Positions 1-64,000 of a DNA stretch of 64,000 bases are shown piece by piece. This stretch comes from Clostridia bacterium UC5.1-2E3 (GTDB lineage Bacteria; Bacillota; Clostridia; Lachnospirales; Lachnospiraceae), in contig BBZO01000017.1 in assembly GCA_001304875.1 (NCBI GenBank), forward strand, positions 1 through 64,000, in the 5' to 3' direction. Positions within the stretch are counted from its first letter, which is position 1, and each line of letters begins with the position of its first letter. The notes below the pieces were generated by a model. That model was not told the origin of the DNA, made no database searches, and worked only from the letters and a program-made list of their open reading frames with translations. The translations under genes were made by a program, and so were the position numbers.

Positions 1-4
1 TGGC

Positions 5-33
5 ATTATAACACCTGTAAGATGATTTGTCAT
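5..33 (-). promoter_or_regulatory. Candidate sigma-A promoter reading out of the left edge
   Basis: On the minus strand there is an ATGACA -35-like element, a 17-bp spacer and a perfect TATAAT -10. It would drive a gene lying to the left of the window. No coding sequence of that gene is visible here. Confidence 0.4.
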
Positions 34-153
34 TGGTCAAATGAAAATATATACAGGAAATTATTTAAAGAAATTTACTCAGAAATTAGAAATCTGTCTG
101 AGGTTTGCCCCGGAAAAGGTATTTAGGCAAAAGTAATCTGGATAAAACCGGAG

Positions 154-177
154 AAAAAAGCCGGAAACAGAGGCTTT
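154..177 (-). terminator. Candidate terminator of the MATE gene
   Basis: Read on the minus strand, AAAGCC and GGCTTT form a 6-bp stem with a 9-nt loop, and a run of T follows directly. It lies about 60 bp past the stop codon of the MATE gene. The stem is short, so this is only a moderate call. Apart from this and the edge promoter I see nothing in positions 1-236. Confidence 0.4.
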
Positions 178-236
178 AAAAATCACTTTTAAAACACTCT
201 GTCCCCGGCAAATCAGAATCTGGCCAACCTTTCCAG

Positions 237-1577
237 TCAGCCTTCGCACTGCCCTGCCGTCCTCCGCTTCCATCCGCGGTAGGACCACAGCTCATACACC
301 GACATGACCGCCCAGCCAATCCCGACGCCCACCGACACCGCCTGGATCCCCAGAACCCCCAGCAGCGCATAGGTCCCCGCCACGCGGATCGGAATCTGTA
401 TAAATGTGGCGATCAGCGTGATCTTAAGCTCCCCGACCCCGCGGAAAAATCCCTGGAAGGTCTGGCAGATGGTGGTCAGAATGTAGAAGCAGGCCATCAG
501 CGTCAGATATTTCACGCCCAGCTCCAGCGCGTTTGTCTCCGCCTTTTCCAGAAACAGCCCGATAAACACACCGGCATGGGTGAAAATGACAATCGTGGCG
601 AACGCAATATAGCAGAACATGATGACCAGCATCCGCTTAACGCCGGCGATGATCCGCGCCCGCTTCTTCGCCCCGTTGTTCTGGGCGATGTAGGTCGTCA
701 GCGCCGCCGCCAGGCTGTCGCCGGGGGCCAGAATATAGTTGTCAGTGATGGAGGCCGCGTTGAACGCTGCCACCGCGTCGATGCCCAGCGTGTTCACCCC
801 CGACTGTACCAGAATCCGCCCCAGGTAGAGCACCGTCTGCTGGACGCCCGCCACCAGGCTGTAGTCGATGGTATCCTTTAAAAGCCCGGCGTTTATTTTA
901 AGATCGCCGAACGTGAGCCGCAGCATGGGAACCCGCGCCTGTATGTAGACGAAGGAGGCAAACGCCGACATCGCCTGGGAGCTGATGGTGGCCAGCGCCG
1001 CCCCCGCCACGCCCATGTGAAACGAGCCGATAAGCAGGATGTCCAGCACGATATTGGTGACCGTGGCGGCGACCAGCACGTAGAACGGAACCCTGGATTC
1101 CCCGATGGAGCGCAGCGCCGACGAGAAAATATTATAGAGATAGGTAAACGGCAGTCCCAGAGAAACAATGGCCAGATAGAGCGTCGCCATCTGCTCGATG
1201 TCCTCCGGCGTCTGCGTCAGCCGGATAAAGAGCCCGGAGCCCGCAAAGGAGAGAACCATCAGAATCCCCGTGAAGATCCCGCCGCTGACCAGGGCCGTCG
1301 CCAGCTCCTCCTTGAGCGTCTTTAACTTTCCCCCGCCGAAGAATGAGGCCATGAGCACCGAGGTGCCCAGCGAGATGCCGACGATGAAAAAGATCAGAAT
1401 GTTCATGATGGGCCCCGCTGCGCCCACCGCCGCCAGCGCCTCCTTCCCGTTGAAGCGCCCGACGATGACCGAGTCCGCCGTGTGGTAGAGCTGCTGGAGC
1501 AGATTCCCCATCAGAAGCGGGACCGAGTAGAGCAGAAGATGTTTTGTTATATTGCCCTCAGTCATGGACCGTATCAT
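237..1577 (-). CDS. MATE family multidrug/cation efflux transporter
   Basis: Intact 446-residue polytopic protein of the MATE (NorM/DinF-like) family, which exports drugs or metabolites in exchange for Na+ or H+. The N-terminus (MTEGNITKHLLLYSVPLLMG, then QQLYHTADSVIVGRF) is the typical start of clostridial MatE proteins. Two MatE repeats of about six transmembrane segments each follow, and the length is normal for the family. The ATG at 1577 is preceded by GGGGG at a good distance and by a consensus promoter. It is divergent from an RpiR-family regulator across about 150 bp, so that regulator may control it. The substrate cannot be told from sequence. Confidence 0.93.
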   Translation of the reverse strand: MIRSMTEGNITKHLLLYSVPLLMGNLLQQLYHTADSVIVGRFNGKEALAAVGAAGPIMNILIFFIVGISLGTSVLMASFFGGGKLKTLKEELATALVSGGIFTGILMVLSFAGSGLFIRLTQTPEDIEQMATLYLAIVSLGLPFTYLYNIFSSALRSIGESRVPFYVLVAATVTNIVLDILLIGSFHMGVAGAALATISSQAMSAFASFVYIQARVPMLRLTFGDLKINAGLLKDTIDYSLVAGVQQTVLYLGRILVQSGVNTLGIDAVAAFNAASITDNYILAPGDSLAAALTTYIAQNNGAKKRARIIAGVKRMLVIMFCYIAFATIVIFTHAGVFIGLFLEKAETNALELGVKYLTLMACFYILTTICQTFQGFFRGVGELKITLIATFIQIPIRVAGTYALLGVLGIQAVSVGVGIGWAVMSVYELWSYRGWKRRTAGQCEG

Positions 1578-1602
1578 ATAAATTCCCCCTCAAATCCCCA
1601 TA

Positions 1603-1622
1603 AATGATTATTTAAAATCATT
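1603..1622. promoter_or_regulatory. AATGATT/AATCATT dyad over the MATE promoter
   Basis: A perfect 7-bp inverted repeat with a 6-bp centre overlaps the -10 element of the MATE promoter. This is where a repressor would be expected to bind. The cognate protein is unknown, and the adjacent RpiR-type regulator is the obvious candidate. Confidence 0.35.
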
Positions 1623-1648
1623 ATATGACTGTAAATGAATATTGTCAA
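1620..1648 (-). promoter_or_regulatory. Sigma-A promoter of the MATE gene
   Basis: On the minus strand, a perfect TTGACA and a perfect TATAAT are separated by 17 bp, with the start codon about 45 bp downstream. Confidence 0.8.
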
Positions 1649-1670
1649 TCAAAAACACAGCCTGTTTTCA

Positions 1671-1699
1671 TTGACAAGCGATTTTTGAAATGATAGAAT
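1671..1699 (+). promoter_or_regulatory. Sigma-A promoter of the RpiR-family regulator
   Basis: TTGACA, a 17-bp spacer and TAGAAT, followed by an AGGAGAAAGGGAG ribosome binding region and the ATG at 1730. Its -35 mirrors the -35 of the divergent MATE promoter: TTGTCAAT at 1642-1649 and ATTGACAA at 1670-1677 form an 8-bp inverted repeat. Confidence 0.8.
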
Positions 1700-1729
1700 G
1701 GAAAAAGACAAGGAGAAAGGGAGCCGCCG

Positions 1730-2580
1730 ATGGAGAGGATTGAGGAGCGCATTTCCGGGGCAAAGCTGACGGCCCGCGACCGGAAGGTTCTGGACTACAT
1801 GATGAAGAACAAAGAGACCGCCTGCTTCATGGCGGCCGCCGAGATCGCGGAGCTTCTGGAGGTCAGCGCCTCCTGCGTGGTGCGCCTGTCGGGAAAGCTG
1901 GGATTTCCCACCTACTATCAGTTCAAGCGCGCGCTCCAGGAGGAGGTGGCGAAGAGCCGTCTGGAGGAGAAGGGCGAGCCCATCCCCTACGAGCGCATCA
2001 AGGAGTATGAAAATCTCACCGACCGCGAGATGATCGAGCGCTCACCCAGAACATCCAGGGAAATATGGCCAGGGATTTAAGCGGAGAGCTCACGGAGCGC
2101 CTTAAGGAGGCCGCGGCCATGATTTCCTCCGCCAGGCGGGTCTATCTGGCGGGCTTTCGCGCTGTGACCGGCTTCGCCAATTCCTTTGCGGTCATGTTAA
2201 ACTGTATCCGTCCGGACGTCTACGTGATTCCGGCGGCCCAGCCCACCATCGATTTCCTGGCGGATTTAACGCCTGAGGATTTAATCGTCCCCATCGCGTT
2301 TCACCGCTACTCGAAGGACACCCTGTTTGTGGCGGAGATGGGAAAACAGGCCGGGTGCAGAATCCTGGCCATCACCGACAGCCTGGTGGCTCCCGTGGCC
2401 CGGGGGGCGGATCTGACGATCCCGATCCACGTGGAGAGCTTCACATTTTTTAACTCCTATGTGAGCCTGGCCATGGTCATGGATCTTCTGACCGGTCTTG
2501 TCAGCAAGCAGAACAAGGGGCAGAACGAGGAGCGCCTGAGACGGATGGAAAAATATCTGGATCAGACGGGACAGTATTAG
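1730..2580 (+). CDS. MurR/RpiR family transcriptional regulator (one frameshift)
   Basis: Regulator with an N-terminal RpiR helix-turn-helix domain (about residues 1-77, including SASCVVRLSGKLGFPTYYQF) and a C-terminal SIS domain (about 110-270) that normally senses phosphosugars. The frame breaks near 2037, where GAGCGCTC should read GAGGCGCTC. Restoring one G joins the halves into a normal 283-residue protein. Its divergence from the MATE gene and position just before the heptose genes leave its target open. A phosphosugar ligand is a family-level inference. Confidence 0.85.
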
Positions 2581-2606
2581 ACACGATATTATATTTATGT
2601 TAAAAT
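2577..2606 (+). promoter_or_regulatory. Candidate promoter of the heptose operon
   Basis: TTAGAC, an 18-bp spacer and TAAAAT overlap the stop codon of the upstream regulator gene and lie just before the AGGAGG of hddC. The match to consensus is weak, so read-through from the regulator is also possible. Confidence 0.35.
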
Positions 2607-2627
2607 AAATTCATCAGGAGGACAGAC

Positions 2628-3338
2628 ATGCAGGCAGTGTTACTGGCGGGCGGCCTGGGAACCAGGCTCAGAAGCGTGGTGAGCGACAGGCCGAAGCCCA
2701 TGGCGCTGGTGGACGGGAAACCGTTCATGGAGTACGTGATCATGCAGCTTAAAAAATACGGGATCGGCGAGATTATTTTCGCCGTGGGGTACAAGGGCAG
2801 CATGGTGGAGGAGTATTTTAAGGACGGGCGGAAGCTGGGAGTGAAGGTCTCCTACGCCTACGAGGAGGAGCTTCTCGGCACCGCGGGGGCCATAAAGAAC
2901 GCGGGAAAGCTGGTGACGGACGACCGGTTCTTCGTGCTGAACGCGGACACATTTTACCAGATGGACTACAGCCGCCTCACGAAGCTGGCTGGGGAGCAGG
3001 GCCTGGACATGGCGCTGGTACTGCGGCGGGTGGAGGACGTGTCCCGCTACGGGCGGGCAGAGCTCGACGGGGATGGACGGCTGGTGAGCTTCAACGAGAA
3101 GACCGAGGAAAAACGGCCGGGAACCATCAACGGCGGCGTGTATCTGATGCGCCGGGAGCTCCTTGCGGAGATACCGGACGGAAAGGTTTCCCTTGAAAAT
3201 GAGATGATACCGAAGTGGCTGGGGGAGCACAGGGCCCTCGGCGGTTTCGTCAACGACGGATATTTTATAGACATAGGCATTCCGGAGGACTATTTAAAAT
3301 TCAAGCAGGACGTGGAGGAAGGAGTTGTCACATGGTAA
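2628..3338 (+). CDS. hddC: D-glycero-D-manno-heptose 1-phosphate guanylyltransferase-type nucleotidyltransferase
   Basis: Intact 236-residue sugar-nucleotide transferase with the N-terminal signature LAGGLGTRLRSV and the PKPMALVDGKPFMEYV segment (residues 4-34). Family members transfer GMP from GTP to D-glycero-alpha-D-manno-heptose 1-phosphate, giving GDP-heptose. The sequence alone would allow another hexose-1-phosphate. The heptose assignment rests on the next three genes, which encode the other steps of that pathway. The stop codon overlaps the start of the kinase gene (ATGGTAA), indicating translational coupling. An AGGAGG motif precedes the ATG. Confidence 0.82.
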   Translation: MQAVLLAGGLGTRLRSVVSDRPKPMALVDGKPFMEYVIMQLKKYGIGEIIFAVGYKGSMVEEYFKDGRKLGVKVSYAYEEELLGTAGAIKNAGKLVTDDRFFVLNADTFYQMDYSRLTKLAGEQGLDMALVLRRVEDVSRYGRAELDGDGRLVSFNEKTEEKRPGTINGGVYLMRRELLAEIPDGKVSLENEMIPKWLGEHRALGGFVNDGYFIDIGIPEDYLKFKQDVEEGVVTW

Positions 3339-4417
3339 TCAGAGGACGGGCGCCGCTTCGCATCAGCTTCGGCGGCGGAGGAACGGATGTCGCGCCGTTC
3401 TGCGTGGAGCAGGGCGGAGCCATTATCGGAAGTACGATCAATAAATACGCATACTGTTCGATCATTCCCAGGGATGACGATGAGATCGTCGTCCACTCCC
3501 TGGATTTCGACATGACGGTCAAATACAACACAAAAGAAAATTACGTCTACGACGGGCGGCTGGATCTGGTGACGGCGGCTCTCAAGGCCATGGATATCAA
3601 GCAGGGCTGCGAGGTGTATTTACAGTGCGACGCCCCGCCCGGATCGGGCCTTGGAACCTCGTCCACGGTGATGGTGGCGCTTCTGATCGCCATGGCCAAG
3701 TGGAAAGGCGTGGAGATGGACGGATACGCGCTGGCGGATCTGGCATACCATGTGGAGAGGGAGGATTTGAAGATCGCTGGCGGCTACCAGGACCAGTACG
3801 CGGCCACCTTCGGCGGCTTCAATTTCATCGAGTTCCACGGGCGCAACGACGTGGTGGTGAACCCGCTGCGCATCAAGAAGGACATCATTCACGAGCTGCA
3901 GTACAATCTGCTTTTATGCTACACGGGCAACATTCACGTGTCGGCCAACATCATCACCGACCAGGTGAATAACTATAAAAATAAAAATGAGGATGCCGTC
4001 AAGGCCATGTGCGAGGTGAAGGCGCTGGCCTACGCCATGAAGGATGAGCTTTTGAAGGGCAATCTGCACAGCTTCGGAAAGCTTTTAGACTACGGCTGGC
4101 AGAGCAAGAAGCGCATGAGCAATAAGATCACAAACCCGCAGATCGACACGCTCTACGAGGAGGCGTTAAAGGCCGGGGCTTTGGGCGGAAAGCTTCTGGG
4201 AGCCGGCGGCGGCGGTTATCTTCTGATGTACTGTCCGTACAATGTAAAGCATAAGGTGGCGGCCCGCATGGAGGCGGCCGGCGGGCAGCTGGCCGACTGG
4301 AATTTCGAGCTGCGCGGCGCCCAGGCCTGGGTGGCCGACAAGGACCGCTGGAAATACGACGAGGTGAAGGTGCGCATTTCCAACGGAGATTACACGTTTC
4401 CGCTGGGGGATAAATAG
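3332..4417 (+). CDS. hddA: D-glycero-D-manno-heptose 7-phosphate kinase-type GHMP kinase
   Basis: 361-residue GHMP-superfamily kinase. Visible motifs are RGRAPLRISFGGGGTD at the N-terminus, the ATP-binding PPGSGLGTSS near residue 100 and GGKLLGAGGGGYLL near the C-terminus. HddA phosphorylates heptose 7-phosphate at C1 to the 1,7-bisphosphate on the GDP-heptose route. I chose the ATG at 3332 because it overlaps the upstream stop codon and begins the conserved domain directly. The open frame reaches back to 3215, but that part lies inside hddC. The stop codon is followed immediately by the ATG of gmhB. Confidence 0.88.
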   Translation: MVIRGRAPLRISFGGGGTDVAPFCVEQGGAIIGSTINKYAYCSIIPRDDDEIVVHSLDFDMTVKYNTKENYVYDGRLDLVTAALKAMDIKQGCEVYLQCDAPPGSGLGTSSTVMVALLIAMAKWKGVEMDGYALADLAYHVEREDLKIAGGYQDQYAATFGGFNFIEFHGRNDVVVNPLRIKKDIIHELQYNLLLCYTGNIHVSANIITDQVNNYKNKNEDAVKAMCEVKALAYAMKDELLKGNLHSFGKLLDYGWQSKKRMSNKITNPQIDTLYEEALKAGALGGKLLGAGGGGYLLMYCPYNVKHKVAARMEAAGGQLADWNFELRGAQAWVADKDRWKYDEVKVRISNGDYTFPLGDK

Positions 4418-4973
4418 ATGGACAGAGTCGTGTTTCTGGACCGGGACGGGACCATCAACGAGGAGGTCGAGTACCTGTACCGCCCGGAGGATTTAAGATT
4501 CCTGCCCGGCGTTCCGGAGGCCATAAAGCGGCTGAACGGGGCGGGCTTCAAGGTGGTGGTCATCACCAACCAGGCGGGCGTGGCCAGGGGTTATTACACC
4601 GAGGCGGACGTGGAGCGGCTTCACAGCTATATGAACCGTCTGCTGGAGGAGAAGGGCGCCCACATCGACGGGTTTTATTACTGCCCCCATCACCCGGAGC
4701 ACGGGATCGGGGAATATAAAAAGGACTGCGAATGCAGGAAACCGAAGACCGGGATGTTTCTCCGGGCGGAGAAGGATTTTCCGGCGGATAAAGAGCACTC
4801 CTTCATGGTGGGCGACAAGCTCATCGATGTGGAGGCCGGGAAAATTACGGGGTGCGCGCCGTCCTGGTGGGAACCGGGTACGGGAAGGAGCTTAAGGACG
4901 CGGGGGATACGATTTCTACGCCGACGACTTAAGCGGCGCGGTGGACTGGATTCTCGCGGAGGTGACAGAATGA
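4418..4973 (+). CDS. gmhB: HAD-family heptose 1,7-bisphosphate phosphatase (two frameshifts)
   Basis: HAD-IIIA phosphatase that removes the C7 phosphate of heptose bisphosphate. Motif I is [11 protein letters not shown], motif II is [12 protein letters not shown], the zinc-loop cysteines sit in CPHHPEHG and [10 protein letters not shown], and the last acidic motif is [12 protein letters not shown]. One A is missing near 4843 and one T near 4912. Restoring both gives a normal 185-residue protein ending in TGA at 4971-4973, which overlaps the gmhA start (ATGA). As deposited, the frame runs through a false linker into gmhA and simulates a 398-residue fusion. Confidence 0.87.
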
Positions 4974-5614
4974 ACAGTGAATACAGATATTTGGACGAAT
5001 TGACAGAGAGATACCCCGTGCTGGCCCCGGTGCGCCGGGACATCGAGGCGGTCTATGAGATGCTTAGGGACTGTTTTGCCGGCGGCGGCAAGCTTTTGAT
5101 CGCCGGCAACGGCGGAAGCTGTGCCGACGCGGAGCACATCGTGGGCGAGCTGATGAAGGGCTTCGTGCTCCCGCGGACGCTGGGGGACGATTTAAAGGAG
5201 CGGTTAAAGGCCGCAGACCCGGAGCGGGGAGAGATGCTTGCCGGGAAGCTGCAGCTTGGCCTTCCGGCCATCGCGCTCACCGGGCACAGCGGGCTTTCCA
5301 CCGCGTTTTTGAACGACGTGGACGGGGATCTGATCTTTGCGCAGCAGACGCTGGGCTACGGGAAACCGGGCGATGTGTTTCTGGGGATTTCCACCTCCGG
5401 AAACTCAAAAAATGTGATGTGCGCGGCGGTGACGGCGCGGGCGCTGGGAATGAAGGTGGCGGTTTTAAGCGGCCGGGACGGGGGATGCCTGGGGGCATTT
5501 GCCGACGCGGCCATCGTGGTTCCGGAGCGGGAGACGTTTAAGATCCAGGAGCTCCACCTGCCGGTGTACCACGCGCTGTGTCTGATGCTGGAGGAGCATT
5601 TCTTCGGACAGTGA
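4970..5614 (+). CDS. gmhA: Sedoheptulose 7-phosphate isomerase (SIS domain)
   Basis: 214-residue SIS-domain protein with [35 protein letters not shown] and [11 protein letters not shown], all typical of GmhA phosphoheptose isomerases. These convert sedoheptulose 7-phosphate into D-glycero-D-manno-heptose 7-phosphate, the first committed step. It completes a four-gene GDP-heptose set with hddC, hddA and gmhB. The ATG at 4970 overlaps the gmhB stop codon and follows GGAGGTGACAGA, a good ribosome binding region inside gmhB. Confidence 0.9.
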
Positions 5615-5625
5615 GACATAGGAGA

Positions 5626-7522
5626 ATGCATCGGGGGACGACAGAAGCTGTGAACGAGAGAGTACGACGACCGGGCCTGTGGGTATTGGCGCTCGCCCCG
5701 CTGGCCATGTATGTGATTTTTGAGAGCGCCACCGGGAATCTCCTTCAGATCCGGGGAATCCCGCTCATACTGAATCTGATATTTTTCTATATGTTTTACT
5801 CGCTGGGGTTCGTTCTCACGAACTCCTCGCGGGTGACCTGTATATTCTTAAATACACTGCTGACAGTGCTGGCCCTGGGCGAGTATTATGTGGTGGATTT
5901 TCGATACAGACCGATCATGGTCTGGGACGCACTGTCTCTGCGCACGGCGGTTTCCGTGTCGTCCAGCTATCAATATGACATTACGCCGGGGGTGGCGTCT
6001 GTGGTGTGCGCGTCGCTGGCGCTGAGCGCGCTGGCTTTTAAGTTTCCGTTTCGTATAGAAAAGGGAAGACTGCGCGCGAGGGCTGCGGCTCTGGCGGCGG
6101 GAGGGTCCGCTTTATTTCTCGCATTGTTCTACGGAAAAATGATCGACGGATTCGACCTTCACACCCGCATGTGGGATCCGGTGGTCAGCTACCGGGAGGA
6201 CGGGTATATCCTGTCCACCATGGTGGGAATCAGCTATCTGAAGGCGGATGCGCCGGAGGGCTACTCCCCGGAGCGGGCGGCTGGGATCGCCGCGCGCGCG
6301 GAGCGGGAACTGGATGCGGCGGAAGCGGCTGCGGCGCAAGCTGCGGCAAATACGCTGGAGGCGCAGGCCGTGACGGAAACGCCGGGCACGCAGGCTGCAT
6401 TGGATGACACCCCTCTGCGCTGGAAAACGGACACCGACATCACGCCCACCCACATCATCTGTATCATGAACGAGAGTTTTTCCGATCTGGGGGAGATCCG
6501 GGATTTCCCGACCAATGTCCCCTATCTGGATTACTATAGAAGCCTCGAGGACAACTGTCTGAAGGGCGATCTCTACGTGCCGGTGTTCGGCGCGATGACC
6601 TGCAACACGGAGTTTGAGTTTCTCACCGGAAACTCGCTTGTATTTGCGCCGGAGGGGAGCGTGCCGTTCCAGCTCTACATGAAGGAGCCCAGTTACTCGC
6701 TGGCCTCACTTCTTAAGGATCAGGCTACGAGACCATCGCCATGCACCCGTACCCGGCGGGCAACTGGAACCGGGAGCAGGCCTACGCAGCCATGGGCTTC
6801 GATACCTTCCTGGCGGAGGAGTTTTTGAGGGGAGCGAAACGCTCAGGGGCTACGTGAGCGACCGGGCCAACTATGAAAAGATCACGGAGGTGACGGAGAG
6901 CCGGAAGGGGGACCCCCTTTTCATCTTCAACGTCACCATGCAGAACCACGGCGGATACGGCCATGAGGACTTTGAGCCCACGGTCTGGCCGGCGGAGTAT
7001 GAGGGAGCTCCGCTGGCAGAGCAGTACCTCACGCTGATGCGTGAGTCGGACCAGGCGCTCGAGTATCTCATCGAGTATTATAAGGATGCCGAAGATCCGA
7101 CGATGATCGTGCTGTTCGGCGATCACCGGCCGGGGCTGGAGAACGGCTTTTACGAGTATCTTCTGGGAAAGCCCATTGCGGAGCTTTCCATCCAGGAGTA
7201 CGCGGACCTTTACACGACGCCGTTCCTTGTATGGACCAACTATGAGACTCCCTTTGAGGAGTCGGAGGGCATGAGCGCCCAGTACCTTTCCACCTGTGTT
7301 CTGGAGAGGGCAAATCTTAAGCTGTCCGGTTACAATTACCTGCTGGACAGAATGAGCCGGGAGGCTTTGGCAGTTCATTTCCTTGGATACAAGGACGGGG
7401 AGGGCCTGTGGCATCCCTGGGACGGGGAGGAGCCCCCGGTGTTTGCGGAGACCAGAATCATGCAGTACAACAACATGTTTGATCTGGAAAACCGCATCGA
7501 CGGATTTTTTGCGGTGGATTAA
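5626..7522 (+). CDS. LtaS-like membrane phosphotransferase, alkaline phosphatase superfamily (two frameshifts)
   Basis: About 632 residues: five N-terminal transmembrane segments (to about residue 165), an Ala/Glu-rich linker, then an extracellular sulfatase-fold domain like lipoteichoic acid synthase. Candidate metal and catalytic residues are Glu in IMNESFSDL, Thr in GAMTCNTEFEF, His in MQNHGGYGH and Asp-His in FGDHRPGLENG. One G is missing near 6722 and one T near 6823. Restoring both makes the frame continuous. The start is uncertain: ATG 5626 is too close to its AGGAG, and GTG 5650 is the alternative. Its place in a glycan locus suggests it adds phosphoglycerol or a similar group to a surface polymer rather than making bulk LTA. 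Confidence 0.83.
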
Positions 7523-7549
7523 TTAAGTGGGAGAATAACGGGAGGTAAC

Positions 7550-9784
7550 ATGGAAAAACAGGGGAAACTATTTGCAGGGATTGTAGGGGGAGTGACGATG
7601 TTCGTCCTCCTTGCGGGAATCGCAGGCCTGTTTGCGGCGGGCCCCCTGGGAGAGATCCTTGTCAGACGGGAGACACTGATCATGGGAGCGGAGCTTCTGG
7701 GGACGTTCCTGCTCTTCTGGTTTGTGCTGGAAAAATGCAAGAGGAACGCCAGCAGGAATTTCTTCCTGATCGTCATTATTGTTGTGTTTACCTGGTGCCA
7801 TCAGATATTTCTGCCCCTTCTCATTGCGCTGGCCTATGTGCTCTATCTGATTCTGCTGGGCCGGTGCATCCGGAAGGTGGCTCTCTATAAACTGACCTAT
7901 GAGATGGAATTTCAGGAGAAAATGGCAGTCAATTTCATGGTGGCTGCGCCGCAGTGATCGCGGGAATCTGCATCTTATCACTGTTTGGCGTCGGCGATAT
8001 CTTTCTGATCCGGAAGATCATCCTGCTGTCCGGTGTGCTGCTCTTTTCCCTGGCAATCGTGGAGGAGGTGGAGGAGGAGGTTCCGAAGCACTACATGATG
8101 GTCGGAAGAAAGCAGAGGCTGTTCCTCTCCATCGCGGCGGCCATGGTATTTCTGCAGGCCGGGCGCATCAACATCGCCATGGACTACGATACGCTCCATT
8201 ACAGCGTGCGCAGCCAGTACGTGCTGAACGCGGGCCTGGGAATCTACGAAAACCTGGGGATGAACAATGTGGTCTACACCTATCCCAAGGGGCTGGAGAT
8301 TCTGACCATGCCGTTTGCGGACCTCAAATCCTACAGCTACATTCCGGCGTTTAACCTGTGGGTCACCGTGGGAACGCTGGTCTGCATCTATATGCTGGTC
8401 CGTCACTTATCTTCCCGGCGCGCGGCCTGGAGAACCGTGGCGGTGGCCGCCTGCATCCCGGCGATCATGAACATGGGGGCCTCGGCGAAGACCGACGCCA
8501 TCACCCTGTTCTTCCAGCTGATGGCCATTTATTTCGTCATGCAGTACATGCGGGAGAAACGGCAGCCCTATCTTCTGATGGGCGGGAGCGCACTGATTTT
8601 AAGCTATGCCATGAAGCCGACGGCCGTCGTGTTCTCCAGCCTGGTGCTGGTGGTATCGGTGGTGTGCCTGGTGAAGCATAAGCTGGTAAAAATCCGTCTG
8701 GCGGACCGCTGGTGGATCCTGGTGATTCCGGAGGTGCTGGCGCTCATCGGCGTGTGGGCCCGGACATTTTTCCTCACGGGAGTCCCGGTGACCTCGGTAT
8801 TTACCGGTCTCCTAAACAAAATCGGATTTAAGCTCAGATATCCTTTCAACGCTGCGGAGGTTCCCAACAGCGGCGGCGAGCTGCTGTCGGCGGAGGGCTG
8901 GATCAACCTGGTGAAGCGCCTCTTCGGCGTCCTCATCGCGCCGGTGGGGGAGGACATGGCCCACGTGGTCATCGCCTGGGGCTCGGGGCTCATACTGGTC
9001 TTTCTGGTGGTGATCGTGCTGGCGCGGCGCATGAAGACGATCCAGGTGGCCCGCGTCCGGGAGCATCAGCACAAGTACGTGTGCTCGCTGATGACCGTGG
9101 TGGGGCTTGCCAGCATTGTCAGCCTGCGGATGCTGTGGCAGGTGGACGGAAATTATTTCATGCTGTTCTACTGCCTGGTGGTTGTGGAGGCCATGGTGGC
9201 GCTCGATTATTTTACAAAGAAGACGCGTCTGGAGATTATGCCGCGGCTGGCGGCGCCCATGCTGCTTTTAAATGTGGTGGTGATGATGTGCACCAACTGG
9301 GCGGGAGCCGTGGGGTTCTCGCCGGTGAACCTGGTGCACTCCGGATATTTTGACCATCGGGCGAAGGCCCACCAGGACATGATCGACAGCGGCAACGCGG
9401 CCATCTGGAACATGCTGGAGGTCAATCCCAGGACCAGGCTTCTGGCCGTGGGCGAGGAGCCGGAGGTGCTCTCGTTCCCCTGCATCGCGCAGACCTACAA
9501 TGACATGAGCGGAAGCGGCGGCGACGTGCACCTGGTAAAGACCTTAGCTCAGTTTAAAGAGTATCTGGACTGGGCAAAGATCGACTTTATCTACGTGCAG
9601 GCCGGCTTCGTGGAGCCGGGCTCGGGTGTGGGATATCCTCTGCTACATGCTGGAGGACGGCAGTCTCACCGATCTTAGGACGGAGCACGGCAACGCCATC
9701 GGCACCGTGGATCTGGACGGGGAGCCGTCGGAGGATGCACGGAAAAATTTAGAGTATTTTAAAGAGGCTTACTATGCGAAATAG
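7550..9784 (+). CDS. Large polytopic membrane protein, probable GT-C glycosyltransferase (frameshifted)
   Basis: About 745 residues after correction, with many hydrophobic segments. The motif MDYDTLHYSVRSQYVL follows a transmembrane segment, and an acidic residue in that kind of outer loop is typical of lipid-linked-sugar-dependent GT-C enzymes. One G is missing near 7941 (GTGGGCTGC expected). Near 9626 a two-base loss, probably one CG of CGCG, must be restored to reach the TAG at 9782-9784. The gene overlaps the next one by 11 bp. I do not recognise a specific family, and a polymerase or glycan-modifying role is inferred from context only. Confidence 0.7.
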
Positions 9785-11585
9785 GCAGAGTGCGGGAGAA
9801 TGGTGGGCAGTGTTCGCCATTCTCCTGGCGTTTGGTTTTTTTATCAACCGGAATATCGAGATGAAGGGGCTCTACATGGATGATCTGTATCTGTGGTCCT
9901 GCTACGGGGAGCAGTCGTTTTGGGAGTACGTGTTTCCCGTGGGCGGCACCAGGTTCCGCTTCATCTTTTATCTGATTTCCTATGTGCTCCTGGGGCTTAT
10001 CGGGACGCATGTGACCTGGATTGTGCCCATCAACATCGTGCTCAATGTGCTGGTGGCCTTCACGATCTATCTGATCGGGAAAAAGGTGGGCGGCGGGCGC
10101 ATCGTGCCTGTTTTCTGCGGGATTCTCTATCTGCTGTCGCGGATGGCCTATTACCAGATCGGGCAGCTCTACGGCATGATGGAGACCTTCGCGCTCTGGG
10201 GCGCCCTGGGAATTTTCTATGGCCTTTATGTGTATCTGAATGAGGAACGGGAGTGGGGGCTTAAGCTCTCGCTGATTCTTTACTTTTTAACCTGCTTTGT
10301 GCACGAGCGTTACATGGTGCTCATAGTCGTGATTTTCCTGGCGCTGGCTATGAAGCTGGAGCGGAGGATCATGCTCTGGGGACTGGCCGTTCTGGATTTC
10401 CTGATGGTGATGGCCATACGGATGGCCACCATCGGCACGCTGTCTCCGGCGGGGACGGCGGGCACCGACGTGGCCGACACGTTTCATGTGGGGGAGGCTT
10501 TCCGGTTTGCGGTCAGCCAGGTGCTCTACGTGTTCGGCGTCAACGCGGGGCCGGAGCATTTAAACGGAATGCGGTATGCGGACTCACCGGGAAGCGTGCG
10601 CGCGCTGGTGGTTGTATCTGCGTGCCTGCTGGCGGTGATGATTGCCCTGTTTTTCTTTAAGCTTCTGGCAGAGCCCGCGGGGCGGGGGCTGCGGCTTAAA
10701 AATCTGGCCCTGTTTTTCGTGTTTATCGCCATGTGCATCGGCTGTTCCAGCGTCACGATCCGCGTGGAGATGCGCTGGGTGTATGTGTCCTACGCCATGG
10801 CGCTGCTGTTCATCTGCTATATGGCGGGGCAGTGGGATGCGCCGGGAGGCGCGGGGCGGAGCGGGATGAGCAGCGGACTTTTGTGGCCGGTGCTGGTCTT
10901 CGGCTATCTGCTCCTGATGCTTCCCACGGAGACCTTTTACCGGGCCCAGTATCCGAACATCTATCTCTGGCCCAACCAGCTGCGCTACAACTCGCTGGCC
11001 GGGGAGACCTATGGGATCTACGGCGATGCGATCTTTGGGAAACATATCTACATCATCGGCGACAGCTATGAGATGAGCGATTTTACCAGAGATACGTTTT
11101 TCAAGGTTTACGACCAAAACCGCCGGGCTGAGGGGCTTGAAGTTACCATCGTGGATGACATCCGCGCCTTCGGGCAGGTGACCGACGACATGCTGGTTCT
11201 CACGGAGGTGCCGGAGCAGAACGCGTTCAAGGACATCACCGCCTTTGTGCGGAATCTGAAATGTGAGATCACCTCCGGCTATTACCGGGACGGCTGGATG
11301 GACCAGAAGGCGGCCATCCGCGTCATGGCGGGAGGCACCGGAAAGATTGTGCTGGACTGCTACTATCCGGGCGCGCTTACGGGGGACGAGACCATCACGG
11401 TGACCTCCGGCGGCGAGGAGTTGGCGGAGCTTTCGCTCACGGCGGCCTCTCAGGTGTTTACGCTGGAGGCGGAGCCCTACCAGTGGATTCCCCTGGAATT
11501 TGAGACGAATTTTTACACCGAGGACGCCGACGAGCAGCGCGGGACGGAAAAAATGGCGCTGATCGTCCACATCCGTGCAGACTGA
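9774..11585 (+). CDS. Polytopic membrane protein, probable GT-C glycosyltransferase
   Basis: Intact 603-residue protein. About eleven hydrophobic segments occupy residues 1-400, followed by a soluble C-terminal domain of about 200 residues with a beta-rich pattern. After the first transmembrane segment the loop reads GLYMDDLYLW, a diacidic signature expected at the active site of GT-C transferases. The start overlaps the end of the upstream gene by 11 bp, so the two are probably translated together. The donor and acceptor are unknown. It could modify the polymer made by the neighbouring genes. Confidence 0.7.
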   Translation: MRNRQSAGEWWAVFAILLAFGFFINRNIEMKGLYMDDLYLWSCYGEQSFWEYVFPVGGTRFRFIFYLISYVLLGLIGTHVTWIVPINIVLNVLVAFTIYLIGKKVGGGRIVPVFCGILYLLSRMAYYQIGQLYGMMETFALWGALGIFYGLYVYLNEEREWGLKLSLILYFLTCFVHERYMVLIVVIFLALAMKLERRIMLWGLAVLDFLMVMAIRMATIGTLSPAGTAGTDVADTFHVGEAFRFAVSQVLYVFGVNAGPEHLNGMRYADSPGSVRALVVVSACLLAVMIALFFFKLLAEPAGRGLRLKNLALFFVFIAMCIGCSSVTIRVEMRWVYVSYAMALLFICYMAGQWDAPGGAGRSGMSSGLLWPVLVFGYLLLMLPTETFYRAQYPNIYLWPNQLRYNSLAGETYGIYGDAIFGKHIYIIGDSYEMSDFTRDTFFKVYDQNRRAEGLEVTIVDDIRAFGQVTDDMLVLTEVPEQNAFKDITAFVRNLKCEITSGYYRDGWMDQKAAIRVMAGGTGKIVLDCYYPGALTGDETITVTSGGEELAELSLTAASQVFTLEAEPYQWIPLEFETNFYTEDADEQRGTEKMALIVHIRAD

Positions 11586-11588
11586 TTC

Positions 11589-11617
11589 TTGAATTACGGG
11601 CGGGAATAGAGTATACT
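11589..11617 (+). promoter_or_regulatory. Internal sigma-A promoter in the glycan locus
   Basis: TTGAAT, a 17-bp spacer and TATACT. The predicted start of transcription lies near 11624, so translation should begin at ATG 11647 rather than ATG 11620. It would separate the dideoxyhexose half of the locus from the heptose half. Confidence 0.6.
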
Positions 11618-11646
11618 AGATGAAAATTTCACGAAGAGGAAGAGCG

Positions 11647-13018
11647 ATGAACCGCAGATGGTTTTACTTCGGTCTGCCCGTTCTGGGGACCGTCTTCTGT
11701 TTGATTTATATACAGATGGCCACGGTGGACGTGGTCTACTCCGATTATATCCGGCTGATCAATTCCTATCTGCCGGACGTGTGGGATCCGGATAAATTTT
11801 TCGTGCCGGATGTCCTGACCAGAATCCCCATCAACTACCTGGGGCGGCTGATCAATGTGGAGGTGTTTGGCTTAAGCCTTCTGGCGGACCGTGTGGCGGG
11901 CGTGCTGGGGCTGGGGCTCTCGGCGGTGATGCTGGCGGTCTACGCGGGGAGGAAGGAGATTTCCTGCCTCTGGTTCGCGGCGCTGATGGTCATTGTATTC
12001 AGCCTCAACAAGTGGGAGATGCTGGTAAACGGCAGCGGCTGGGCCCATTTTCTGGCCTTTGCCCTGTTTTACTATCATTTTATGGTGCTGGACCGGGTGC
12101 GCTGCGGGAAGGCAGGGCCGAAGGATGCGGTGCTTCTGGGCGTGCTGCCCTTCGTCATCACGCTGGGGGTGGCGGGGCCCTACTGCGCCATCTACACGGC
12201 GACGCTTCTGCTGGCCTACGGGTGCTTCTGGCTTCTGGATCTGATGGATGGAAAGCGGGACCGGAAGATCTGGGTGATTTTGGGGATCTGCGCGCTGATT
12301 CCGCTGCTTTTATACATGCTCAGCAATTCCACGCTGACCGAGGATTACGACAGGAACTCCGTAAGCGCCAGTCTGATTCCCTCGATGCTGGAGAACCGAA
12401 GTTTTTATCAAATTTTTCCTCAAATCCTTCGCCTCCATGATTCTGGGCGGCGAGGTGATTCTGGATAAGCTGCATCTTACGGGGACGCAGGCCTCGCTTG
12501 TCGGGCTTGCGGCGGCGGCGGCCTATCTGCTGGCGCTGTGGCTCAATTTCGCCTGCGGCATCTGGGAGCGGACCGTGTTCCCCCTTCTCTGCCTGGCGGC
12601 GGGGGGCATGAACCATGTGCTGATCCTCATTTCCCGGTGGATTTTCGGGGATGAGAATTACGGCATGAGCTCGCGCTACGCGCTGCAGTTCCAGGTGGGG
12701 ATCATCGGCATCCTTCTCACCTTTGCGCTGGCGTCGAAATATTGGGAGCAGAGGCGCAGACGGACGCTTCTGCGGGTTCTGGCCGCGGCGTTTACAGTGA
12801 TGTTTCTGGCCGGAAACCTCTATACCACCTGGACGGAGCTTGACAAGGCGAAGTACAGGAAGGAGCGGGGCTATGAACAGGTGGAGGCGGTTCTCCACTA
12901 TAAAGAGCTGGGCGACGAGGAGCTCAGCAGCATCATCGAGTACACGAGAGGCGCGGACAAGATACGGAGCGCCCTTCAGATATTGGAAGAAAACAATCTA
13001 AACGTATTCCGTCATTAG
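11647..13018 (+). CDS. Polytopic membrane protein of the glycan locus (frameshifted)
   Basis: About 457 residues, hydrophobic throughout, starting MNRRWFYFGLPVLGTVF after an AGAGGAAG ribosome binding site. The first outer loop reads VVYSDYIRLINSYLPDVW, again acidic as in GT-C enzymes. The frame changes near 12398-12408 by a net loss of two bases, for example one G in CGGAAG and one T in the following T run. The corrected join reads FFIKFFLKSFASMILGG. It resembles uncharacterised membrane proteins beside polysaccharide genes. I do not recognise a named family. It is followed 23 bp later by rfbF. Confidence 0.65.
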
Positions 13019-13041
13019 GACGGCATGGAGGAATTTGCGAG

Positions 13042-13818
13042 ATGAAAGTTGTGATTTTAGCCGGCGGCTTCGGGACAAGAATCAGCGAGGAGAGCCATTT
13101 GAAGCCGAAGCCCATGATCGAGATCGGCGAGAGGCCCATTCTCTGGCACATTATGAAATACTATTCCCAGTTCGGATTCCACGAGTTCGTGATCTGTCTG
13201 GGGTACAAGCAGTACGTGGTGAAGGAATTTTTCGCCGACTATTTCCTGCACACCTCGGATGTGACCTTCGACCTGGCCAACAACCAGATGGAGGTGCACA
13301 ACAACTACTCGGAGCCGTGGAAGGTGACGCTGGTGGACACCGGCCTTCACACCATGACCGGCGGCCGCATCAAGCGGATCCGGGACTATGTGGGCGGTGA
13401 GACCTTCATGCTGACCTACGGCGACGGGGTGGCGGATGTGGATATTGCCGCGCTGCTGGCGTTCCACAAAAAGCACGGGAAGATCGCCACGATCACTGCG
13501 GTTAACGTGGGGCAGAAGTTCGGCGTCCTGGATGTGGACGGGGACAATAATATCAACGCCTTCCGCGAGAAGAACGACGACGATGGAAGCCTCATAAACG
13601 GCGGATTCATGGTGATGGAGCCCGGCGTGTTCGACTATATCGAGGGCGACGCCACGGTGTTTGAGAAGAAGCCGCTGGAGGACCTGGCGCGGGACGGCCA
13701 GCTCATGGCCTACAAGCACAACGGCTTCTGGAAGTGCATGGACACCCAGCGGGACAAGATGCAGCTCGAGGAAATGTGGAGTAAGGGGGAGGCCCCCTGG
13801 AAAGTGTGGGAAAACTGA
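13042..13818 (+). CDS. rfbF: Glucose-1-phosphate cytidylyltransferase
   Basis: Intact 258-residue enzyme that makes CDP-glucose from CTP and glucose 1-phosphate, the entry point to CDP-3,6-dideoxyhexoses. The signature LAGGFGTRISEESHLKPKPM is at the N-terminus. LTYGDGVADVDI and the C-terminal GFWKCMDTQRDK are characteristic of RfbF/DdhA. The length matches the family. A GGAGG motif lies about 10 bp before the ATG, and the stop codon overlaps the rfbG start (TGATG). Confidence 0.95.
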   Translation: MKVVILAGGFGTRISEESHLKPKPMIEIGERPILWHIMKYYSQFGFHEFVICLGYKQYVVKEFFADYFLHTSDVTFDLANNQMEVHNNYSEPWKVTLVDTGLHTMTGGRIKRIRDYVGGETFMLTYGDGVADVDIAALLAFHKKHGKIATITAVNVGQKFGVLDVDGDNNINAFREKNDDDGSLINGGFMVMEPGVFDYIEGDATVFEKKPLEDLARDGQLMAYKHNGFWKCMDTQRDKMQLEEMWSKGEAPWKVWEN

Positions 13819-14885
13819 TGGAGTTACTGGAGTTTTACAGAGGAAAGCGGGTACTGATCACGGGGCATACAGGCTTTAAGGGGTCATGGCTCAGCCGGAC
13901 GCTTATAAAGGCCGGCGCACAGGTGACCGGGTATTCCCTGGATCCGCCCACGGACCCGGCGATCTACTATATCATCGGCCTGGAAGGGAAGCTTGAGTCG
14001 GTGGCGGGCGATGTCCGCGACCGGGAGACAATGCAGAGAGTGTTTGAGCGGGTGCAGCCGGAGATCGTGTTTCACCTGGCGGCCCAGCCCATTGTCCGGG
14101 ATTCCTATAAGGATCCGGTCTACACCTACGAGACCAACGTGATGGGCACCGTCAACGTGCTGGAGTGCGTGCGCCTCTGCCCGTCGGTGAAATCCTTCTT
14201 AAACGTGACCACGGATAAAGTGTACGAGAACCGGGAGTGGGAGTACGGCTACCGGGAGATCGACCGGCTGGACGGCCGCGATCCCTATTCCAACAGCAAA
14301 TCCTGTTCGGAGCTGGCCACCCACAGCTATGAGAAATCCTTCTTCGAGGGAAGGGACTGCGCCATCTCCACGGCCCGCGCCGGCAATGTCATCGGCGGCG
14401 GCGATTTCGCCCCCGACCGCATCATTCCGGACGCGTTCCGCGCGGCGGCTGCCGGGCGGGAGCTGGTCTTAAGAAATCCCGGCTCCACCAGGCCCTACCA
14501 GCACGTGCTGGAGCCCCTGGCGGTGTACTTAACCATCGCAAAACGGCAGTACGAGGACAAGGCGTTTGCGGGCTGCTACAACGTGGGACCGGACGACTGC
14601 GACTGCGTGACCACCGGGGAGCTGGCGGATCTGTTCTGCCGGTACTGGGGCGGCAGGGCGTCCTGGAGAAGCGAGCCGGACGGAGGCCCCCACGAGGCGA
14701 ATTTCTTAAAGCTGGACTGCTCCAAGGTAAAGAGCGTGTTCGGCTGGAGACCCAGGTTCCACCTGGAGGAGGCTGTGGCCATGACCGTGGAATGGTACCG
14801 GGCTTATCTGGACGGCGCCGATATGGAGTCCGTGACGGACGAACAGATTGAACATTTTTTCAGAGGAGACAGAGATGGAGAATAG
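13818..14885 (+). CDS. rfbG: CDP-glucose 4,6-dehydratase
   Basis: 355-residue short-chain dehydrogenase/reductase enzyme that converts CDP-glucose to CDP-4-keto-6-deoxyglucose using bound NAD+. The nucleotide-binding motif is [12 protein letters not shown], and the catalytic Tyr-Lys pair lies in [12 protein letters not shown], as usual for RfbG. I chose ATG 13818, which overlaps the rfbF stop codon. A GTG four codons earlier is possible. The 3' end overlaps rfbH by 11 bp. Confidence 0.95.
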
Positions 14886-16205
14886 AGAGAGAGACCGCCG
14901 GCAGATTCTGGATCTGGTGGCGGATTACTGCAATAAATATCACAATCAGAACAAGGACTTTACGGAGGGCGACCGCATCCCCTACGCCAGCCGTGTCTAC
15001 GACTCGGAGGAGATGGTGAATCTGGTGGACAGCGCGCTGGAGTTCTGGCTCACCTCCGGCCGCTACACCGACGAATTTGAGCGGGCGCTGGCGGAGTATC
15101 TGGGCGTGCGCTACTGCTCACTGGTGAACTCCGGCTCCTCCGCGAACCTGATCGCGTTCATGGCGCTGACCTCCCCGCTTCTGGGGGACCGCCAGATCCG
15201 CCGGGGCGACGAGGTGATCACCGTGGCCGCGGGCTTCCCCACCACCGTGACGCCGGTGATCCAGTACGGCGCGGTGCCGGTGTTCGTGGACGTGACCATC
15301 CCGCAGTACAACATCGACGTGACCATGCTGGAGGCGGCCCGCTCAGAGCGGACGAAGGCCGTCATGCTGGCCCACACGCTGGGCAACCCCTTCGACTTAA
15401 AAGCGGTCAAGGCCTTCTGTGACAGATACGGCCTGTGGCTGGTGGAGGACAACTGCGACGCGCTGGGAACGCAGTACACCCTGGACGGAAAGACGTACTT
15501 TTCCGGCACCGTGGGGGACATCGGCACCTCCAGCTTCTATCCGCCGCACCACATGACCATGGGCGAGGGCGGAGCGGTGTATACCGACAACCCCCTCTTA
15601 AATAAGATCATCCGCTCCTTCCGCGACTGGGGCCGCGACTGCTCCTGTCCGTCCGGCGTGGACAATCTCTGCGGGCACCGCTTTGACAGGCAGTACGGGG
15701 AGCTGCCGCTGGGCTACGATCACAAGTATGTTTACTCCCATTTCGGATATAATTTAAAGGCCACCGACATGCAGGCGGCCATCGGCTGCGCACAGCTTAA
15801 GAAGTTCCCCTCCTTCGTGGAGCGCAGAAAACACAATTTTGCCAGGCTGAAGGCGGCGCTCGCCGGCACAGAGGACCGGCTGATTCTGCCGGAGCCTGTG
15901 AGAACTCGGATCCCAGCTGGTTCGGATTCCTCATCACCTGCCGGGAGGGCGTGGACCGCAATCGTGTGGTGCAGTATGTGGAGAAAAAGGGCGTCCAGAC
16001 TCGGATGCTGTTTGCCGGAAACTTGACGAAGCATCCCTGTTTTGACCAGATGCGGGAGGCCGGCGCAGGCTACCGGATCGTGGGAAGCCTGGAAAATACG
16101 GACCGCATCATGCGCGACACCTTCTGGGTCGGCGTGTACCCGGGCATGACGGATGAGAAGATCGACTACATGGCAAAGGTGATCCGCGAGGCGCTGGAGC
16201 AGTAG
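14875..16205 (+). CDS. rfbH: CDP-4-keto-6-deoxyglucose 3-dehydrase, E1 (one frameshift)
   Basis: PLP/[2Fe-2S]-dependent dehydrase that removes the 3-hydroxyl of CDP-4-keto-6-deoxyglucose. In [18 protein letters not shown] the usual PLP-binding Lys is replaced by His, the hallmark of RfbH/E1. Cys residues that could hold the iron-sulfur cluster appear in DCSCPSG and NLCGHRF. One C is missing near 15895 (GAGCCCTGT expected). Correction gives 443 residues ending at 16205. The start ATG 14875 has AGGAG upstream and lies within the rfbG 3' end. An E3 reductase partner is not encoded in the window. Confidence 0.93.
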
Positions 16206-16244
16206 CGGGAAGACGCCGGGGCCGCAGGCGAAAGGAGAATACGA

Positions 16245-17078
16245 GTGGGGTACGATTTAAAGAAAGTACACGAGGCGGAGCTTGAGATCTTAAAGGAGAT
16301 CGACCGCATCTGCCGGAAATACAACATAAAATACGCGCTGGATTCTGGCACGCTTCTGGGGGCCGTCCGCCACCAGGGCTTCATCCCCTGGGACGACGAC
16401 GCGGACGTGTCCATGACCAGGAAAAACTACGAGGCGTTCGTGCGGGCGGCGAAGAAGGAGCTGCCCGGGAATATGGAGCTTGTGATGCCGGGGGACTACC
16501 GGGGCGGGAAGGCATTTTTCGACTTCACCCCCAGGATCATCTACCTGAACAGCCGCACCCGCAAGGACAGCGGGATGATGGAATTTTACGAGGGGAAGTT
16601 AAACCATCTGTGGGTGGATATCTTCATTCTCGACCGCCTGCCGGAGAGCCGGGCGGGGGCAGAGTTCGCCAAATTCCTGCAGAAAGCGGTCTACGGCATG
16701 GCCATGGGGCACCGCTATAAGCTGGACTACGGAAAGTACAGCCTGTTGAACAGGATTTTCGTCGCCGGCCTGGCCAATGTGGGGCGTTTCATCCCGATGA
16801 AGCTTCTTGTCAGGGCGCAGGACGTGCTGGCGGTGAAGGACTGGAAAAAGGAGACCTCCCTCTGGTACTACAGCAACTACCAGCCGGATTACCTCTACGT
16901 GACGCTCCTGGACGACTGGTGCGGTCAGACGGTGGATCTGGACTTCGAGGGGGTAAAGCTCATGGCGCCGAAGGGCTGGCATGAGGTGCTCACCTGGGTC
17001 TACGGGGACTACATGGAGCTTCCTCCGGAAGAAAAGCGGGTGCCGGCCCACTCGGATCTGGAGATCGAGGTCTGGTAG
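16245..17078 (+). CDS. LicD family phosphotransferase
   Basis: Intact 277-residue LicD-domain protein starting with GTG after AAAGGAG. The nucleotidyltransferase-like core is visible in DSGTLLGAVRHQG and PWDDDADVSM, where the acidic residues should bind metal. LicD proteins transfer phosphocholine, or related groups such as phosphoethanolamine or phosphoribitol, onto surface glycans. The substrate here is not determinable. The choline-binding-repeat protein at 62283-63533 makes phosphocholine a reasonable idea. Confidence 0.9.
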   Translation: MGYDLKKVHEAELEILKEIDRICRKYNIKYALDSGTLLGAVRHQGFIPWDDDADVSMTRKNYEAFVRAAKKELPGNMELVMPGDYRGGKAFFDFTPRIIYLNSRTRKDSGMMEFYEGKLNHLWVDIFILDRLPESRAGAEFAKFLQKAVYGMAMGHRYKLDYGKYSLLNRIFVAGLANVGRFIPMKLLVRAQDVLAVKDWKKETSLWYYSNYQPDYLYVTLLDDWCGQTVDLDFEGVKLMAPKGWHEVLTWVYGDYMELPPEEKRVPAHSDLEIEVW

Positions 17079-17123
17079 GGAGGCAGCTTCCGGAAATAAC
17101 GGGAAAAGACGAGGAAAACCAGG

Positions 17124-18071
17124 ATGGACAAGAAGATATCCGTCGTAGTGTCAGTTTACAATGAGGAGAAATCCCTGGACGAGTTCTACCGGGAGGCGAA
17201 GCGCATCTTCGCAGATTTAAGCTGGGACTACGAGCTGATTTTTGTAAATGACGGGAGCCAGGACGGCTCCCTTGACATACTGAGACGCCTGGCGGGGCAG
17301 GATCCTCTGGTGAAGGTCATCAACTTCTCCAGGAATTTCGGCCACGAGGCGGCCATGATCGCAGGCATCGACTATGCCCGGGGCGACGGCGTGGTCTGCA
17401 TGGACGCGGACCTGCAGCACCCGCTGGAGTGCGTACAGGAGATTCTCGACAGGTTCGAGGAAGGCTATGAGGTCATCAACATGGTCCGCACAAAGAATAA
17501 GACGGCGGGACTCATTAAAAATTTCACCTCCGCCGCGTTTTACAGCCTTATCAACCGGGTGTCGGACGTGCACTTTGAGCCCAACGCCTCCGATTTCTTT
17601 GCCCTGACCGCCGACGCGGCCCGGGTGCTCCGGGAGAACTACCGGGAGAAGGTGCGTTTCCTGCGGGGATACGTGCAGAACATCGGATTTAAGAGAACCA
17701 CGATCCAGTACGAGGCCAGGCCGCGGTTTGCCGGCGAGAGCAAGTACAGCATCCGGTCGCTGATGAAATTTTCCATCAACACGATCCTGTGCTTTTCGGA
17801 CCTGCCGCTGAAACTGGGGATTTACTCCGGCGTCGGCGTGGCATTCCTGGGGCTTTTAGTGATGATCTACACGATCTGGACCTGGGCCAAGTACGGGACG
17901 CCCAGCGGCTACGCCACCATCGTGGTGCTTCTGTGCTTCATGTTCGCGGTGATGTTCCTGCTCATCGGCATCATCGGGGAGTACATCGCGATCCTGTTCG
18001 CGGAGCTCAAGGACCGGCCGGTGTATATCGTGAGGGATACGGAGAATATGGACGGGGAGAAGAAGGCGTGA
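17124..18071 (+). CDS. DPM1-like family 2 glycosyltransferase with C-terminal membrane anchor
   Basis: Intact 315-residue protein. The GT2 domain has VVSVYNEEKSLDEF, FVNDGSQDGS and the metal-binding DADLQHP, with FAGESKYS later in the domain. Two transmembrane segments follow near residues 230-300 (GIYSGVGVAFLGLLVMIYTI and a second segment). This architecture is typical of polyprenyl-phosphate sugar transferases such as GtrB or YkcC, which supply a lipid-linked sugar to GT-C enzymes. That fits the three polytopic proteins upstream. It ends inside a palindrome shared with the convergent gene. Confidence 0.93.
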   Translation: MDKKISVVVSVYNEEKSLDEFYREAKRIFADLSWDYELIFVNDGSQDGSLDILRRLAGQDPLVKVINFSRNFGHEAAMIAGIDYARGDGVVCMDADLQHPLECVQEILDRFEEGYEVINMVRTKNKTAGLIKNFTSAAFYSLINRVSDVHFEPNASDFFALTADAARVLRENYREKVRFLRGYVQNIGFKRTTIQYEARPRFAGESKYSIRSLMKFSINTILCFSDLPLKLGIYSGVGVAFLGLLVMIYTIWTWAKYGTPSGYATIVVLLCFMFAVMFLLIGIIGEYIAILFAELKDRPVYIVRDTENMDGEKKA

Positions 18072-18099
18072 TGTCCTGTGCAGGAGCATCACGCCTTCT
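18061..18099. terminator. 13-bp palindrome carrying the stop codons of two convergent genes
   Basis: AGAAGGCGTGATG at 18061-18073 is perfectly repeated in inverse at 18087-18099 around a 13-nt loop. Each arm encodes the C-terminal Lys-Ala-stop of one of the convergent genes. It should form a strong hairpin in both transcripts, but neither side has a clear U tract, so termination is inferred. Confidence 0.6.
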
Positions 18100-19307
18100 C
18101 AAGCATCCACTTCAGGGCATTCTTCTTCTGAATGCCGTCGTAATTCATCTCTCCGAAGAGCTCATCGAGAGTGAGCAGGTATTTCGGGTAATTATCCTGG
18201 ATTTTCCTAAGGGGGGCCAGCTCGCGCTGGAGCACCCGGTCTTCCAGGGCAGTCTGCGCGACCTGGTAATACTCCGGCTGTCCGTCTCTGATGGCGACAA
18301 AGTCGATCTCTCCGTCTGTGCCGTACTGCCCCACGAAGACGTCATAGCCTCTGCGGCGCAGCTCCAGATATACGAGGTTTCCAGAATGTGTCCGATGTCG
18401 GAATCCCTGCCCCGCACAAGCATGTTCCGCATGGCGATATCGCAGACGTAATATTTGCTTATGGAGCTTAAAAGCTCCTTTCCCTTTATATTGTACCGTC
18501 TGGCCTCGTAAAACAGCAGGCTGTCCGTCAGTCCGCGGAGGTAGCGGTCCACGGTCTTGGGGTCGATCTTGCGCTGCCTGGAAACCATGGTGTTGGCGAT
18601 CGTGGATGGCGTCGTACGGTTTCCGATGTTGTGCATCAGATAGCGCGTCACGGATTCCAGCATGTTCACGTCGGAGATTTTCAGCCGCTTTACCACGTCG
18701 TTTAAAAGAATTGTGTGATAAATCCCGTCCATGTATTCCCTGGCCTCCGCCGGGCCATACTGATATTTCAGAACGTAGGGAAAAGACCCGGTCTCCATGT
18801 ACTGTGTGAATTTTTCGTTCAGCGGAAGGCTTTTTCTCTCCTCGTCCAGTCCGTCGCAGAACTCGGCGAAGGAGAGCGGCATCATGGAGAGCTCGGCGTA
18901 GCGTCCGGTGAGCAGCGTGGCCAGCTCGCCCGACATGAACCAGGCGTTGGAGCCTGTGATATATACGTCGCAGTTTTCCCTTAAAAACAGGCTGTCCACG
19001 GCTTTTTCGTAGGCGTCCACATGCTGGATTTCATCCAGGAAAATATAGTTCATTTTATCCGGACAAAGGCGTTCCTTCACATACTGATACAGCGCGCGGT
19101 AGTCCGTCAGCTCTTCATAGTCCAGATCCTCAAAATTCAGTGCGATGATCTGCCGGGAAGAATCCCCTGGGACAAAAGATAATCGCGGTATATCTCGAAA
19201 ATCGTTGATTTTCCGCAGCGCCGGACGCCGGTCACTACCTTGATAATCTGTTTATCTTTATGCTGGATCAGCCAGTTCAGATAATCCTGGCGTTCAAGCC
19301 GTTTCAC
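18089..19307 (-). CDS. AAA family ATPase with DUF4143 domain (two frameshifts)
   Basis: Orphan ATPase of about 406 residues. The Walker A motif is TGVRRCGKST and the Walker B motif is YIFLDEIQHV. The C-terminal DUF4143 nuclease-like region contains NLVYLELRRRGYDV and DGEIDFVA. One base is missing near 19163 (an extra G expected in the run before ATTCTT, read on the minus strand) and one near 18380 (GAAAAC expected). The GTG start at 19307 follows GGAGGTGATACC and a consensus promoter. The family is common and of unknown function in bacteria and archaea. It is convergent with the glycan locus and probably not part of it. Confidence 0.87.
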
Positions 19308-19327
19308 GGTATCACCTCCATATCTGT

Positions 19328-19356
19328 AGTATACGCCAAAAAACTGAATTTATCAA
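19328..19356 (-). promoter_or_regulatory. Sigma-A promoter of the AAA ATPase gene
   Basis: Minus strand TTGATA, 17-bp spacer, TATACT, about 20 bp before the GTG start. Confidence 0.75.
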
Positions 19357-19395
19357 TAAATTTTGGGAATAGATTCCATTTTTCTTCGCGTAAAC

Positions 19396-19422
19396 AAAAA
19401 GAGGATTCAACTCCTCTTTTTT
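19396..19422. terminator. Rho-independent terminator between the BCCT and ATPase genes
   Basis: AAAAAGAGGA and TCCTCTTTTTT form a stem around a 6-nt loop, with A and T tracts on both sides. It serves the minus-strand BCCT gene that stops at 19436 and insulates the ATPase promoter. Confidence 0.85.
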
Positions 19423-19435
19423 GCGATCTTTTTCG

Positions 19436-20970
19436 TCATCTGCACGATTTCTCCGAATCCCGGAGATCCTTAAGAAAACTCCGCACGATCAAAATAATGA
19501 TAATCCCCAGCGGAAACGCCGCGATGATGGCGATGGTCTGCAGCATGGACAGCGTGCTTTCCGCGAACAGAAGTGCGATGGGCAGCAGCAGGAATACGCC
19601 GGCCCAGAAAATCCTGAGGCCCTTTCGCGGCTCCGCCTGTCTGGCCGGATCCTTCTCCGAGTAGCCGGCGATGACCAGCGTGATGGCGTCAAAGGTGCTG
19701 GAGTAAAACGCGATCATGGCCAGAATCAGAAGCACCAGCGCCAGATTCGTGTAGGGGAGCTGGTCGAAGATCATGAGGATGGCATCCGGGATGCTGGCTC
19801 CCTCCGAGAGCGCCCCGGCGATGTCGGCCTTCCCTGTCACCTGCTGATAGAGGCCGAAGCCCTGGAAGGTGACGAAGGAGGTGTAGGTGCCTGCCAGCCC
19901 GCAGGAGAGTCCGCCCAGCACAGTCTCGCGGATGGTGCGCCCCTCGCTGATCTGGGCGATGAAAAACGGCGTCGCCACGAACCAGGCGATCCAGTAGGCC
20001 CAGTAGTAGACGGTCCAGTCCTGCGGGAAGCCGTTGCCCCCGGTGGAGGACAGGCGTAAGGGGTCCATCCAGGTGGACATGCGGACGAAATTCTGCACCA
20101 CGGTGCCGATGCCGGTCACAGCCGTCTCCAGCATGTAGATTTTCGGGCCTGCGATCCAGAAGGAGGCCGCCAGAATCCCGAAGACGATCACGCAGATGGA
20201 GGCCAGATGGGAGATGGCCCTCATGCCCCAGAGCACCGCCGCCATGAACACCACGCCGATGGTGACCAGGAACAGGATGGACAGCCCGGTGGAGGCCGAA
20301 AGTCCCGTCACGCGGGACACTGCCGCCGTGAGGAGCGGGATGGTCACGGAAAACGTGGTCGCCGTCCCCGCCAGCAGTCCCACCACCGCAAAAATATCGA
20401 TGATGCGCCCCGCAGCCGGTCCACCTTATCGCCCAGCGTGTAGCGGCAGGCCTCGGAGAGCGTCTGCCGCTTCCGGCCTTTGACGAACATCATGTAGCGT
20501 AAGCCACCGCCGGAAGAATGTAGAAGGCCCAGGGGATCGGCCCCCAGTGAAACAGCGGGTAGGCCGAGGACCAGTCCTGTTTTTCGGCAAGCGTCATGTT
20601 CTCCATGGCGAAGGGGGTGGCGTTGTAGTAATGAGCCACTCGATGAGGGACCAGTAGAGGATGTCCGCCGCCATGGTGGAGGTGAAAATCATCGCTCCCC
20701 AGCTGAACGTGTTGTAGCGGGGCTTTTCAAGCGTCCCCAGACGGATGTTCCATAGTGGGAAAGCGCCAGCCACAGCGCGATCAGAAGCACCGCCAGCCCC
20801 AGAAGCAGATAGAAAAATCCCATCTGGTTGACGAAGAAGAACCGCAGCCTGGCGATGGTCTGCCGGGAGGCCTCCGGGTTCATCATGAGGAGCGCGGACA
20901 GCACAAATATGATAAGCAGGGGGATCAGTGTGATGCCCCAGTCGATGGGATGCGGATGTTTCTTGTTCAT
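19436..20970 (-). CDS. BCCT family betaine/carnitine/choline-type transporter (four frameshifts)
   Basis: Secondary transporter with about twelve transmembrane segments. The family signature DWTVYYWAYWIAWF is present, as is the N-terminal DWGITLIPLLIIFVLSALLM. Single bases are missing near 20750, 20635, 20498 and 20410, all in short G/C runs. Restoring four bases gives exactly 512 residues, the usual BCCT length, with the start at ATG 20970. The substrate (betaine, carnitine, choline or butyrobetaine) cannot be decided. It has the highest frameshift density of any gene here, so a true pseudogene cannot be excluded, but the error type matches the errors in essential genes. Confidence 0.85.
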
Positions 20971-21128
20971 GTCAGTTTCCTTTCCAGTGTGAGTGTGTGC
21001 CGTGGGAAATCCGGCGGCAAGTTTGTTCAAAAATTTAGAAAAAATTATTATATTGAACATAATAGCACCGATGTCTGGAAAACACAAGCAAAAAATGTGA
21101 AGATTTTATGACATTTTGCGAAAACCAC

Positions 21129-21157
21129 TGTAAAAAAATAAAAGCTTATTATATAAT
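21129..21157 (+). promoter_or_regulatory. Candidate promoter of the 21184 lipoprotein gene
   Basis: A perfect TATAAT at 21152-21157 has a weak TGTAAA -35 at 17 bp. It is followed by AAGGAGG and the ATG at 21184. The -35 match is poor. Confidence 0.4.
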
Positions 21158-21183
21158 AGGCAGGCAAAAGGAGGTTTACCCAA

Positions 21184-21783
21184 ATGACAAAGAGAATTTT
21201 AATGGCCCTGTTATGCGGCGCATTTTTGACTGGATGCACAAAGAGTACCATCGTTGCCCCCGAGCTGAACGCGGAGAACGTGCCCGGAGGAGGCGTGCCG
21301 GTGGCGGGAGAGATCGAGATCGACTGGCAGCAGGTGGCTGACGACGCCGACTCCTTCTTCAACGACGAGAGCGAGTACCCCTACGGAAAGCACATGCAGT
21401 TCTTCTTAAATGAGGACGAGAAGAAGCTGGCTCTCACCTGGGTCGTGGCCGACGATATTCCCGAGGACGAGGCGCTCCTCTACGCCAGCGACTTAGCCTG
21501 TGAGTTCAACGACATCGTGGCAGTGCAGGATTCTTCCATCGCCCTCTCCAACGACAATTCCCTGGGCGGACTCTATGACCAGTACGCGCTGATCGTGGGA
21601 ATCCTTCCCGAGGGAACGGAGAACGACCCGAGCCAGTGGTTCGTCAACGTGGAGCTGGCCGCAGGCGAGAACAACGCGGATTCCGCAGCGATGGCCGCCG
21701 AGGAGAGTGAGACGGAGGAGACAGAGGCTGAGACCGCCGCAGAACCCACGGAGCCCGTCGTGGGACCGGGAGCGGGACAGTAG
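21184..21783 (+). CDS. Putative lipoprotein, unknown function
   Basis: 199 residues with a lipoprotein signal peptide: basic MTKR, a hydrophobic stretch, then lipobox LTGC with Cys at about residue 18. The mature part is acidic and lacks any domain I recognise. The C-terminal 40 residues are a low-complexity Glu/Ala/Thr tail. It has its own ribosome binding site (AGGAGG), a candidate promoter and a strong terminator, so it is probably monocistronic. It is presumably anchored on the outer face of the membrane. Confidence 0.75.
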   Translation: MTKRILMALLCGAFLTGCTKSTIVAPELNAENVPGGGVPVAGEIEIDWQQVADDADSFFNDESEYPYGKHMQFFLNEDEKKLALTWVVADDIPEDEALLYASDLACEFNDIVAVQDSSIALSNDNSLGGLYDQYALIVGILPEGTENDPSQWFVNVELAAGENNADSAAMAAEESETEETEAETAAEPTEPVVGPGAGQ

Positions 21784-21804
21784 AAATTAGGAAAATGGAA
21801 AGAG

Positions 21805-21850
21805 AATGCCGCAGATGCGTCGGAGACCGATGCCTTTGCGGCATTTTTAA
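21805..21850 (+). terminator. Rho-independent terminator
   Basis: AATGCCGCA and TGCGGCATT form a 9-bp stem followed by TTTAAT, just downstream of the lipoprotein gene. Confidence 0.8.
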
Positions 21851-21855
21851 TATAC

Positions 21856-21884
21856 TTGATTTCACGTAAATTATTGCGTATAAT
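21856..21884 (+). promoter_or_regulatory. Sigma-A promoter of the EAL gene
   Basis: TTGATT, 17-bp spacer, TATAAT. The start codon is 100 bp further on, leaving a leader of about 90 nt without an obvious structure. Confidence 0.75.
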
Positions 21885-21983
21885 GGAATTAAATATCATA
21901 TTTTTATACCGAGATGGCTGCAGGATCAGACATTGTTGTTTTGATTAATGGCACATTATAATTTACAGAAGAGGAGAAAACAC

Positions 21984-23903
21984 ATGGGGTATTGGTCCTT
22001 AATCACGGAAGTCATTTCCTTTCTACTGCTGGTGATTTTAATTCTGAACTTAAATTACAGGAGGCGTGTCCTCACGCCGGCAGTCAGATGCTTCTGGGCG
22101 GGCCTGTTCCTGGCGGCCTTCTGTATTGTCTGGAATATCATGTGCACGCTGCTGCTGAAGCAGGGCAGTGCCGTTCCCCTTGAAGTGAATCTATTTGCAA
22201 ATACCGTATATTTTATTCTGGCTGTATTGTCGGGATCTGTGATCGCGCTCTTCGTGTTCGGTAAGATGCTGGAGCACGTGTATGACCAGCACTGTATGAA
22301 ACGGGCCGTGCGGATGGTGGGCGGCCTCACTGTGCTCTATGCAGCCGCCGTGCTTCTGAATCTGGAGTTCGGTTTTCTGTTCTGGTTCGACGCGGAGGGA
22401 ACCTATCACCGCGGGCCGCTCAATTCCCTGGGATACGCGGTGGTGGCCGCGGAGATGGTGCTGATGGTGATCTGCTATTTCAGACACAGGGTGAGCATCA
22501 GTAAAGAGATGAAACGCACGATCAGAATTTTCTCGCCGATGGTGCTGGCGCTGATGGTTCTGCAGATAATGTACCCGGAATTTCTGTTAAACGGAATTAT
22601 CGCGGCGTTTGTGGAGCTGATTCTGTTTCTGGGCTCCCACAGCCAGAAGAGGGGATTTGACAGCATCACGGGCCTGGGCAACCGCAACAGCTTTTTCTCG
22701 GACATCGAGCTGAGGACGGCGGGAGAGCAGCGGTTCCAGGTCTATCTGGTCACGCTCGCCAGTTTCAGCGTGATTAATAACCGCTACGGACATCAGACTG
22801 GCAATGAATTTTTATATTCAGTTGCTCCTGGCTGGAAAATCTGGAAAAGAGCGCGTCCGTATACCGCTACATCGGAGTGACCTGCGCGGTCGTCATGCCC
22901 TGTATGCCGGAGGAGGAGCGGCGGGCTTTTGAGGACAGGCTGCAGGAGCGGTTCGAGGACTGCTGGACGCTGGGGGCGAAGTCAGAGAAGCTGCAGGCCG
23001 TGTTTGGCCATTATGTTTCCGACGGCCATCCCCGGAATGCCAACTATGTGATGGAGGCGCTGGACTATCTGCTGTCGGTGATGAAGCGCTCCGATCATCT
23101 GTGGATCCGCTTTGACCGCACGCTGTCGGAGCGGATGGTGCGGCGGAGAAAGATATTCTTACGTCTGCGGGAAGCGCTGAACCAGCATGCGTTCGAGGTA
23201 TGGTATCAGCCGGTCCTCTGCCTGGAGGACGGAAGCTTCTGCTCGGCGGAGGCGCTGGTGCGGATGAAGAATGAGGACGGAGAGTACATTCCGCCGTCGG
23301 AGTTCATTCCCATTGCGGAGACGGCGGGGATGATCGACGACATCTTCTGGCTGGTGCTCAGGGATTCGTGCCGTCTTTTAAGCAGCGGGACAACTCCTGG
23401 CCTGAAGGCCATATCCGTCAACCTGTCCATGACACAGCTTGAAAATCCCCGGCTGGACGGCAGATTCTGGAGATGATGAAGGAGTACGGGATATCCAGGG
23501 AGCAGATTAAATTTGAAATCACCGAGCAGCAGCTGGCGGGCAATCCCGCGTCGTGGGAAATACCATTCACCGAATGCTGGACAGCGGCTTCTGCTTCTAT
23601 CTGGACGATTTCGGAGTCGGATATTCCAACGCTTCGGCGGTGGCCAAGTATGATTTTGAGTGTATCAAGCTGGACAGGAGCCTGGTGGGCGATACGCTGA
23701 CAGATTCCAGAAACCGCATCCTGCTGGAGAACCTGCTCCACATGTTTCACGATCTGGGGATGGGAGTGGTCGCCGAGGGAGTGGAAACCAGGGAACAGAT
23801 GGAATATCTGGCGAAGCTTGGGACAGAGAAGATACAGGGGTTCTACTATGCGAGGCCCATGCCGGTCCATAAGCTGACAGAATTTCTGCGGGAAACTGTT
23901 TAG
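21984..23903 (+). CDS. Membrane-bound EAL-domain c-di-GMP phosphodiesterase with degenerate GGDEF (three frameshifts)
   Basis: About 640 residues: seven or so N-terminal transmembrane segments (to about residue 215), a degenerate GGDEF domain (DSITGLGNRNSFFSDIE, but no GGDEF motif), then an EAL domain. Catalytic features of the EAL are present: AEALVRM, KFEITEQQ, LDDFGVGYSN, IKLDRSLV, EGVET and IQGFYYARPMP. It should hydrolyse c-di-GMP to pGpG. One base is missing near each of 22825, 23460 and 23550. ATG 21984 follows GAGGAG and is chosen over an in-frame ATG 36 bp upstream. Confidence 0.87.
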
Positions 23904-23907
23904 CCTG

Positions 23908-24885
23908 TTATTTCACCGGGAGGCCGCTGTGATAGGAGTAGCTCCCCAGCTCCTGCAGAATCCGGTGGAAATCCTGCTCCTCCATGGGCACCTGGCTGCT
24001 TATGATTTCGTTTAAGAGGTAGTAAACCTGGCTGCACTTCATGAGCGACTGGTGGAACAGATCCACGAACGACGCCGTGGAGGCCAGGGATTTCTTCCAC
24101 GGGTTCACCCAGACCTGATGGCTTAAATTTAGGCTCTCCCGGTGGTCCGAGATGGTGTCGGTGACGATCTTCGCCGACGCCACCGGATTTTTGAGGAAAA
24201 TGGACTCCACCCGCTCGATGTGGTGCTTTTTCCGCCCCGACTTGTCCGACAGCGTACGGCATCCGAAGCGGATGGCCAGGATGGAGCGGTGGATCATGGC
24301 CGGAGTCACCTGGAAGTTGTTCCGGTAGGTGATGGGGTAGTAGGTCTCGTTGATGCAGGACGCCAGAAACCGGGAGATAAACTGGGTCTCCTGGCCGTTT
24401 AAGCAGATGGTGGCCGCCTGGTTGAACTCCGACGGTTTTTTGTGCTTGTATTTTTTTAACAGGATGGCGTCGATCTCATTCTCCAGAAACGCGTGTTTCC
24501 CGTGGTGCTTCGTGGAGGGGTTGTCTATATCGTAGCCGATGCGCCCGTAGACGAAGGGGTGGCAGATATAGTCCCCGATGTAATGGCACAGAAATCCGCA
24601 GAAGTAGGCGATGGCCTGCTCCTTCTGCTGTCTGGAGCGGATCTGTGAGATGTGCGCTAAGCAGCAGCGGAAGAAATCTCCCACGTGCGCCTCGTGCATG
24701 TACGATCCCACATTGCGGTAGTCCCTGTGCCGCAGGATGGGGATGTTGTAGAAAAATATGTCCGGCCCCTGAACGCCCAGCTGATAGAGCCAGCGGTATT
24801 TCGCGATAATGTGCTTCAGCTGGTTGTTCTTTAAGTCGTTATAAGCCTTCATGCCGATAATGTAGTGTGTGGTAAAACCTGGCAT
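23908..24885 (-). CDS. Zinc-dependent phospholipase C family protein
   Basis: Intact 325-residue protein with the His/Asp pattern of the bacterial zinc-dependent PLC fold: PGFTTHYIIG at the N-terminus, GVQGPDIFFY, FLCHYIGDYICHPF and HHGKHAFLENEID (residues about 1-145). No signal peptide is visible, so it is probably cytoplasmic, unlike secreted toxins of the family. It is convergent with the EAL gene with only 4 bp between stop codons. The substrate is unknown. Confidence 0.85.
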   Translation of the reverse strand: MPGFTTHYIIGMKAYNDLKNNQLKHIIAKYRWLYQLGVQGPDIFFYNIPILRHRDYRNVGSYMHEAHVGDFFRCCLAHISQIRSRQQKEQAIAYFCGFLCHYIGDYICHPFVYGRIGYDIDNPSTKHHGKHAFLENEIDAILLKKYKHKKPSEFNQAATICLNGQETQFISRFLASCINETYYPITYRNNFQVTPAMIHRSILAIRFGCRTLSDKSGRKKHHIERVESIFLKNPVASAKIVTDTISDHRESLNLSHQVWVNPWKKSLASTASFVDLFHQSLMKCSQVYYLLNEIISSQVPMEEQDFHRILQELGSYSYHSGLPVK

Positions 24886-25005
24886 CTGACTGCGCTTCCT
24901 CTCTGATGTGGATTCTCAAGTAGAGTATAGCACATTTGAGCTGTGAATGCATAAGTTTCATGAAAAAAGAATAAGAAATAAAAATGGAAATTTCCGGAGA
25001 CCCGT

Positions 25006-26321
25006 ATGATTCACACGCTTCACCAGATCGTCTGGGCCCCTGGCTCCTGGCCGCCTTTCTCGCCGCGGGAGCGGGGCTCTCCGTCCGCTTCCGGCTGTTC
25101 CAGATCCTGCATCTTAAGGAATGGCTTTCCCGGACGGCGGGCAGCCTGTTCTCCGGCGCCGGCGGAGGTGGGCACATTTCCCAGTTTGCCACGGTCTGCA
25201 CGGCGCTGGCGGCCACCGTGGGGACGGGGAATATCGTGGGCGTGGCCACGGCCATCACCGCCGGCGGGCCCGGGGCCCTGTTCTGGATGTGGGTGTCCGC
25301 GTTCCTCGGAATGATGACGGCCTATGCGGAGGTCTGGCTGGGGATCCGTTACCGGTTCCGCCGTGGGGACGGGCGGCAGGTGAACGGGCCCATGGCCTAC
25401 ATGGAGAGGGGCGCGGGGAGCAGAGGGATGGCTGGCTGCTACGCGCTTCTCTGCCTGCTCTCGTCCCTGGGAATGGGCAGCATGGTGCAGGCCAACTCCA
25501 TCGCCGAGAGCCTGTCCTACACCTTCTGTGCAGACCGCCGGCTGGTGGGGGCGGTGCTGACGGCTCTTGTCATGGCCGTGATTCTGGGCGGGGTGAAGCG
25601 GATCGCCGGCCTGGCGGAGAAGCTGGTTCCGCTCTCCGCAGGCATCTACATGGCGGCCTGCCTGGTCATCGTCGGCGCCTGCTTCCAGCAGGTTCCCGGC
25701 GTGCTTCTTTCTATATTTAAGGATGCGTTCCGTCTGGAGGCGGCGGCCGGGGGCGCCGCCGGCTATGGGATCTCCAGGGCCGTGCAGTATGGGCTGTCCC
25801 GCGGCGTGTTCTCCAACGAGGCCGGGCTTGGAAGCCTGGCCGTCCTCCACGGAACCGCCGGGGATACCACGCCGGAGGAGCAGGGGATGTGGGCCATGTT
25901 CGAGGTGTTCTTTGACACGATTTTAAGCTGCACGCTGACGGCGCTTGCGATTCTGTGCACGCTTCGGCGGTCTGGCGGGCCGCCGGCATTCCTGGACGGC
26001 GGGGCGCTGACGGCCTACTGCTTCTCCGTGTATTTCGGCCGGGCGGGCGAGTATCTGATCGCGGTTTCCATGGCGCTCTTTGCGTTCTCTACCATCATCG
26101 CCTGGTTTTATCTGGGGAGCCAGGCCCTCGGCTATCTGAGCGGGGAAAAGGGAGCTCTTTGCTGCTACGGATTTCTTTATCTGAACGCGGTCTGCCTGGG
26201 GTGTCTTTTTAATCTCAGGGCCGTGTGGGAGCTCTCCGATATTTTAAACGGACTCATGGCCGTGCCCAATCTGATCGCCCTGTTACTCCTGGCGCGCAGG
26301 GTGAAGCTTCCAAAGCTGTGA
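25006..26321 (+). CDS. AGCS family sodium:alanine/glycine symporter (one frameshift)
   Basis: About 438 residues with the AGCS core: CTALAATVGTGNIVGVATAI, PMAYMERG, GLSRGVFSNEAGLGS and a long run of transmembrane segments. It imports alanine, glycine or a related amino acid with Na+. The true start is ATG 25006 (MIHTLHQIVWGPWLLAAF after correction), preceded by GGAG. One G is missing near 25031. The open frame beginning at 24984 is therefore not the real N-terminus. The family is normally 440-480 residues, so this one is at the short end. Confidence 0.9.
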
Positions 26322-26347
26322 CGGGGCGGCGGCAGACAGCACGAAAA

Positions 26348-26375
26348 AACCTCCCGCCGCTGGCGGGAGGTTCTT
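26348..26375 (+). terminator. Rho-independent terminator of the AGCS gene
   Basis: AACCTCCCGCC and GGCGGGAGGTT form a perfect 11-bp stem with a 3-nt loop, followed by a CTTTCGTTT tail. Between here and the next promoter (26376-26550) I see only AT-rich sequence with a partly repeated TATTATGAAAAA motif. Confidence 0.88.
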
Positions 26376-26550
26376 TCGTTTATTATTATGAAAAAGGGAG
26401 GAGAGCTGATCTTACATCAGCCCGGTATTATGAAAAAAATTGGTAACAATGTTTTATTGCTATGGTTAGAGTATATAGGGAAAAGATGAAGAAATCATGT
26501 TGTAGGTGTAAAGGTTTTCTGAACGATTTGTGAACAAAATATGAATGAAA

Positions 26551-26579
26551 TTGACGCGGAGACGGTTTCGCGGTATGAT
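26551..26579 (+). promoter_or_regulatory. Sigma-A promoter of the cyclophilin gene
   Basis: TTGACG, 17-bp spacer, TATGAT. Its position shows that the reading frame open from 26541 is not translated before ATG 26616. Confidence 0.65.
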
Positions 26580-26615
26580 AAGGCATATACGCAAAACGAA
26601 GGAGATTTGAACGAT

Positions 26616-27133
26616 ATGCCAAACCCGATTATTACCATCGAAATGGAAAACGGCGACGTGATGAAGGCGGAGCTTTACCCGGACGTTGCCCCCAACACTG
26701 TGAACAATTTCATCAGCCTGGTGAATAAGGCTTTTACGACGGCCTGATTTTCCACCGCGTGATCAAGGGCTTCATGATCCAGGGCGGATGCCCGGAGGGC
26801 ACCGGTATGGGCGGCCCCGGCTACAGCATCCGCGGCGAGTTCTCCCAGAACGGCTTCCACAACGAGCTTCGCCACACCGCCGGCGTGCTCTCCATGGCCA
26901 GAGCCATGCACCCCGATTCCGCTGGCTCCCAGTTCTTCATCATGCATGAGGATTCCCCGCATCTGGACGGCGCTTACGCTGCCTTCGGCATGATCACCGA
27001 GGGCATGGACGTGGTGAATAAGATCGCCGCTGTCCGCACCGACTGGAACGACCGCCCGATGAAGGAGCAGAAGATTAAGACGATCACTGTGGAGACCTTC
27101 GGAGAGACCTACCCGGAGCCGGAGAAGAAATAA
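26616..27133 (+). CDS. Cyclophilin-type peptidyl-prolyl cis-trans isomerase (one frameshift)
   Basis: Cytoplasmic single-domain cyclophilin of 172 residues that speeds proline isomerisation during folding. Active-site segments are FHRVIKGFMIQGGCPEGTG, SMARAMHPDSAGSQFFI and AAFGMITEGMDVV. One G is missing near 26730 (AAGGGCTTT expected), which separates the first 38 codons from the rest. AAGGAG lies 11 bp before the ATG. It is followed one base later by a GNAT gene, probably co-transcribed. Confidence 0.93.
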
Positions 27134-27134
27134 C

Positions 27135-27839
27135 ATGGTTGAACACAGGACTCTCCGGCTGGACGGCCGGGAATACACGGTTACCATATCGGACGAGAGA
27201 GAGGCCCTGTCTGCCGCAGCCGCGGCGGGCAGGGCCATTGTCGGCGTGATTAACAAAGAATTGCCGGACCAGGATCTGTCGCCCTGCGCCTACGCCGTGG
27301 AGCGCGCGGAGGATATCGACGAGGAATTTCTCCTGGGGGTTCTGAGACGCCGGCTGGGGCTCCCCTGGGTGATCGCCAGGACGAAACGGCTGACGATCCG
27401 GGAGTTTACGGCGTCGGATCCGCTGTGCGCGGAGCCGGTGGACGGGGAGAACGGACGGGTGTTCATGGACCGGGAGCTCCTCGCCGCCTACATCGGGAGT
27501 CAGTACCGCGTGTTCGGCTATGGGATCTGGGCGCTGGAGGAGACGGCCACGGGGGAGATTGTGGGAAAGGCGGGGCTTTCGGACCGCGGACTGGGCTATC
27601 ACATCTATGCCCCGCACCGGAGAAAGGGCTATGCCTGCGAGGCCTGCCGGGCCATCATCGGTTATGCCCGCGACGTGCTGGGCTTTGAGACGCTGGAAAT
27701 AGAAACGGACGCCTCCAATGAGGCGTCCGTGAAAACGGCTCTCGCTCTGGGATTTGTGCCGCGGTCGGATCAATCTACCGGAAATCCCTCAGAAATTCAT
27801 ACATCTTCCCGGCGTATCCGGTATGTGAGGAGCCTTTGA
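27135..27839 (+). CDS. GNAT family N-acetyltransferase
   Basis: 234 residues. The last 130 form a GNAT fold with motif A visible as GYHIYAPHRRKGYACEACRA and TDASNEASVKTALALGF following. The first 95 residues (WVIARTKRLTIREF ends them) are an extension found in some clostridial members and are not recognised as a domain. The acceptor is unknown, and RimJ-like protein or small-molecule acetylation are both possible. The stop codon lies 65 bp inside the convergent gene, which is unusual. An unseen frameshift near 27760 may have displaced the real C-terminus. Confidence 0.75.
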   Translation: MVEHRTLRLDGREYTVTISDEREALSAAAAAGRAIVGVINKELPDQDLSPCAYAVERAEDIDEEFLLGVLRRRLGLPWVIARTKRLTIREFTASDPLCAEPVDGENGRVFMDRELLAAYIGSQYRVFGYGIWALEETATGEIVGKAGLSDRGLGYHIYAPHRRKGYACEACRAIIGYARDVLGFETLEIETDASNEASVKTALALGFVPRSDQSTGNPSEIHTSSRRIRYVRSL

Positions 27840-28474
27840 CCAGCGCGAAATACGGCTCGTCCATGGAAATTCCTGCCGGCTGGAGAGCGGGGAGATCTTT
27901 TAAGGAAAGGGCGTAGAGGGAGACGGTGTCCTCCGGACTGCCGGGGGCAGCATCTGTTCCCTGGCGCGTATCCGCCCAGGAGGCAGCCGGCTCCAGCGCG
28001 CCCATTTCCCCATAGTAGCGGATGACCTCTGCATCCCCGATGATCACATCCAGCTGGCCTGCCGAGATGGCCGCCGAGATGCGCGCCATGGAGCGTACAC
28101 ATAATCGGAGACGCCCTCGCCGGCGCTCATGACCAGGGAATCGTCCACCTCCACCAGTTCCTTTTCTCCGAGCGGAAGGCAGGCGGAAAGCTCACGCTCC
28201 AGCCAGCCGTCCGCCGCCGTATCCCCGTCCGCCGGACGTCCGCATTCCCGCCGCTCTCCGTCTCCACACTTCTCACCACATAGCAGGTGAGCACCGTGTC
28301 GAAGCTGTTCCTGTAGAGAATGCTCCCCGCATATCCGATGACCGCCAGCAGGGCCAGGCACACGAACAGGTGAAATCTGTAGTATTCCCACAGATACCAG
28401 ATTCTGTCCCCTGCGGACATCTTCTTTAATTTATCCATCTCCCGGGATGCAGCCCGTCTGAAAGCTCCTGCCAT
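27775..28474 (-). CDS. Single-pass membrane protein, unknown function (two frameshifts)
   Basis: About 233 residues after restoring one C near 28238 and one near 28094. The N-terminus is cytoplasmic and basic (DKLKKMSAGDRIWYLWEYY), a transmembrane helix follows (LFVCLALLAVIGYAGSILY, about residues 37-55), and the remainder lies outside, with VDDSLVMSAGEGVSD and the C-terminal YAGKMYEFLRDF. I do not recognise a family. AGGTGG precedes the ATG, and a consensus promoter overlaps that of the divergent YesL gene. Confidence 0.65.
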
Positions 28475-28523
28475 AGAAACCACCTTTCCGTCCCGCGGCG
28501 CGCGGTGCGCCGCCGTTATCCTC

Positions 28524-28552
28524 AGTATACTAAGATTTGCTTTTTATGTCCA
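28524..28552 (-). promoter_or_regulatory. Sigma-A promoter of the single-pass membrane protein gene
   Basis: Minus strand TGGACA, 17-bp spacer, TATACT. It overlaps the divergent promoter at 28537-28565, so the two probably compete for polymerase. Confidence 0.65.
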
Positions 28553-28565
28553 TATCCGATATAAT
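28537..28565 (+). promoter_or_regulatory. Sigma-A promoter of the YesL-like gene
   Basis: TTGCTT, 17-bp spacer, TATAAT, followed by GAGGGGTG and ATG 28585. Confidence 0.7.
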
Positions 28566-28584
28566 CGTGTAGAGGGGTGAAAAA

Positions 28585-29217
28585 ATGTTTTCTGAGATTT
28601 TTAATTACGACAATGGATTCTGGCGCTTCATGGGAAAGCTGTGGGACGCGCTGGTGTTAAATATTCTGTGGATGGTCTGCTGCGTTCCGCTGGTGACTGT
28701 GGGCGCGGCCACGACGGCGGTCTACTATGTGGCGCTCAAGCTGGCCAGGGATGAGGAGGGCTATGTGATTTCCTCCTTCTTCAAATCCTTTAAGGAGAAT
28801 TTCAAGCAGGCGACCGCTCTCTGGCTGGTGCTGGCGGCGGGAGCCGCGGCCCTGGCCGTCGATTGCCGGTTCCTGCTGGCGGGGGACGGGGGCGGGGTGC
28901 TCCCCCTGGCCCTGTTTTTCCTGGCGCTGTTCCTCTATCTGTCCGTGTTCAATTACGCGTTCGCGCTGCAGGCCCGGTTTTATAATTCCGTGGGCAGGAC
29001 GCTTTTAAATGCGCTGCTCATGACCGTGCGCCACCTGCCGTACACGGCGCTCATGCTGATCATCGAGGGGACCGTGTTTTACCTGTTTTTCAACTATATC
29101 CCGGTTATCGCAGTCTGGGGCTTCGGCCTCGTCGCGCTGCTCAACTCGTTCGTGCTGAACCGGGTGTTCTCAAACTACATACCGGATGAGAATAAGACGC
29201 TCCCGGAGGAAGGCTAG
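28585..29217 (+). CDS. YesL family membrane protein (DUF624)
   Basis: Intact 210-residue protein with five predicted transmembrane segments and the family start FWRFMGKLWDALVLNILWMVC-like, followed by PLVTVGAATTAVYYVALKL. YesL homologues usually sit beside carbohydrate ABC importers or regulators and their function is unknown. Here no such genes are adjacent. The 3' end of the gene forms one arm of its own terminator. Confidence 0.88.
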   Translation: MFSEIFNYDNGFWRFMGKLWDALVLNILWMVCCVPLVTVGAATTAVYYVALKLARDEEGYVISSFFKSFKENFKQATALWLVLAAGAAALAVDCRFLLAGDGGGVLPLALFFLALFLYLSVFNYAFALQARFYNSVGRTLLNALLMTVRHLPYTALMLIIEGTVFYLFFNYIPVIAVWGFGLVALLNSFVLNRVFSNYIPDENKTLPEEG

Positions 29218-29237
29218 GCCCTCTCCGGGAGTGTCTT
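29194..29237 (+). terminator. Terminator hairpin overlapping the end of the YesL-like gene
   Basis: AAGACGCTCCCGGAG pairs with CTCCGGGAGTGTCTT over 15 positions with one G-U pair. The loop contains the stop codon, and a short T-rich stretch follows. Confidence 0.65.
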
Positions 29238-29255
29238 CCATTTTAGACTACAGTA

Positions 29256-29283
29256 TTGTTTTTTGTTGTTCAACGTATATAAT
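29256..29283 (+). promoter_or_regulatory. Sigma-A promoter of ispE
   Basis: TTGTTT, 16-bp spacer, TATAAT, about 55 bp before ATG 29339. Confidence 0.55.
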
Positions 29284-29338
29284 ATATTGTATACATTGAA
29301 CCGCAGACCAGAACTTATCTTATGTTGAGAGGGACGAC

Positions 29339-30256
29339 ATGATAAAACATTTGGGATTAAGAGCTTATGGCAAGATCAATCTGGGGCTGGATGTGGTGCG
29401 AAAGAGGGAGGACGGCTATCACGAGGTCCGCATGGTGATGCAGACCGTGGGCGTCTATGACCGCATCGATCTGGACCGGAAGAAACGGGCGGGAATTACG
29501 GTGGAGACCAATCTCTACTATCTGCCCAACAATGAGAACAATCTGGCTTACCGGGCGGCGAAGCTTCTGATGGACGAGTTTGGGATCCGCGAAGGGCTCC
29601 ACATAAAGCTGGCCAAATATATTCCGGTGGCCGCCGGCATGGCGGGGGGAAGCAGCGATGCCGCCGCCGTCTTATTCGGCGTGAACAAGATGTTTGACCT
29701 GGGGCTTTCCAGGGAGGAGCTGATGGAGCGCGGCGTGAAGATCGGCGCGGATGTGCTACTGCCTTCTGCGGGGAACCGCGCTCTCGGAGGCATCGGGGAG
29801 ATTCTGACGCCGCTGCCGCCCATGCCCCAGTGCCGGGTGCTGATCGCCAAGCCGGGCGTCAGCGTCTCCACAAAATGGGTGTATGACAATCTGAGGGCCA
29901 ACGAGTTAAAGCAGGAGGAGCATCCGGACATCGACGGCATGGCGGAGGCCATCCGCCGCCGCGATCTGGCCGGCGTGGCCAGCCGCATGGGAAATGTGCT
30001 GGAGAAGGTGACCATACCCGCCCACCCGGACATCGGGGATTTAAAGGACTTCATGCTGGAGCGGGGAGCCTTAAACGCGCTGATGAGCGGCAGCGGCCCC
30101 ACCGTGTTCGGCATCTTCACCAATCCTGTGGCGGCGGAGGACGCCTACGAGGCGCTGCGCTTCGGCAAATATAAATACCTGGCGAAGCAGGTATACCTGA
30201 CCGGATTATATAACAGAAGAGACACCAACGGATCGAGCGGAGGAGTTACTGGATGA
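29339..30256 (+). CDS. ispE: 4-diphosphocytidyl-2-C-methyl-D-erythritol kinase
   Basis: 305-residue GHMP kinase of the MEP isoprenoid pathway. Motifs are AYGKINLGLDV, VAAGMAGGSSDAAA and LMSGSGPTVFGIF. The frame is open, but residues 140-150 read LLPSAGNRALG where the family has a PYCLLRGTALSEG-like stretch. Restoring CC near 29756 and one G near 29790 recovers that sequence exactly, so three lost bases are hidden by mutual compensation. The true protein is then 306 residues. The 3' end overlaps the GntR gene (ATGA). Confidence 0.93.
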   Translation: MIKHLGLRAYGKINLGLDVVRKREDGYHEVRMVMQTVGVYDRIDLDRKKRAGITVETNLYYLPNNENNLAYRAAKLLMDEFGIREGLHIKLAKYIPVAAGMAGGSSDAAAVLFGVNKMFDLGLSREELMERGVKIGADVLLPSAGNRALGGIGEILTPLPPMPQCRVLIAKPGVSVSTKWVYDNLRANELKQEEHPDIDGMAEAIRRRDLAGVASRMGNVLEKVTIPAHPDIGDLKDFMLERGALNALMSGSGPTVFGIFTNPVAAEDAYEALRFGKYKYLAKQVYLTGLYNRRDTNGSSGGVTG

Positions 30257-30939
30257 TGAACAATTTTCAGGTGAACATGAACGAATACCTGCCCCTTCGC
30301 GATGTGGTATTCAACACGCTGAGGCAGGCGATTTTAAAGGGCGAGCTGGCCCCCGGAGAGCGGCTGATGGAGATTCAGCTGGCGGAGCGCCTGGGCGTGA
30401 GCCGGACTCCCATCCGCGAGGCCATAAGAAAGCTGGAGCTGGAGGGCCTGGTGCTCATGGTTCCCAGGAAGGGAGCCGAGGTGGCAAAGATTTCCGAGAA
30501 GAGCTTAAAGGATGTCCTGGAGGTGCGCCGCTCGCTGGAGGAGCTGGCCATCGAGCTGGCCTGCCAGCGGATGACGGAGGAGGAGTTCGGGGAGCTGGAA
30601 GCACGGCAGAAGGCATTTTCCGCCGCCATAGAGACCGGCGATTCCATGCAGATCGCCGAGAGCGACGAGGCCTACCACGATGTGATCTACGCCAGCACCG
30701 GGAACGCCAGGCTGGTGCAGATTTTAAACAATCTCCGGGAGCAGATGTACCGTTTCCGTCTGGAGTACATTAAGGACAGGGACAAGAGGCAGGTGCTGAT
30801 GGCCGAGCACGAGCATATTATGAAGGCGCTCCGCGGGCGTCAGATGCAGGAGGCCAAGCGGGCCATCCGCGAACACATCGACAACCAGGAGATTACCGTG
30901 CTCAAGAATCTGAAGGAGAGCGAGAAACATGACCTTTAA
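30253..30939 (+). CDS. GntR family (FadR/FCD type) transcriptional regulator
   Basis: Intact 228-residue regulator. The winged helix-turn-helix is at residues 10-75 (ERLGVSRTPIREAIRKLELEGL) and the FCD ligand-binding domain at about 90-220 carries the His/Asp pattern expected for metal or carboxylate binding. It is translationally coupled to ispE and overlaps the next small gene. A perfect dyad at 31173-31198, in front of the amino-acid ABC importer, is a plausible target. That link is inference. Confidence 0.92.
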   Translation: MMNNFQVNMNEYLPLRDVVFNTLRQAILKGELAPGERLMEIQLAERLGVSRTPIREAIRKLELEGLVLMVPRKGAEVAKISEKSLKDVLEVRRSLEELAIELACQRMTEEEFGELEARQKAFSAAIETGDSMQIAESDEAYHDVIYASTGNARLVQILNNLREQMYRFRLEYIKDRDKRQVLMAEHEHIMKALRGRQMQEAKRAIREHIDNQEITVLKNLKESEKHDL

Positions 30940-31123
30940 AGAGCGTTATCTGGCCGGCGAGATCGGGTTCGAGGAGATCGACCGGTATGTGGAGGAATGG
31001 AACGAGAGCGGCGACCCGGCTCCCCTGGGAAAATACCTGGGGTTAAACGCCGACGAGGAGGACGTCTGGATCGACGACAGCGACGAGGCGCTTAAGGAGA
31101 TGCTGGACGCGCAGAAAAAATAA
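30929..31123 (+). CDS. Small acidic protein coupled to the GntR gene
   Basis: 64 residues (MTFKERYLAGEIGFEEIDRY at the start), very acidic and without a transmembrane segment. It overlaps the GntR gene by 11 bp, and a purine-rich AAGGAG-like stretch lies in the GntR 3' end. I do not recognise a family. The overlap and sensible composition support real expression. Confidence 0.65.
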   Translation: MTFKERYLAGEIGFEEIDRYVEEWNESGDPAPLGKYLGLNADEEDVWIDDSDEALKEMLDAQKK

Positions 31124-31130
31124 AAAGCAG

Positions 31131-31158
31131 TTGACAACTCCTGTCATTCTATGATAAT
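31131..31158 (+). promoter_or_regulatory. Sigma-A promoter of the amino-acid ABC operon
   Basis: TTGACA, 16-bp spacer, GATAAT, followed by the dyad at 31173-31198 and the AGGAG of the first gene. Confidence 0.7.
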
Positions 31159-31172
31159 CTTTAAGAGCACTT

Positions 31173-31198
31173 TACTATGGTAGAGTGGTACCATAGTA
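31173..31198. promoter_or_regulatory. Perfect 10-bp dyad, candidate operator
   Basis: TACTATGGTA and TACCATAGTA flank GAGTGG, just downstream of the promoter and upstream of the ribosome binding site. The inner TGGTA/TACCA is compatible with GntR/FadR-type sites. It could also form a hairpin in the leader. Confidence 0.6.
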
Positions 31199-31222
31199 GC
31201 ATATGAATGGAGGAGAAGAATT

Positions 31223-32104
31223 ATGAGAAAGATCACGTTAGTATTGACGGCTGCGGCGCTGGCATTCGGACTGACTGCCTGCGGCAGCAAGGCAGAGGAA
31301 CCCACGGAAACGGTACAGACGGAGTCTGCAGCGACTGAGGCGGCCACCGAGACCGCAGAGGCAGCGGACGCTTCTGAGGAGGCGGCGGAGCCGGCAGAGG
31401 AGAAAACCACATTTACCCTTGGATTTGACCAGAACTTCCCGCCGTTTGGCTATGTGGGCGACGACGGCGAGTACACCGGTTTTGATATCGATCTGGCGGC
31501 GGAGTGCACAGAGCGCATGGGCCTTGAGCTGGTTCTGACCCCTGTGGACTGGGATGCGAAGGACCTGGAGCTTTCCTCCGGAGCCATCGACTGCATCTGG
31601 AACGGCTTCACCATGAACGGCCGTGAGGACGACTACACGTTCACCGATCCCTACATGGACAACAGCCAGGTGATGGTGGTGCGGACGGATTCCGGCATCA
31701 ATACGCTGGCTGACCTGGCCGGCAAGATCGTGGAGGTCCAGAGAGACTCCACCGCGGAGGCGGCCCTGGCGGACGACGACCACAAGGAGCTGACCGCTTC
31801 CTTTGCGCAGCTGATTCCGGTTGCCGACTACAACACCGCATTCATGGATCTCGAGTCCGGAGCCGTTGAGGCCATCGCCATCGACATCGGCGTTGCCAGA
31901 TTCCAGATCGAGGGCAAGGAAGACAGCTTTAAGATTCTGGACGAGACGATTTCCACCGAGCAGTACGCCGTGGGATTCTTGAAGGGCAACACGGAGCTGA
32001 GAGACCAGGTTCAGGCCACTCTCATGGAGATGGTGGAGGACGGAACCTTCGCAGAGATTTCCGAAAAATGGTTCGGCTACGACGTCTGCACTTTAGGTGA
32101 GTAA
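31223..32104 (+). CDS. Amino-acid ABC transporter substrate-binding lipoprotein
   Basis: Intact 293 residues. A lipoprotein signal with lipobox LTACGS (Cys at about residue 20) is followed by a Glu/Thr/Ala linker and a family 3 solute-binding domain: FTLGFDQNFPPFGYVGDDG, GFDIDLAAE, DYTFTDPYMDN and WFGYDVC at the C-terminus. It captures a polar amino acid outside the membrane for the permease and ATPase encoded next. Ligand identity is not readable. Confidence 0.93.
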   Translation: MRKITLVLTAAALAFGLTACGSKAEEPTETVQTESAATEAATETAEAADASEEAAEPAEEKTTFTLGFDQNFPPFGYVGDDGEYTGFDIDLAAECTERMGLELVLTPVDWDAKDLELSSGAIDCIWNGFTMNGREDDYTFTDPYMDNSQVMVVRTDSGINTLADLAGKIVEVQRDSTAEAALADDDHKELTASFAQLIPVADYNTAFMDLESGAVEAIAIDIGVARFQIEGKEDSFKILDETISTEQYAVGFLKGNTELRDQVQATLMEMVEDGTFAEISEKWFGYDVCTLGE

Positions 32105-32110
32105 TCAGAT

Positions 32111-32145
32111 TCGGGGAGGCGCATCTTGTACCTCCCCCGATTTTT
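32111..32145 (+). terminator. Attenuating hairpin between the binding protein and permease genes
   Basis: TCGGGGAGG and CCTCCCCCGA form a stem with a one-base bulge, possibly another lost G, followed by TTTTT. Partial termination here would raise binding-protein levels above the permease, as is usual for ABC importers. Confidence 0.6.
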
Positions 32146-32164
32146 GTGAATATGGAGGTATGGA

Positions 32165-32815
32165 ATGGATTTTTCAGTCATGATGTCCCAGCTGGGGTCG
32201 GGTATGCTGATCTCGGTGGAGATATTTGCACTCACATTGATATTTTCGCTGCCCCTGGGGCTTTTTTTGTCGTTCGGGAGGATGTCGAAAAACATTGCCG
32301 TCAGGAACGTGTCGAAGGTATATATCTCCGTCATGCGGGGCACGCCGCTGATGCTGCAGCTTCTGGTGGTGTACTTCGGTCCCTACTACATATTCAACAT
32401 AAGCATCAAGCCCAGCTACCGCTTCATCGCGGTGATCATCGGCTTCGTCTTAAACTACGCCGCCTACTTTGCGGAGATCTACAGAGGAGGCATCGAGTCC
32501 ATGCCCGTGGGGCAGTACGAGGCCGCCAGGCTTTTGGGCTACAATAAATTCCAGACGTTCACGAAGATTATCATGCCGCAGGTTGTGAAGCGCATCCTGC
32601 CGTCCATCACCAACGAGATCATCACGCTGGTAAAGGACACGTCCCTGGCCTTCTCCATCGGCGTCATGGAGATGTTCACCACCGCCAAGGCCATTGCCGC
32701 GTCGCAGAAGAACATGACCGCTTTCATCGCGGCCGGCATCTTCTACTACGTGTTCAACCTGCTGGTGGCCATGGTCATGGAGCACATCGAGAAGAAAATG
32801 AACTACTATCACTAG
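32165..32815 (+). CDS. Amino-acid ABC transporter permease
   Basis: Intact 216-residue HisM/GlnP-type permease with five transmembrane segments. The EAA loop that contacts the ATPase reads EAARLLGYNKFQTFTKIIMP, and YISVMRGTPLMLQL is typical of the family. ATG 32165 is used. The next gene starts 12 bp after the stop codon. Confidence 0.94.
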   Translation: MDFSVMMSQLGSGMLISVEIFALTLIFSLPLGLFLSFGRMSKNIAVRNVSKVYISVMRGTPLMLQLLVVYFGPYYIFNISIKPSYRFIAVIIGFVLNYAAYFAEIYRGGIESMPVGQYEAARLLGYNKFQTFTKIIMPQVVKRILPSITNEIITLVKDTSLAFSIGVMEMFTTAKAIAASQKNMTAFIAAGIFYYVFNLLVAMVMEHIEKKMNYYH

Positions 32816-32827
32816 GAGGAACCGCAG

Positions 32828-33598
32828 ATGAAATTATTGGAAATGAATCACGTGAAAAAGACATTTGCGGACAACCAGGTGTTAAAGGACATCTCTCTGT
32901 CCGTCTCCGAGGGCGAGGTGGTTTCCATCATCGGCCCGTCGGGGTCGGGAAAATCCACGCTGCTGCGCTGCGCCACTCTTCTGGAGACCATGGACTCCGG
33001 CGAGCTCATCTATCTGGGCGAGAAGGCGGCCTGGAACGATGCGGGCGGCCGGGCGGTTTACGCAAAGAACAGCGAGTTAAAGACCATCCAGCGGTATTTC
33101 GGGCTGGTGTTCCAGAATTTTAACCTGTTTCCCCACTACTCGGTGCTCAGGAACATCATGGACGCCCCGCTCTGCGTGCAGAAGCGAAATAAGGACGAGG
33201 TCTTAAAGGAGGCGAGGGAGCTTCTTAAGAAGATGGGACTCTCCGATAAGGAGGACGCCTACCCCTGTCAGCTCTCCGGCGGGCAGCAGCAGCGCGTCTC
33301 CATCGCGCGGGCGCTGGCCATGAACCCGAAGATCCTGTTTTTTGACGAGCCCACATCGGCGCTGGATCCGGAGCTGACCATCGAGATTCTCAAGGTCATC
33401 CGGGAGCTGGCCGAGGAGAAGATGACTATGGTGATCGTGACTCACGAGATGAATTTCGCCCGCGAGGTTTCCAACCGCATGATCTTCATGGACAAGGGGC
33501 TCATCGTGGAGGAGACCACGCCGGAGCTGCTGTTCTCGTCTTCTAATCCGAGAACCAGGGAGTTCCTGGGCCGTTATCATAATGTAAAAAATTCATAA
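32828..33598 (+). CDS. Amino-acid ABC transporter ATP-binding protein
   Basis: Intact 256-residue GlnQ-type ATPase with Walker [10 protein letters not shown] (about residues 37-45), Q-loop FQNFNLFPH, signature LSGGQQQR, Walker [13 protein letters not shown] and the switch His in VIVTHEM. It powers uptake together with the two upstream proteins. The hairpin at 33619-33661 downstream may also end this operon. Confidence 0.95.
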
Positions 33599-33613
33599 AC
33601 TTTTATATAGCGG

Positions 33614-33642
33614 TTGACAAAGTGACAACCTGTCATTATACT
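33614..33642 (+). promoter_or_regulatory. Sigma-A promoter of the TetR-RND operon
   Basis: Perfect TTGACA, 17-bp spacer and TATACT. The spacer and the region just downstream are filled by the operator dyad. Confidence 0.8.
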
Positions 33643-33661
33643 TGTGACAGGTTGTCACTTT
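33619..33661. promoter_or_regulatory. Perfect 17-bp dyad with two TGACA-N3-TGTCA operators
   Basis: AAAGTGACAACCTGTCA and TGACAGGTTGTCACTTT are exact inverse copies around a 9-nt centre holding the -10 region. Each arm is itself a 13-bp palindrome: TGACA-ACC-TGTCA and TGACA-GGT-TGTCA. This is what two TetR dimers side by side would bind, presumably the TetR encoded next. The hairpin with its trailing T run could also terminate the upstream ABC operon. Confidence 0.8.
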
Positions 33662-33731
33662 TTGTTTCCCAGGAAGCGTCATCTCCTGTGATTCAAAAGC
33701 GTCACAGATGGAATAGTGAGGAGGGCACGGG

Positions 33732-34340
33732 ATGCCTACAGAGAGATTTTACCGGCTGGCAGCTGAAAAGCAGTCGGCCATCTGGCGCGCGGCGTTTGAC
33801 GAGTTTGCCAGCGAGCCGTTTGAGAAAGCTTCCATCAACCGCATCATCCAGACTGCGGATATTTCCAGAGGGAGCTTCTATACATATTTTGAGGATAAGA
33901 AAGACCTGCTCCACTGGATGCTCTCGGATGTCATTGCCCAGGTGAGGACGTTTCTGGAGCAGGAGGTGGACGCTACCGGCGGAGATGTGTTTCGGATGCT
34001 GGAGCGTTTTTTTGAGCTGGCCGTGAGAGCCTGCGGGCAGGACGACTGGTTCTCCTTCAGCCACAATGTGATGAGCTCTGTGAACCCGGAGGAGGCGATC
34101 AGCAAGATCGGGATGACGGAGCAGGGGGAGAGTGACAATATTGTGCAGTATCTCTATAAGAAGGTGGATCTGGGCGGCTTTCGTTCGCAGTCGATGGACG
34201 ATTTCAGGATATTTATGGAGACGGCAGCAGCAGCCATGATGATTTCCATGCGGCGGTTCTATGAGGGGATGCCGCTGGAGCGGGTGGTCAGTGACTATCG
34301 GAAAAAGCTGAGGTTTCTGAAGTACGGAGTCTGTAAATAA
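33732..34340 (+). CDS. TetR family transcriptional regulator
   Basis: Intact 202-residue regulator. The N-terminal helix-turn-helix (about residues 8-55) includes PFEKASINRIIQTADISRGSFYTYF. The C-terminal ligand domain is of the multidrug-sensing type by length but has no readable ligand motif. It is the first gene after a perfect double operator and 37 bp before an RND adaptor, so autoregulation and control of the pump are likely. AGGAGGG precedes the ATG. Confidence 0.93.
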   Translation: MPTERFYRLAAEKQSAIWRAAFDEFASEPFEKASINRIIQTADISRGSFYTYFEDKKDLLHWMLSDVIAQVRTFLEQEVDATGGDVFRMLERFFELAVRACGQDDWFSFSHNVMSSVNPEEAISKIGMTEQGESDNIVQYLYKKVDLGGFRSQSMDDFRIFMETAAAAMMISMRRFYEGMPLERVVSDYRKKLRFLKYGVCK

Positions 34341-34377
34341 AAGGGAATGCATATAAAAAGACAGGAGGATGTAAGAC

Positions 34378-35486
34378 ATGAATAAGAAAGCAGTTGGAAT
34401 TGGCGCTGTGGCAGTCGTGGTGGTGGCCGCGCTGGTGGCGCGAGATTTTTGAAGAAGGATGTGATCGAGCCGGTGGCGCTTCCGACGGTCACGCTGGAGA
34501 AGCCCGAAATCGGGAATATAGAGCTGTACCGGGGGCTGACGGGAACCGTGGAGCCGGCCGACATGGTTACGGTGACGCCGAAGCTGGGCGGCGAGGTGAC
34601 GGAGCTTTTAGTGAAGCCGGGAGATATGGTCGCGGAAGGCCAGATTATATGCCAGATCGATACCAAGCAGGTGGATTCGTCCAGAATCGCCATGGAGACC
34701 GCGGCGGTGAACATGTCGGACGCCCAGGCGAACCTGTCCAGGATGCAGGTTCTCTACCAGACCGGGGACATTTCCCAGCAGGCGTATGAGCAGACGGTCA
34801 ATGCGGCCCAGCTGGCAAAGCTCCAGTACGAATCCGCAAAGCTGGCATATGACACGCAGGTGGAGTACAGCAGCATCACTGCGCCCATCGGCGGCATGGT
34901 GGAGAGCACCGGCGTGGAAGTTCACGACACGGTATCCGCGCAGAACGTGATCTGCGTGATTTCCGGCGAGGGCAGCAAAGCGGTTTCCTTCGCGGTGACG
35001 GAGAAGATCATCGGCGGCCTCCAGGTGGGCGACGAGATCCGGATTGAGAAAAACGGCAGCGAGTACATCGGAAAAATCAGCGAGGTCAGCACCATGGTGG
35101 ACCAGGCCACGGGCCTGTTCAATGTAAAGGCATCCCTGGACAATGCCGAAGCGCTGGCGACGGGCCTCAGCGTCAAGCTGTACGTGATCTCCGAGAAGGC
35201 GGACAATGCGATCACCATTCCTGTGGATGCCGTGTATTATGAGGACGGCGATCCGAAGGTTTACACATATTCCTACGACGACAATCTGGTTCACAAGATC
35301 GATGTGGAGACCGGAGTGTTCGATTCAGAGCGGATGGAGATCAAATCGGGCCTCAGCCTGGAAGACAACGTGATTGTAACCTGGAGTAACGAACTCTACG
35401 AGGGTGCCTCCGTGAATATAGCGAATGACAGTACAGAGACAGAGACAGCGGACAGCGGTGCGGCTGACGGTGAGACAGCAGAGTAA
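34378..35486 (+). CDS. RND efflux adaptor (membrane fusion protein) (one frameshift)
   Basis: HlyD/AcrA-type adaptor of 369 residues after restoring one G near 34437. A membrane anchor (KAVGIGAVAVVVVAALVG) is followed by a lipoyl-like half (PKLGGEVTELLVKPGDMV), a coiled-coil hairpin (about residues 100-145), the second lipoyl half (ITAPIGGMVESTGVEVHDTV) and a beta-barrel domain. The C-terminus is acidic. It links the inner-membrane pump at 35499 to an outer component. It starts at ATG 34378 after AGGAGG. Confidence 0.9.
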
Positions 35487-35498
35487 GGAGGCAGAACG

Positions 35499-38400
35499 AT
35501 GGGTTTAACCAGAGGAGTTTTAAGACGGCCGGTCACCACGGTGCTTGTGGTGCTCTGCCTGATTGTATTTGGTCTGACGAGTATCTTCTCGGCAAAGCTG
35601 GAGCTGACGCCGGAGATGGAGATGCCCATGATGGTCATAAGCGCTGTGTATCCGGGCGCCAGCCCCGACGATGTCAATGAGCTGGTGACCCAGCCCATTG
35701 AGGATGCCATCGGAACGCTGAACGGCATTAAGGGAGTGACCTCTTCCTCCAGCGAAAACGTATCCATCGTGCTTCTGGAGTATGAGTACGGAATGGATAT
35801 GGACAAAGCCTACTCGGATCTGAAGAAGAAGATGGATAACCTGACCGACCTCCCCGACGACGTGGACACGCCGGTCATCATGGAGTTTAACATCAATGAG
35901 GCGGCCACCATGACGCTGGCTGTCAACTCGGCGACGACCGAGAATCTTTACAACTATGTGGAGCAGTACGTCTCCCCGGAGTTTGAGAAGCTCTCTTCCG
36001 TGGCCAGTGTGGACATAAGCGGCGGCCAGTCCGAGTATATCAGGGTGGAACTGATTCCCGAGAAGCTGGATCAGTACCATCTGAACATGAGCGCCATCGC
36101 GTCCTCTATCTCGGCGGCCAACTTTTCCTACCCGGCGGGCAGCGCATCGTGGGAAGCCAGGATCTTTCCGTGACGACGGCGGTGGAGTACGACACGATGG
36201 AGAGCTTAAAGCAGATCCCCATTTCCGCCGGAAACGGAAACACCATTTATCTGGAAGATGTGGCAAATATTTACAATGCCCTGGAAGATGCTACCAGTAT
36301 CGGCCGTTACAACGGACTGGATACCATTTCCCTGGGCATCAAAAAGCAGCAGGAGAGCTCTGCCGGCGAGGTGTCCAAGGCGGTAAACAGCACGATCGAG
36401 CAGTTAAAGCGAAGTAATCCGGAGCTGGAAATCGTTGTAGTAAATGACAACAGTGAGATGATCGACGACTCTCTGGCATCTGTGTTCCAGGCCATGATCA
36501 TGGCGGTTATCATCTCCATGATTATTCTCTTCCTGTTCTTCGGAGACTGGAAGGCGTCGATGATCGTCGGAACATCCATCCCGATGTCCATTCTGGTGGC
36601 GCTCATTATGATGCAGGTTATGGGCTTTTCGCTGAACGTGATTACCCTCAGCAGCCTGGTGCTTGGTGTGGGAATGATGGTGGATAACTCGATCGTTGTG
36701 CTGGAGAGCTGTTTCCGCGCCACGGAAGGCAAGGGCTTCGACAAGTTCCACGAGGCGGCGTTAAAGGGAAGCGGGATCGTGCTTCAGTCCATCATCGGTT
36801 CCACGGCGACCACCTGCGTGGTGTTCCTGCCGCTGGCGCTTCTGTCCGGCATGTCCGGCCAGATGTTCAAGCCGCTTGGCTTCACCATCGTGTTCTGTAT
36901 GCTGGCGTCTCTCATATCGGCCATGACGCTGGTGCCGCTCTGTTATGTGTTCTACCGTCCGCAGGAGAAGAAAAATGCGCCCCTGTCCGGCATGGTGACC
37001 GGGCTGCAGAAGACATACAGAGCTGCCATGAAGGTGATTCTTCCGAAGCGGAAGACGGTTATGCTTACGTCGGTTGCGCTGCTGGTTGTTTCCCTGCTTT
37101 TAGTGCCCCACATCCGTCTGGAGCTGATGCCGGCCAATGACCAGGGTACCATCACGGTGAGCATTGAGACGAGGCCCGGACTGACCATTGAGAGAACCAA
37201 TGAAATTCTGCGAGAGGTGGAGGCGTATATTACACAGGACGAAAATCTGGACTCCTACATGCTCTCTTACTCGGGAAGCGGACTCAGCATGGGCGGATCG
37301 GGCGCCACGCTGACGGCGTATCTGAAGGATGACAGAACCATGCCCACCTCCGAGGTGCTCAGATCCTGGAAACCCGTGCTGACGGCATATCCGGACTGTC
37401 AGATTTCTCTGACCGAGGCCAGCGCCATGAGCATGATGACCAGCGATGACGGCACGGTCAGCTATATTCTGCAGAGTACGCAGTATGACGATCTGAAAGA
37501 GGTTTCGGATACCGTTGTCAATGAACTGACGGCCCGGGACGAGATCACCAGAGTCCACTCGACGCTGGAAAACTCCGCTCCGGTTATCAAGATTTCCGTG
37601 GATCCGGTGCAGGCGGCAGCGGAAGGGATGGTTCCCGTGCAGGTGGCTTCCACCGTGAATTCCATGCTGAGCGGCACCGAGGCGACGACGCTGGAGGTCA
37701 ACGGAGAAGATGTGAGCGTAATGGTGGAGTTCCCGGACGACGAGTATGATACCCTCGATAAGGTGAAGGGTATTGTGCTGTCCAACAGCGCCGGAGCTTC
37801 CGTAGGTCTGACCGATATCGCCGACGTGTACTTCGAGGACAGCCCGGCCAGCATTCTCCGGTCCGACAAGCAGTACCAGGTGACCATCAGCGGCGATCTG
37901 ACAGAATTTGCCAATGAAAACACAGAGACACAGCTGTATAATGAGGTGGTAAGCAAACATCTGACCGACACGGTCACCAGACAGATGGACAGTGTCGATG
38001 AGAGAATGATGGAGGAGTTTGCGGCATTAGGCCAGGCGATTGCCACTGCGGCGTTTCTGATCTTCGTCGTCATGGCGATGCAGTTTGAGTCTCCGAAATT
38101 CTCCATCATGGTTATGACGACAATCCCGTTCAGTCTGATCGGATCTTTCGGGCTTCTGTTCCTGGCTGATGCCAGTATCAGTATGGCGACGCTGCTGGGA
38201 TTTCTGATGCTTATCGGTACGGTGGTAAACAACGGTATTCTTTACGTGGATACGGTGAACCAGTACCGGGCCGAGATGGATATGAATACGGCTCTGGTGG
38301 AGGCGGGTACGACGAGACTCCGTCCCATCCTTATGACCACGCTCACCACCGTTGTTTCCATGATACCGATGGCGTTCGGATACGGCGACAGCGGAGAGAT

Positions 38401-38527
38401 GATGCAGGGCCTTGCGCTGGTAAATGTCGGCGGACTGCTGGCGTCCACCATCCTGTCCCTCCTCATGCTGCCGGTTTACTATACGGTGATGAACCGGAAG
38501 AGAAAGCCCCAGCTGGATGTGGATTGA
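35499..38527 (+). CDS. RND family efflux pump (AcrB/HAE type) (one frameshift)
   Basis: 1009 residues after restoring one G near 36152 (GCATCGGTGGGA expected). Two six-helix blocks with large extracytoplasmic loops are visible. In TM4 the proton-relay motif reads VGMMVDNSIVVLE: the first Asp is kept and the second position is Asn. FFGDWKASMIVGTSIPMSIL and FSLIGSFGLLFLADASIS are typical helices. It exports drugs or lipophilic compounds using the proton gradient. It forms one operon with the TetR regulator, adaptor and two TolC-like proteins. Confidence 0.93.
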
Positions 38528-38549
38528 TTTCCTTAATGGAGGCCATTTT

Positions 38550-39724
38550 ATGAGAAAAAATAATTTGCGGCTCCTCGCGGCCCTGGGCCTGAGCCTGAAC
38601 TTAAGCCTCGCCGGCGCGGCGCCGGCCTGGGCCGCAGTTCTGCCTGCCGGCCCGGGCTCGGAGGCCGTGGAGGTGCCGGAGAATCTGAAGGACAATATAC
38701 TTGAATACGAGGAGCTGCCGGATCTGATCGGGTACTACAATGTGGATGTGGTGAACACGGAGGCGCAGCTGACCAATTCAGAGAACCTGGATGTGGCGGA
38801 CGAACTCCGCGCCGAGGCAGGAGCCTTGCAAATGAGGCGACGACACTTAAGGAAGAGGGCCTGCGGAACGGAACAAACCGCGACCTCTACGATCAGTACA
38901 AGGAGAATGTGAAGACGCTCAATAAGACGGCGAGGTCCCTGGAGGAGTCCTCGGATCCCAGCCATACGAGAGCGACCGGACTCAGACAGCTGAAAGCCAG
39001 TCAGACTATGCTGGCCCAGACGCTGATGATCGATTATCAGAAGCTTCAGGATGAGAAAGCGCTGGCGGACAAGAAGGCGGAGCTGGCGGCGGCGCAGTAC
39101 AGTGCTGCGGTCAGAAAGCAGCAGATCGGCATGGCGTCTGCCGCGGAGGTGACCGCCGCGGAGCAGTCCATGAAATCCGCCCAGGCGGTAGCCGTGGGAA
39201 AGCAGAAAGAGCTGGAAGACACGAAATACAATCTCTGCATGATGACGGGCAGGGATTATGATGCCGCTCTGGAGATCCGCCCGCTACCGCTCCCCGATGC
39301 ATCCCGGATCGACGGAATGAACCCGGAGACGGATCTGCAGAAGGCCACGGGAAACAGTTTCAGCCTCCAGAACGTCCGTCACAACAGTGCGGTGGGAAGG
39401 GCGAATCACAGGACAAAGAGCAGAAACATCGACCAGGGAGAGCAGTCTCTGGCCATAACGCTGCAGAGTCTGTACGACGATATTTTCAACAAGAAATCCG
39501 TCTACGAGGCGGCCTGCTCTGCCTACGAGGCAGCGCAGACCTCCATGAATGCGGCTGACAAGGGGATTCAGATCGGTTCCCTCTCCAACCTGGAGTATCT
39601 GGCAGAGCAGAGCGAGTATCTGTCGGCGAAGTCGGCGAAGACCGCCGCGGAGCTGGACTATTTCTGGGCCATGGAGACCTATGACTGGGCCGTGGACGGA
39701 CTGGTGGTCAGCGGAGGGCAGTAG
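38550..39724 (+). CDS. TolC-like outer membrane efflux family protein (one frameshift)
   Basis: 391 residues after restoring one G near 38827. A signal peptide (MRKNNLRLLAALGLSLNLSL, ending near AWA) precedes a helical, Ala/Gln/Glu-rich body with the repeated OEP pattern: QQIGMASAAEVTAAEQSMKS and ADKGIQIGSLSNLEYLAEQ. It is related to the next gene, sharing NLCMMTGRDY / NLCLMTGWDY and NPETD. In a one-membrane Gram-positive there is no outer membrane to span, so its location and role are unclear. Confidence 0.82.
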
Positions 39725-39726
39725 AG

Positions 39727-40994
39727 ATGAATGGATGGAAAGAGAGAGATAGAAGTATGGACAGAGACAGAACAACCAACGGCGGGATGGAAACGAAACG
39801 GCGCGCGTGCCGGGACGCCGCATCCTTGCGGCCTGCCTGGCCGCGACTCTGACGGCGGCTCTGGCAGCGACCCCGACCGTTGCGTGGGCGGCCAGCCCGG
39901 AGTTTGCCTACGACGAGGAGACCTGGGCCAGACTGAAGGATAACGTATTGGAGTATGAGGAGATCCCGCTTCTGGTCAAGGAGTACAATCCCAGCTATCA
40001 GAACGCGCTGGAAACCTATCAGGACGACAAGACTACCGACGATGCAGAGCAGATCCGCGAGGATATGATGGAGAGCGCGGCGGATCTGTACGACCAGGCT
40101 GGAGATCTGGAAGATACCATTGAAGATTACGGCGGAGAGCTGGGCCCCATGTACGCCAGCCTGTCCTATAACGCCAGCCTTCTGAGGGCCAACTCCCTGC
40201 AGCTGGAGATTCAGGCGGACAGCAGCTATACGGACAGCAAGATGCAGAAGGTGCAGGTGGATAAGACGCTTTCGAGTCTCACCAGCACGGTGCAGACTCT
40301 CATGAATACATATTTCCAGCTTCTTGAAAATCAGAAGGTTCTGGAAAAGAGCTACGAGCTTCTGAAGGCCAGCTACGAGAGCACCGAGCGCCGCATGGCC
40401 GCGCAGATGACCACCCAGGTGGACGTGCTGAATGCGAAGAAGGAAGTCCAGGCCATGGAGGGCAATCTGATCCAGATGCAGAGCAGCATCGACTCTACGA
40501 GACAGAATCTGTGTCTGATGACCGGCTGGGATTACAACGGACAGCCGGAGATCCAGGAGATCCCGGCGCTGGACATGAGCCGAATTGCGGCCATGAACCC
40601 GGAGACCGATAAGCAGACCGCGGTGAAAAACAACTACGATCTGATCTACGGCGGGATGGCCTACGAGAACATGGTATCCGGCAGCAGCAAGGAAAACCAG
40701 GCGCGCACCAACGCCGAGAAGGAGCAGAGCATCCGCTCCTCCATCGACAGCCTGTACCGCGCCGTGCTCCAGAAGCAGACCGAGTGGGAGTCCGCAGAGG
40801 CGGCCTACACCACGGCGGTTGCCAACATGAGCGCCGCGGACCGCAAAATGCAGCTGGGAATGCTGGGAAATCTGGAGTACCTGCAGCAGCAGTCTGCCTA
40901 CGTCCAGGCTGAGGCGAATGTGAAAATCGCGCGGCTTGCACTCTTACAGGCCGTGGAGATATACGAGTGGGCGGTGAAAGGCTACATCGCATAG
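39727..40994 (+). CDS. Second TolC-like protein (probable one frameshift near start)
   Basis: Paralogue of the previous gene. The conserved part begins at 39807 with a signal peptide (RRILAACLAATLTAALAATP, cleavage near AWA) followed by coiled-coil-rich OEP repeats, including MQLGMLGNLEYLQQQSAYVQ. The only good start is ATG 39727 (GGAGGG 8 bp before), which needs one base restored near 39803. The product is then 422 residues. Without it, a GTG at 39807 with no ribosome binding site must be used. It is co-transcribed with the pump. Confidence 0.75.
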
Positions 40995-41004
40995 CGGGCT
41001 GCTT

Positions 41005-41666
41005 CTATTTGGTTCCAAACAGCCCCTTCACCGCCTCCACGCCCAGCAGCCGGATCCGCGGGCGCTTATCGCTCCAGCGAAGCCTCCGCTCATTTTCCAG
41101 TTTCCGGTAGTCCTCCGCGGAGACCGCATCCCGCAGAAGCTCCTTCGACTGCGGAGGCACCACCGCCTGCTCCGGCTCCGTGAAGCATAAGGCCGGATAA
41201 AGTACACACCACCAGTTCTGCCCTGCGCCCTCTCCCAGAGATACGCGCAGGGCTTCGTATTCCCCGCTGGGAAACACCAGATCCCCGTAAATCTTCGTCG
41301 GGAAATAGCACCGCGTCAATCGGGCATCGGCGCTGTAGGGAAAGCCCTTTTCCCGCATGTAGCGCTCCGCCGTCTGTTCCAGCTCTCCCAGATGTTCTCC
41401 TATGTAATGCTTTGTCTCCTCCAGCGAGGCGTCCGCGGGCAGCTTGTCCTCCAGATAGCCAAGAAGCAGGGATTTCACTTCTATTTTGAGCGCCTGGTCC
41501 TCTCCGGAGTCGCTGTTTGCCAGCACGTGGAAGCGCAGGACCTGCGGCGCCAGGTGCGCGGCCAGGGCCTCGTCGCGTCCCCGCAGAGCGATCATGGACA
41601 GCAGAAACGCCAGCAAAAAGCAGGCCAGAGAAAGCGTGAAATACAGGATTTTTTTGAATGCATCAT
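41005..41666 (-). CDS. spoIIR: Stage II sporulation protein R (frameshift near start)
   Basis: SpoIIR is secreted by the forespore and triggers SpoIIGA to process pro-sigma-E. The family core is clear: LRFHVLANSDSGEDQALKIE, HYIGEHL, CYFPTKIYGDLVFPSGEYEA and GQNWWCVLYPALCF. An N-terminal membrane segment (LYFTLSLACFLLAFLLSM) precedes it. ATG 41666 reaches this frame only if one A is added to an A7 run near 41650. The product is then 220 residues, the family length. The frame extends upstream to 42438, but that part is antisense to ddl. A sigma-F promoter lies directly upstream. Confidence 0.9.
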
Positions 41667-41686
41667 AAGATTTCTGTTCCTTTCTC

Positions 41687-41714
41687 TTGTAATTATAACC
41701 GTATATGCTATAAT
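41687..41714 (+). promoter_or_regulatory. Sigma-A promoter of ddl
   Basis: TTGTAA, 16-bp spacer, TATAAT, followed by AGAGGA and ATG 41770. It overlaps the divergent sigma-F promoter of spoIIR. Confidence 0.65.
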
Positions 41715-41720
41715 CTAAAC
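41691..41720 (-). promoter_or_regulatory. Candidate sigma-F promoter of spoIIR
   Basis: On the minus strand GTTTA, a 15-bp spacer and GGTTATAATT match the sigma-F pattern GYWTA-N15-GGNNANANT. The start codon follows 24 bp later. Forespore-specific transcription of spoIIR by sigma-F is established in Bacillus. Confidence 0.65.
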
Positions 41721-41769
41721 CAGCATTTTCATATACTAAGGGAGAGTGCGAAAAGAAAAGAGGAATAAT

Positions 41770-42830
41770 ATGAAGAAGACAGCAGCAGTTATTTTTGGCG
41801 GTCAGTCGTCGGAGCATGTGGTTTCCTGCATGTCCGCGGTGAACGTGATCAGCCAGATCGATCGTGAAAAATATAATCTGCTTCTCATCGGCATCACCGA
41901 GGAGGGGCGTTGGCTTTATGTGGATAACGAGGAGGCCGTCGCAGACGGGAGCTGGAAGGAGAGCGGCGTGTGCGCGCATCTTTCTCCGGATGCGGTGGAG
42001 AAATGCGTTTACATAGTAAAGGCGGATTCCGTCGAGAAGGTTCCCGTGGACCTGGCATTCCCGGTGCTTCACGGAAAGTGGGGCGAGGACGGGACGATCC
42101 AGGGGCTTTTCGAGATGGCGCAGATCCCGTACGTGGGCTGCGGCGTCCTGGCTTCCGCGGTGTCCATGGATAAGTTTTACACGAAGCTCATTGCGGACAG
42201 CGTGGGCGTGCGCCAGGCGGCCTGGGAGCCGGTGCTGGGGTCGGAGCTTAAGGATATGGACGCGGTGGTGGAGCGGATCGAGAAGCGCTTCGCCTACCCG
42301 GTATTTATAAAGCCCTCCAACGCAGGTTCCTCCAGAGGCGTGAGCAAGGCCGCCGACAGACAGTCCCTCATCGACGGGCTGCGCGAGGCGGCTCTCCATG
42401 ACACCAAGATTCTGGTGGAGGAGACCATCGTGGGACATGAGATCGAGTGCGCCGTGTTCGGCGGCGGCAGCGAGGAGGTGAAAGCCTCCGGCGTCGGCGA
42501 GATTCTGGCGGCTGCGGATTTCTACGATTTGAGGCGAAATACTACAACGCCGAGTCTAAAACCGTCGTAAACCCCGAGCTTCCCGGCGATGCGGCCGAAG
42601 AGGTGCGCCGCGCGGCGGTGAAGATTTTCCAGGCGGTGGACGGCTACGGCCTGGCCCGCGTGGATTTCTTTGTGAAGGACGACGGCACGGTGGTGTTCAA
42701 CGAGATAAACACCCTGCCCGGATTCACGGCCATCAGCATGTACCCCATGCTCTGGGAGGCGGCCGGCATCAGCAAGCGCGAGCTGACCGGTATGCTGATG
42801 GAGCACGGATTAAAGCGATACGGAGATTGA
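41770..42830 (+). CDS. ddl: D-alanine--D-alanine ligase (one frameshift)
   Basis: ATP-grasp ligase that makes the D-Ala-D-Ala dipeptide for peptidoglycan. The N-terminus is AVIFGGQSSEHVVSCMSAV. ATP-binding and loop elements are visible in VFIKPSNAGSSRGVSKA, the omega-loop FEAKYYNAESKTVV (Tyr as in D-Ala rather than D-Lac ligases) and FNEINTLPGFTAISMYPM. One T is missing near 42530. Correction gives 353 residues. The stop codon is followed at once by murI, so both peptidoglycan precursor steps are co-expressed. Confidence 0.95.
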
Positions 42831-42831
42831 T

Positions 42832-43648
42832 ATGGACAGAAATGCACCGATCGGAGTCTTTGACTCCGGCATAGGCGGCCTGACGGTCGCCCGTGAGATC
42901 ATGGCACAGCTCCCGGGTGAGAGACTGATATATTTCGGCGACACGGCGAGAGTGCCATACGGAAACAGGACGAAGGAGACCATCATCCGTTTTTCGGCAC
43001 AGATCGTAAGGTTTTTAAAGAGCCAGGGCGTGAAGGCGGTCATCATTGCCTGCAACACGGCCACGGCCTGCGCGCTGGAGGCTGTGAGCTGCGGTCTGGA
43101 TATTCCCATCATCGGCGTCATACAGGCCGGCGCCAAGTCGGCGGCCGCCGCCACGAGAAATGGGAAGATCGGCGTGATCGGAACACAGGTGATCATCGAC
43201 AGCGGCATCTATCCGGCGGCCATAAAGGCCATTTGCCGGAGTGCCAGGTGTTCGGAAAGGCCTGCCCCGAGTTTGTGACGCTGGTGGAAGCGGGCGAATG
43301 GGAGGGGCCGCAGGCCGACGGGACTGCGTCCGTTATCTGGCGGAGCTTGGGGCGGCGCAGGTGGACACGCTCATTATGGGATGCACCCATTTTCCGGTGA
43401 TCCGCCCGGTGATCCAGAGGGCTGTCGGGGAGAATGTCACTCTGGTGGATCCGGCCTTCGAGGCAGCCGCGGAGCTTAAGAATCTCCTGGTGGAGAAGGA
43501 GCTTCTCTGCACCAGGCCGGCGCCGGAGGGCAGCGGCAGGTTAAAGCTCTACGTCAGCGACAGGGCTGAGAAGGTGAGGACGTTTGCCTCCGCCATTCTC
43601 TCCATGGATATAACAGACATTGAACAGATAGATATAGAGGTGTATTAG
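42832..43648 (+). CDS. murI: Glutamate racemase (two frameshifts)
   Basis: Makes D-glutamate for peptidoglycan. Both catalytic cysteines are present, in IIACNTATAC and MGCTHFPVIRP, and the N-terminal IGVFDSGIGGLTVAREI is diagnostic. One C is missing near 43235 and one G near 43322. The corrected protein has 272 residues, normal for the family. It starts one base after the ddl stop codon and is followed directly by a DUF1934 gene. Confidence 0.94.
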
Positions 43649-43649
43649 C

Positions 43650-44093
43650 ATGACAAAGGATGTGCTTATCAGTATCAGTGGCGTCCACACCATGGACGGC
43701 GAGAAAAACGATGTGGCCGTGATCACGCCGGGAAACTACTATTATAAAAATGGAAAGCACTATGTGGTCTACGAGGAAATCGTCGAGGGGCATAAGGACA
43801 CGGTGAAGAATACCATAAAGATCAGCCCGGCAGGCGTGGACATCATAAAGAACGGTGTGGCTGCCGCCCACATGGTGTTTGAGAAGAACAAGAAAAATGT
43901 CACCCTGTACCAGACGCCCGCGGGGCAGATGGCGGTGGGCATCAGCACCAGCGAGATCACCATCGACGAGGATGCCGACCAGCTCAAGGTGATGGTGGAT
44001 TACAAGCTGGACGTGAACTATGAGCCGCTGTCCGAGTGCAGCATGGTGGTGGATATCCAGTCGAAGGCGACGGCGGATTTCCATCTGAGCTAG
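43650..44093 (+). CDS. DUF1934 domain protein (YwiB-like)
   Basis: Intact 147-residue protein with the family start KDVLISISGVHTMDGEKNDV and a beta-barrel pattern related to lipocalin/calycin folds. No signal peptide is present. The family is widespread in Firmicutes and uncharacterised. It is co-transcribed with ddl and murI and ends at a strong terminator. Confidence 0.87.
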   Translation: MTKDVLISISGVHTMDGEKNDVAVITPGNYYYKNGKHYVVYEEIVEGHKDTVKNTIKISPAGVDIIKNGVAAAHMVFEKNKKNVTLYQTPAGQMAVGISTSEITIDEDADQLKVMVDYKLDVNYEPLSECSMVVDIQSKATADFHLS

Positions 44094-44117
44094 ACGATAA
44101 AAGAATTAAGCATAAGC

Positions 44118-44160
44118 AAAGGGCTGGCGCAAACTGTTTTCCTGTTTGCGCCAGCCCTTT
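44118..44160. terminator. Strong bidirectional terminator
   Basis: AAAGGGCTGGCGCAAAC and GTTTGCGCCAGCCCTTT form a perfect 17-bp stem with a 9-nt loop. It lies between convergent genes and should end both transcripts. Confidence 0.92.
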
Positions 44161-44172
44161 ATGTAGCTGCTG

Positions 44173-44615
44173 TTATTTTTTGTTCTTTCTGAATCTGGAA
44201 AAGAATCCCTTCTTCTCCGGAAGCGGCTGCAATCCGCCGCGGACACTCTTGATCTCCGTAATGTAGATGCCGCTGATGACTACCTTGGCTTCAGTCTTTA
44301 AGGGAAGCTGAAGAAACACCTTGTCGTCGGCGATGAGCGTCATGATCTTCGGTCCGACCTTGGCCTTGACGACGCCGATCCTCGCCCGGCGCATGTACCA
44401 GGGGTCTGATCAATCACCATCTTTGGAAGTCCGGATTCCTTGATCTTGAGACGCTTTTTGTCGATGGTCAGAATCGAGACGGTCTGCTTGGCTGCTTCAA
44501 TCGCCTCCTGCTGCTCCGCCTGCCGCTTTTCCATCTTTCTCCCCATAAAATAGAGGACAGCCATCACGGCCACCGCAATCACAAGAATAATCAGCAATAT
44601 GGTCCAAAAGTCCAT
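44173..44615 (-). CDS. Small membrane-anchored protein, unknown function (one frameshift)
   Basis: 147 residues after restoring one C near 44400. An N-terminal transmembrane helix (ILLIILVIAVAVMAVLYFMG) is followed by a basic coiled-coil segment (EKRQAEQQEAIEAAKQTV), then a cytoplasmic beta-rich domain (RRARIGVVKAKVGPKIMTLI) and a Lys/Arg-rich tail. I do not recognise the family. GGAGGT precedes the ATG, and a consensus promoter lies just upstream, divergent from rpoB. Confidence 0.75.
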
Positions 44616-44647
44616 GGGAATACCTCCAAAAATTTGTATCGCCCTAT

Positions 44648-44676
44648 ATTATAGCATCTGGCTAATAAAAAGGCAA
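44648..44676 (-). promoter_or_regulatory. Sigma-A promoter of the small membrane protein gene
   Basis: Minus strand TTGCCT, 17-bp spacer, TATAAT. Confidence 0.7.
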
Positions 44677-44697
44677 GGACAAGTTGGAAAAATATTC

Positions 44698-44726
44698 TTG
44701 ACATCTTGACAATGGCATGTTAATAT
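44698..44726 (+). promoter_or_regulatory. Sigma-A promoter of rpoBC
   Basis: TTGACA, 17-bp spacer, TAATAT. A second TTGACA begins at 44707, nine bases downstream, so tandem use is possible. About 90 nt of leader follow before ATG 44824. Confidence 0.75.
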
Positions 44727-44823
44727 GTAATGTGCACTATTGTGGCGGCATGTGCCTTGAGGGTACATCTATGCCCAAAAACAGTTAATGATAGATAGAA
44801 AAGAAAACAGGGGTGAAACGTCA

Positions 44824-48665
<3,842 letters not shown>

Positions 48666-48685
48666 TATAGAAGGGAGAACCGATT

Positions 48686-51600
48686 ATGCCTGAGACGAAT
48701 GAGACTTATCAGCCGATGACATTTGATGCCATTAAGATTGGTTTAGCATCTCCGGAGAAGATTCTGGAGTGGTCCCACGGTGAAGTTAAGAAGCCGGAAA
48801 CTATTAACTACAGAACGTTAAAGCCCGAGAAGGACGGACTGTTCTGCGAGAGGATTTTCGGACCCAGCAAGGACTGGGAGTGCCATTGTGGCAAATATAA
48901 GAAGATTAGATACAAAGGCGTTATCTGCGACCGCTGCGGCGTTGAGGTCACCAAGGCCAGCGTCCGCAGGGAGCGCATGGGCCATATTGCCCTGGCGGCT
49001 CCGGTTTCCCATATCTGGTATTTCAAGGGAATCCCCAGCCGTATGGGCCTGATCCTGGATATCTCCCCGAGAACCCTGGAGAAGGTGCTGTACTTCGCCT
49101 CCTACATCGTGCTGGATCCCGGCAGCACCAGCTTACAGTACAAGCAGGTGCTCTCTGAGAAGGAGTACCGCGACGAGATCGAGAAGTACGGCTACGGCGC
49201 ATTCCGTGTGGGAATGGGCGCTGAGGCGATCCAGGAGCTCTTAAAAGCCATCGACCTTGAGAAGGATTCTGCGGAGCTTCGCAAGGCGCTCAAGGATGCC
49301 ACGGGCCAGAAGCGCGCGCGCATCATCAAGAGACTGGAGGTCGTGGAGGCGTTCAGAAATTCCGGCAACCGTCCGGAGTGGATGATCATGAACGTGATCC
49401 CGGTGATTCCGCCGGATATCCGCCCCATGGTACAGCTGGACGGCGGACGTTTCGCCACCTCCGACTTAAATGATTTATACAGAAGAATCATCAACAGAAA
49501 CAACCGTCTCGCGAGACTTCTTGAGCTGGGCGCGCCGGACATCATCGTCCGCAACGAGAAGCGTATGCTCCAGGAGGCCGTGGACGCACTGATCGACAAC
49601 GGAAGACGCGGCAGACCCGTCACCGGGCCCGGAAACCGCGCGCTCAAGTCCATTTCTGACATGCTTAAGGGTAAGCAGGGACGTTTCCGTCAGAACCTTC
49701 TCGGTAAGCGTGTGGACTATTCCGGACGTTCCGTTATCGTCGTGGGACCGGAGCTCAAGATTTACCAGTGCGGTCTCCCGAAGGAGATGGCCATTGAGCT
49801 CTTCAAGCCGTTTGTCATGAAGGAGCTGGTTTCCAACGGAACCGCTCATAATATAAAGAACGCCAAGAAGATGGTGGAGAGACTTCAGCCCGAGGTCTGG
49901 GACGTGCTGGAGGAGGTTATCAAGGAGCATCCCGTGATGCTCAACCGTGCTCCTACCCTGCACAGACTGGGTATCCAGGCGTTTGAGCCGATTCTGGTGG
50001 AAGGCAAGGCGATCAAGCTTCATCCGCTGGTGTGTACCGCCTTCAACGCCGACTTCGACGGTGACCAGATGGCCGTGCACCTTCCGCTTTCCGTGGAGGC
50101 CCAGGCAGAGTGCCGTTTCCTTCTGCTCTCTCCGAACAACCTGTTAAAGCCGTCCGACGGAGGCCCCGTGGCCGTTCCGTCCCAGGATATGGTGCTGGGT
50201 ATCTACTATCTGACCCAGGAGAGACCCGGAGCCAAGGGCGAGGGAATGGTGTTTAAGAATGTCAACGAGGCGATTCTCGCTTACGAGAACGGCGCGGTGA
50301 CGCTTCACTCCAGAATCAAGGCGAGAATGTCCAGAAAGATGCCCGACGGAACCGTGAAGACCGCTACGGTGGAATCCACGGTGGGACGTTTCATCTTCAA
50401 CGAGATCGTTCCCCAGGATCTGGGCTTTGTGGACCGCTCCATCGAGGGCAACGAGTTAAAGCTTGAGGTGGATTTCCACGTAGGTAAGAAGCAGCTGAAG
50501 CAGATCCTTGAGAAGGTCATCAACGTGCACGGCGCAAGCCAGACGGCGGAGACGCTGGACGACATCAAGGCCATCGGATACAAATATTCGACCAAGGCGG
50601 CCATGACCGTTTCCATCTCCGATATGACCGTGCCGGAGAGCAAAAAGCAGCTGATTGCCGACGCGCAGGCCACCGTGGACCGCATCGCGAAGAACTTCCG
50701 CCGCGGACTGATCACCGAGGAGGAGCGCTACAAAGAGGTTATCGATACCTGGAAGACGACGGATGACCAGCTGACCCATGACCTGCTCACAGGTCTTGAC
50801 AAATACAACAACATTTACATGATGGCAGACTCCGGAGCCCGTGGTTCCGATAAGCAGATCAAACAGCTTGCCGGTATGCGCGGACTGATGGCGGATACCA
50901 CCGGACACACCATCGAGCTTCCTATTAAGTCCAACTTCCGTGAGGGACTTGACGTACTGGAGTACTTCATTTCCGCACACGGAGCCCGTAAGGGACTTTC
51001 CGATACGGCTCTGAGAACGGCCGACTCTGGTTATCTGACCAGACGTCTGGTTGACGTTTCCCAGGATCTGATCATCCGCGAGGTGGACTGCTGCGAGGGC
51101 AAGGAGATCCCCTACATGGAGATCAAGGCCTTCATGGACGGACAGGAGACCATCGAGAGCCTGGAGGAGAGACTGACAGGACGTTATATCGCTGAGACCA
51201 TCACCGACCCGGATACGGGTGAGATCGTGGTCAAGGCCAACCATATGTGCACGCCGAAGAGAGCGGCTGCCATTATGAAGGTGCTTCAGAAGACCGGACG
51301 CGATTCCGTTAAGATCCGTACCGTCCTCACCTGTAAGTCACACATCGGTGTGTGCGCCAAGTGCTACGGAGCCAACATGGCCACCGGCCAGCCGGTACAG
51401 GTGGGCGAGGCTGTCGGCATCATCGCCGCCCAGTCCATCGGTGAGCCGGGTACCCAGCTGACGATGCGTACCTTCCACACCGGCGGCGTGGCAGGCGGAG
51501 ATATCACACAGGGTCTTCCCCGTGTCGAGGAGCTGTTTGAGGCCCGCCGTCCGAAGGGACTGGCGATCATCTCCGAGTTCGGCGGTGTCGTGACCATCAA

Positions 51601-52354
51601 GGACACCAAGAAGAAGCGCGAGATTGTCATTACCGACAACGAGACGGGCAACTCCAAGACCTACCTGATTCCTTACGGTTCCCGCATCAAGGTGCAGGAC
51701 GGACAGGTGCTGGAGGCCGGAGACGAGCTGACAGAGGGCAGCATCAACCCCCACGATATTCTTAAGATCAAGGGCGTCCGCGCCGTTCAGGATTATATGA
51801 TCCAGGAGGTACAGCGCGTGTACCGCTTACAGGGCGTTGAGATCAACGACAAGCACGTCGAGATGATCGTCCGCCAGATGCTTAAGAAGGTGAAAGTGGA
51901 GGAGAGCGGAGACAGCGATGTCCTTCCGGGAACTTCCATGGATGTGCTGGAGTTCAACGACATGAACGAGCGTCTGATCGCCGAGGGCAGGAAGCCGGCG
52001 GAGGGCAAGCAGGTGATGCTCGGTATCACCAAGGCGTCCTTAGCCACCGATTCCTTCTTATCCGCCGCGTCCTTCCAGGAGACCACCAAGGTGCTCACCG
52101 AGGCGGCCATCAACGGAAAGGTCGATCACTTAATCGGCCTTAAGGAGAACGTTCTGATCGGTAAGCTGATCCCGGCCGGTACCGGCATGAAGCGCTACCG
52201 TTCCGTGAAGCTGGATACGGACATGGGCGCCGAGGAGGAGAGCGTTTCCGAGGAAGAGGAGAACATCCCGATGACGGAGGACGTGAACGATATGGGCGAG
52301 ATCAGCGAGGCTGACGAGGTCATATTGAATGAGGATGAACTGAGCGAGGAGTAG
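48686..52354 (+). CDS. rpoC: DNA-directed RNA polymerase subunit beta'
   Basis: Intact 1222-residue subunit. The N-terminal zinc-binding cysteines are in CHCGKYKK and CDRCGVEV, the active-site aspartates in [12 protein letters not shown], and the second zinc site in CTPKRA to [10 protein letters not shown]. The C-terminus is acidic, like that of RpoB. It ends at a long hairpin shared with the convergent AbiE toxin gene. Confidence 0.98.
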
Positions 52355-52388
52355 GAGACTGGCTTGATTTGTCAGATATAGTAAGATG

Positions 52389-52443
52389 AGAGCTGCCGTG
52401 CCGGCAGATTGGGAGAGAGCCAGTCTGCCGGGGCGGCGGCTCT
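52389..52443. terminator. rpoBC terminator, shared with the convergent toxin gene
   Basis: AGAGCTGCCG-TG-CCGGCAGA pairs with TCTGCCGG-GG-CGGCGGCTCT through two stems of 8 and 10 bp separated by a two-base internal loop. TTAT follows. The toxin gene stop codon begins one base beyond it. Confidence 0.75.
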
Positions 52444-53397
52444 TTATGTATCCAGCAGTTTGAGTGCTTCTTCCAGATATGACCATTGTTGTATGATGTA
52501 TTCGTATGGGAGAGTATCGATGGGAGAAATATGTAGTTTCGCTGCATTTTGAGGTATGCATTGGAAAGCGTCTTGTTTTGGGACAGATTTTTGAAAATGC
52601 GGAAATCACGGAAATGTTTATCGCTCAGATCGCTCCCGATACGCCGTGTCTCTTCCAGACGCTTGTAATTCAGCATGGTGTGGAATTGTTTGTCATCTTT
52701 CAGCAGCTTTTGTATCGGATCCAGCTGCAGCATTACGCTGACATCGTAGATGTGTTTGGCGGTATCAAAGTACAACGAGCGTTGATAATAAAATTCGGCA
52801 GCGAATATTTTGTCGGCGAAAATGCGTTCCAGACATATGGTTTTGATGGGAAAGGGGAAAACGTCAAATTGTTCTGTGAGAATACTTTTTCATCTTCTGA
52901 GGAAAAGGTGTATAAAGAAGGTTCGATTTCCAGTGTTGAGAAAGGCTCGCTGACAGTAAATGAAGTCGCCTCGATTTCACGACCCCAAATCGTTGGAGGG
53001 GATCGCCGCTGTCTATTGCGGCAACCGGCGTGTAGTCGTATACGGTGGTGATGCTTCCTTTGCGGTTGTCTTCCAGATCATGGCGTGAGGTTCGGGGAAG
53101 GGAGCGGTAACGCCTGGATGCCAGTTCCAGACGCTTCTTTGCCTGGCTGCTGCTGCATCCGCCGATATCTACAGTCAAATCAATATCTTCTGAGAAGCGG
53201 CGGATGCTTTTCAGAGCCTTGTAGAGAGCAGTTCCGCCTTTGAAATATGCGGGGAGCTGCTCTTGTTTTTCCGAAAGTTCTTTGAGCAGGAGAGTGACAT
53301 AGTAATCTTTTTCCAGAATGTCTTCGCGTATCCTGCTCCTGTCGTGTATTTTGTGAATGAGTGTTAAAAATGCGTATTTGTCTTTATGCAGTTTCAT
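52444..53397 (-). CDS. AbiEii/AbiGii-type nucleotidyltransferase toxin (three frameshifts)
   Basis: Toxin partner of a type IV toxin-antitoxin pair, 318 residues after correction. The family core is visible: LPAYFKGGTALYKAL, FSEDIDLTVD (the catalytic Asp pair) and the later ERIFADKIFAAEF. AbiEii proteins are GTP-binding nucleotidyltransferases that stop growth, some by modifying tRNA. One base is missing near 52982, 52868 and 52518. The ATG at 53397 has GGAGGG and lies 14 bp inside the antitoxin gene. Confidence 0.87.
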
Positions 53398-54045
53398 ATT
53401 TTCCCTCCAATAGAATATCAATTGTGCGCATCAGTATCTTAGGGGGATAGTATTTCCGGGCCATCAGAATGAGAGTATCCGTGCTCAGATTGAGAGACTG
53501 GACGATGTGCTTCAGTACATCGGCCGGGTGAAGGGCATCGACGGGGGCATGCTCCATTTCGCATATGGCATCGAGAAGCTGGAGATAGCGGTAATTGGCG
53601 CTTGTTACGGTAACAGGAGGACGGGTAACTTCAATCTCAATATCCAGCGGAATTTTTCTGTTATAGAGGTTGGTTGCGATGGTTATTCTGCCCGGCATCT
53701 GCGACACAAGGCCCAGACGGTTCAAAGCAGAGAGGCCGGTCTCATATCCAATTATATCGTTCTCTGTCCGGAGAAGCCGCCCGCAAAACAAATCCCGTTT
53801 GTCCGGGGTATAGTAGCCGAAGGTGTTTTTGTCTTTTTGCAGTAGACGCCTTTGGTGAGTCTGATAATGTATCCTTCTTTTTCCAGGCGTGCCAGCGTTA
53901 CATTGACTGCTTTTCTGGCGGCTTCAGGGGGTGTTTTTAATTCTCTGGACGCATAGGAGACAGCGCGGTCGGTTAAAATCAGATCGTCGGGAGACAGGGA
54001 ATCAATATACTGGGTCAGATAATCGCGATAGCTTTTTCGTTTCAC
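53384..54045 (-). CDS. AbiEi-type antitoxin and autorepressor (one frameshift)
   Basis: 220 residues: an N-terminal winged helix-turn-helix (DRAVSYASRELKTPPEAARK, then LARLEKEGYIIRL) and a C-terminal domain (SALNRLGLVSQMPGRITIAT; PPVTVTSANYRYLQLLDAIC). AbiEi neutralises AbiEii without binding it and represses its own promoter. One T is missing near 53821. GTG 54045 is chosen because GGAGGAGG lies 11 bp before it. The open frame begins earlier at a TTG overlapping that site. The overlap with the toxin gene is typical of abiE. Confidence 0.85.
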
Positions 54046-54067
54046 TTTATGAAGCACCTCCTCCAAA

Positions 54068-54118
54068 ATGTTATTATAGTTGCTTAAAACTGTTTAATTA
54101 TTTCGCTTATAATAACAT
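54068..54118. promoter_or_regulatory. 11-bp inverted repeat in the AbiE upstream region
   Basis: ATGTTATTATA at 54068-54078 and TATAATAACAT at 54108-54118 are exact inverse copies. The AT-rich region contains TATAAT-like -10 elements for the antitoxin gene. Characterised AbiEi proteins bind two inverted repeats in their own promoter, so this is a likely operator. Confidence 0.55.
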
Positions 54119-54170
54119 AATATGCCTTCGCCGTCAAGAAATTTCCCGCCAAACTTTTACATTTCACGTC

Positions 54171-54199
54171 TTGACATCCCACTCTAATCTGTATATAAT
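54171..54199 (+). promoter_or_regulatory. Sigma-A promoter of rpsL
   Basis: Perfect TTGACA and TATAAT with a 17-bp spacer, about 90 bp before the start codon. The str genes therefore have their own promoter downstream of the AbiE insertion. Confidence 0.85.
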
Positions 54200-54291
54200 G
54201 AACGAGTGCGCACCAGTGCATTATATTTTTGTGCGCGCATTTCGCTGACAAGCACAGCAACCAACAGACAATATCACAGGAGGTGAAAGGA

Positions 54292-54711
54292 ATGCCAACA
54301 TTTAACCAGTTAGTAAGAAAAGGAAGACAGACCTCTGAGAGGAAGTCCACGGCACCGGCTTTACAGAAAGGATACAACTCCTTACACAAGAAGGCGACCA
54401 ACACTTCTGCTCCTCAGAAGAGAGGCGTGTGCACAGCCGTTAAGACTGCTACACCGAAAAAGCCTAACTCTGCATTAAGAAAGATCGCGAGAGTTCGTCT
54501 TTCCAATGGTATCGAAGTTACCAGCTACATCCCGGGTGAGGGCCACAACCTTCAGGAGCACAGCGTTGTTCTGATCCGCGGCGGCAGAGTAAGAGACTTA
54601 CCGGGTACCAGATACCATGTCATCAGAGGTACACTTGATACTGCAGGTGTTGCTAACAGGAAACAGGCTCGTTCTAAATACGGCGCTAAGAGACCGAAAG
54701 AGAAGAAATAA
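54292..54711 (+). CDS. rpsL: Ribosomal protein S12
   Basis: Intact 139-residue decoding-centre protein, starting [12 protein letters not shown] after AGGAGGTG. The 27-codon upstream extension of the open frame is not coding. Lys56 in [11 protein letters not shown] is wild type. At position 101 the sequence is [12 protein letters not shown] with Arg, where Bacillus subtilis and Escherichia coli have Lys (E. coli Lys87/88). Replacement of that Lys is a known route to streptomycin resistance. The Arg may be natural to this clade. Confidence 0.98.
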
Positions 54712-54867
54712 GGGCTGAATGTAAATGAATAAAGTGCCGGATTGTTGATATTTGACCTGTAGGTTGCAGGAAATAGATAACCGAGCGCGAACACATTTAT
54801 TTAGTGAGTACCTGAGATCTAATCCGCGGTGCTCCCGCACTGCGACTATATTAAGGAGGGAAGTAAC

Positions 54868-55338
54868 GTGCCACGTAAAGGACATACTCAGAAAAGAGAC
54901 GTATTAGCAGACCCGCTTTACAATAACAAGGTTGTGACCAAGCTGATCAACAACATCATGTTAGACGGTAAGAAGGGTATTGCTCAGAAGATCGTATACG
55001 GCGCATTCGAGAGAGTTGCCGAGAAGACCGGCAAGGACGCCGTAGAAGTATTCGAGGAAGCTATGAACAACATCATGCCTGTTCTCGAGGTTAAGGCAAA
55101 ACGTATCGGCGGTGCCACCTACCAGGTGCCGATCGAGGTTAAGCCGGAGAGAAGACAGGCGTTAGCGCTTCGCTGGATCACCATGTTCTCCCGCAAGAGA
55201 GGCGAGAAGACACAGGAGGAGAGACTGGCGAACGAGATTATGGACGCAGCCAACAACACTGGTGCATCTGTAAAACGTAAAGAAGACATGCATAAGATGG
55301 CAGAGGCTAACAAGGCATTTGCTCATTACAGATTCTAA
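54868..55338 (+). CDS. rpsG: Ribosomal protein S7
   Basis: Intact 156-residue 16S rRNA-binding protein. GTG 54868 ([20 protein letters not shown] follows) has AGGAGGG upstream. The frame also opens at 54829, but that part lies before the ribosome binding site. The 156-bp gap from rpsL has no gene. I see no clear regulatory structure in it. Confidence 0.98.
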
Positions 55339-55353
55339 TAGGGGGAAAAGGCT

Positions 55354-57472
<2,119 letters not shown>

Positions 57473-57488
57473 TATCAGCTAATTAGGC

Positions 57489-57517
57489 TTGAAAATCGAG
57501 CTCTGATAGAATATAAT
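57489..57517 (+). promoter_or_regulatory. Additional sigma-A promoter before tuf
   Basis: TTGAAA, 17-bp spacer, TATAAT in the fusA-tuf gap. This would allow tuf to be made in excess over the other str genes. A 7-bp inverted repeat, TTAGGCT/AGCCTAA (57483-57489 and 57525-57531), flanks it. Confidence 0.6.
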
Positions 57518-57584
57518 AAGAGACAGCCTAACATAAATAACCAACAAAGCCCAGAGAGGCGCAAATTAAGGAGGACGTTATAAA

Positions 57585-58778
57585 ATGGCTAAAGCTAAGT
57601 TTGAAAGAACAAAACCGCATTGTAACATTGGTACCATCGGACACGTTGACCATGGTAAAACCACTCTGACGGCTGCTATCACCAAGACCCTTCACGAGAG
57701 ATTAGGTACCGGTGAGGCCGTTGCATTCGAGAACATCGATAAGGCTCCGGAGGAGAGAGAGCGTGGTATCACCATCTCTACCGCTCACGTTGAGTACGAG
57801 ACCGAGAAGAGACACTATGCACACGTTGACTGCCCCGGCCATGCTGACTACGTTAAGAACATGATCACCGGTGCTGCTCAGATGGACGGCGCTATCCTTG
57901 TAGTAGCTGCTACCGATGGTGTTATGGCTCAGACCAGAGAGCACATCCTGCTTTCCCGTCAGGTAGGCGTTCCCTATATCGTAGTATTCATGAACAAGTG
58001 CGATATGGTTGACGATGCCGAGCTTCTTGAGCTGGTTGACATGGAGATCCGTGAGCTCCTCAACGAGTACGAGTTCCCGGGCGACGACACCCCGATCATC
58101 CAGGGTTCCGCTCTTAAGGCTCTTGAGGATCCGTCCGGCGAGTGGGGCGACAAGATCCTTGAGCTCATGAACGCTGTTGACGAGTGGGTTCCGGATCCGC
58201 AGCGTGAGACCGACAAGCCGTTCCTTATGCCGGTTGAGGACGTATTCTCCATCACTGGCCGTGGTACCGTTGCTACCGGTCGTGTAGAGCGTGGCGTTCT
58301 TCATGTATCTGATGAGGTTGAGATCGTTGGTATCAAGGAAGAGGCTCGTAAGGTTGTTGTAACCGGTATCGAGATGTTCCGTAAGTTACTTGACGAGGCT
58401 CAGGCTGGTGATAACATCGGTGCACTTCTTCGTGGCGTTCAGAGAAACGAGATCGAGAGAGGTCAGTGCCTTGTTAAACCCGGTTCCGTAAAGTGCCATC
58501 ACAAGTTCACCGCTCAGGTGTACGTTCTGACCAAGGACGAGGGTGGTCGTCACACTCCGTTCTTCAACAACTATCGTCCGCAGTTCTACTTCAGAACAAC
58601 TGACGTTACCGGCGTTTGCGAGTTACCGGCTGACACCGAGATGTGCATGCCTGGCGACAACGTAGAGATGACCGTAGAGCTGATCCACCCGGTAGCTATG
58701 GAGCAGGGTCTCCGTTTCGCTATCCGTGAGGGCGGCCGTACCGTTGGATCTGGTAGAGTTGTATCCATCATCGAGTAA
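57585..58778 (+). CDS. tuf: Translation elongation factor Tu
   Basis: Intact 397-residue GTPase that delivers aminoacyl-tRNA. G1 is [15 protein letters not shown]3 [12 protein letters not shown] and G4 NKCDM. AAGGAGG lies upstream. It is the last gene of the str cluster and is followed by a textbook terminator. Codon choice is strongly biased, as expected for a highly expressed gene. Confidence 0.98.
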
Positions 58779-58806
58779 TTAGTTATTTGGTGAGATAAGA
58801 TGAATT

Positions 58807-58836
58807 GCCCGGGAGGCTTGGCCTCCCGGGCTTTTT
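58807..58836 (+). terminator. Rho-independent terminator of tuf
   Basis: GCCCGGGAGGC and GCCTCCCGGGC form a perfect 11-bp stem with a TTG loop, followed by TTTTT. Confidence 0.95.
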
Positions 58837-58861
58837 GCACAATAAGTATTGATAAACAAAT

Positions 58862-59306
58862 ATGAAATAAAAAAAGACTGATTCTCCTTTTTGCCTGCTG
58901 CTATATTATATGCTTTATAGTTCTCTCCATATATCAGCATGGCAACGTATTATCCAGAGTGGAGTATATCCGCATGAACCGGGAGATGGGATTCTGGAAT
59001 TATAATCTCATACCGTTTAAAACAATCGGTACGCAGCTCTCCGCCGCTTATTTATGGGACCTGTTGATTAAGAATCTGGCGGTTACTGTCCCGTTAGGAA
59101 TGGCTTTTGCGGGGATGAAGGAAAAAATATGGAAAAGCTTCTTATGGGCAGGCGGGATCATAGTAGGGAAAGAAATTTTGCAGTTTGTGACGATGACAGG
59201 CTATTTTGATGTAGACGATATAATCGTCAATCTGTCGGGAGCTGCCCTGGGTGTTTTCCTTTATAAAGTTTCAAAAGAACAGCAGGATCAAAAAAGTAAT
59301 TTTTAG
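58862..59306 (+). CDS. VanZ-like family membrane protein (start unclear)
   Basis: VanZ-like protein of about 147 residues. The first transmembrane segment (LILLFACCYIICFIVLSIY) is coded from about 58875. It is followed by NYNLIPFKTI and the acidic KEILQFVTMTGYFDVDDIIV typical of the family. The frame is blocked at its 5' end: ATG 58862 joins it only if one A is removed from, or two are added to, the A-rich stretch near 58866. A GTG at 58959 would omit the first helix. No vanHAX genes are nearby, so this is not evidence of glycopeptide resistance. Confidence 0.75.
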
Positions 59307-59337
59307 GGAACGGGCTCTATAACCCGTTCCCCTTTTT
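59306..59337. terminator. Terminator between the VanZ-like and MFS genes
   Basis: GGGAACGGG and CCCGTTCCC form a 9-bp stem with an 8-nt loop, followed by CTTTTT. It overlaps the VanZ-like stop codon and serves the + strand. Confidence 0.85.
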
Positions 59338-59349
59338 AACTAAATCTAT

Positions 59350-60654
59350 CTATTTTTCTCTCTCCAGCCCCCAGATTTCCCTGTCTCTCCGGAAATACAG
59401 ACACACGAAAATCCCCGCGAACGCCAGGAAAAAGTACAAGAGCGCGCATCCGCTTCCTTTCCCGTATCCAAAGACCGCCGCCAGAAGCCCATTCTCCGGC
59501 TGCGCCGCCATAAACGGTTCGAACACCCCGTCCACCAGGATGCCGCCGGTGAAATACCCCAGCGGGATCGTGAAAAACTGTAAGGCGTTTCTCACCGCAT
59601 AGACCCGTCCCTGCATGGCAAGGGGGATGTGCAGCCGCAGCAGTGCGTCCAGGTTCGTGTTCATCTGCGGAATGCAGAGCCAGCCGAGGACTGCGCCCAG
59701 GCACCAGACCGGGACCGAGCGCCCGAAGGCCAGGATGAAATTCTCCGTACACATGGCGAACAGCAGAGAGTTCATGATGACCCGCACGCGGTTTTTGGGA
59801 GCCGGGCAGACCGCCGCAAACAGACTTCCCGCCAGATTCGCCGCTCCGCAGAAGCCATTAACCAGCCCCAGCGCCTGTTCGCTTCCGCCATTTCTCGAGA
59901 GAAGCATGGGCGTCAGCGCCGCCTGGTAGATGGAGGCGATAAAATTGATGGCCGCCAGAAACAGGATCAGCCCCAGAATACCGCGGTTTGCCCGCAGAAA
60001 GCCGATTCCCTGCCCTGCGGAGGCCAGAAAGCTCTCGCGGTCCGCCCGTCCAGCCGCAAGCGATGATTCGTCCATCCGGATGAAACACACTAGCGTGACG
60101 AAGGCAAAGAGAAAGCTTGCCAGGTCAAAGAAAATCACCGCCCCGATTCCCCAGAAGCCCAGGACAGCCGTCGCCAGAACAGGTGCCAGAAGCGTCACCA
60201 GGGAATTGGAAAACGCCCGCAGGCCGCCGACGCGCTGGTAATATTTCGCCGGCGTCAGCATGGTGACGGTCACCTCTGACGCGGGCTGCTGGAGCGCGTT
60301 CATGACTCCGCTCACCGCATTGATCACGTACAGGTGCCAGATGGCCAGCCGGCCGCTGATCATGAGCAGCCAGACCAGACAGGTGGTGATCGCCGCCGTG
60401 CTGTCGCAGACGAGCATGGTGCGCTTTTTGCTCAGCCGGTCTCCCGCGACCCCGGCAAATACGCTGAGAAGCACGTACGGGGTGTAGGAGCAGACGGACA
60501 AAAGCGCTGTGGTGAGCGCCGAACCGCTCTGCCCGTAGGCCCAGATGATGAGCGCAAAGCTGGTCATGGAGCTGCCCAGTGACGACAGGCTCTGCGAGCC
60601 CCAGAGAGCCAGAAAACCTTGGAGTTCCTTGAGTGAGTTAAATATTCGTTTCAT
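59350..60654 (-). CDS. MFS efflux transporter
   Basis: Intact 434-residue, twelve-helix transporter. The motif A loop reads GVAGDRLSKKRTMLV, and NAVSGVMNALQQPASEVTVT belongs to the MefA/enterobactin-exporter-like (MFS_3) group, whose members export macrolides and other compounds. AAAGGAG lies 9 bp before the ATG but is followed directly by a sequence that can be paired in the leader. The 5' region carries a small leader ORF and alternative hairpins, so expression is probably controlled by translation of the leader. Confidence 0.92.
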   Translation of the reverse strand: MKRIFNSLKELQGFLALWGSQSLSSLGSSMTSFALIIWAYGQSGSALTTALLSVCSYTPYVLLSVFAGVAGDRLSKKRTMLVCDSTAAITTCLVWLLMISGRLAIWHLYVINAVSGVMNALQQPASEVTVTMLTPAKYYQRVGGLRAFSNSLVTLLAPVLATAVLGFWGIGAVIFFDLASFLFAFVTLVCFIRMDESSLAAGRADRESFLASAGQGIGFLRANRGILGLILFLAAINFIASIYQAALTPMLLSRNGGSEQALGLVNGFCGAANLAGSLFAAVCPAPKNRVRVIMNSLLFAMCTENFILAFGRSVPVWCLGAVLGWLCIPQMNTNLDALLRLHIPLAMQGRVYAVRNALQFFTIPLGYFTGGILVDGVFEPFMAAQPENGLLAAVFGYGKGSGCALLYFFLAFAGIFVCLYFRRDREIWGLEREK

Positions 60655-60656
60655 AT

Positions 60657-60751
60657 GACTTTGCTCCTTTATCGTAGTTTAAGACGAAGATGCAAAGTCC
60701 AATCAGTGCTTGTCTCCATGCAGAAATGTCCTAATCAGACTTTGCATGGAG
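60657..60751 (-). promoter_or_regulatory. Alternative RNA pairings in the MFS leader (candidate attenuator)
   Basis: Four segments of the minus-strand transcript can pair in exclusive ways. A (60738-60751, inside the leader ORF, CTCCATGCAAAGTC) pairs with B (60714-60722, TGCATGGAG, 9 bp) or with C (60690-60699, GACTTTGCAT, 10 bp). C also pairs with D (60657-60664, GCAAAGTC, 8 bp), which lies between the ribosome binding site and the start of the MFS gene. C:D would block translation, and A:C would free it. Confidence 0.65.
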
Positions 60752-60773
60752 CTGCTGCAATGCAGAGCCGCAT
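60735..60773 (-). CDS. 12-residue leader peptide of the MFS exporter
   Basis: The minus strand encodes MRLCIAAAPCKV followed by TGA. Its AAGAGGTG ribosome binding site is 5 bp before the ATG, as good as that of any gene in the window. The last codons form the pairing segment A. Short, well-initiated ORFs of this kind precede mef, erm and other resistance genes and act through drug-induced ribosome stalling. The peptide matches no arrest motif that I know, so the inducer is open. Confidence 0.65.
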   Translation of the reverse strand: MRLCIAAAPCKV

Positions 60774-60819
60774 GGTTTCACCTCTTTTCCCGTCCCGGCC
60801 GGGCCGGGGGATTTCCCTC

Positions 60820-60849
60820 ATTATAGCGCAGGCGCCCACATTTCCGCAA
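60820..60849 (-). promoter_or_regulatory. Promoter of the MFS leader transcript
   Basis: Minus strand TTGCGG, 18-bp spacer, perfect TATAAT. A GC-rich palindrome (60794-60810) lies at the predicted 5' end of the RNA. Confidence 0.6.
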
Positions 60850-60947
60850 GTTTAATAAAATGGAAAGGGAAATTAAAATAGTTTTAATGGAACACCGGCA
60901 GTCCCCGTGTTATGATGAAGAAAATAAAAGCGGACGGAGGACGGGCC

Positions 60948-61605
60948 ATGAAAATCAGCATATCCGAAGAGATCAGAAGAAGCTGTCCCGGTATTGGACT
61001 GGGAATTTTATATTATACAATGGAGGTGAAGGGCAGCGAGGGCCCGGTGCGGGAGGCGTTTGACCGGACCGCAGCGCTTCTGGCCCAGCGCTACCAGGTG
61101 TCTGACATTGTGAACAATCCCCATATCCGGGAGACCCGGGAGGCCTACAAGGCGCTGGGGAAGGCCCCCTCCACCTACCGCAATTCTGCCGAGGCCATGC
61201 TCCGCCGCATTGCCCAGGGCAAAGGACTCTACTACATCAACAATGCCATCGAGATCAACAACCTGTTTTCCGTGAAGACCGGCTACTCACTGGGAACCTA
61301 TGACCTGGACCGTATCGAGGGAGATGTGGAGCTGCGCCGTAGCCAGAGGGGGAGCATTACCGGGGAATCGGCAAGGAAGCTGTGAACATCGGCTGCCTTC
61401 CCGTGCTGTACGATGCGCAGGGGGCATTTGGAAATCCTACCAGCGACAGCCGCCGTGCCATGATCACCGACGGCGTGCGGAGGATTATGACCGTGATCTA
61501 CAGCTTCGCGCCGCGGGAGGAACTGGAGCGCGCGGTGGAGGAGTACCGGGCGCTTTTGCAGGAACTGTGCGGCGTGGAGGACGTGACGACAGAGATTTGC
61601 AGTGA
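60948..61605 (+). CDS. B3/B4 tRNA-binding domain protein (two frameshifts)
   Basis: Stand-alone B3/B4 domain, the editing-like domain of phenylalanyl-tRNA synthetase beta subunit, 219 residues after correction. Typical segments are PSTYRNSAEAMLRRIAQGKG and NNLFSVKTGYSLGTYDLDRI. One G is missing near 61350 and probably one T near 61597 (ATTTTGCAGTGA), which brings in the TGA at 61603. Without the second, the frame would run into the next gene. Free-standing homologues may deacylate misacylated tRNA or bind amino acids, but function is unproven. GGAGG precedes ATG 60948. Confidence 0.85.
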
Positions 61606-61622
61606 AGGAGGGATGCGGATTT

Positions 61623-62152
61623 ATGAAGAAATGGAATCAGAAAAAGAAAAAGAGATTGCGTATTTTTCCGACCGCCGTTTTACTGACTGCTGTCATACTG
61701 GCTGCCGCGTTTTCTGCCGCAGGCTGCCAGAGCAGGAGCGGTCAAAGCGGGCGCGCTCAGAGCGGGGGCGCCTAACCGGCGGCGAACCGTCCGCCGGGGG
61801 ACAGGAGCAGCAGGCGTTGACGCCCACAGGCTATGCGTCCGGGGAGATACAGTTTTCATGCGTCATGGTGAACGGTCAGCTGTACCGGTTTGACACCAAT
61901 GGCTGGGACCAGAAGATTCCCGATGGCTACGTGGAGATCGGGCAGGTGGAGTCTGAGATCATAACGGAATACCCCGGCGAAAATCTTCAGGCGTCCCGCG
62001 TGGAGGTGGGATCAGTTATTTACGGGCAGGCGCAGAGCGGGGCGGACACCGCAGCCGGCCCTGCCGCAGAGGACGGACGCGGGGCATCGGATGACGTTTA
62101 CGTCCAGACGCCCGGAGGGAGTATCGGCAGGTTTGAGCCCTGGAGCCCTTGA
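61623..62152 (+). CDS. Putative lipoprotein, unknown function (one frameshift)
   Basis: 176 residues after restoring one C near 61771. A basic N-terminus (MKKWNQKKKKRLRIF), a hydrophobic stretch and the lipobox SAAGC give a lipoprotein signal. A low-complexity Ser/Gly/Gln linker follows, then a small domain with QFSCVMVNGQLYRFDTNGWD and PDGYVEIGQVESEI. I do not recognise a family. AAGGAGGG precedes the ATG, 18 bp after the B3/B4 gene. Confidence 0.72.
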
Positions 62153-62220
62153 ATTGGTATGGATAAAATCGAATTGTGAGCGATGAGCGAGTATACGGCA
62201 GAGCTATGCAGAACCAGCAG

Positions 62221-62267
62221 AAAGCCCGGATCCGGGGCGGTTTTACCGCCTGGGGAATCCGGGCTTT
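62221..62267. terminator. Bidirectional terminator
   Basis: AAAGCCCGGAT and ATCCGGGCTTT form an 11-bp outer stem, and inside it GGCGG and CCGCC form another around TTTTA. It lies between convergent genes. Confidence 0.85.
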
Positions 62268-62282
62268 AAGAAAATAGTCTGT

Positions 62283-63533
62283 TTACTGAACCCTGGCGCC
62301 GCTGGCATTTACGTAGTGGCCGTCGGGGGTCCAGGCGTTGGCGTACATGACGCCGTTCGCGTCCATGTAGTACCAGACTTCGTTGATGTTGTTCCATCCG
62401 GTGGCCATGACGCCGTTGGGGAGCAGGTAGTACCAGGTGTTCCCCAGCTGCAGCCAGCCGGTATACATGGTGCCGTTGGTGTTGAAATAGTACCAGACGT
62501 TATTCACCGGGTACCAGCCGGAGTGAACCATGTCGCCGTTGCCGGGCTTTAAGTAATACCAGCTGTTATTCCAGTTGAGCCAGCCGGTGTGCATGTAGCC
62601 GGTGTTGGCGAAGAAATACCAGTTATAGTTGATGTACTGCCAGGAGTTGGCGGGGTTCGTCCCGTCAGAGAAGCGGTACCACCAGCCGTAGGAGTTGAGC
62701 ATCCATCCGCTGGACGGAAGCGAGGTGCCGGGATTGGAGCCTCCGCTGACACCGGGGCCGCCGGAGCTTCCGGAGCTCCCGCCGGGACCGCCGCTGCTGC
62801 TGTCGGAGTCCTCGTTATCTTCCGCGTCGGAGGAGCTCACATAATTCTCCTCAGAGAAATCAGACCAGGAGCTGTAGCTGTTGGACGAGTAGCGGGTGCG
62901 CACGCGGAACGAGTAGTCGCCGCGGCGGGTCATCTTGCTGGTGAAATCGTAGCTGGTATCCTCCTCGTCGTTGACGCGCACGGTGGTGACAAGGCTGCCG
63001 TCCCTGTAGAGGCGTACCTCGTAGCCCTTGCCGCTTAAATCCTCCTCCCAGCAGGCCTCGTTGTCGTCCCACCAGATTTCGTCGGAGCCAGGGGTATTCT
63101 CGCCGCTGGTGATCCGGCGCAGGTTGACGGTCAGTTCCATGGATGTGTTGTCTTTGTCATAGCGGTCTGCATCCTCGAAGGACGGGGAGGCATTGCTGTT
63201 TCCAGTGATGGAAAAGTAGCTTTTGCTGGTAGAGGAGAAATAGCTGTTGCCCAATGCCTCCAGATCGATGACCAGCATCGGTGTGTCGCCGCGCCGCCAG
63301 GTGTCGCCTCCGTTTATGAAATTGTAGTCGATGATATCGTAGTCCGCGTCAGTGTCGTTGACGCTCACATCGAGGCCGCTGGTGGTGATGGGGTCCCCGG
63401 CCTCCAGCTTCTTGTCGAGATTAATTTCGATGCGTACTTTGTCAATTTTGTCCGATGCCCAGGCAACCGATGGAACCGCCGCCGTCAGCAGGGCCGCCGC
63501 CAGGAGCAGGGCGCCAAATTTAAATCGCTTCAT
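62283..63533 (-). CDS. Secreted protein with choline-binding-type cell-wall repeats
   Basis: Intact 416 residues. A signal peptide (KFGALLLAAALLTAAVPSV, cleavage near AWA) precedes an N-terminal beta-rich region (about 25-245) of unknown function, then a Gly/Ser/Pro linker. At the C-terminus six or seven repeats of about 20 residues are rich in Trp, Tyr and Gly, for example NNVWYYFNTNGTMYTGW. Such repeats bind phosphocholine or similar groups on surface polymers. No catalytic domain is recognised. The GGGAGG ribosome binding site and promoter are clear. Confidence 0.88.
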   Translation of the reverse strand: MKRFKFGALLLAAALLTAAVPSVAWASDKIDKVRIEINLDKKLEAGDPITTSGLDVSVNDTDADYDIIDYNFINGGDTWRRGDTPMLVIDLEALGNSYFSSTSKSYFSITGNSNASPSFEDADRYDKDNTSMELTVNLRRITSGENTPGSDEIWWDDNEACWEEDLSGKGYEVRLYRDGSLVTTVRVNDEEDTSYDFTSKMTRRGDYSFRVRTRYSSNSYSSWSDFSEENYVSSSDAEDNEDSDSSSGGPGGSSGSSGGPGVSGGSNPGTSLPSSGWMLNSYGWWYRFSDGTNPANSWQYINYNWYFFANTGYMHTGWLNWNNSWYYLKPGNGDMVHSGWYPVNNVWYYFNTNGTMYTGWLQLGNTWYYLLPNGVMATGWNNINEVWYYMDANGVMYANAWTPDGHYVNASGARVQ

Positions 63534-63581
63534 AATGTGATCCTCCCGTGTAATCGAAATTTCAGTCTTTTTATATAAATG

Positions 63582-63610
63582 ATTATATCAATTCTGCATA
63601 AGATAGTCAA
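63582..63610 (-). promoter_or_regulatory. Sigma-A promoter of the choline-binding-repeat gene
   Basis: Minus strand TTGACT, 17-bp spacer, TATAAT. Confidence 0.75.
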
Positions 63611-63645
63611 AGAATCAGTTCATACAAATTTCTTACGGAAATGAA

Positions 63646-63674
63646 TTGACAAAACCTGGAAACTCATCTAAAAT
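63646..63674 (+). promoter_or_regulatory. Sigma-A promoter of the flavin reductase gene
   Basis: TTGACA, 17-bp spacer, TAAAAT, about 70 bp before ATG 63746. Confidence 0.7.
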
Positions 63675-63745
63675 AATAGTAATAGTTACTGATTTTGACC
63701 GGGGCACCACACAAGCCATTTCCCCATTCAGAAAGGAGAGTTTAC

Positions 63746-64000
63746 ATGAACACAAATATTTTCAGAAGTATGTCTTACGGCGTGTATGTGACCGCCACCA
63801 TGGATAAGGACCGCCCCACGGGCTGCATCACCAACAGCATCATGCAGATCACCTCGTCGCCGGCCACCATCGCTGTCAGCGTCAACCACGACAACTACAC
63901 CAATTCCTGCATGAAGGCCAGCGGGATGTTCTCGTTTTCCATCCTGTCCGAGCAGTCGGATCCGGGGCTCATCGGGCGTTTCGGGTTCCAGTCGGGAAAG
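63746..64000 (+). CDS. Flavin reductase-like protein, 5' part only
   Basis: The first 85 codons of an FMN-binding split-barrel protein, cut by the right edge. The start SMSYGVYVTATMDKDRPTGC and SSPATIAVSVNHDNYTNSCM are typical of clostridial flavin reductase domains, which can be free-standing or fused to rubredoxin-like domains. Which form this is cannot be seen. AAAGGAG precedes the ATG. Confidence 0.87.
   Translation, partial: MNTNIFRSMSYGVYVTATMDKDRPTGCITNSIMQITSSPATIAVSVNHDNYTNSCMKASGMFSFSILSEQSDPGLIGRFGFQSGK

What the first reader, a model, noticed from the sequence alone, without database searches (positions are those of the whole stretch)
60657..60849. Leader peptide and switchable RNA hairpins upstream of an MFS exporter
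The minus-strand transcript carries a 12-codon ORF (MRLCIAAAPCKV) with an excellent ribosome binding site, then repeats that pair in exclusive ways. The end of the leader ORF can pair with either of two downstream segments, and one of those can instead pair with the stretch between the exporter's ribosome binding site and its start codon. This is the architecture of drug-inducible translational attenuation, known for erm, cat and mef/msr genes. The peptide does not match an arrest sequence I know. The exact on and off states are not settled: the three pairings are 9, 10 and 8 bp, and I could not find the fourth one expected from the ermC model.
Basis: partly seen in the sequence, partly recalled or inferred. 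Interest (0 to 1): 0.8.

Follow-up and report, generated by a model that had tools for sequence, protein, structure and literature searches.

The report
Shared ribosome-stall switch for resistance genes
In front of a putative drug-exporter gene lies a tiny leader gene in an RNA whose segments can pair in two exclusive ways; relatives conserve both the leader and the pairings, the RNA is predicted to switch the exporter on when an antibiotic stalls the ribosome on the leader, and the same element precedes several other antibiotic-resistance-type genes in Clostridia.

Summary
The 12-codon leader MRLCIAAAPCKV* and the alternative pairings are present; the anti-sequestering pairing is 16 bp (reader: 9-10) and the sequestering one also reaches the exporter's Shine-Dalgarno. 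A covariance model found the element in 61 of 397 family genomes and 31 of 391 class genomes. Of 94 loci, 74 precede this MFS exporter family; others precede a Mor-like protein (CD3324, 9), CAT (4), Cfr (2), an esterase and a methyltransferase. A sister form with another leader (119 loci, capped scan) precedes CD3324 (101) or Cfr (7); 66 of 119 have a Vat-like streptogramin A acetyltransferase gene nearby. Cognate arms pair better than swapped arms, with flat controls. Leu3 is kept in 59 of 70 leaders through six codons, so the peptide is selected. In the window, footprint folding predicts that only a ribosome stalled on codons 4-5 opens the exporter start; about two thirds of relatives agree at codon 5. 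Best explanation: antibiotic-induced translational attenuation, an Rfam-absent family with exchangeable leader peptides. Stalling and inducer are untested; the gene associates point to drugs of the peptidyl transferase centre.

The parts
60820..60849 (-). likely promoter: TTGCGG - 18 nt - TATAAT
   Evidence: sequence; perfect -10, weak -35; not listed by the consensus scan
60779..60787 (-). leader ribosome binding site (AAAGAGGTG)
   Evidence: sequence
60735..60773 (-). leader ORF MRLCIAAAPCKV*
   Evidence: consensus M-x-L-C-I-A-x-A-P-C-[KR]-[VA]*; Leu3 in 59 of 70 unique leaders with six codons
60759..60764 (-). codons 4-5 (Cys-Ile): predicted stall position (P site)
   Evidence: footprint folding
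60743..60751 (-). arm 1a CTCCATGCA (pairs with arm 2; predicted OFF form)
60731..60746 (-). arm 1b TGCAAAGTCTGATTAG (pairs with arm 3; predicted ON form)
60714..60722 (-). arm 2 TGCATGGAG
60691..60706 (-). arm 3 CTGATTGGACTTTGCA (pairs with 1b or with 4)
60687..60690 (-). anti-SD tail of arm 3 (TCTT)
60664..60670 (-). exporter Shine-Dalgarno AAAGGAG
   Evidence: sequence
60657..60664 (-). arm 4 GCAAAGTC between SD and start (same eight bases as in arm 1b)
   Evidence: sequence; pairing
59350..60654 (-). MFS exporter, 434 aa, distant from Mef (Mef(B) model 81.7 bits, cut-off 800)

Best explanation
This is likely a leader-peptide attenuator of translation: without drug the RNA is predicted to hold the exporter's ribosome binding site shut, and a ribosome stalled by an antibiotic on leader codons 4-5 would open it. 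OFF: arm 1a pairs with arm 2, leaving arm 3 free to pair with arm 4, which lies between the exporter's Shine-Dalgarno and its start codon; the anti-SD tail of arm 3 covers the Shine-Dalgarno. ON: a ribosome with Cys4 or Ile5 in the P site covers arm 1a but little of arm 1b, so 1b captures arm 3 and arm 4 and the Shine-Dalgarno come free. A ribosome further on, or at the stop codon, covers 1b too and the RNA stays OFF. Shown: leader, arms, conservation, covariation, peptide-level selection, gene associations. Predicted: the two folds and the stall codon. Inferred: that the inducer is an antibiotic, most likely one acting at or near the peptidyl transferase centre, and that the exporter removes it.
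For: Conservation: of 29 other exporter loci returned, 19 match the model strongly (17 of them helped build it) and 5 more are weak, divergent or truncated. Distribution: 61 of 397 family and 31 of 391 class genomes, G000 included, sets overlapping. Covariation: 1b-extension with 3-extension, cognate -12.2 vs -7.2 kcal/mol swapped, 0 of 5000 permutations, 27 non-redundant class-S loci; class L -13.2 vs -9.7, 0 of 5000, 17 loci; five control pairings show no excess. 1a:2 (-13.9 vs -12.7) and 3:4 (-10.4 vs -9.2) also exceed all 2000 permutations, by smaller margins. Peptide selection: Leu3, Fisher p 6e-8; the same RNA arms are read in two frames with different peptides. Footprint: the window flips only at codons 4-5 (P(1b:3) 0.89 and 0.98, SD open 0.76 and 0.78; otherwise SD open 0.19-0.24); in class L the 1b:3 maximum falls on the conserved Asn. 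Associates: CAT, Cfr, and CD3324 operons with Vat.
Against: No stalling or induction data. Over 63 loci the codon-5 peak is partial: P(1b:3) 0.66 vs 3:4 0.32, 1b:3 ahead in 68% of loci; ribosome-free RNA is near balance (0.46 vs 0.49), so OFF must rest partly on folding order. In class L 1b:3 is already favoured (0.59-0.62) when the ribosome is far upstream, and SD opening (0.22 to 0.40) does not fall again beyond the window. In the three CAT elements and the esterase element folded, SD opening hardly follows the stall position (only L077: 0.49 to 0.71 at codon 5). 25 of 72 class-S loci have a T-rich tail after arm 3, which could mean a terminator. 5 of 29 exporter loci have no match; L015 has no in-frame start codon.
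Confidence: 0.8

Rival explanations
1. Ribosome-controlled transcription attenuation, as in mef(E)/mel or vmlR: one of the hairpins is a terminator and stalling changes termination.
For: mef(E) uses the 3' part of its R1 in a similar way, against a terminator (PMC4335068, abstract and passages). 25 of 72 class-S loci have 5 or more T in the 8 nt after arm 3, against 86 of 951 other spacer windows, so 1b:3 plus T-rich tail could terminate in some relatives.
Against: The window's tail is ATCTTCGT and class L has such a tail in 0 of 111 loci, so a T-run is not a family feature; no terminator found on the window's coding strand; a T-rich stretch after arm 4 in 0 of 72. The T/C-rich tail also fits an anti-SD: anti-SD-like 4-mers in 34 of 72 loci against 53 of 951 other windows.
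Confidence: 0.1
2. Amino-acid (cysteine) supply sensor: a ribosome waiting at a Cys codon of the leader gives the same switch.
For: Two Cys codons in the window leader; codon 4 is in or next to the effective window.
Against: Codon 4 is Cys in only 43 of 70 leaders; Cys10 lies inside the paired arms and can be explained by them; in class L the switch point is an Asn; downstream genes are resistance-type, not cysteine metabolism.
Confidence: 0.03
3. Sensor of another ribosome-stalling signal, such as a natural peptide, metabolite or general translation stress, not an antibiotic; the exporter removes a cell product.
For: The exporter is far from the curated drug-exporter families; no inducer is known.
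Against: The same element precedes CAT, Cfr and Vat-containing operons.
Confidence: 0.07

Closest known systems
ermC-type translational attenuation (recalled)
   Same: Leader peptide, four segments, 3:4 hides the main ribosome binding site, stalling frees it.
   Different: ON pairing here is 1b:3, not 2:3; no arrest motif known to me in the leader; the element precedes several gene types.
mef(E)/mel attenuator, leader MTASMRLR (PMC4335068, abstract and passages)
   Same: Efflux gene of the broad Mef group; the 3' part of the first segment becomes the anti-attenuator when the ribosome stalls.
   Different: There a Rho-independent terminator is controlled; here, predicted, the ribosome binding site. 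Leader differs; exporter far below the Mef cut-offs.
CplR of Clostridioides difficile, uORF MR[I/M] (PMC10201436, abstract and passages)
   Same: Clostridial drug-induced uORF with SD sequestering, shown there with reporters.
   Different: Three-codon uORF, terminator plus SD, ABC-F gene; no element of the present type in the passages seen.
cat-86-type leader (recalled)
   Same: Stalling near codons 5-6 opens a hairpin over the CAT ribosome binding site; L276 here has such a simple form with MKRGLDEAF*, read by eye.
   Different: cat-86 has one stem; the present family has a two-state four-arm switch.

Membership tests
leader-peptide translational attenuator (general kind) | short ORF upstream with ribosome binding site, conserved as peptide | tested here: met
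   Leu3 kept through six codons; Asn(-4) through two codons in the sister class. Translation itself not measured
leader-peptide translational attenuator (general kind) | mutually exclusive RNA pairings, one hiding the main ribosome binding site | tested here: met
   (pairing potential and covariation; no probing)
leader-peptide translational attenuator (general kind) | ribosome stalling on the leader induced by a compound | not testable with these tools
   needs toeprinting or ribosome profiling; footprint folding only predicts the codon
leader-peptide translational attenuator (general kind) | control of translation, not of termination | tested here: inconclusive
   no terminator in the window, but T-rich tails after arm 3 in 25 of 72 class-S relatives
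ermC-type | ON state by 2:3 pairing | tested here: not met
   the predicted ON pairing is 1b:3, with strong cognate excess; a 2:3 pairing was not separately scored
mef(E)/mel attenuator | MTASMRLR-like leader and Rho-independent terminator | tested here: not met
   leader differs; no coding-strand terminator; features taken from PMC4335068
any Rfam 15 family | match at gathering score | tested here: not met
   0 matches in the window at gathering score; in six relatives one match with E 0.49, below gathering score and outside the element
Mef macrolide exporters | curated NCBIfam cut-off | tested here: not met
   Mef(B) 81.7 of 800 bits, Mef(A) 77 of 675

The most novel reading that the evidence does not exclude
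A single RNA switch, absent from Rfam, is used across Clostridia as a common chassis into which different arrest peptides are plugged (LCIA for the exporter, KRGLD for CAT, [KR]N[KDE][VA] for CD3324-Vat operons, THN-type for Cfr). Together they form a dispersed set of inducible resistance genes against drugs of the peptidyl transferase centre, with the Mor-like protein CD3324 as a likely regulator whose own translation is the drug sensor.
Probability: 0.55. Interest if true: 0.85.

Novelty: new variant of a known kind. Interest (0 to 1): 0.74.

Why it matters
A conserved attenuator that precedes many gene types gives a search handle for inducible resistance genes in Clostridia, including ones not recognised as such (the MFS exporter, CD3324, the two hydrolases). 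It also offers new leader peptides whose stalling, and the drugs that cause it, can be tested directly in vitro. That the same RNA arms are read in two frames with different peptides separates the RNA switch from the drug sensor.

Tried and rejected
Rfam gave no match (at gathering score; one chance-level match). The consensus promoter scan did not list the proposed promoter. Plasmid cfr(B) and cfr(C) regions (L252, L251) have no match to the model at E <= 1; the cfr plasmid record L253 starts at the gene, so its upstream was not tested. CAT genes at large mostly lack the element: of 25 loci searched, 2 match at E <= 1e-3, both already known (L274, L275). CD3324 genes at large: 4 of 19 loci searched match at E <= 1e-3, three of the four from one genome. 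A first arm assignment picked wrong arm-3 sites in some loci; one search used a fixed rule (last CTTTGC-like site before the SD) and dropped 22 of 94 loci that failed it: 7 class-L ones (L087, L109-L112, L115, L118), and L025, L027, L078, L079, L081, L082, L084, L085, L098, L105-L107, L113, L116, L117, in part truncated or spurious. Pattern hits L156, L167, L180 and L182 had no reference gene downstream; L156 and L182 look like chance coding-sequence matches. I considered macrolide +X+ arrest for the KRK/KKR stretch of class L and phenicol-type Ala context for class S (both recalled) and could not decide.

Literature: listings only; passages for PMC10201436 and PMC4335068. No description of this element was seen in these; they cover an open-access library only, and that is not proof of absence from print.

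Full report
WHAT IS THERE. On the minus strand, a 12-codon ORF MRLCIAAAPCKV* (60773-60735) with a good ribosome binding site ends 80 nt before the start (60654) of a 434-aa MFS exporter (59350-60654). Arm 1a CTCCATGCA pairs with arm 2 TGCATGGAG (9 bp). Arm 1b TGCAAAGTCTGATTAG pairs with arm 3 CTGATTGGACTTTGCA (16 bp with G-U). Arm 3 can instead pair with arm 4 GCAAAGTC, between the exporter's Shine-Dalgarno and start codon, and its tail TCTT pairs with the Shine-Dalgarno. 1a and 1b overlap by four bases, so the states exclude each other. The free RNA looks bistable: minimum energy (-39.5 kcal/mol) is the 1b:3 state, the centroid is 1a:2 + 3:4; z = -3.19. One copy was found in the genome, whose assembly is 86.7% complete. 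The exporter matches the Mef models far below their cut-offs.

CONSERVATION. Of 200 genomes searched in the family, 107 had a match to the exporter at E <= 1e-3. I read the upstream regions of the 29 other loci returned. 19 carry the element with model E-values of 5e-13 or better (17 of these 19 are among the 18 sequences the model was built from, the 18th being the window's own). L027 and L025 match weakly (E 3e-4 and 2e-3), L009 is truncated (E 4e-3), and L026 and L029 show a divergent form by eye. L016, L021, L028, L030 and L031 have no match at E <= 1. With covariance model R1 the element was found in 61 of 397 family genomes, 31 of 391 class genomes and 9 of 398 phylum genomes; the samples overlap and each includes the window's own genome. 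One of the 9 (L250) looks like a chance coding match and another (L245) like a remnant.

COVARIATION. On the first 18 sequences, 94.4% of cells of 1a:2 + 3:4 pair (0 of 500 shuffles as high) and 97.2% of cells of the 1b:3 core (2 of 500); the number of core pairs with a double change is not unusual for 1b:3 (237 of 500 shuffles as high). A stronger test compared pairing energy of arms from the same locus with arms swapped between loci. In 72 loci (22 of 94 dropped by the arm rule) and in 27 non-redundant ones, all three pairings beat all 2000 permutations, 3:4 and 1a:2 by about 1.2 kcal/mol in the 27. For the 1b/3 extension, outside the conserved core, cognate is -12.2 against -7.2 kcal/mol, 0 of 5000 permutations, in 27 class-S loci, and -13.2 against -9.7, 0 of 5000, in 17 non-redundant of 103 class-L loci; five control pairings with the spacer or the 5' leader show no excess. 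Relatedness is reduced, not removed, by the 75% identity cut.

THE PEPTIDE IS SELECTED. Among 70 unique class-S leader sequences (72 of 94 loci had a start 6 or 7 codons before the GCT), residue 3 is Leu in 59, through all six Leu codons; third-base choice depends on the first base as Leu coding demands (Fisher p 6e-8). Residue 5 is Ile in 59 of 70, nearly always ATT, so RNA constraint is possible there. Codons 8-12 overlap the arms and cannot be used as evidence for the peptide.

SAME SWITCH, OTHER GENES. Of 96 loci searched with R1, 94 matched at E <= 0.002. The first reference gene downstream of these (tblastn, about 1.4 kb) is: MFS exporter 74, CD3324 9, CAT 4, Cfr 2, esterase 1, methyltransferase 1, none 3. 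Representatives: CAT, Pfam CAT 4e-57, below the NCBIfam CatA cut-off; Cfr, 598 bits, above its cut-off of 550; CD3324, above cut-off in both tested, with a Pfam Mor match. In these 119 loci CD3324 is first in 101 and Cfr in 7; a Vat-like gene starts within 2.6 kb in 66, a linear amide hydrolase-like gene (labelled by eye; no Pfam or NCBIfam hit) in 48, an alpha/beta hydrolase in 16; MFS in 3, none in 4; many loci end early, so these are lower bounds. The Vat-like representative scores 243 bits against the Vat family model (cut-off 300). Hosts include Clostridium symbiosum, Robinsoniella peoriensis, Terrisporobacter mayombei and Paenibacillus sp.. CAT leaders are MKRGLDxAPC[EK]A* in 3 of 4, the fourth being MKFCIAVFPCKA*; a CAT with a simple hairpin (L276) also has MKRGLDEAF*. 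So peptide type tends to go with gene type while the RNA arms are shared. The reverse does not hold: most CAT and CD3324 genes sampled lack the element.

HOW IT LIKELY WORKS. I folded each RNA with the stretch under a stalled ribosome removed (footprint assumed to reach 15 nt beyond the first base of the P-site codon). In the window, only stalls at codons 4 and 5 give the ON form (P(1b:3) 0.89 and 0.98; SD open 0.76 and 0.78); at the other positions SD opening is 0.19-0.24. Over 63 class-S loci the peak is at codon 5 (1b:3 0.66, 3:4 0.32; 1b:3 ahead in 68% of loci; SD open 0.52 against 0.32 at later codons). In 103 of 119 class-L loci 1b:3 peaks (0.91-0.94) when the P site is on the Asn that is conserved in 79 of 95 leaders. 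The geometry makes some window inevitable; that it falls on conserved residues in both classes is the informative part. Against this: the three CAT elements and the esterase element folded do not switch clearly; in class L 1b:3 is already favoured with the ribosome far upstream (0.59-0.62) and SD opening stays at 0.35-0.40 beyond the window; ribosome-free class-S RNA is near balance, so folding order must help keep it OFF; and 25 of 72 class-S loci have a T-rich tail after arm 3, against 0 of 111 in class L, so termination may contribute in some relatives.

WHAT THE SIGNAL IS. Not shown. CAT, Cfr and Vat-like neighbours make a peptidyl-transferase-centre antibiotic the best guess; macrolides are not excluded.

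COMPARED WITH THE KNOWN. It works like ermC-type attenuation (recalled) but with 1b:3 in place of 2:3. mef(E)/mel uses a similar trick against a terminator (PMC4335068). CplR's uORF is three codons with a terminator (PMC10201436). No Rfam family matches, and six leader strings were not found in the paper library apart from one unrelated text. I rate it a new variant of a known kind.

Noticed in passing
L125-L243, downstream of class-L elements: Recurrent gene order CD3324 - Vat-like acetyltransferase and/or linear amide hydrolase-like and alpha/beta hydrolase genes behind the attenuator; the hydrolases may be unrecognised resistance genes.
   Followed up: partly
L259 (G000:C31:26675-26920): The window's own genome has a CD3324 gene preceded by another short ORF (MLNPIDIIA*) and, by eye, pairing arms of different sequence; it does not match model R1.
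   Followed up: partly
L009: The start of the exporter leader runs directly into the interior of the exporter, as after a deletion.
   Followed up: no
L276: CAT gene with leader MKRGLDEAF* and, by eye, a single hairpin over its ribosome binding site, cat-86-like.
   Followed up: no
L026, L027, L029: More distant exporters carry a different leader, MLCHxxxxLxVxLCTRS...KLVQR*, on similar alternating arms.
   Followed up: no
window 55354-57482: The elongation factor G gene appears split into two frames (617 aa ORF, then its C-terminal part in another frame); likely a sequence error or frameshift.
   Followed up: no
window 60912-61385: A B3/4-domain gene (Pfam PF03483) is divergent from the exporter and shares the intergenic region.
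   Followed up: no
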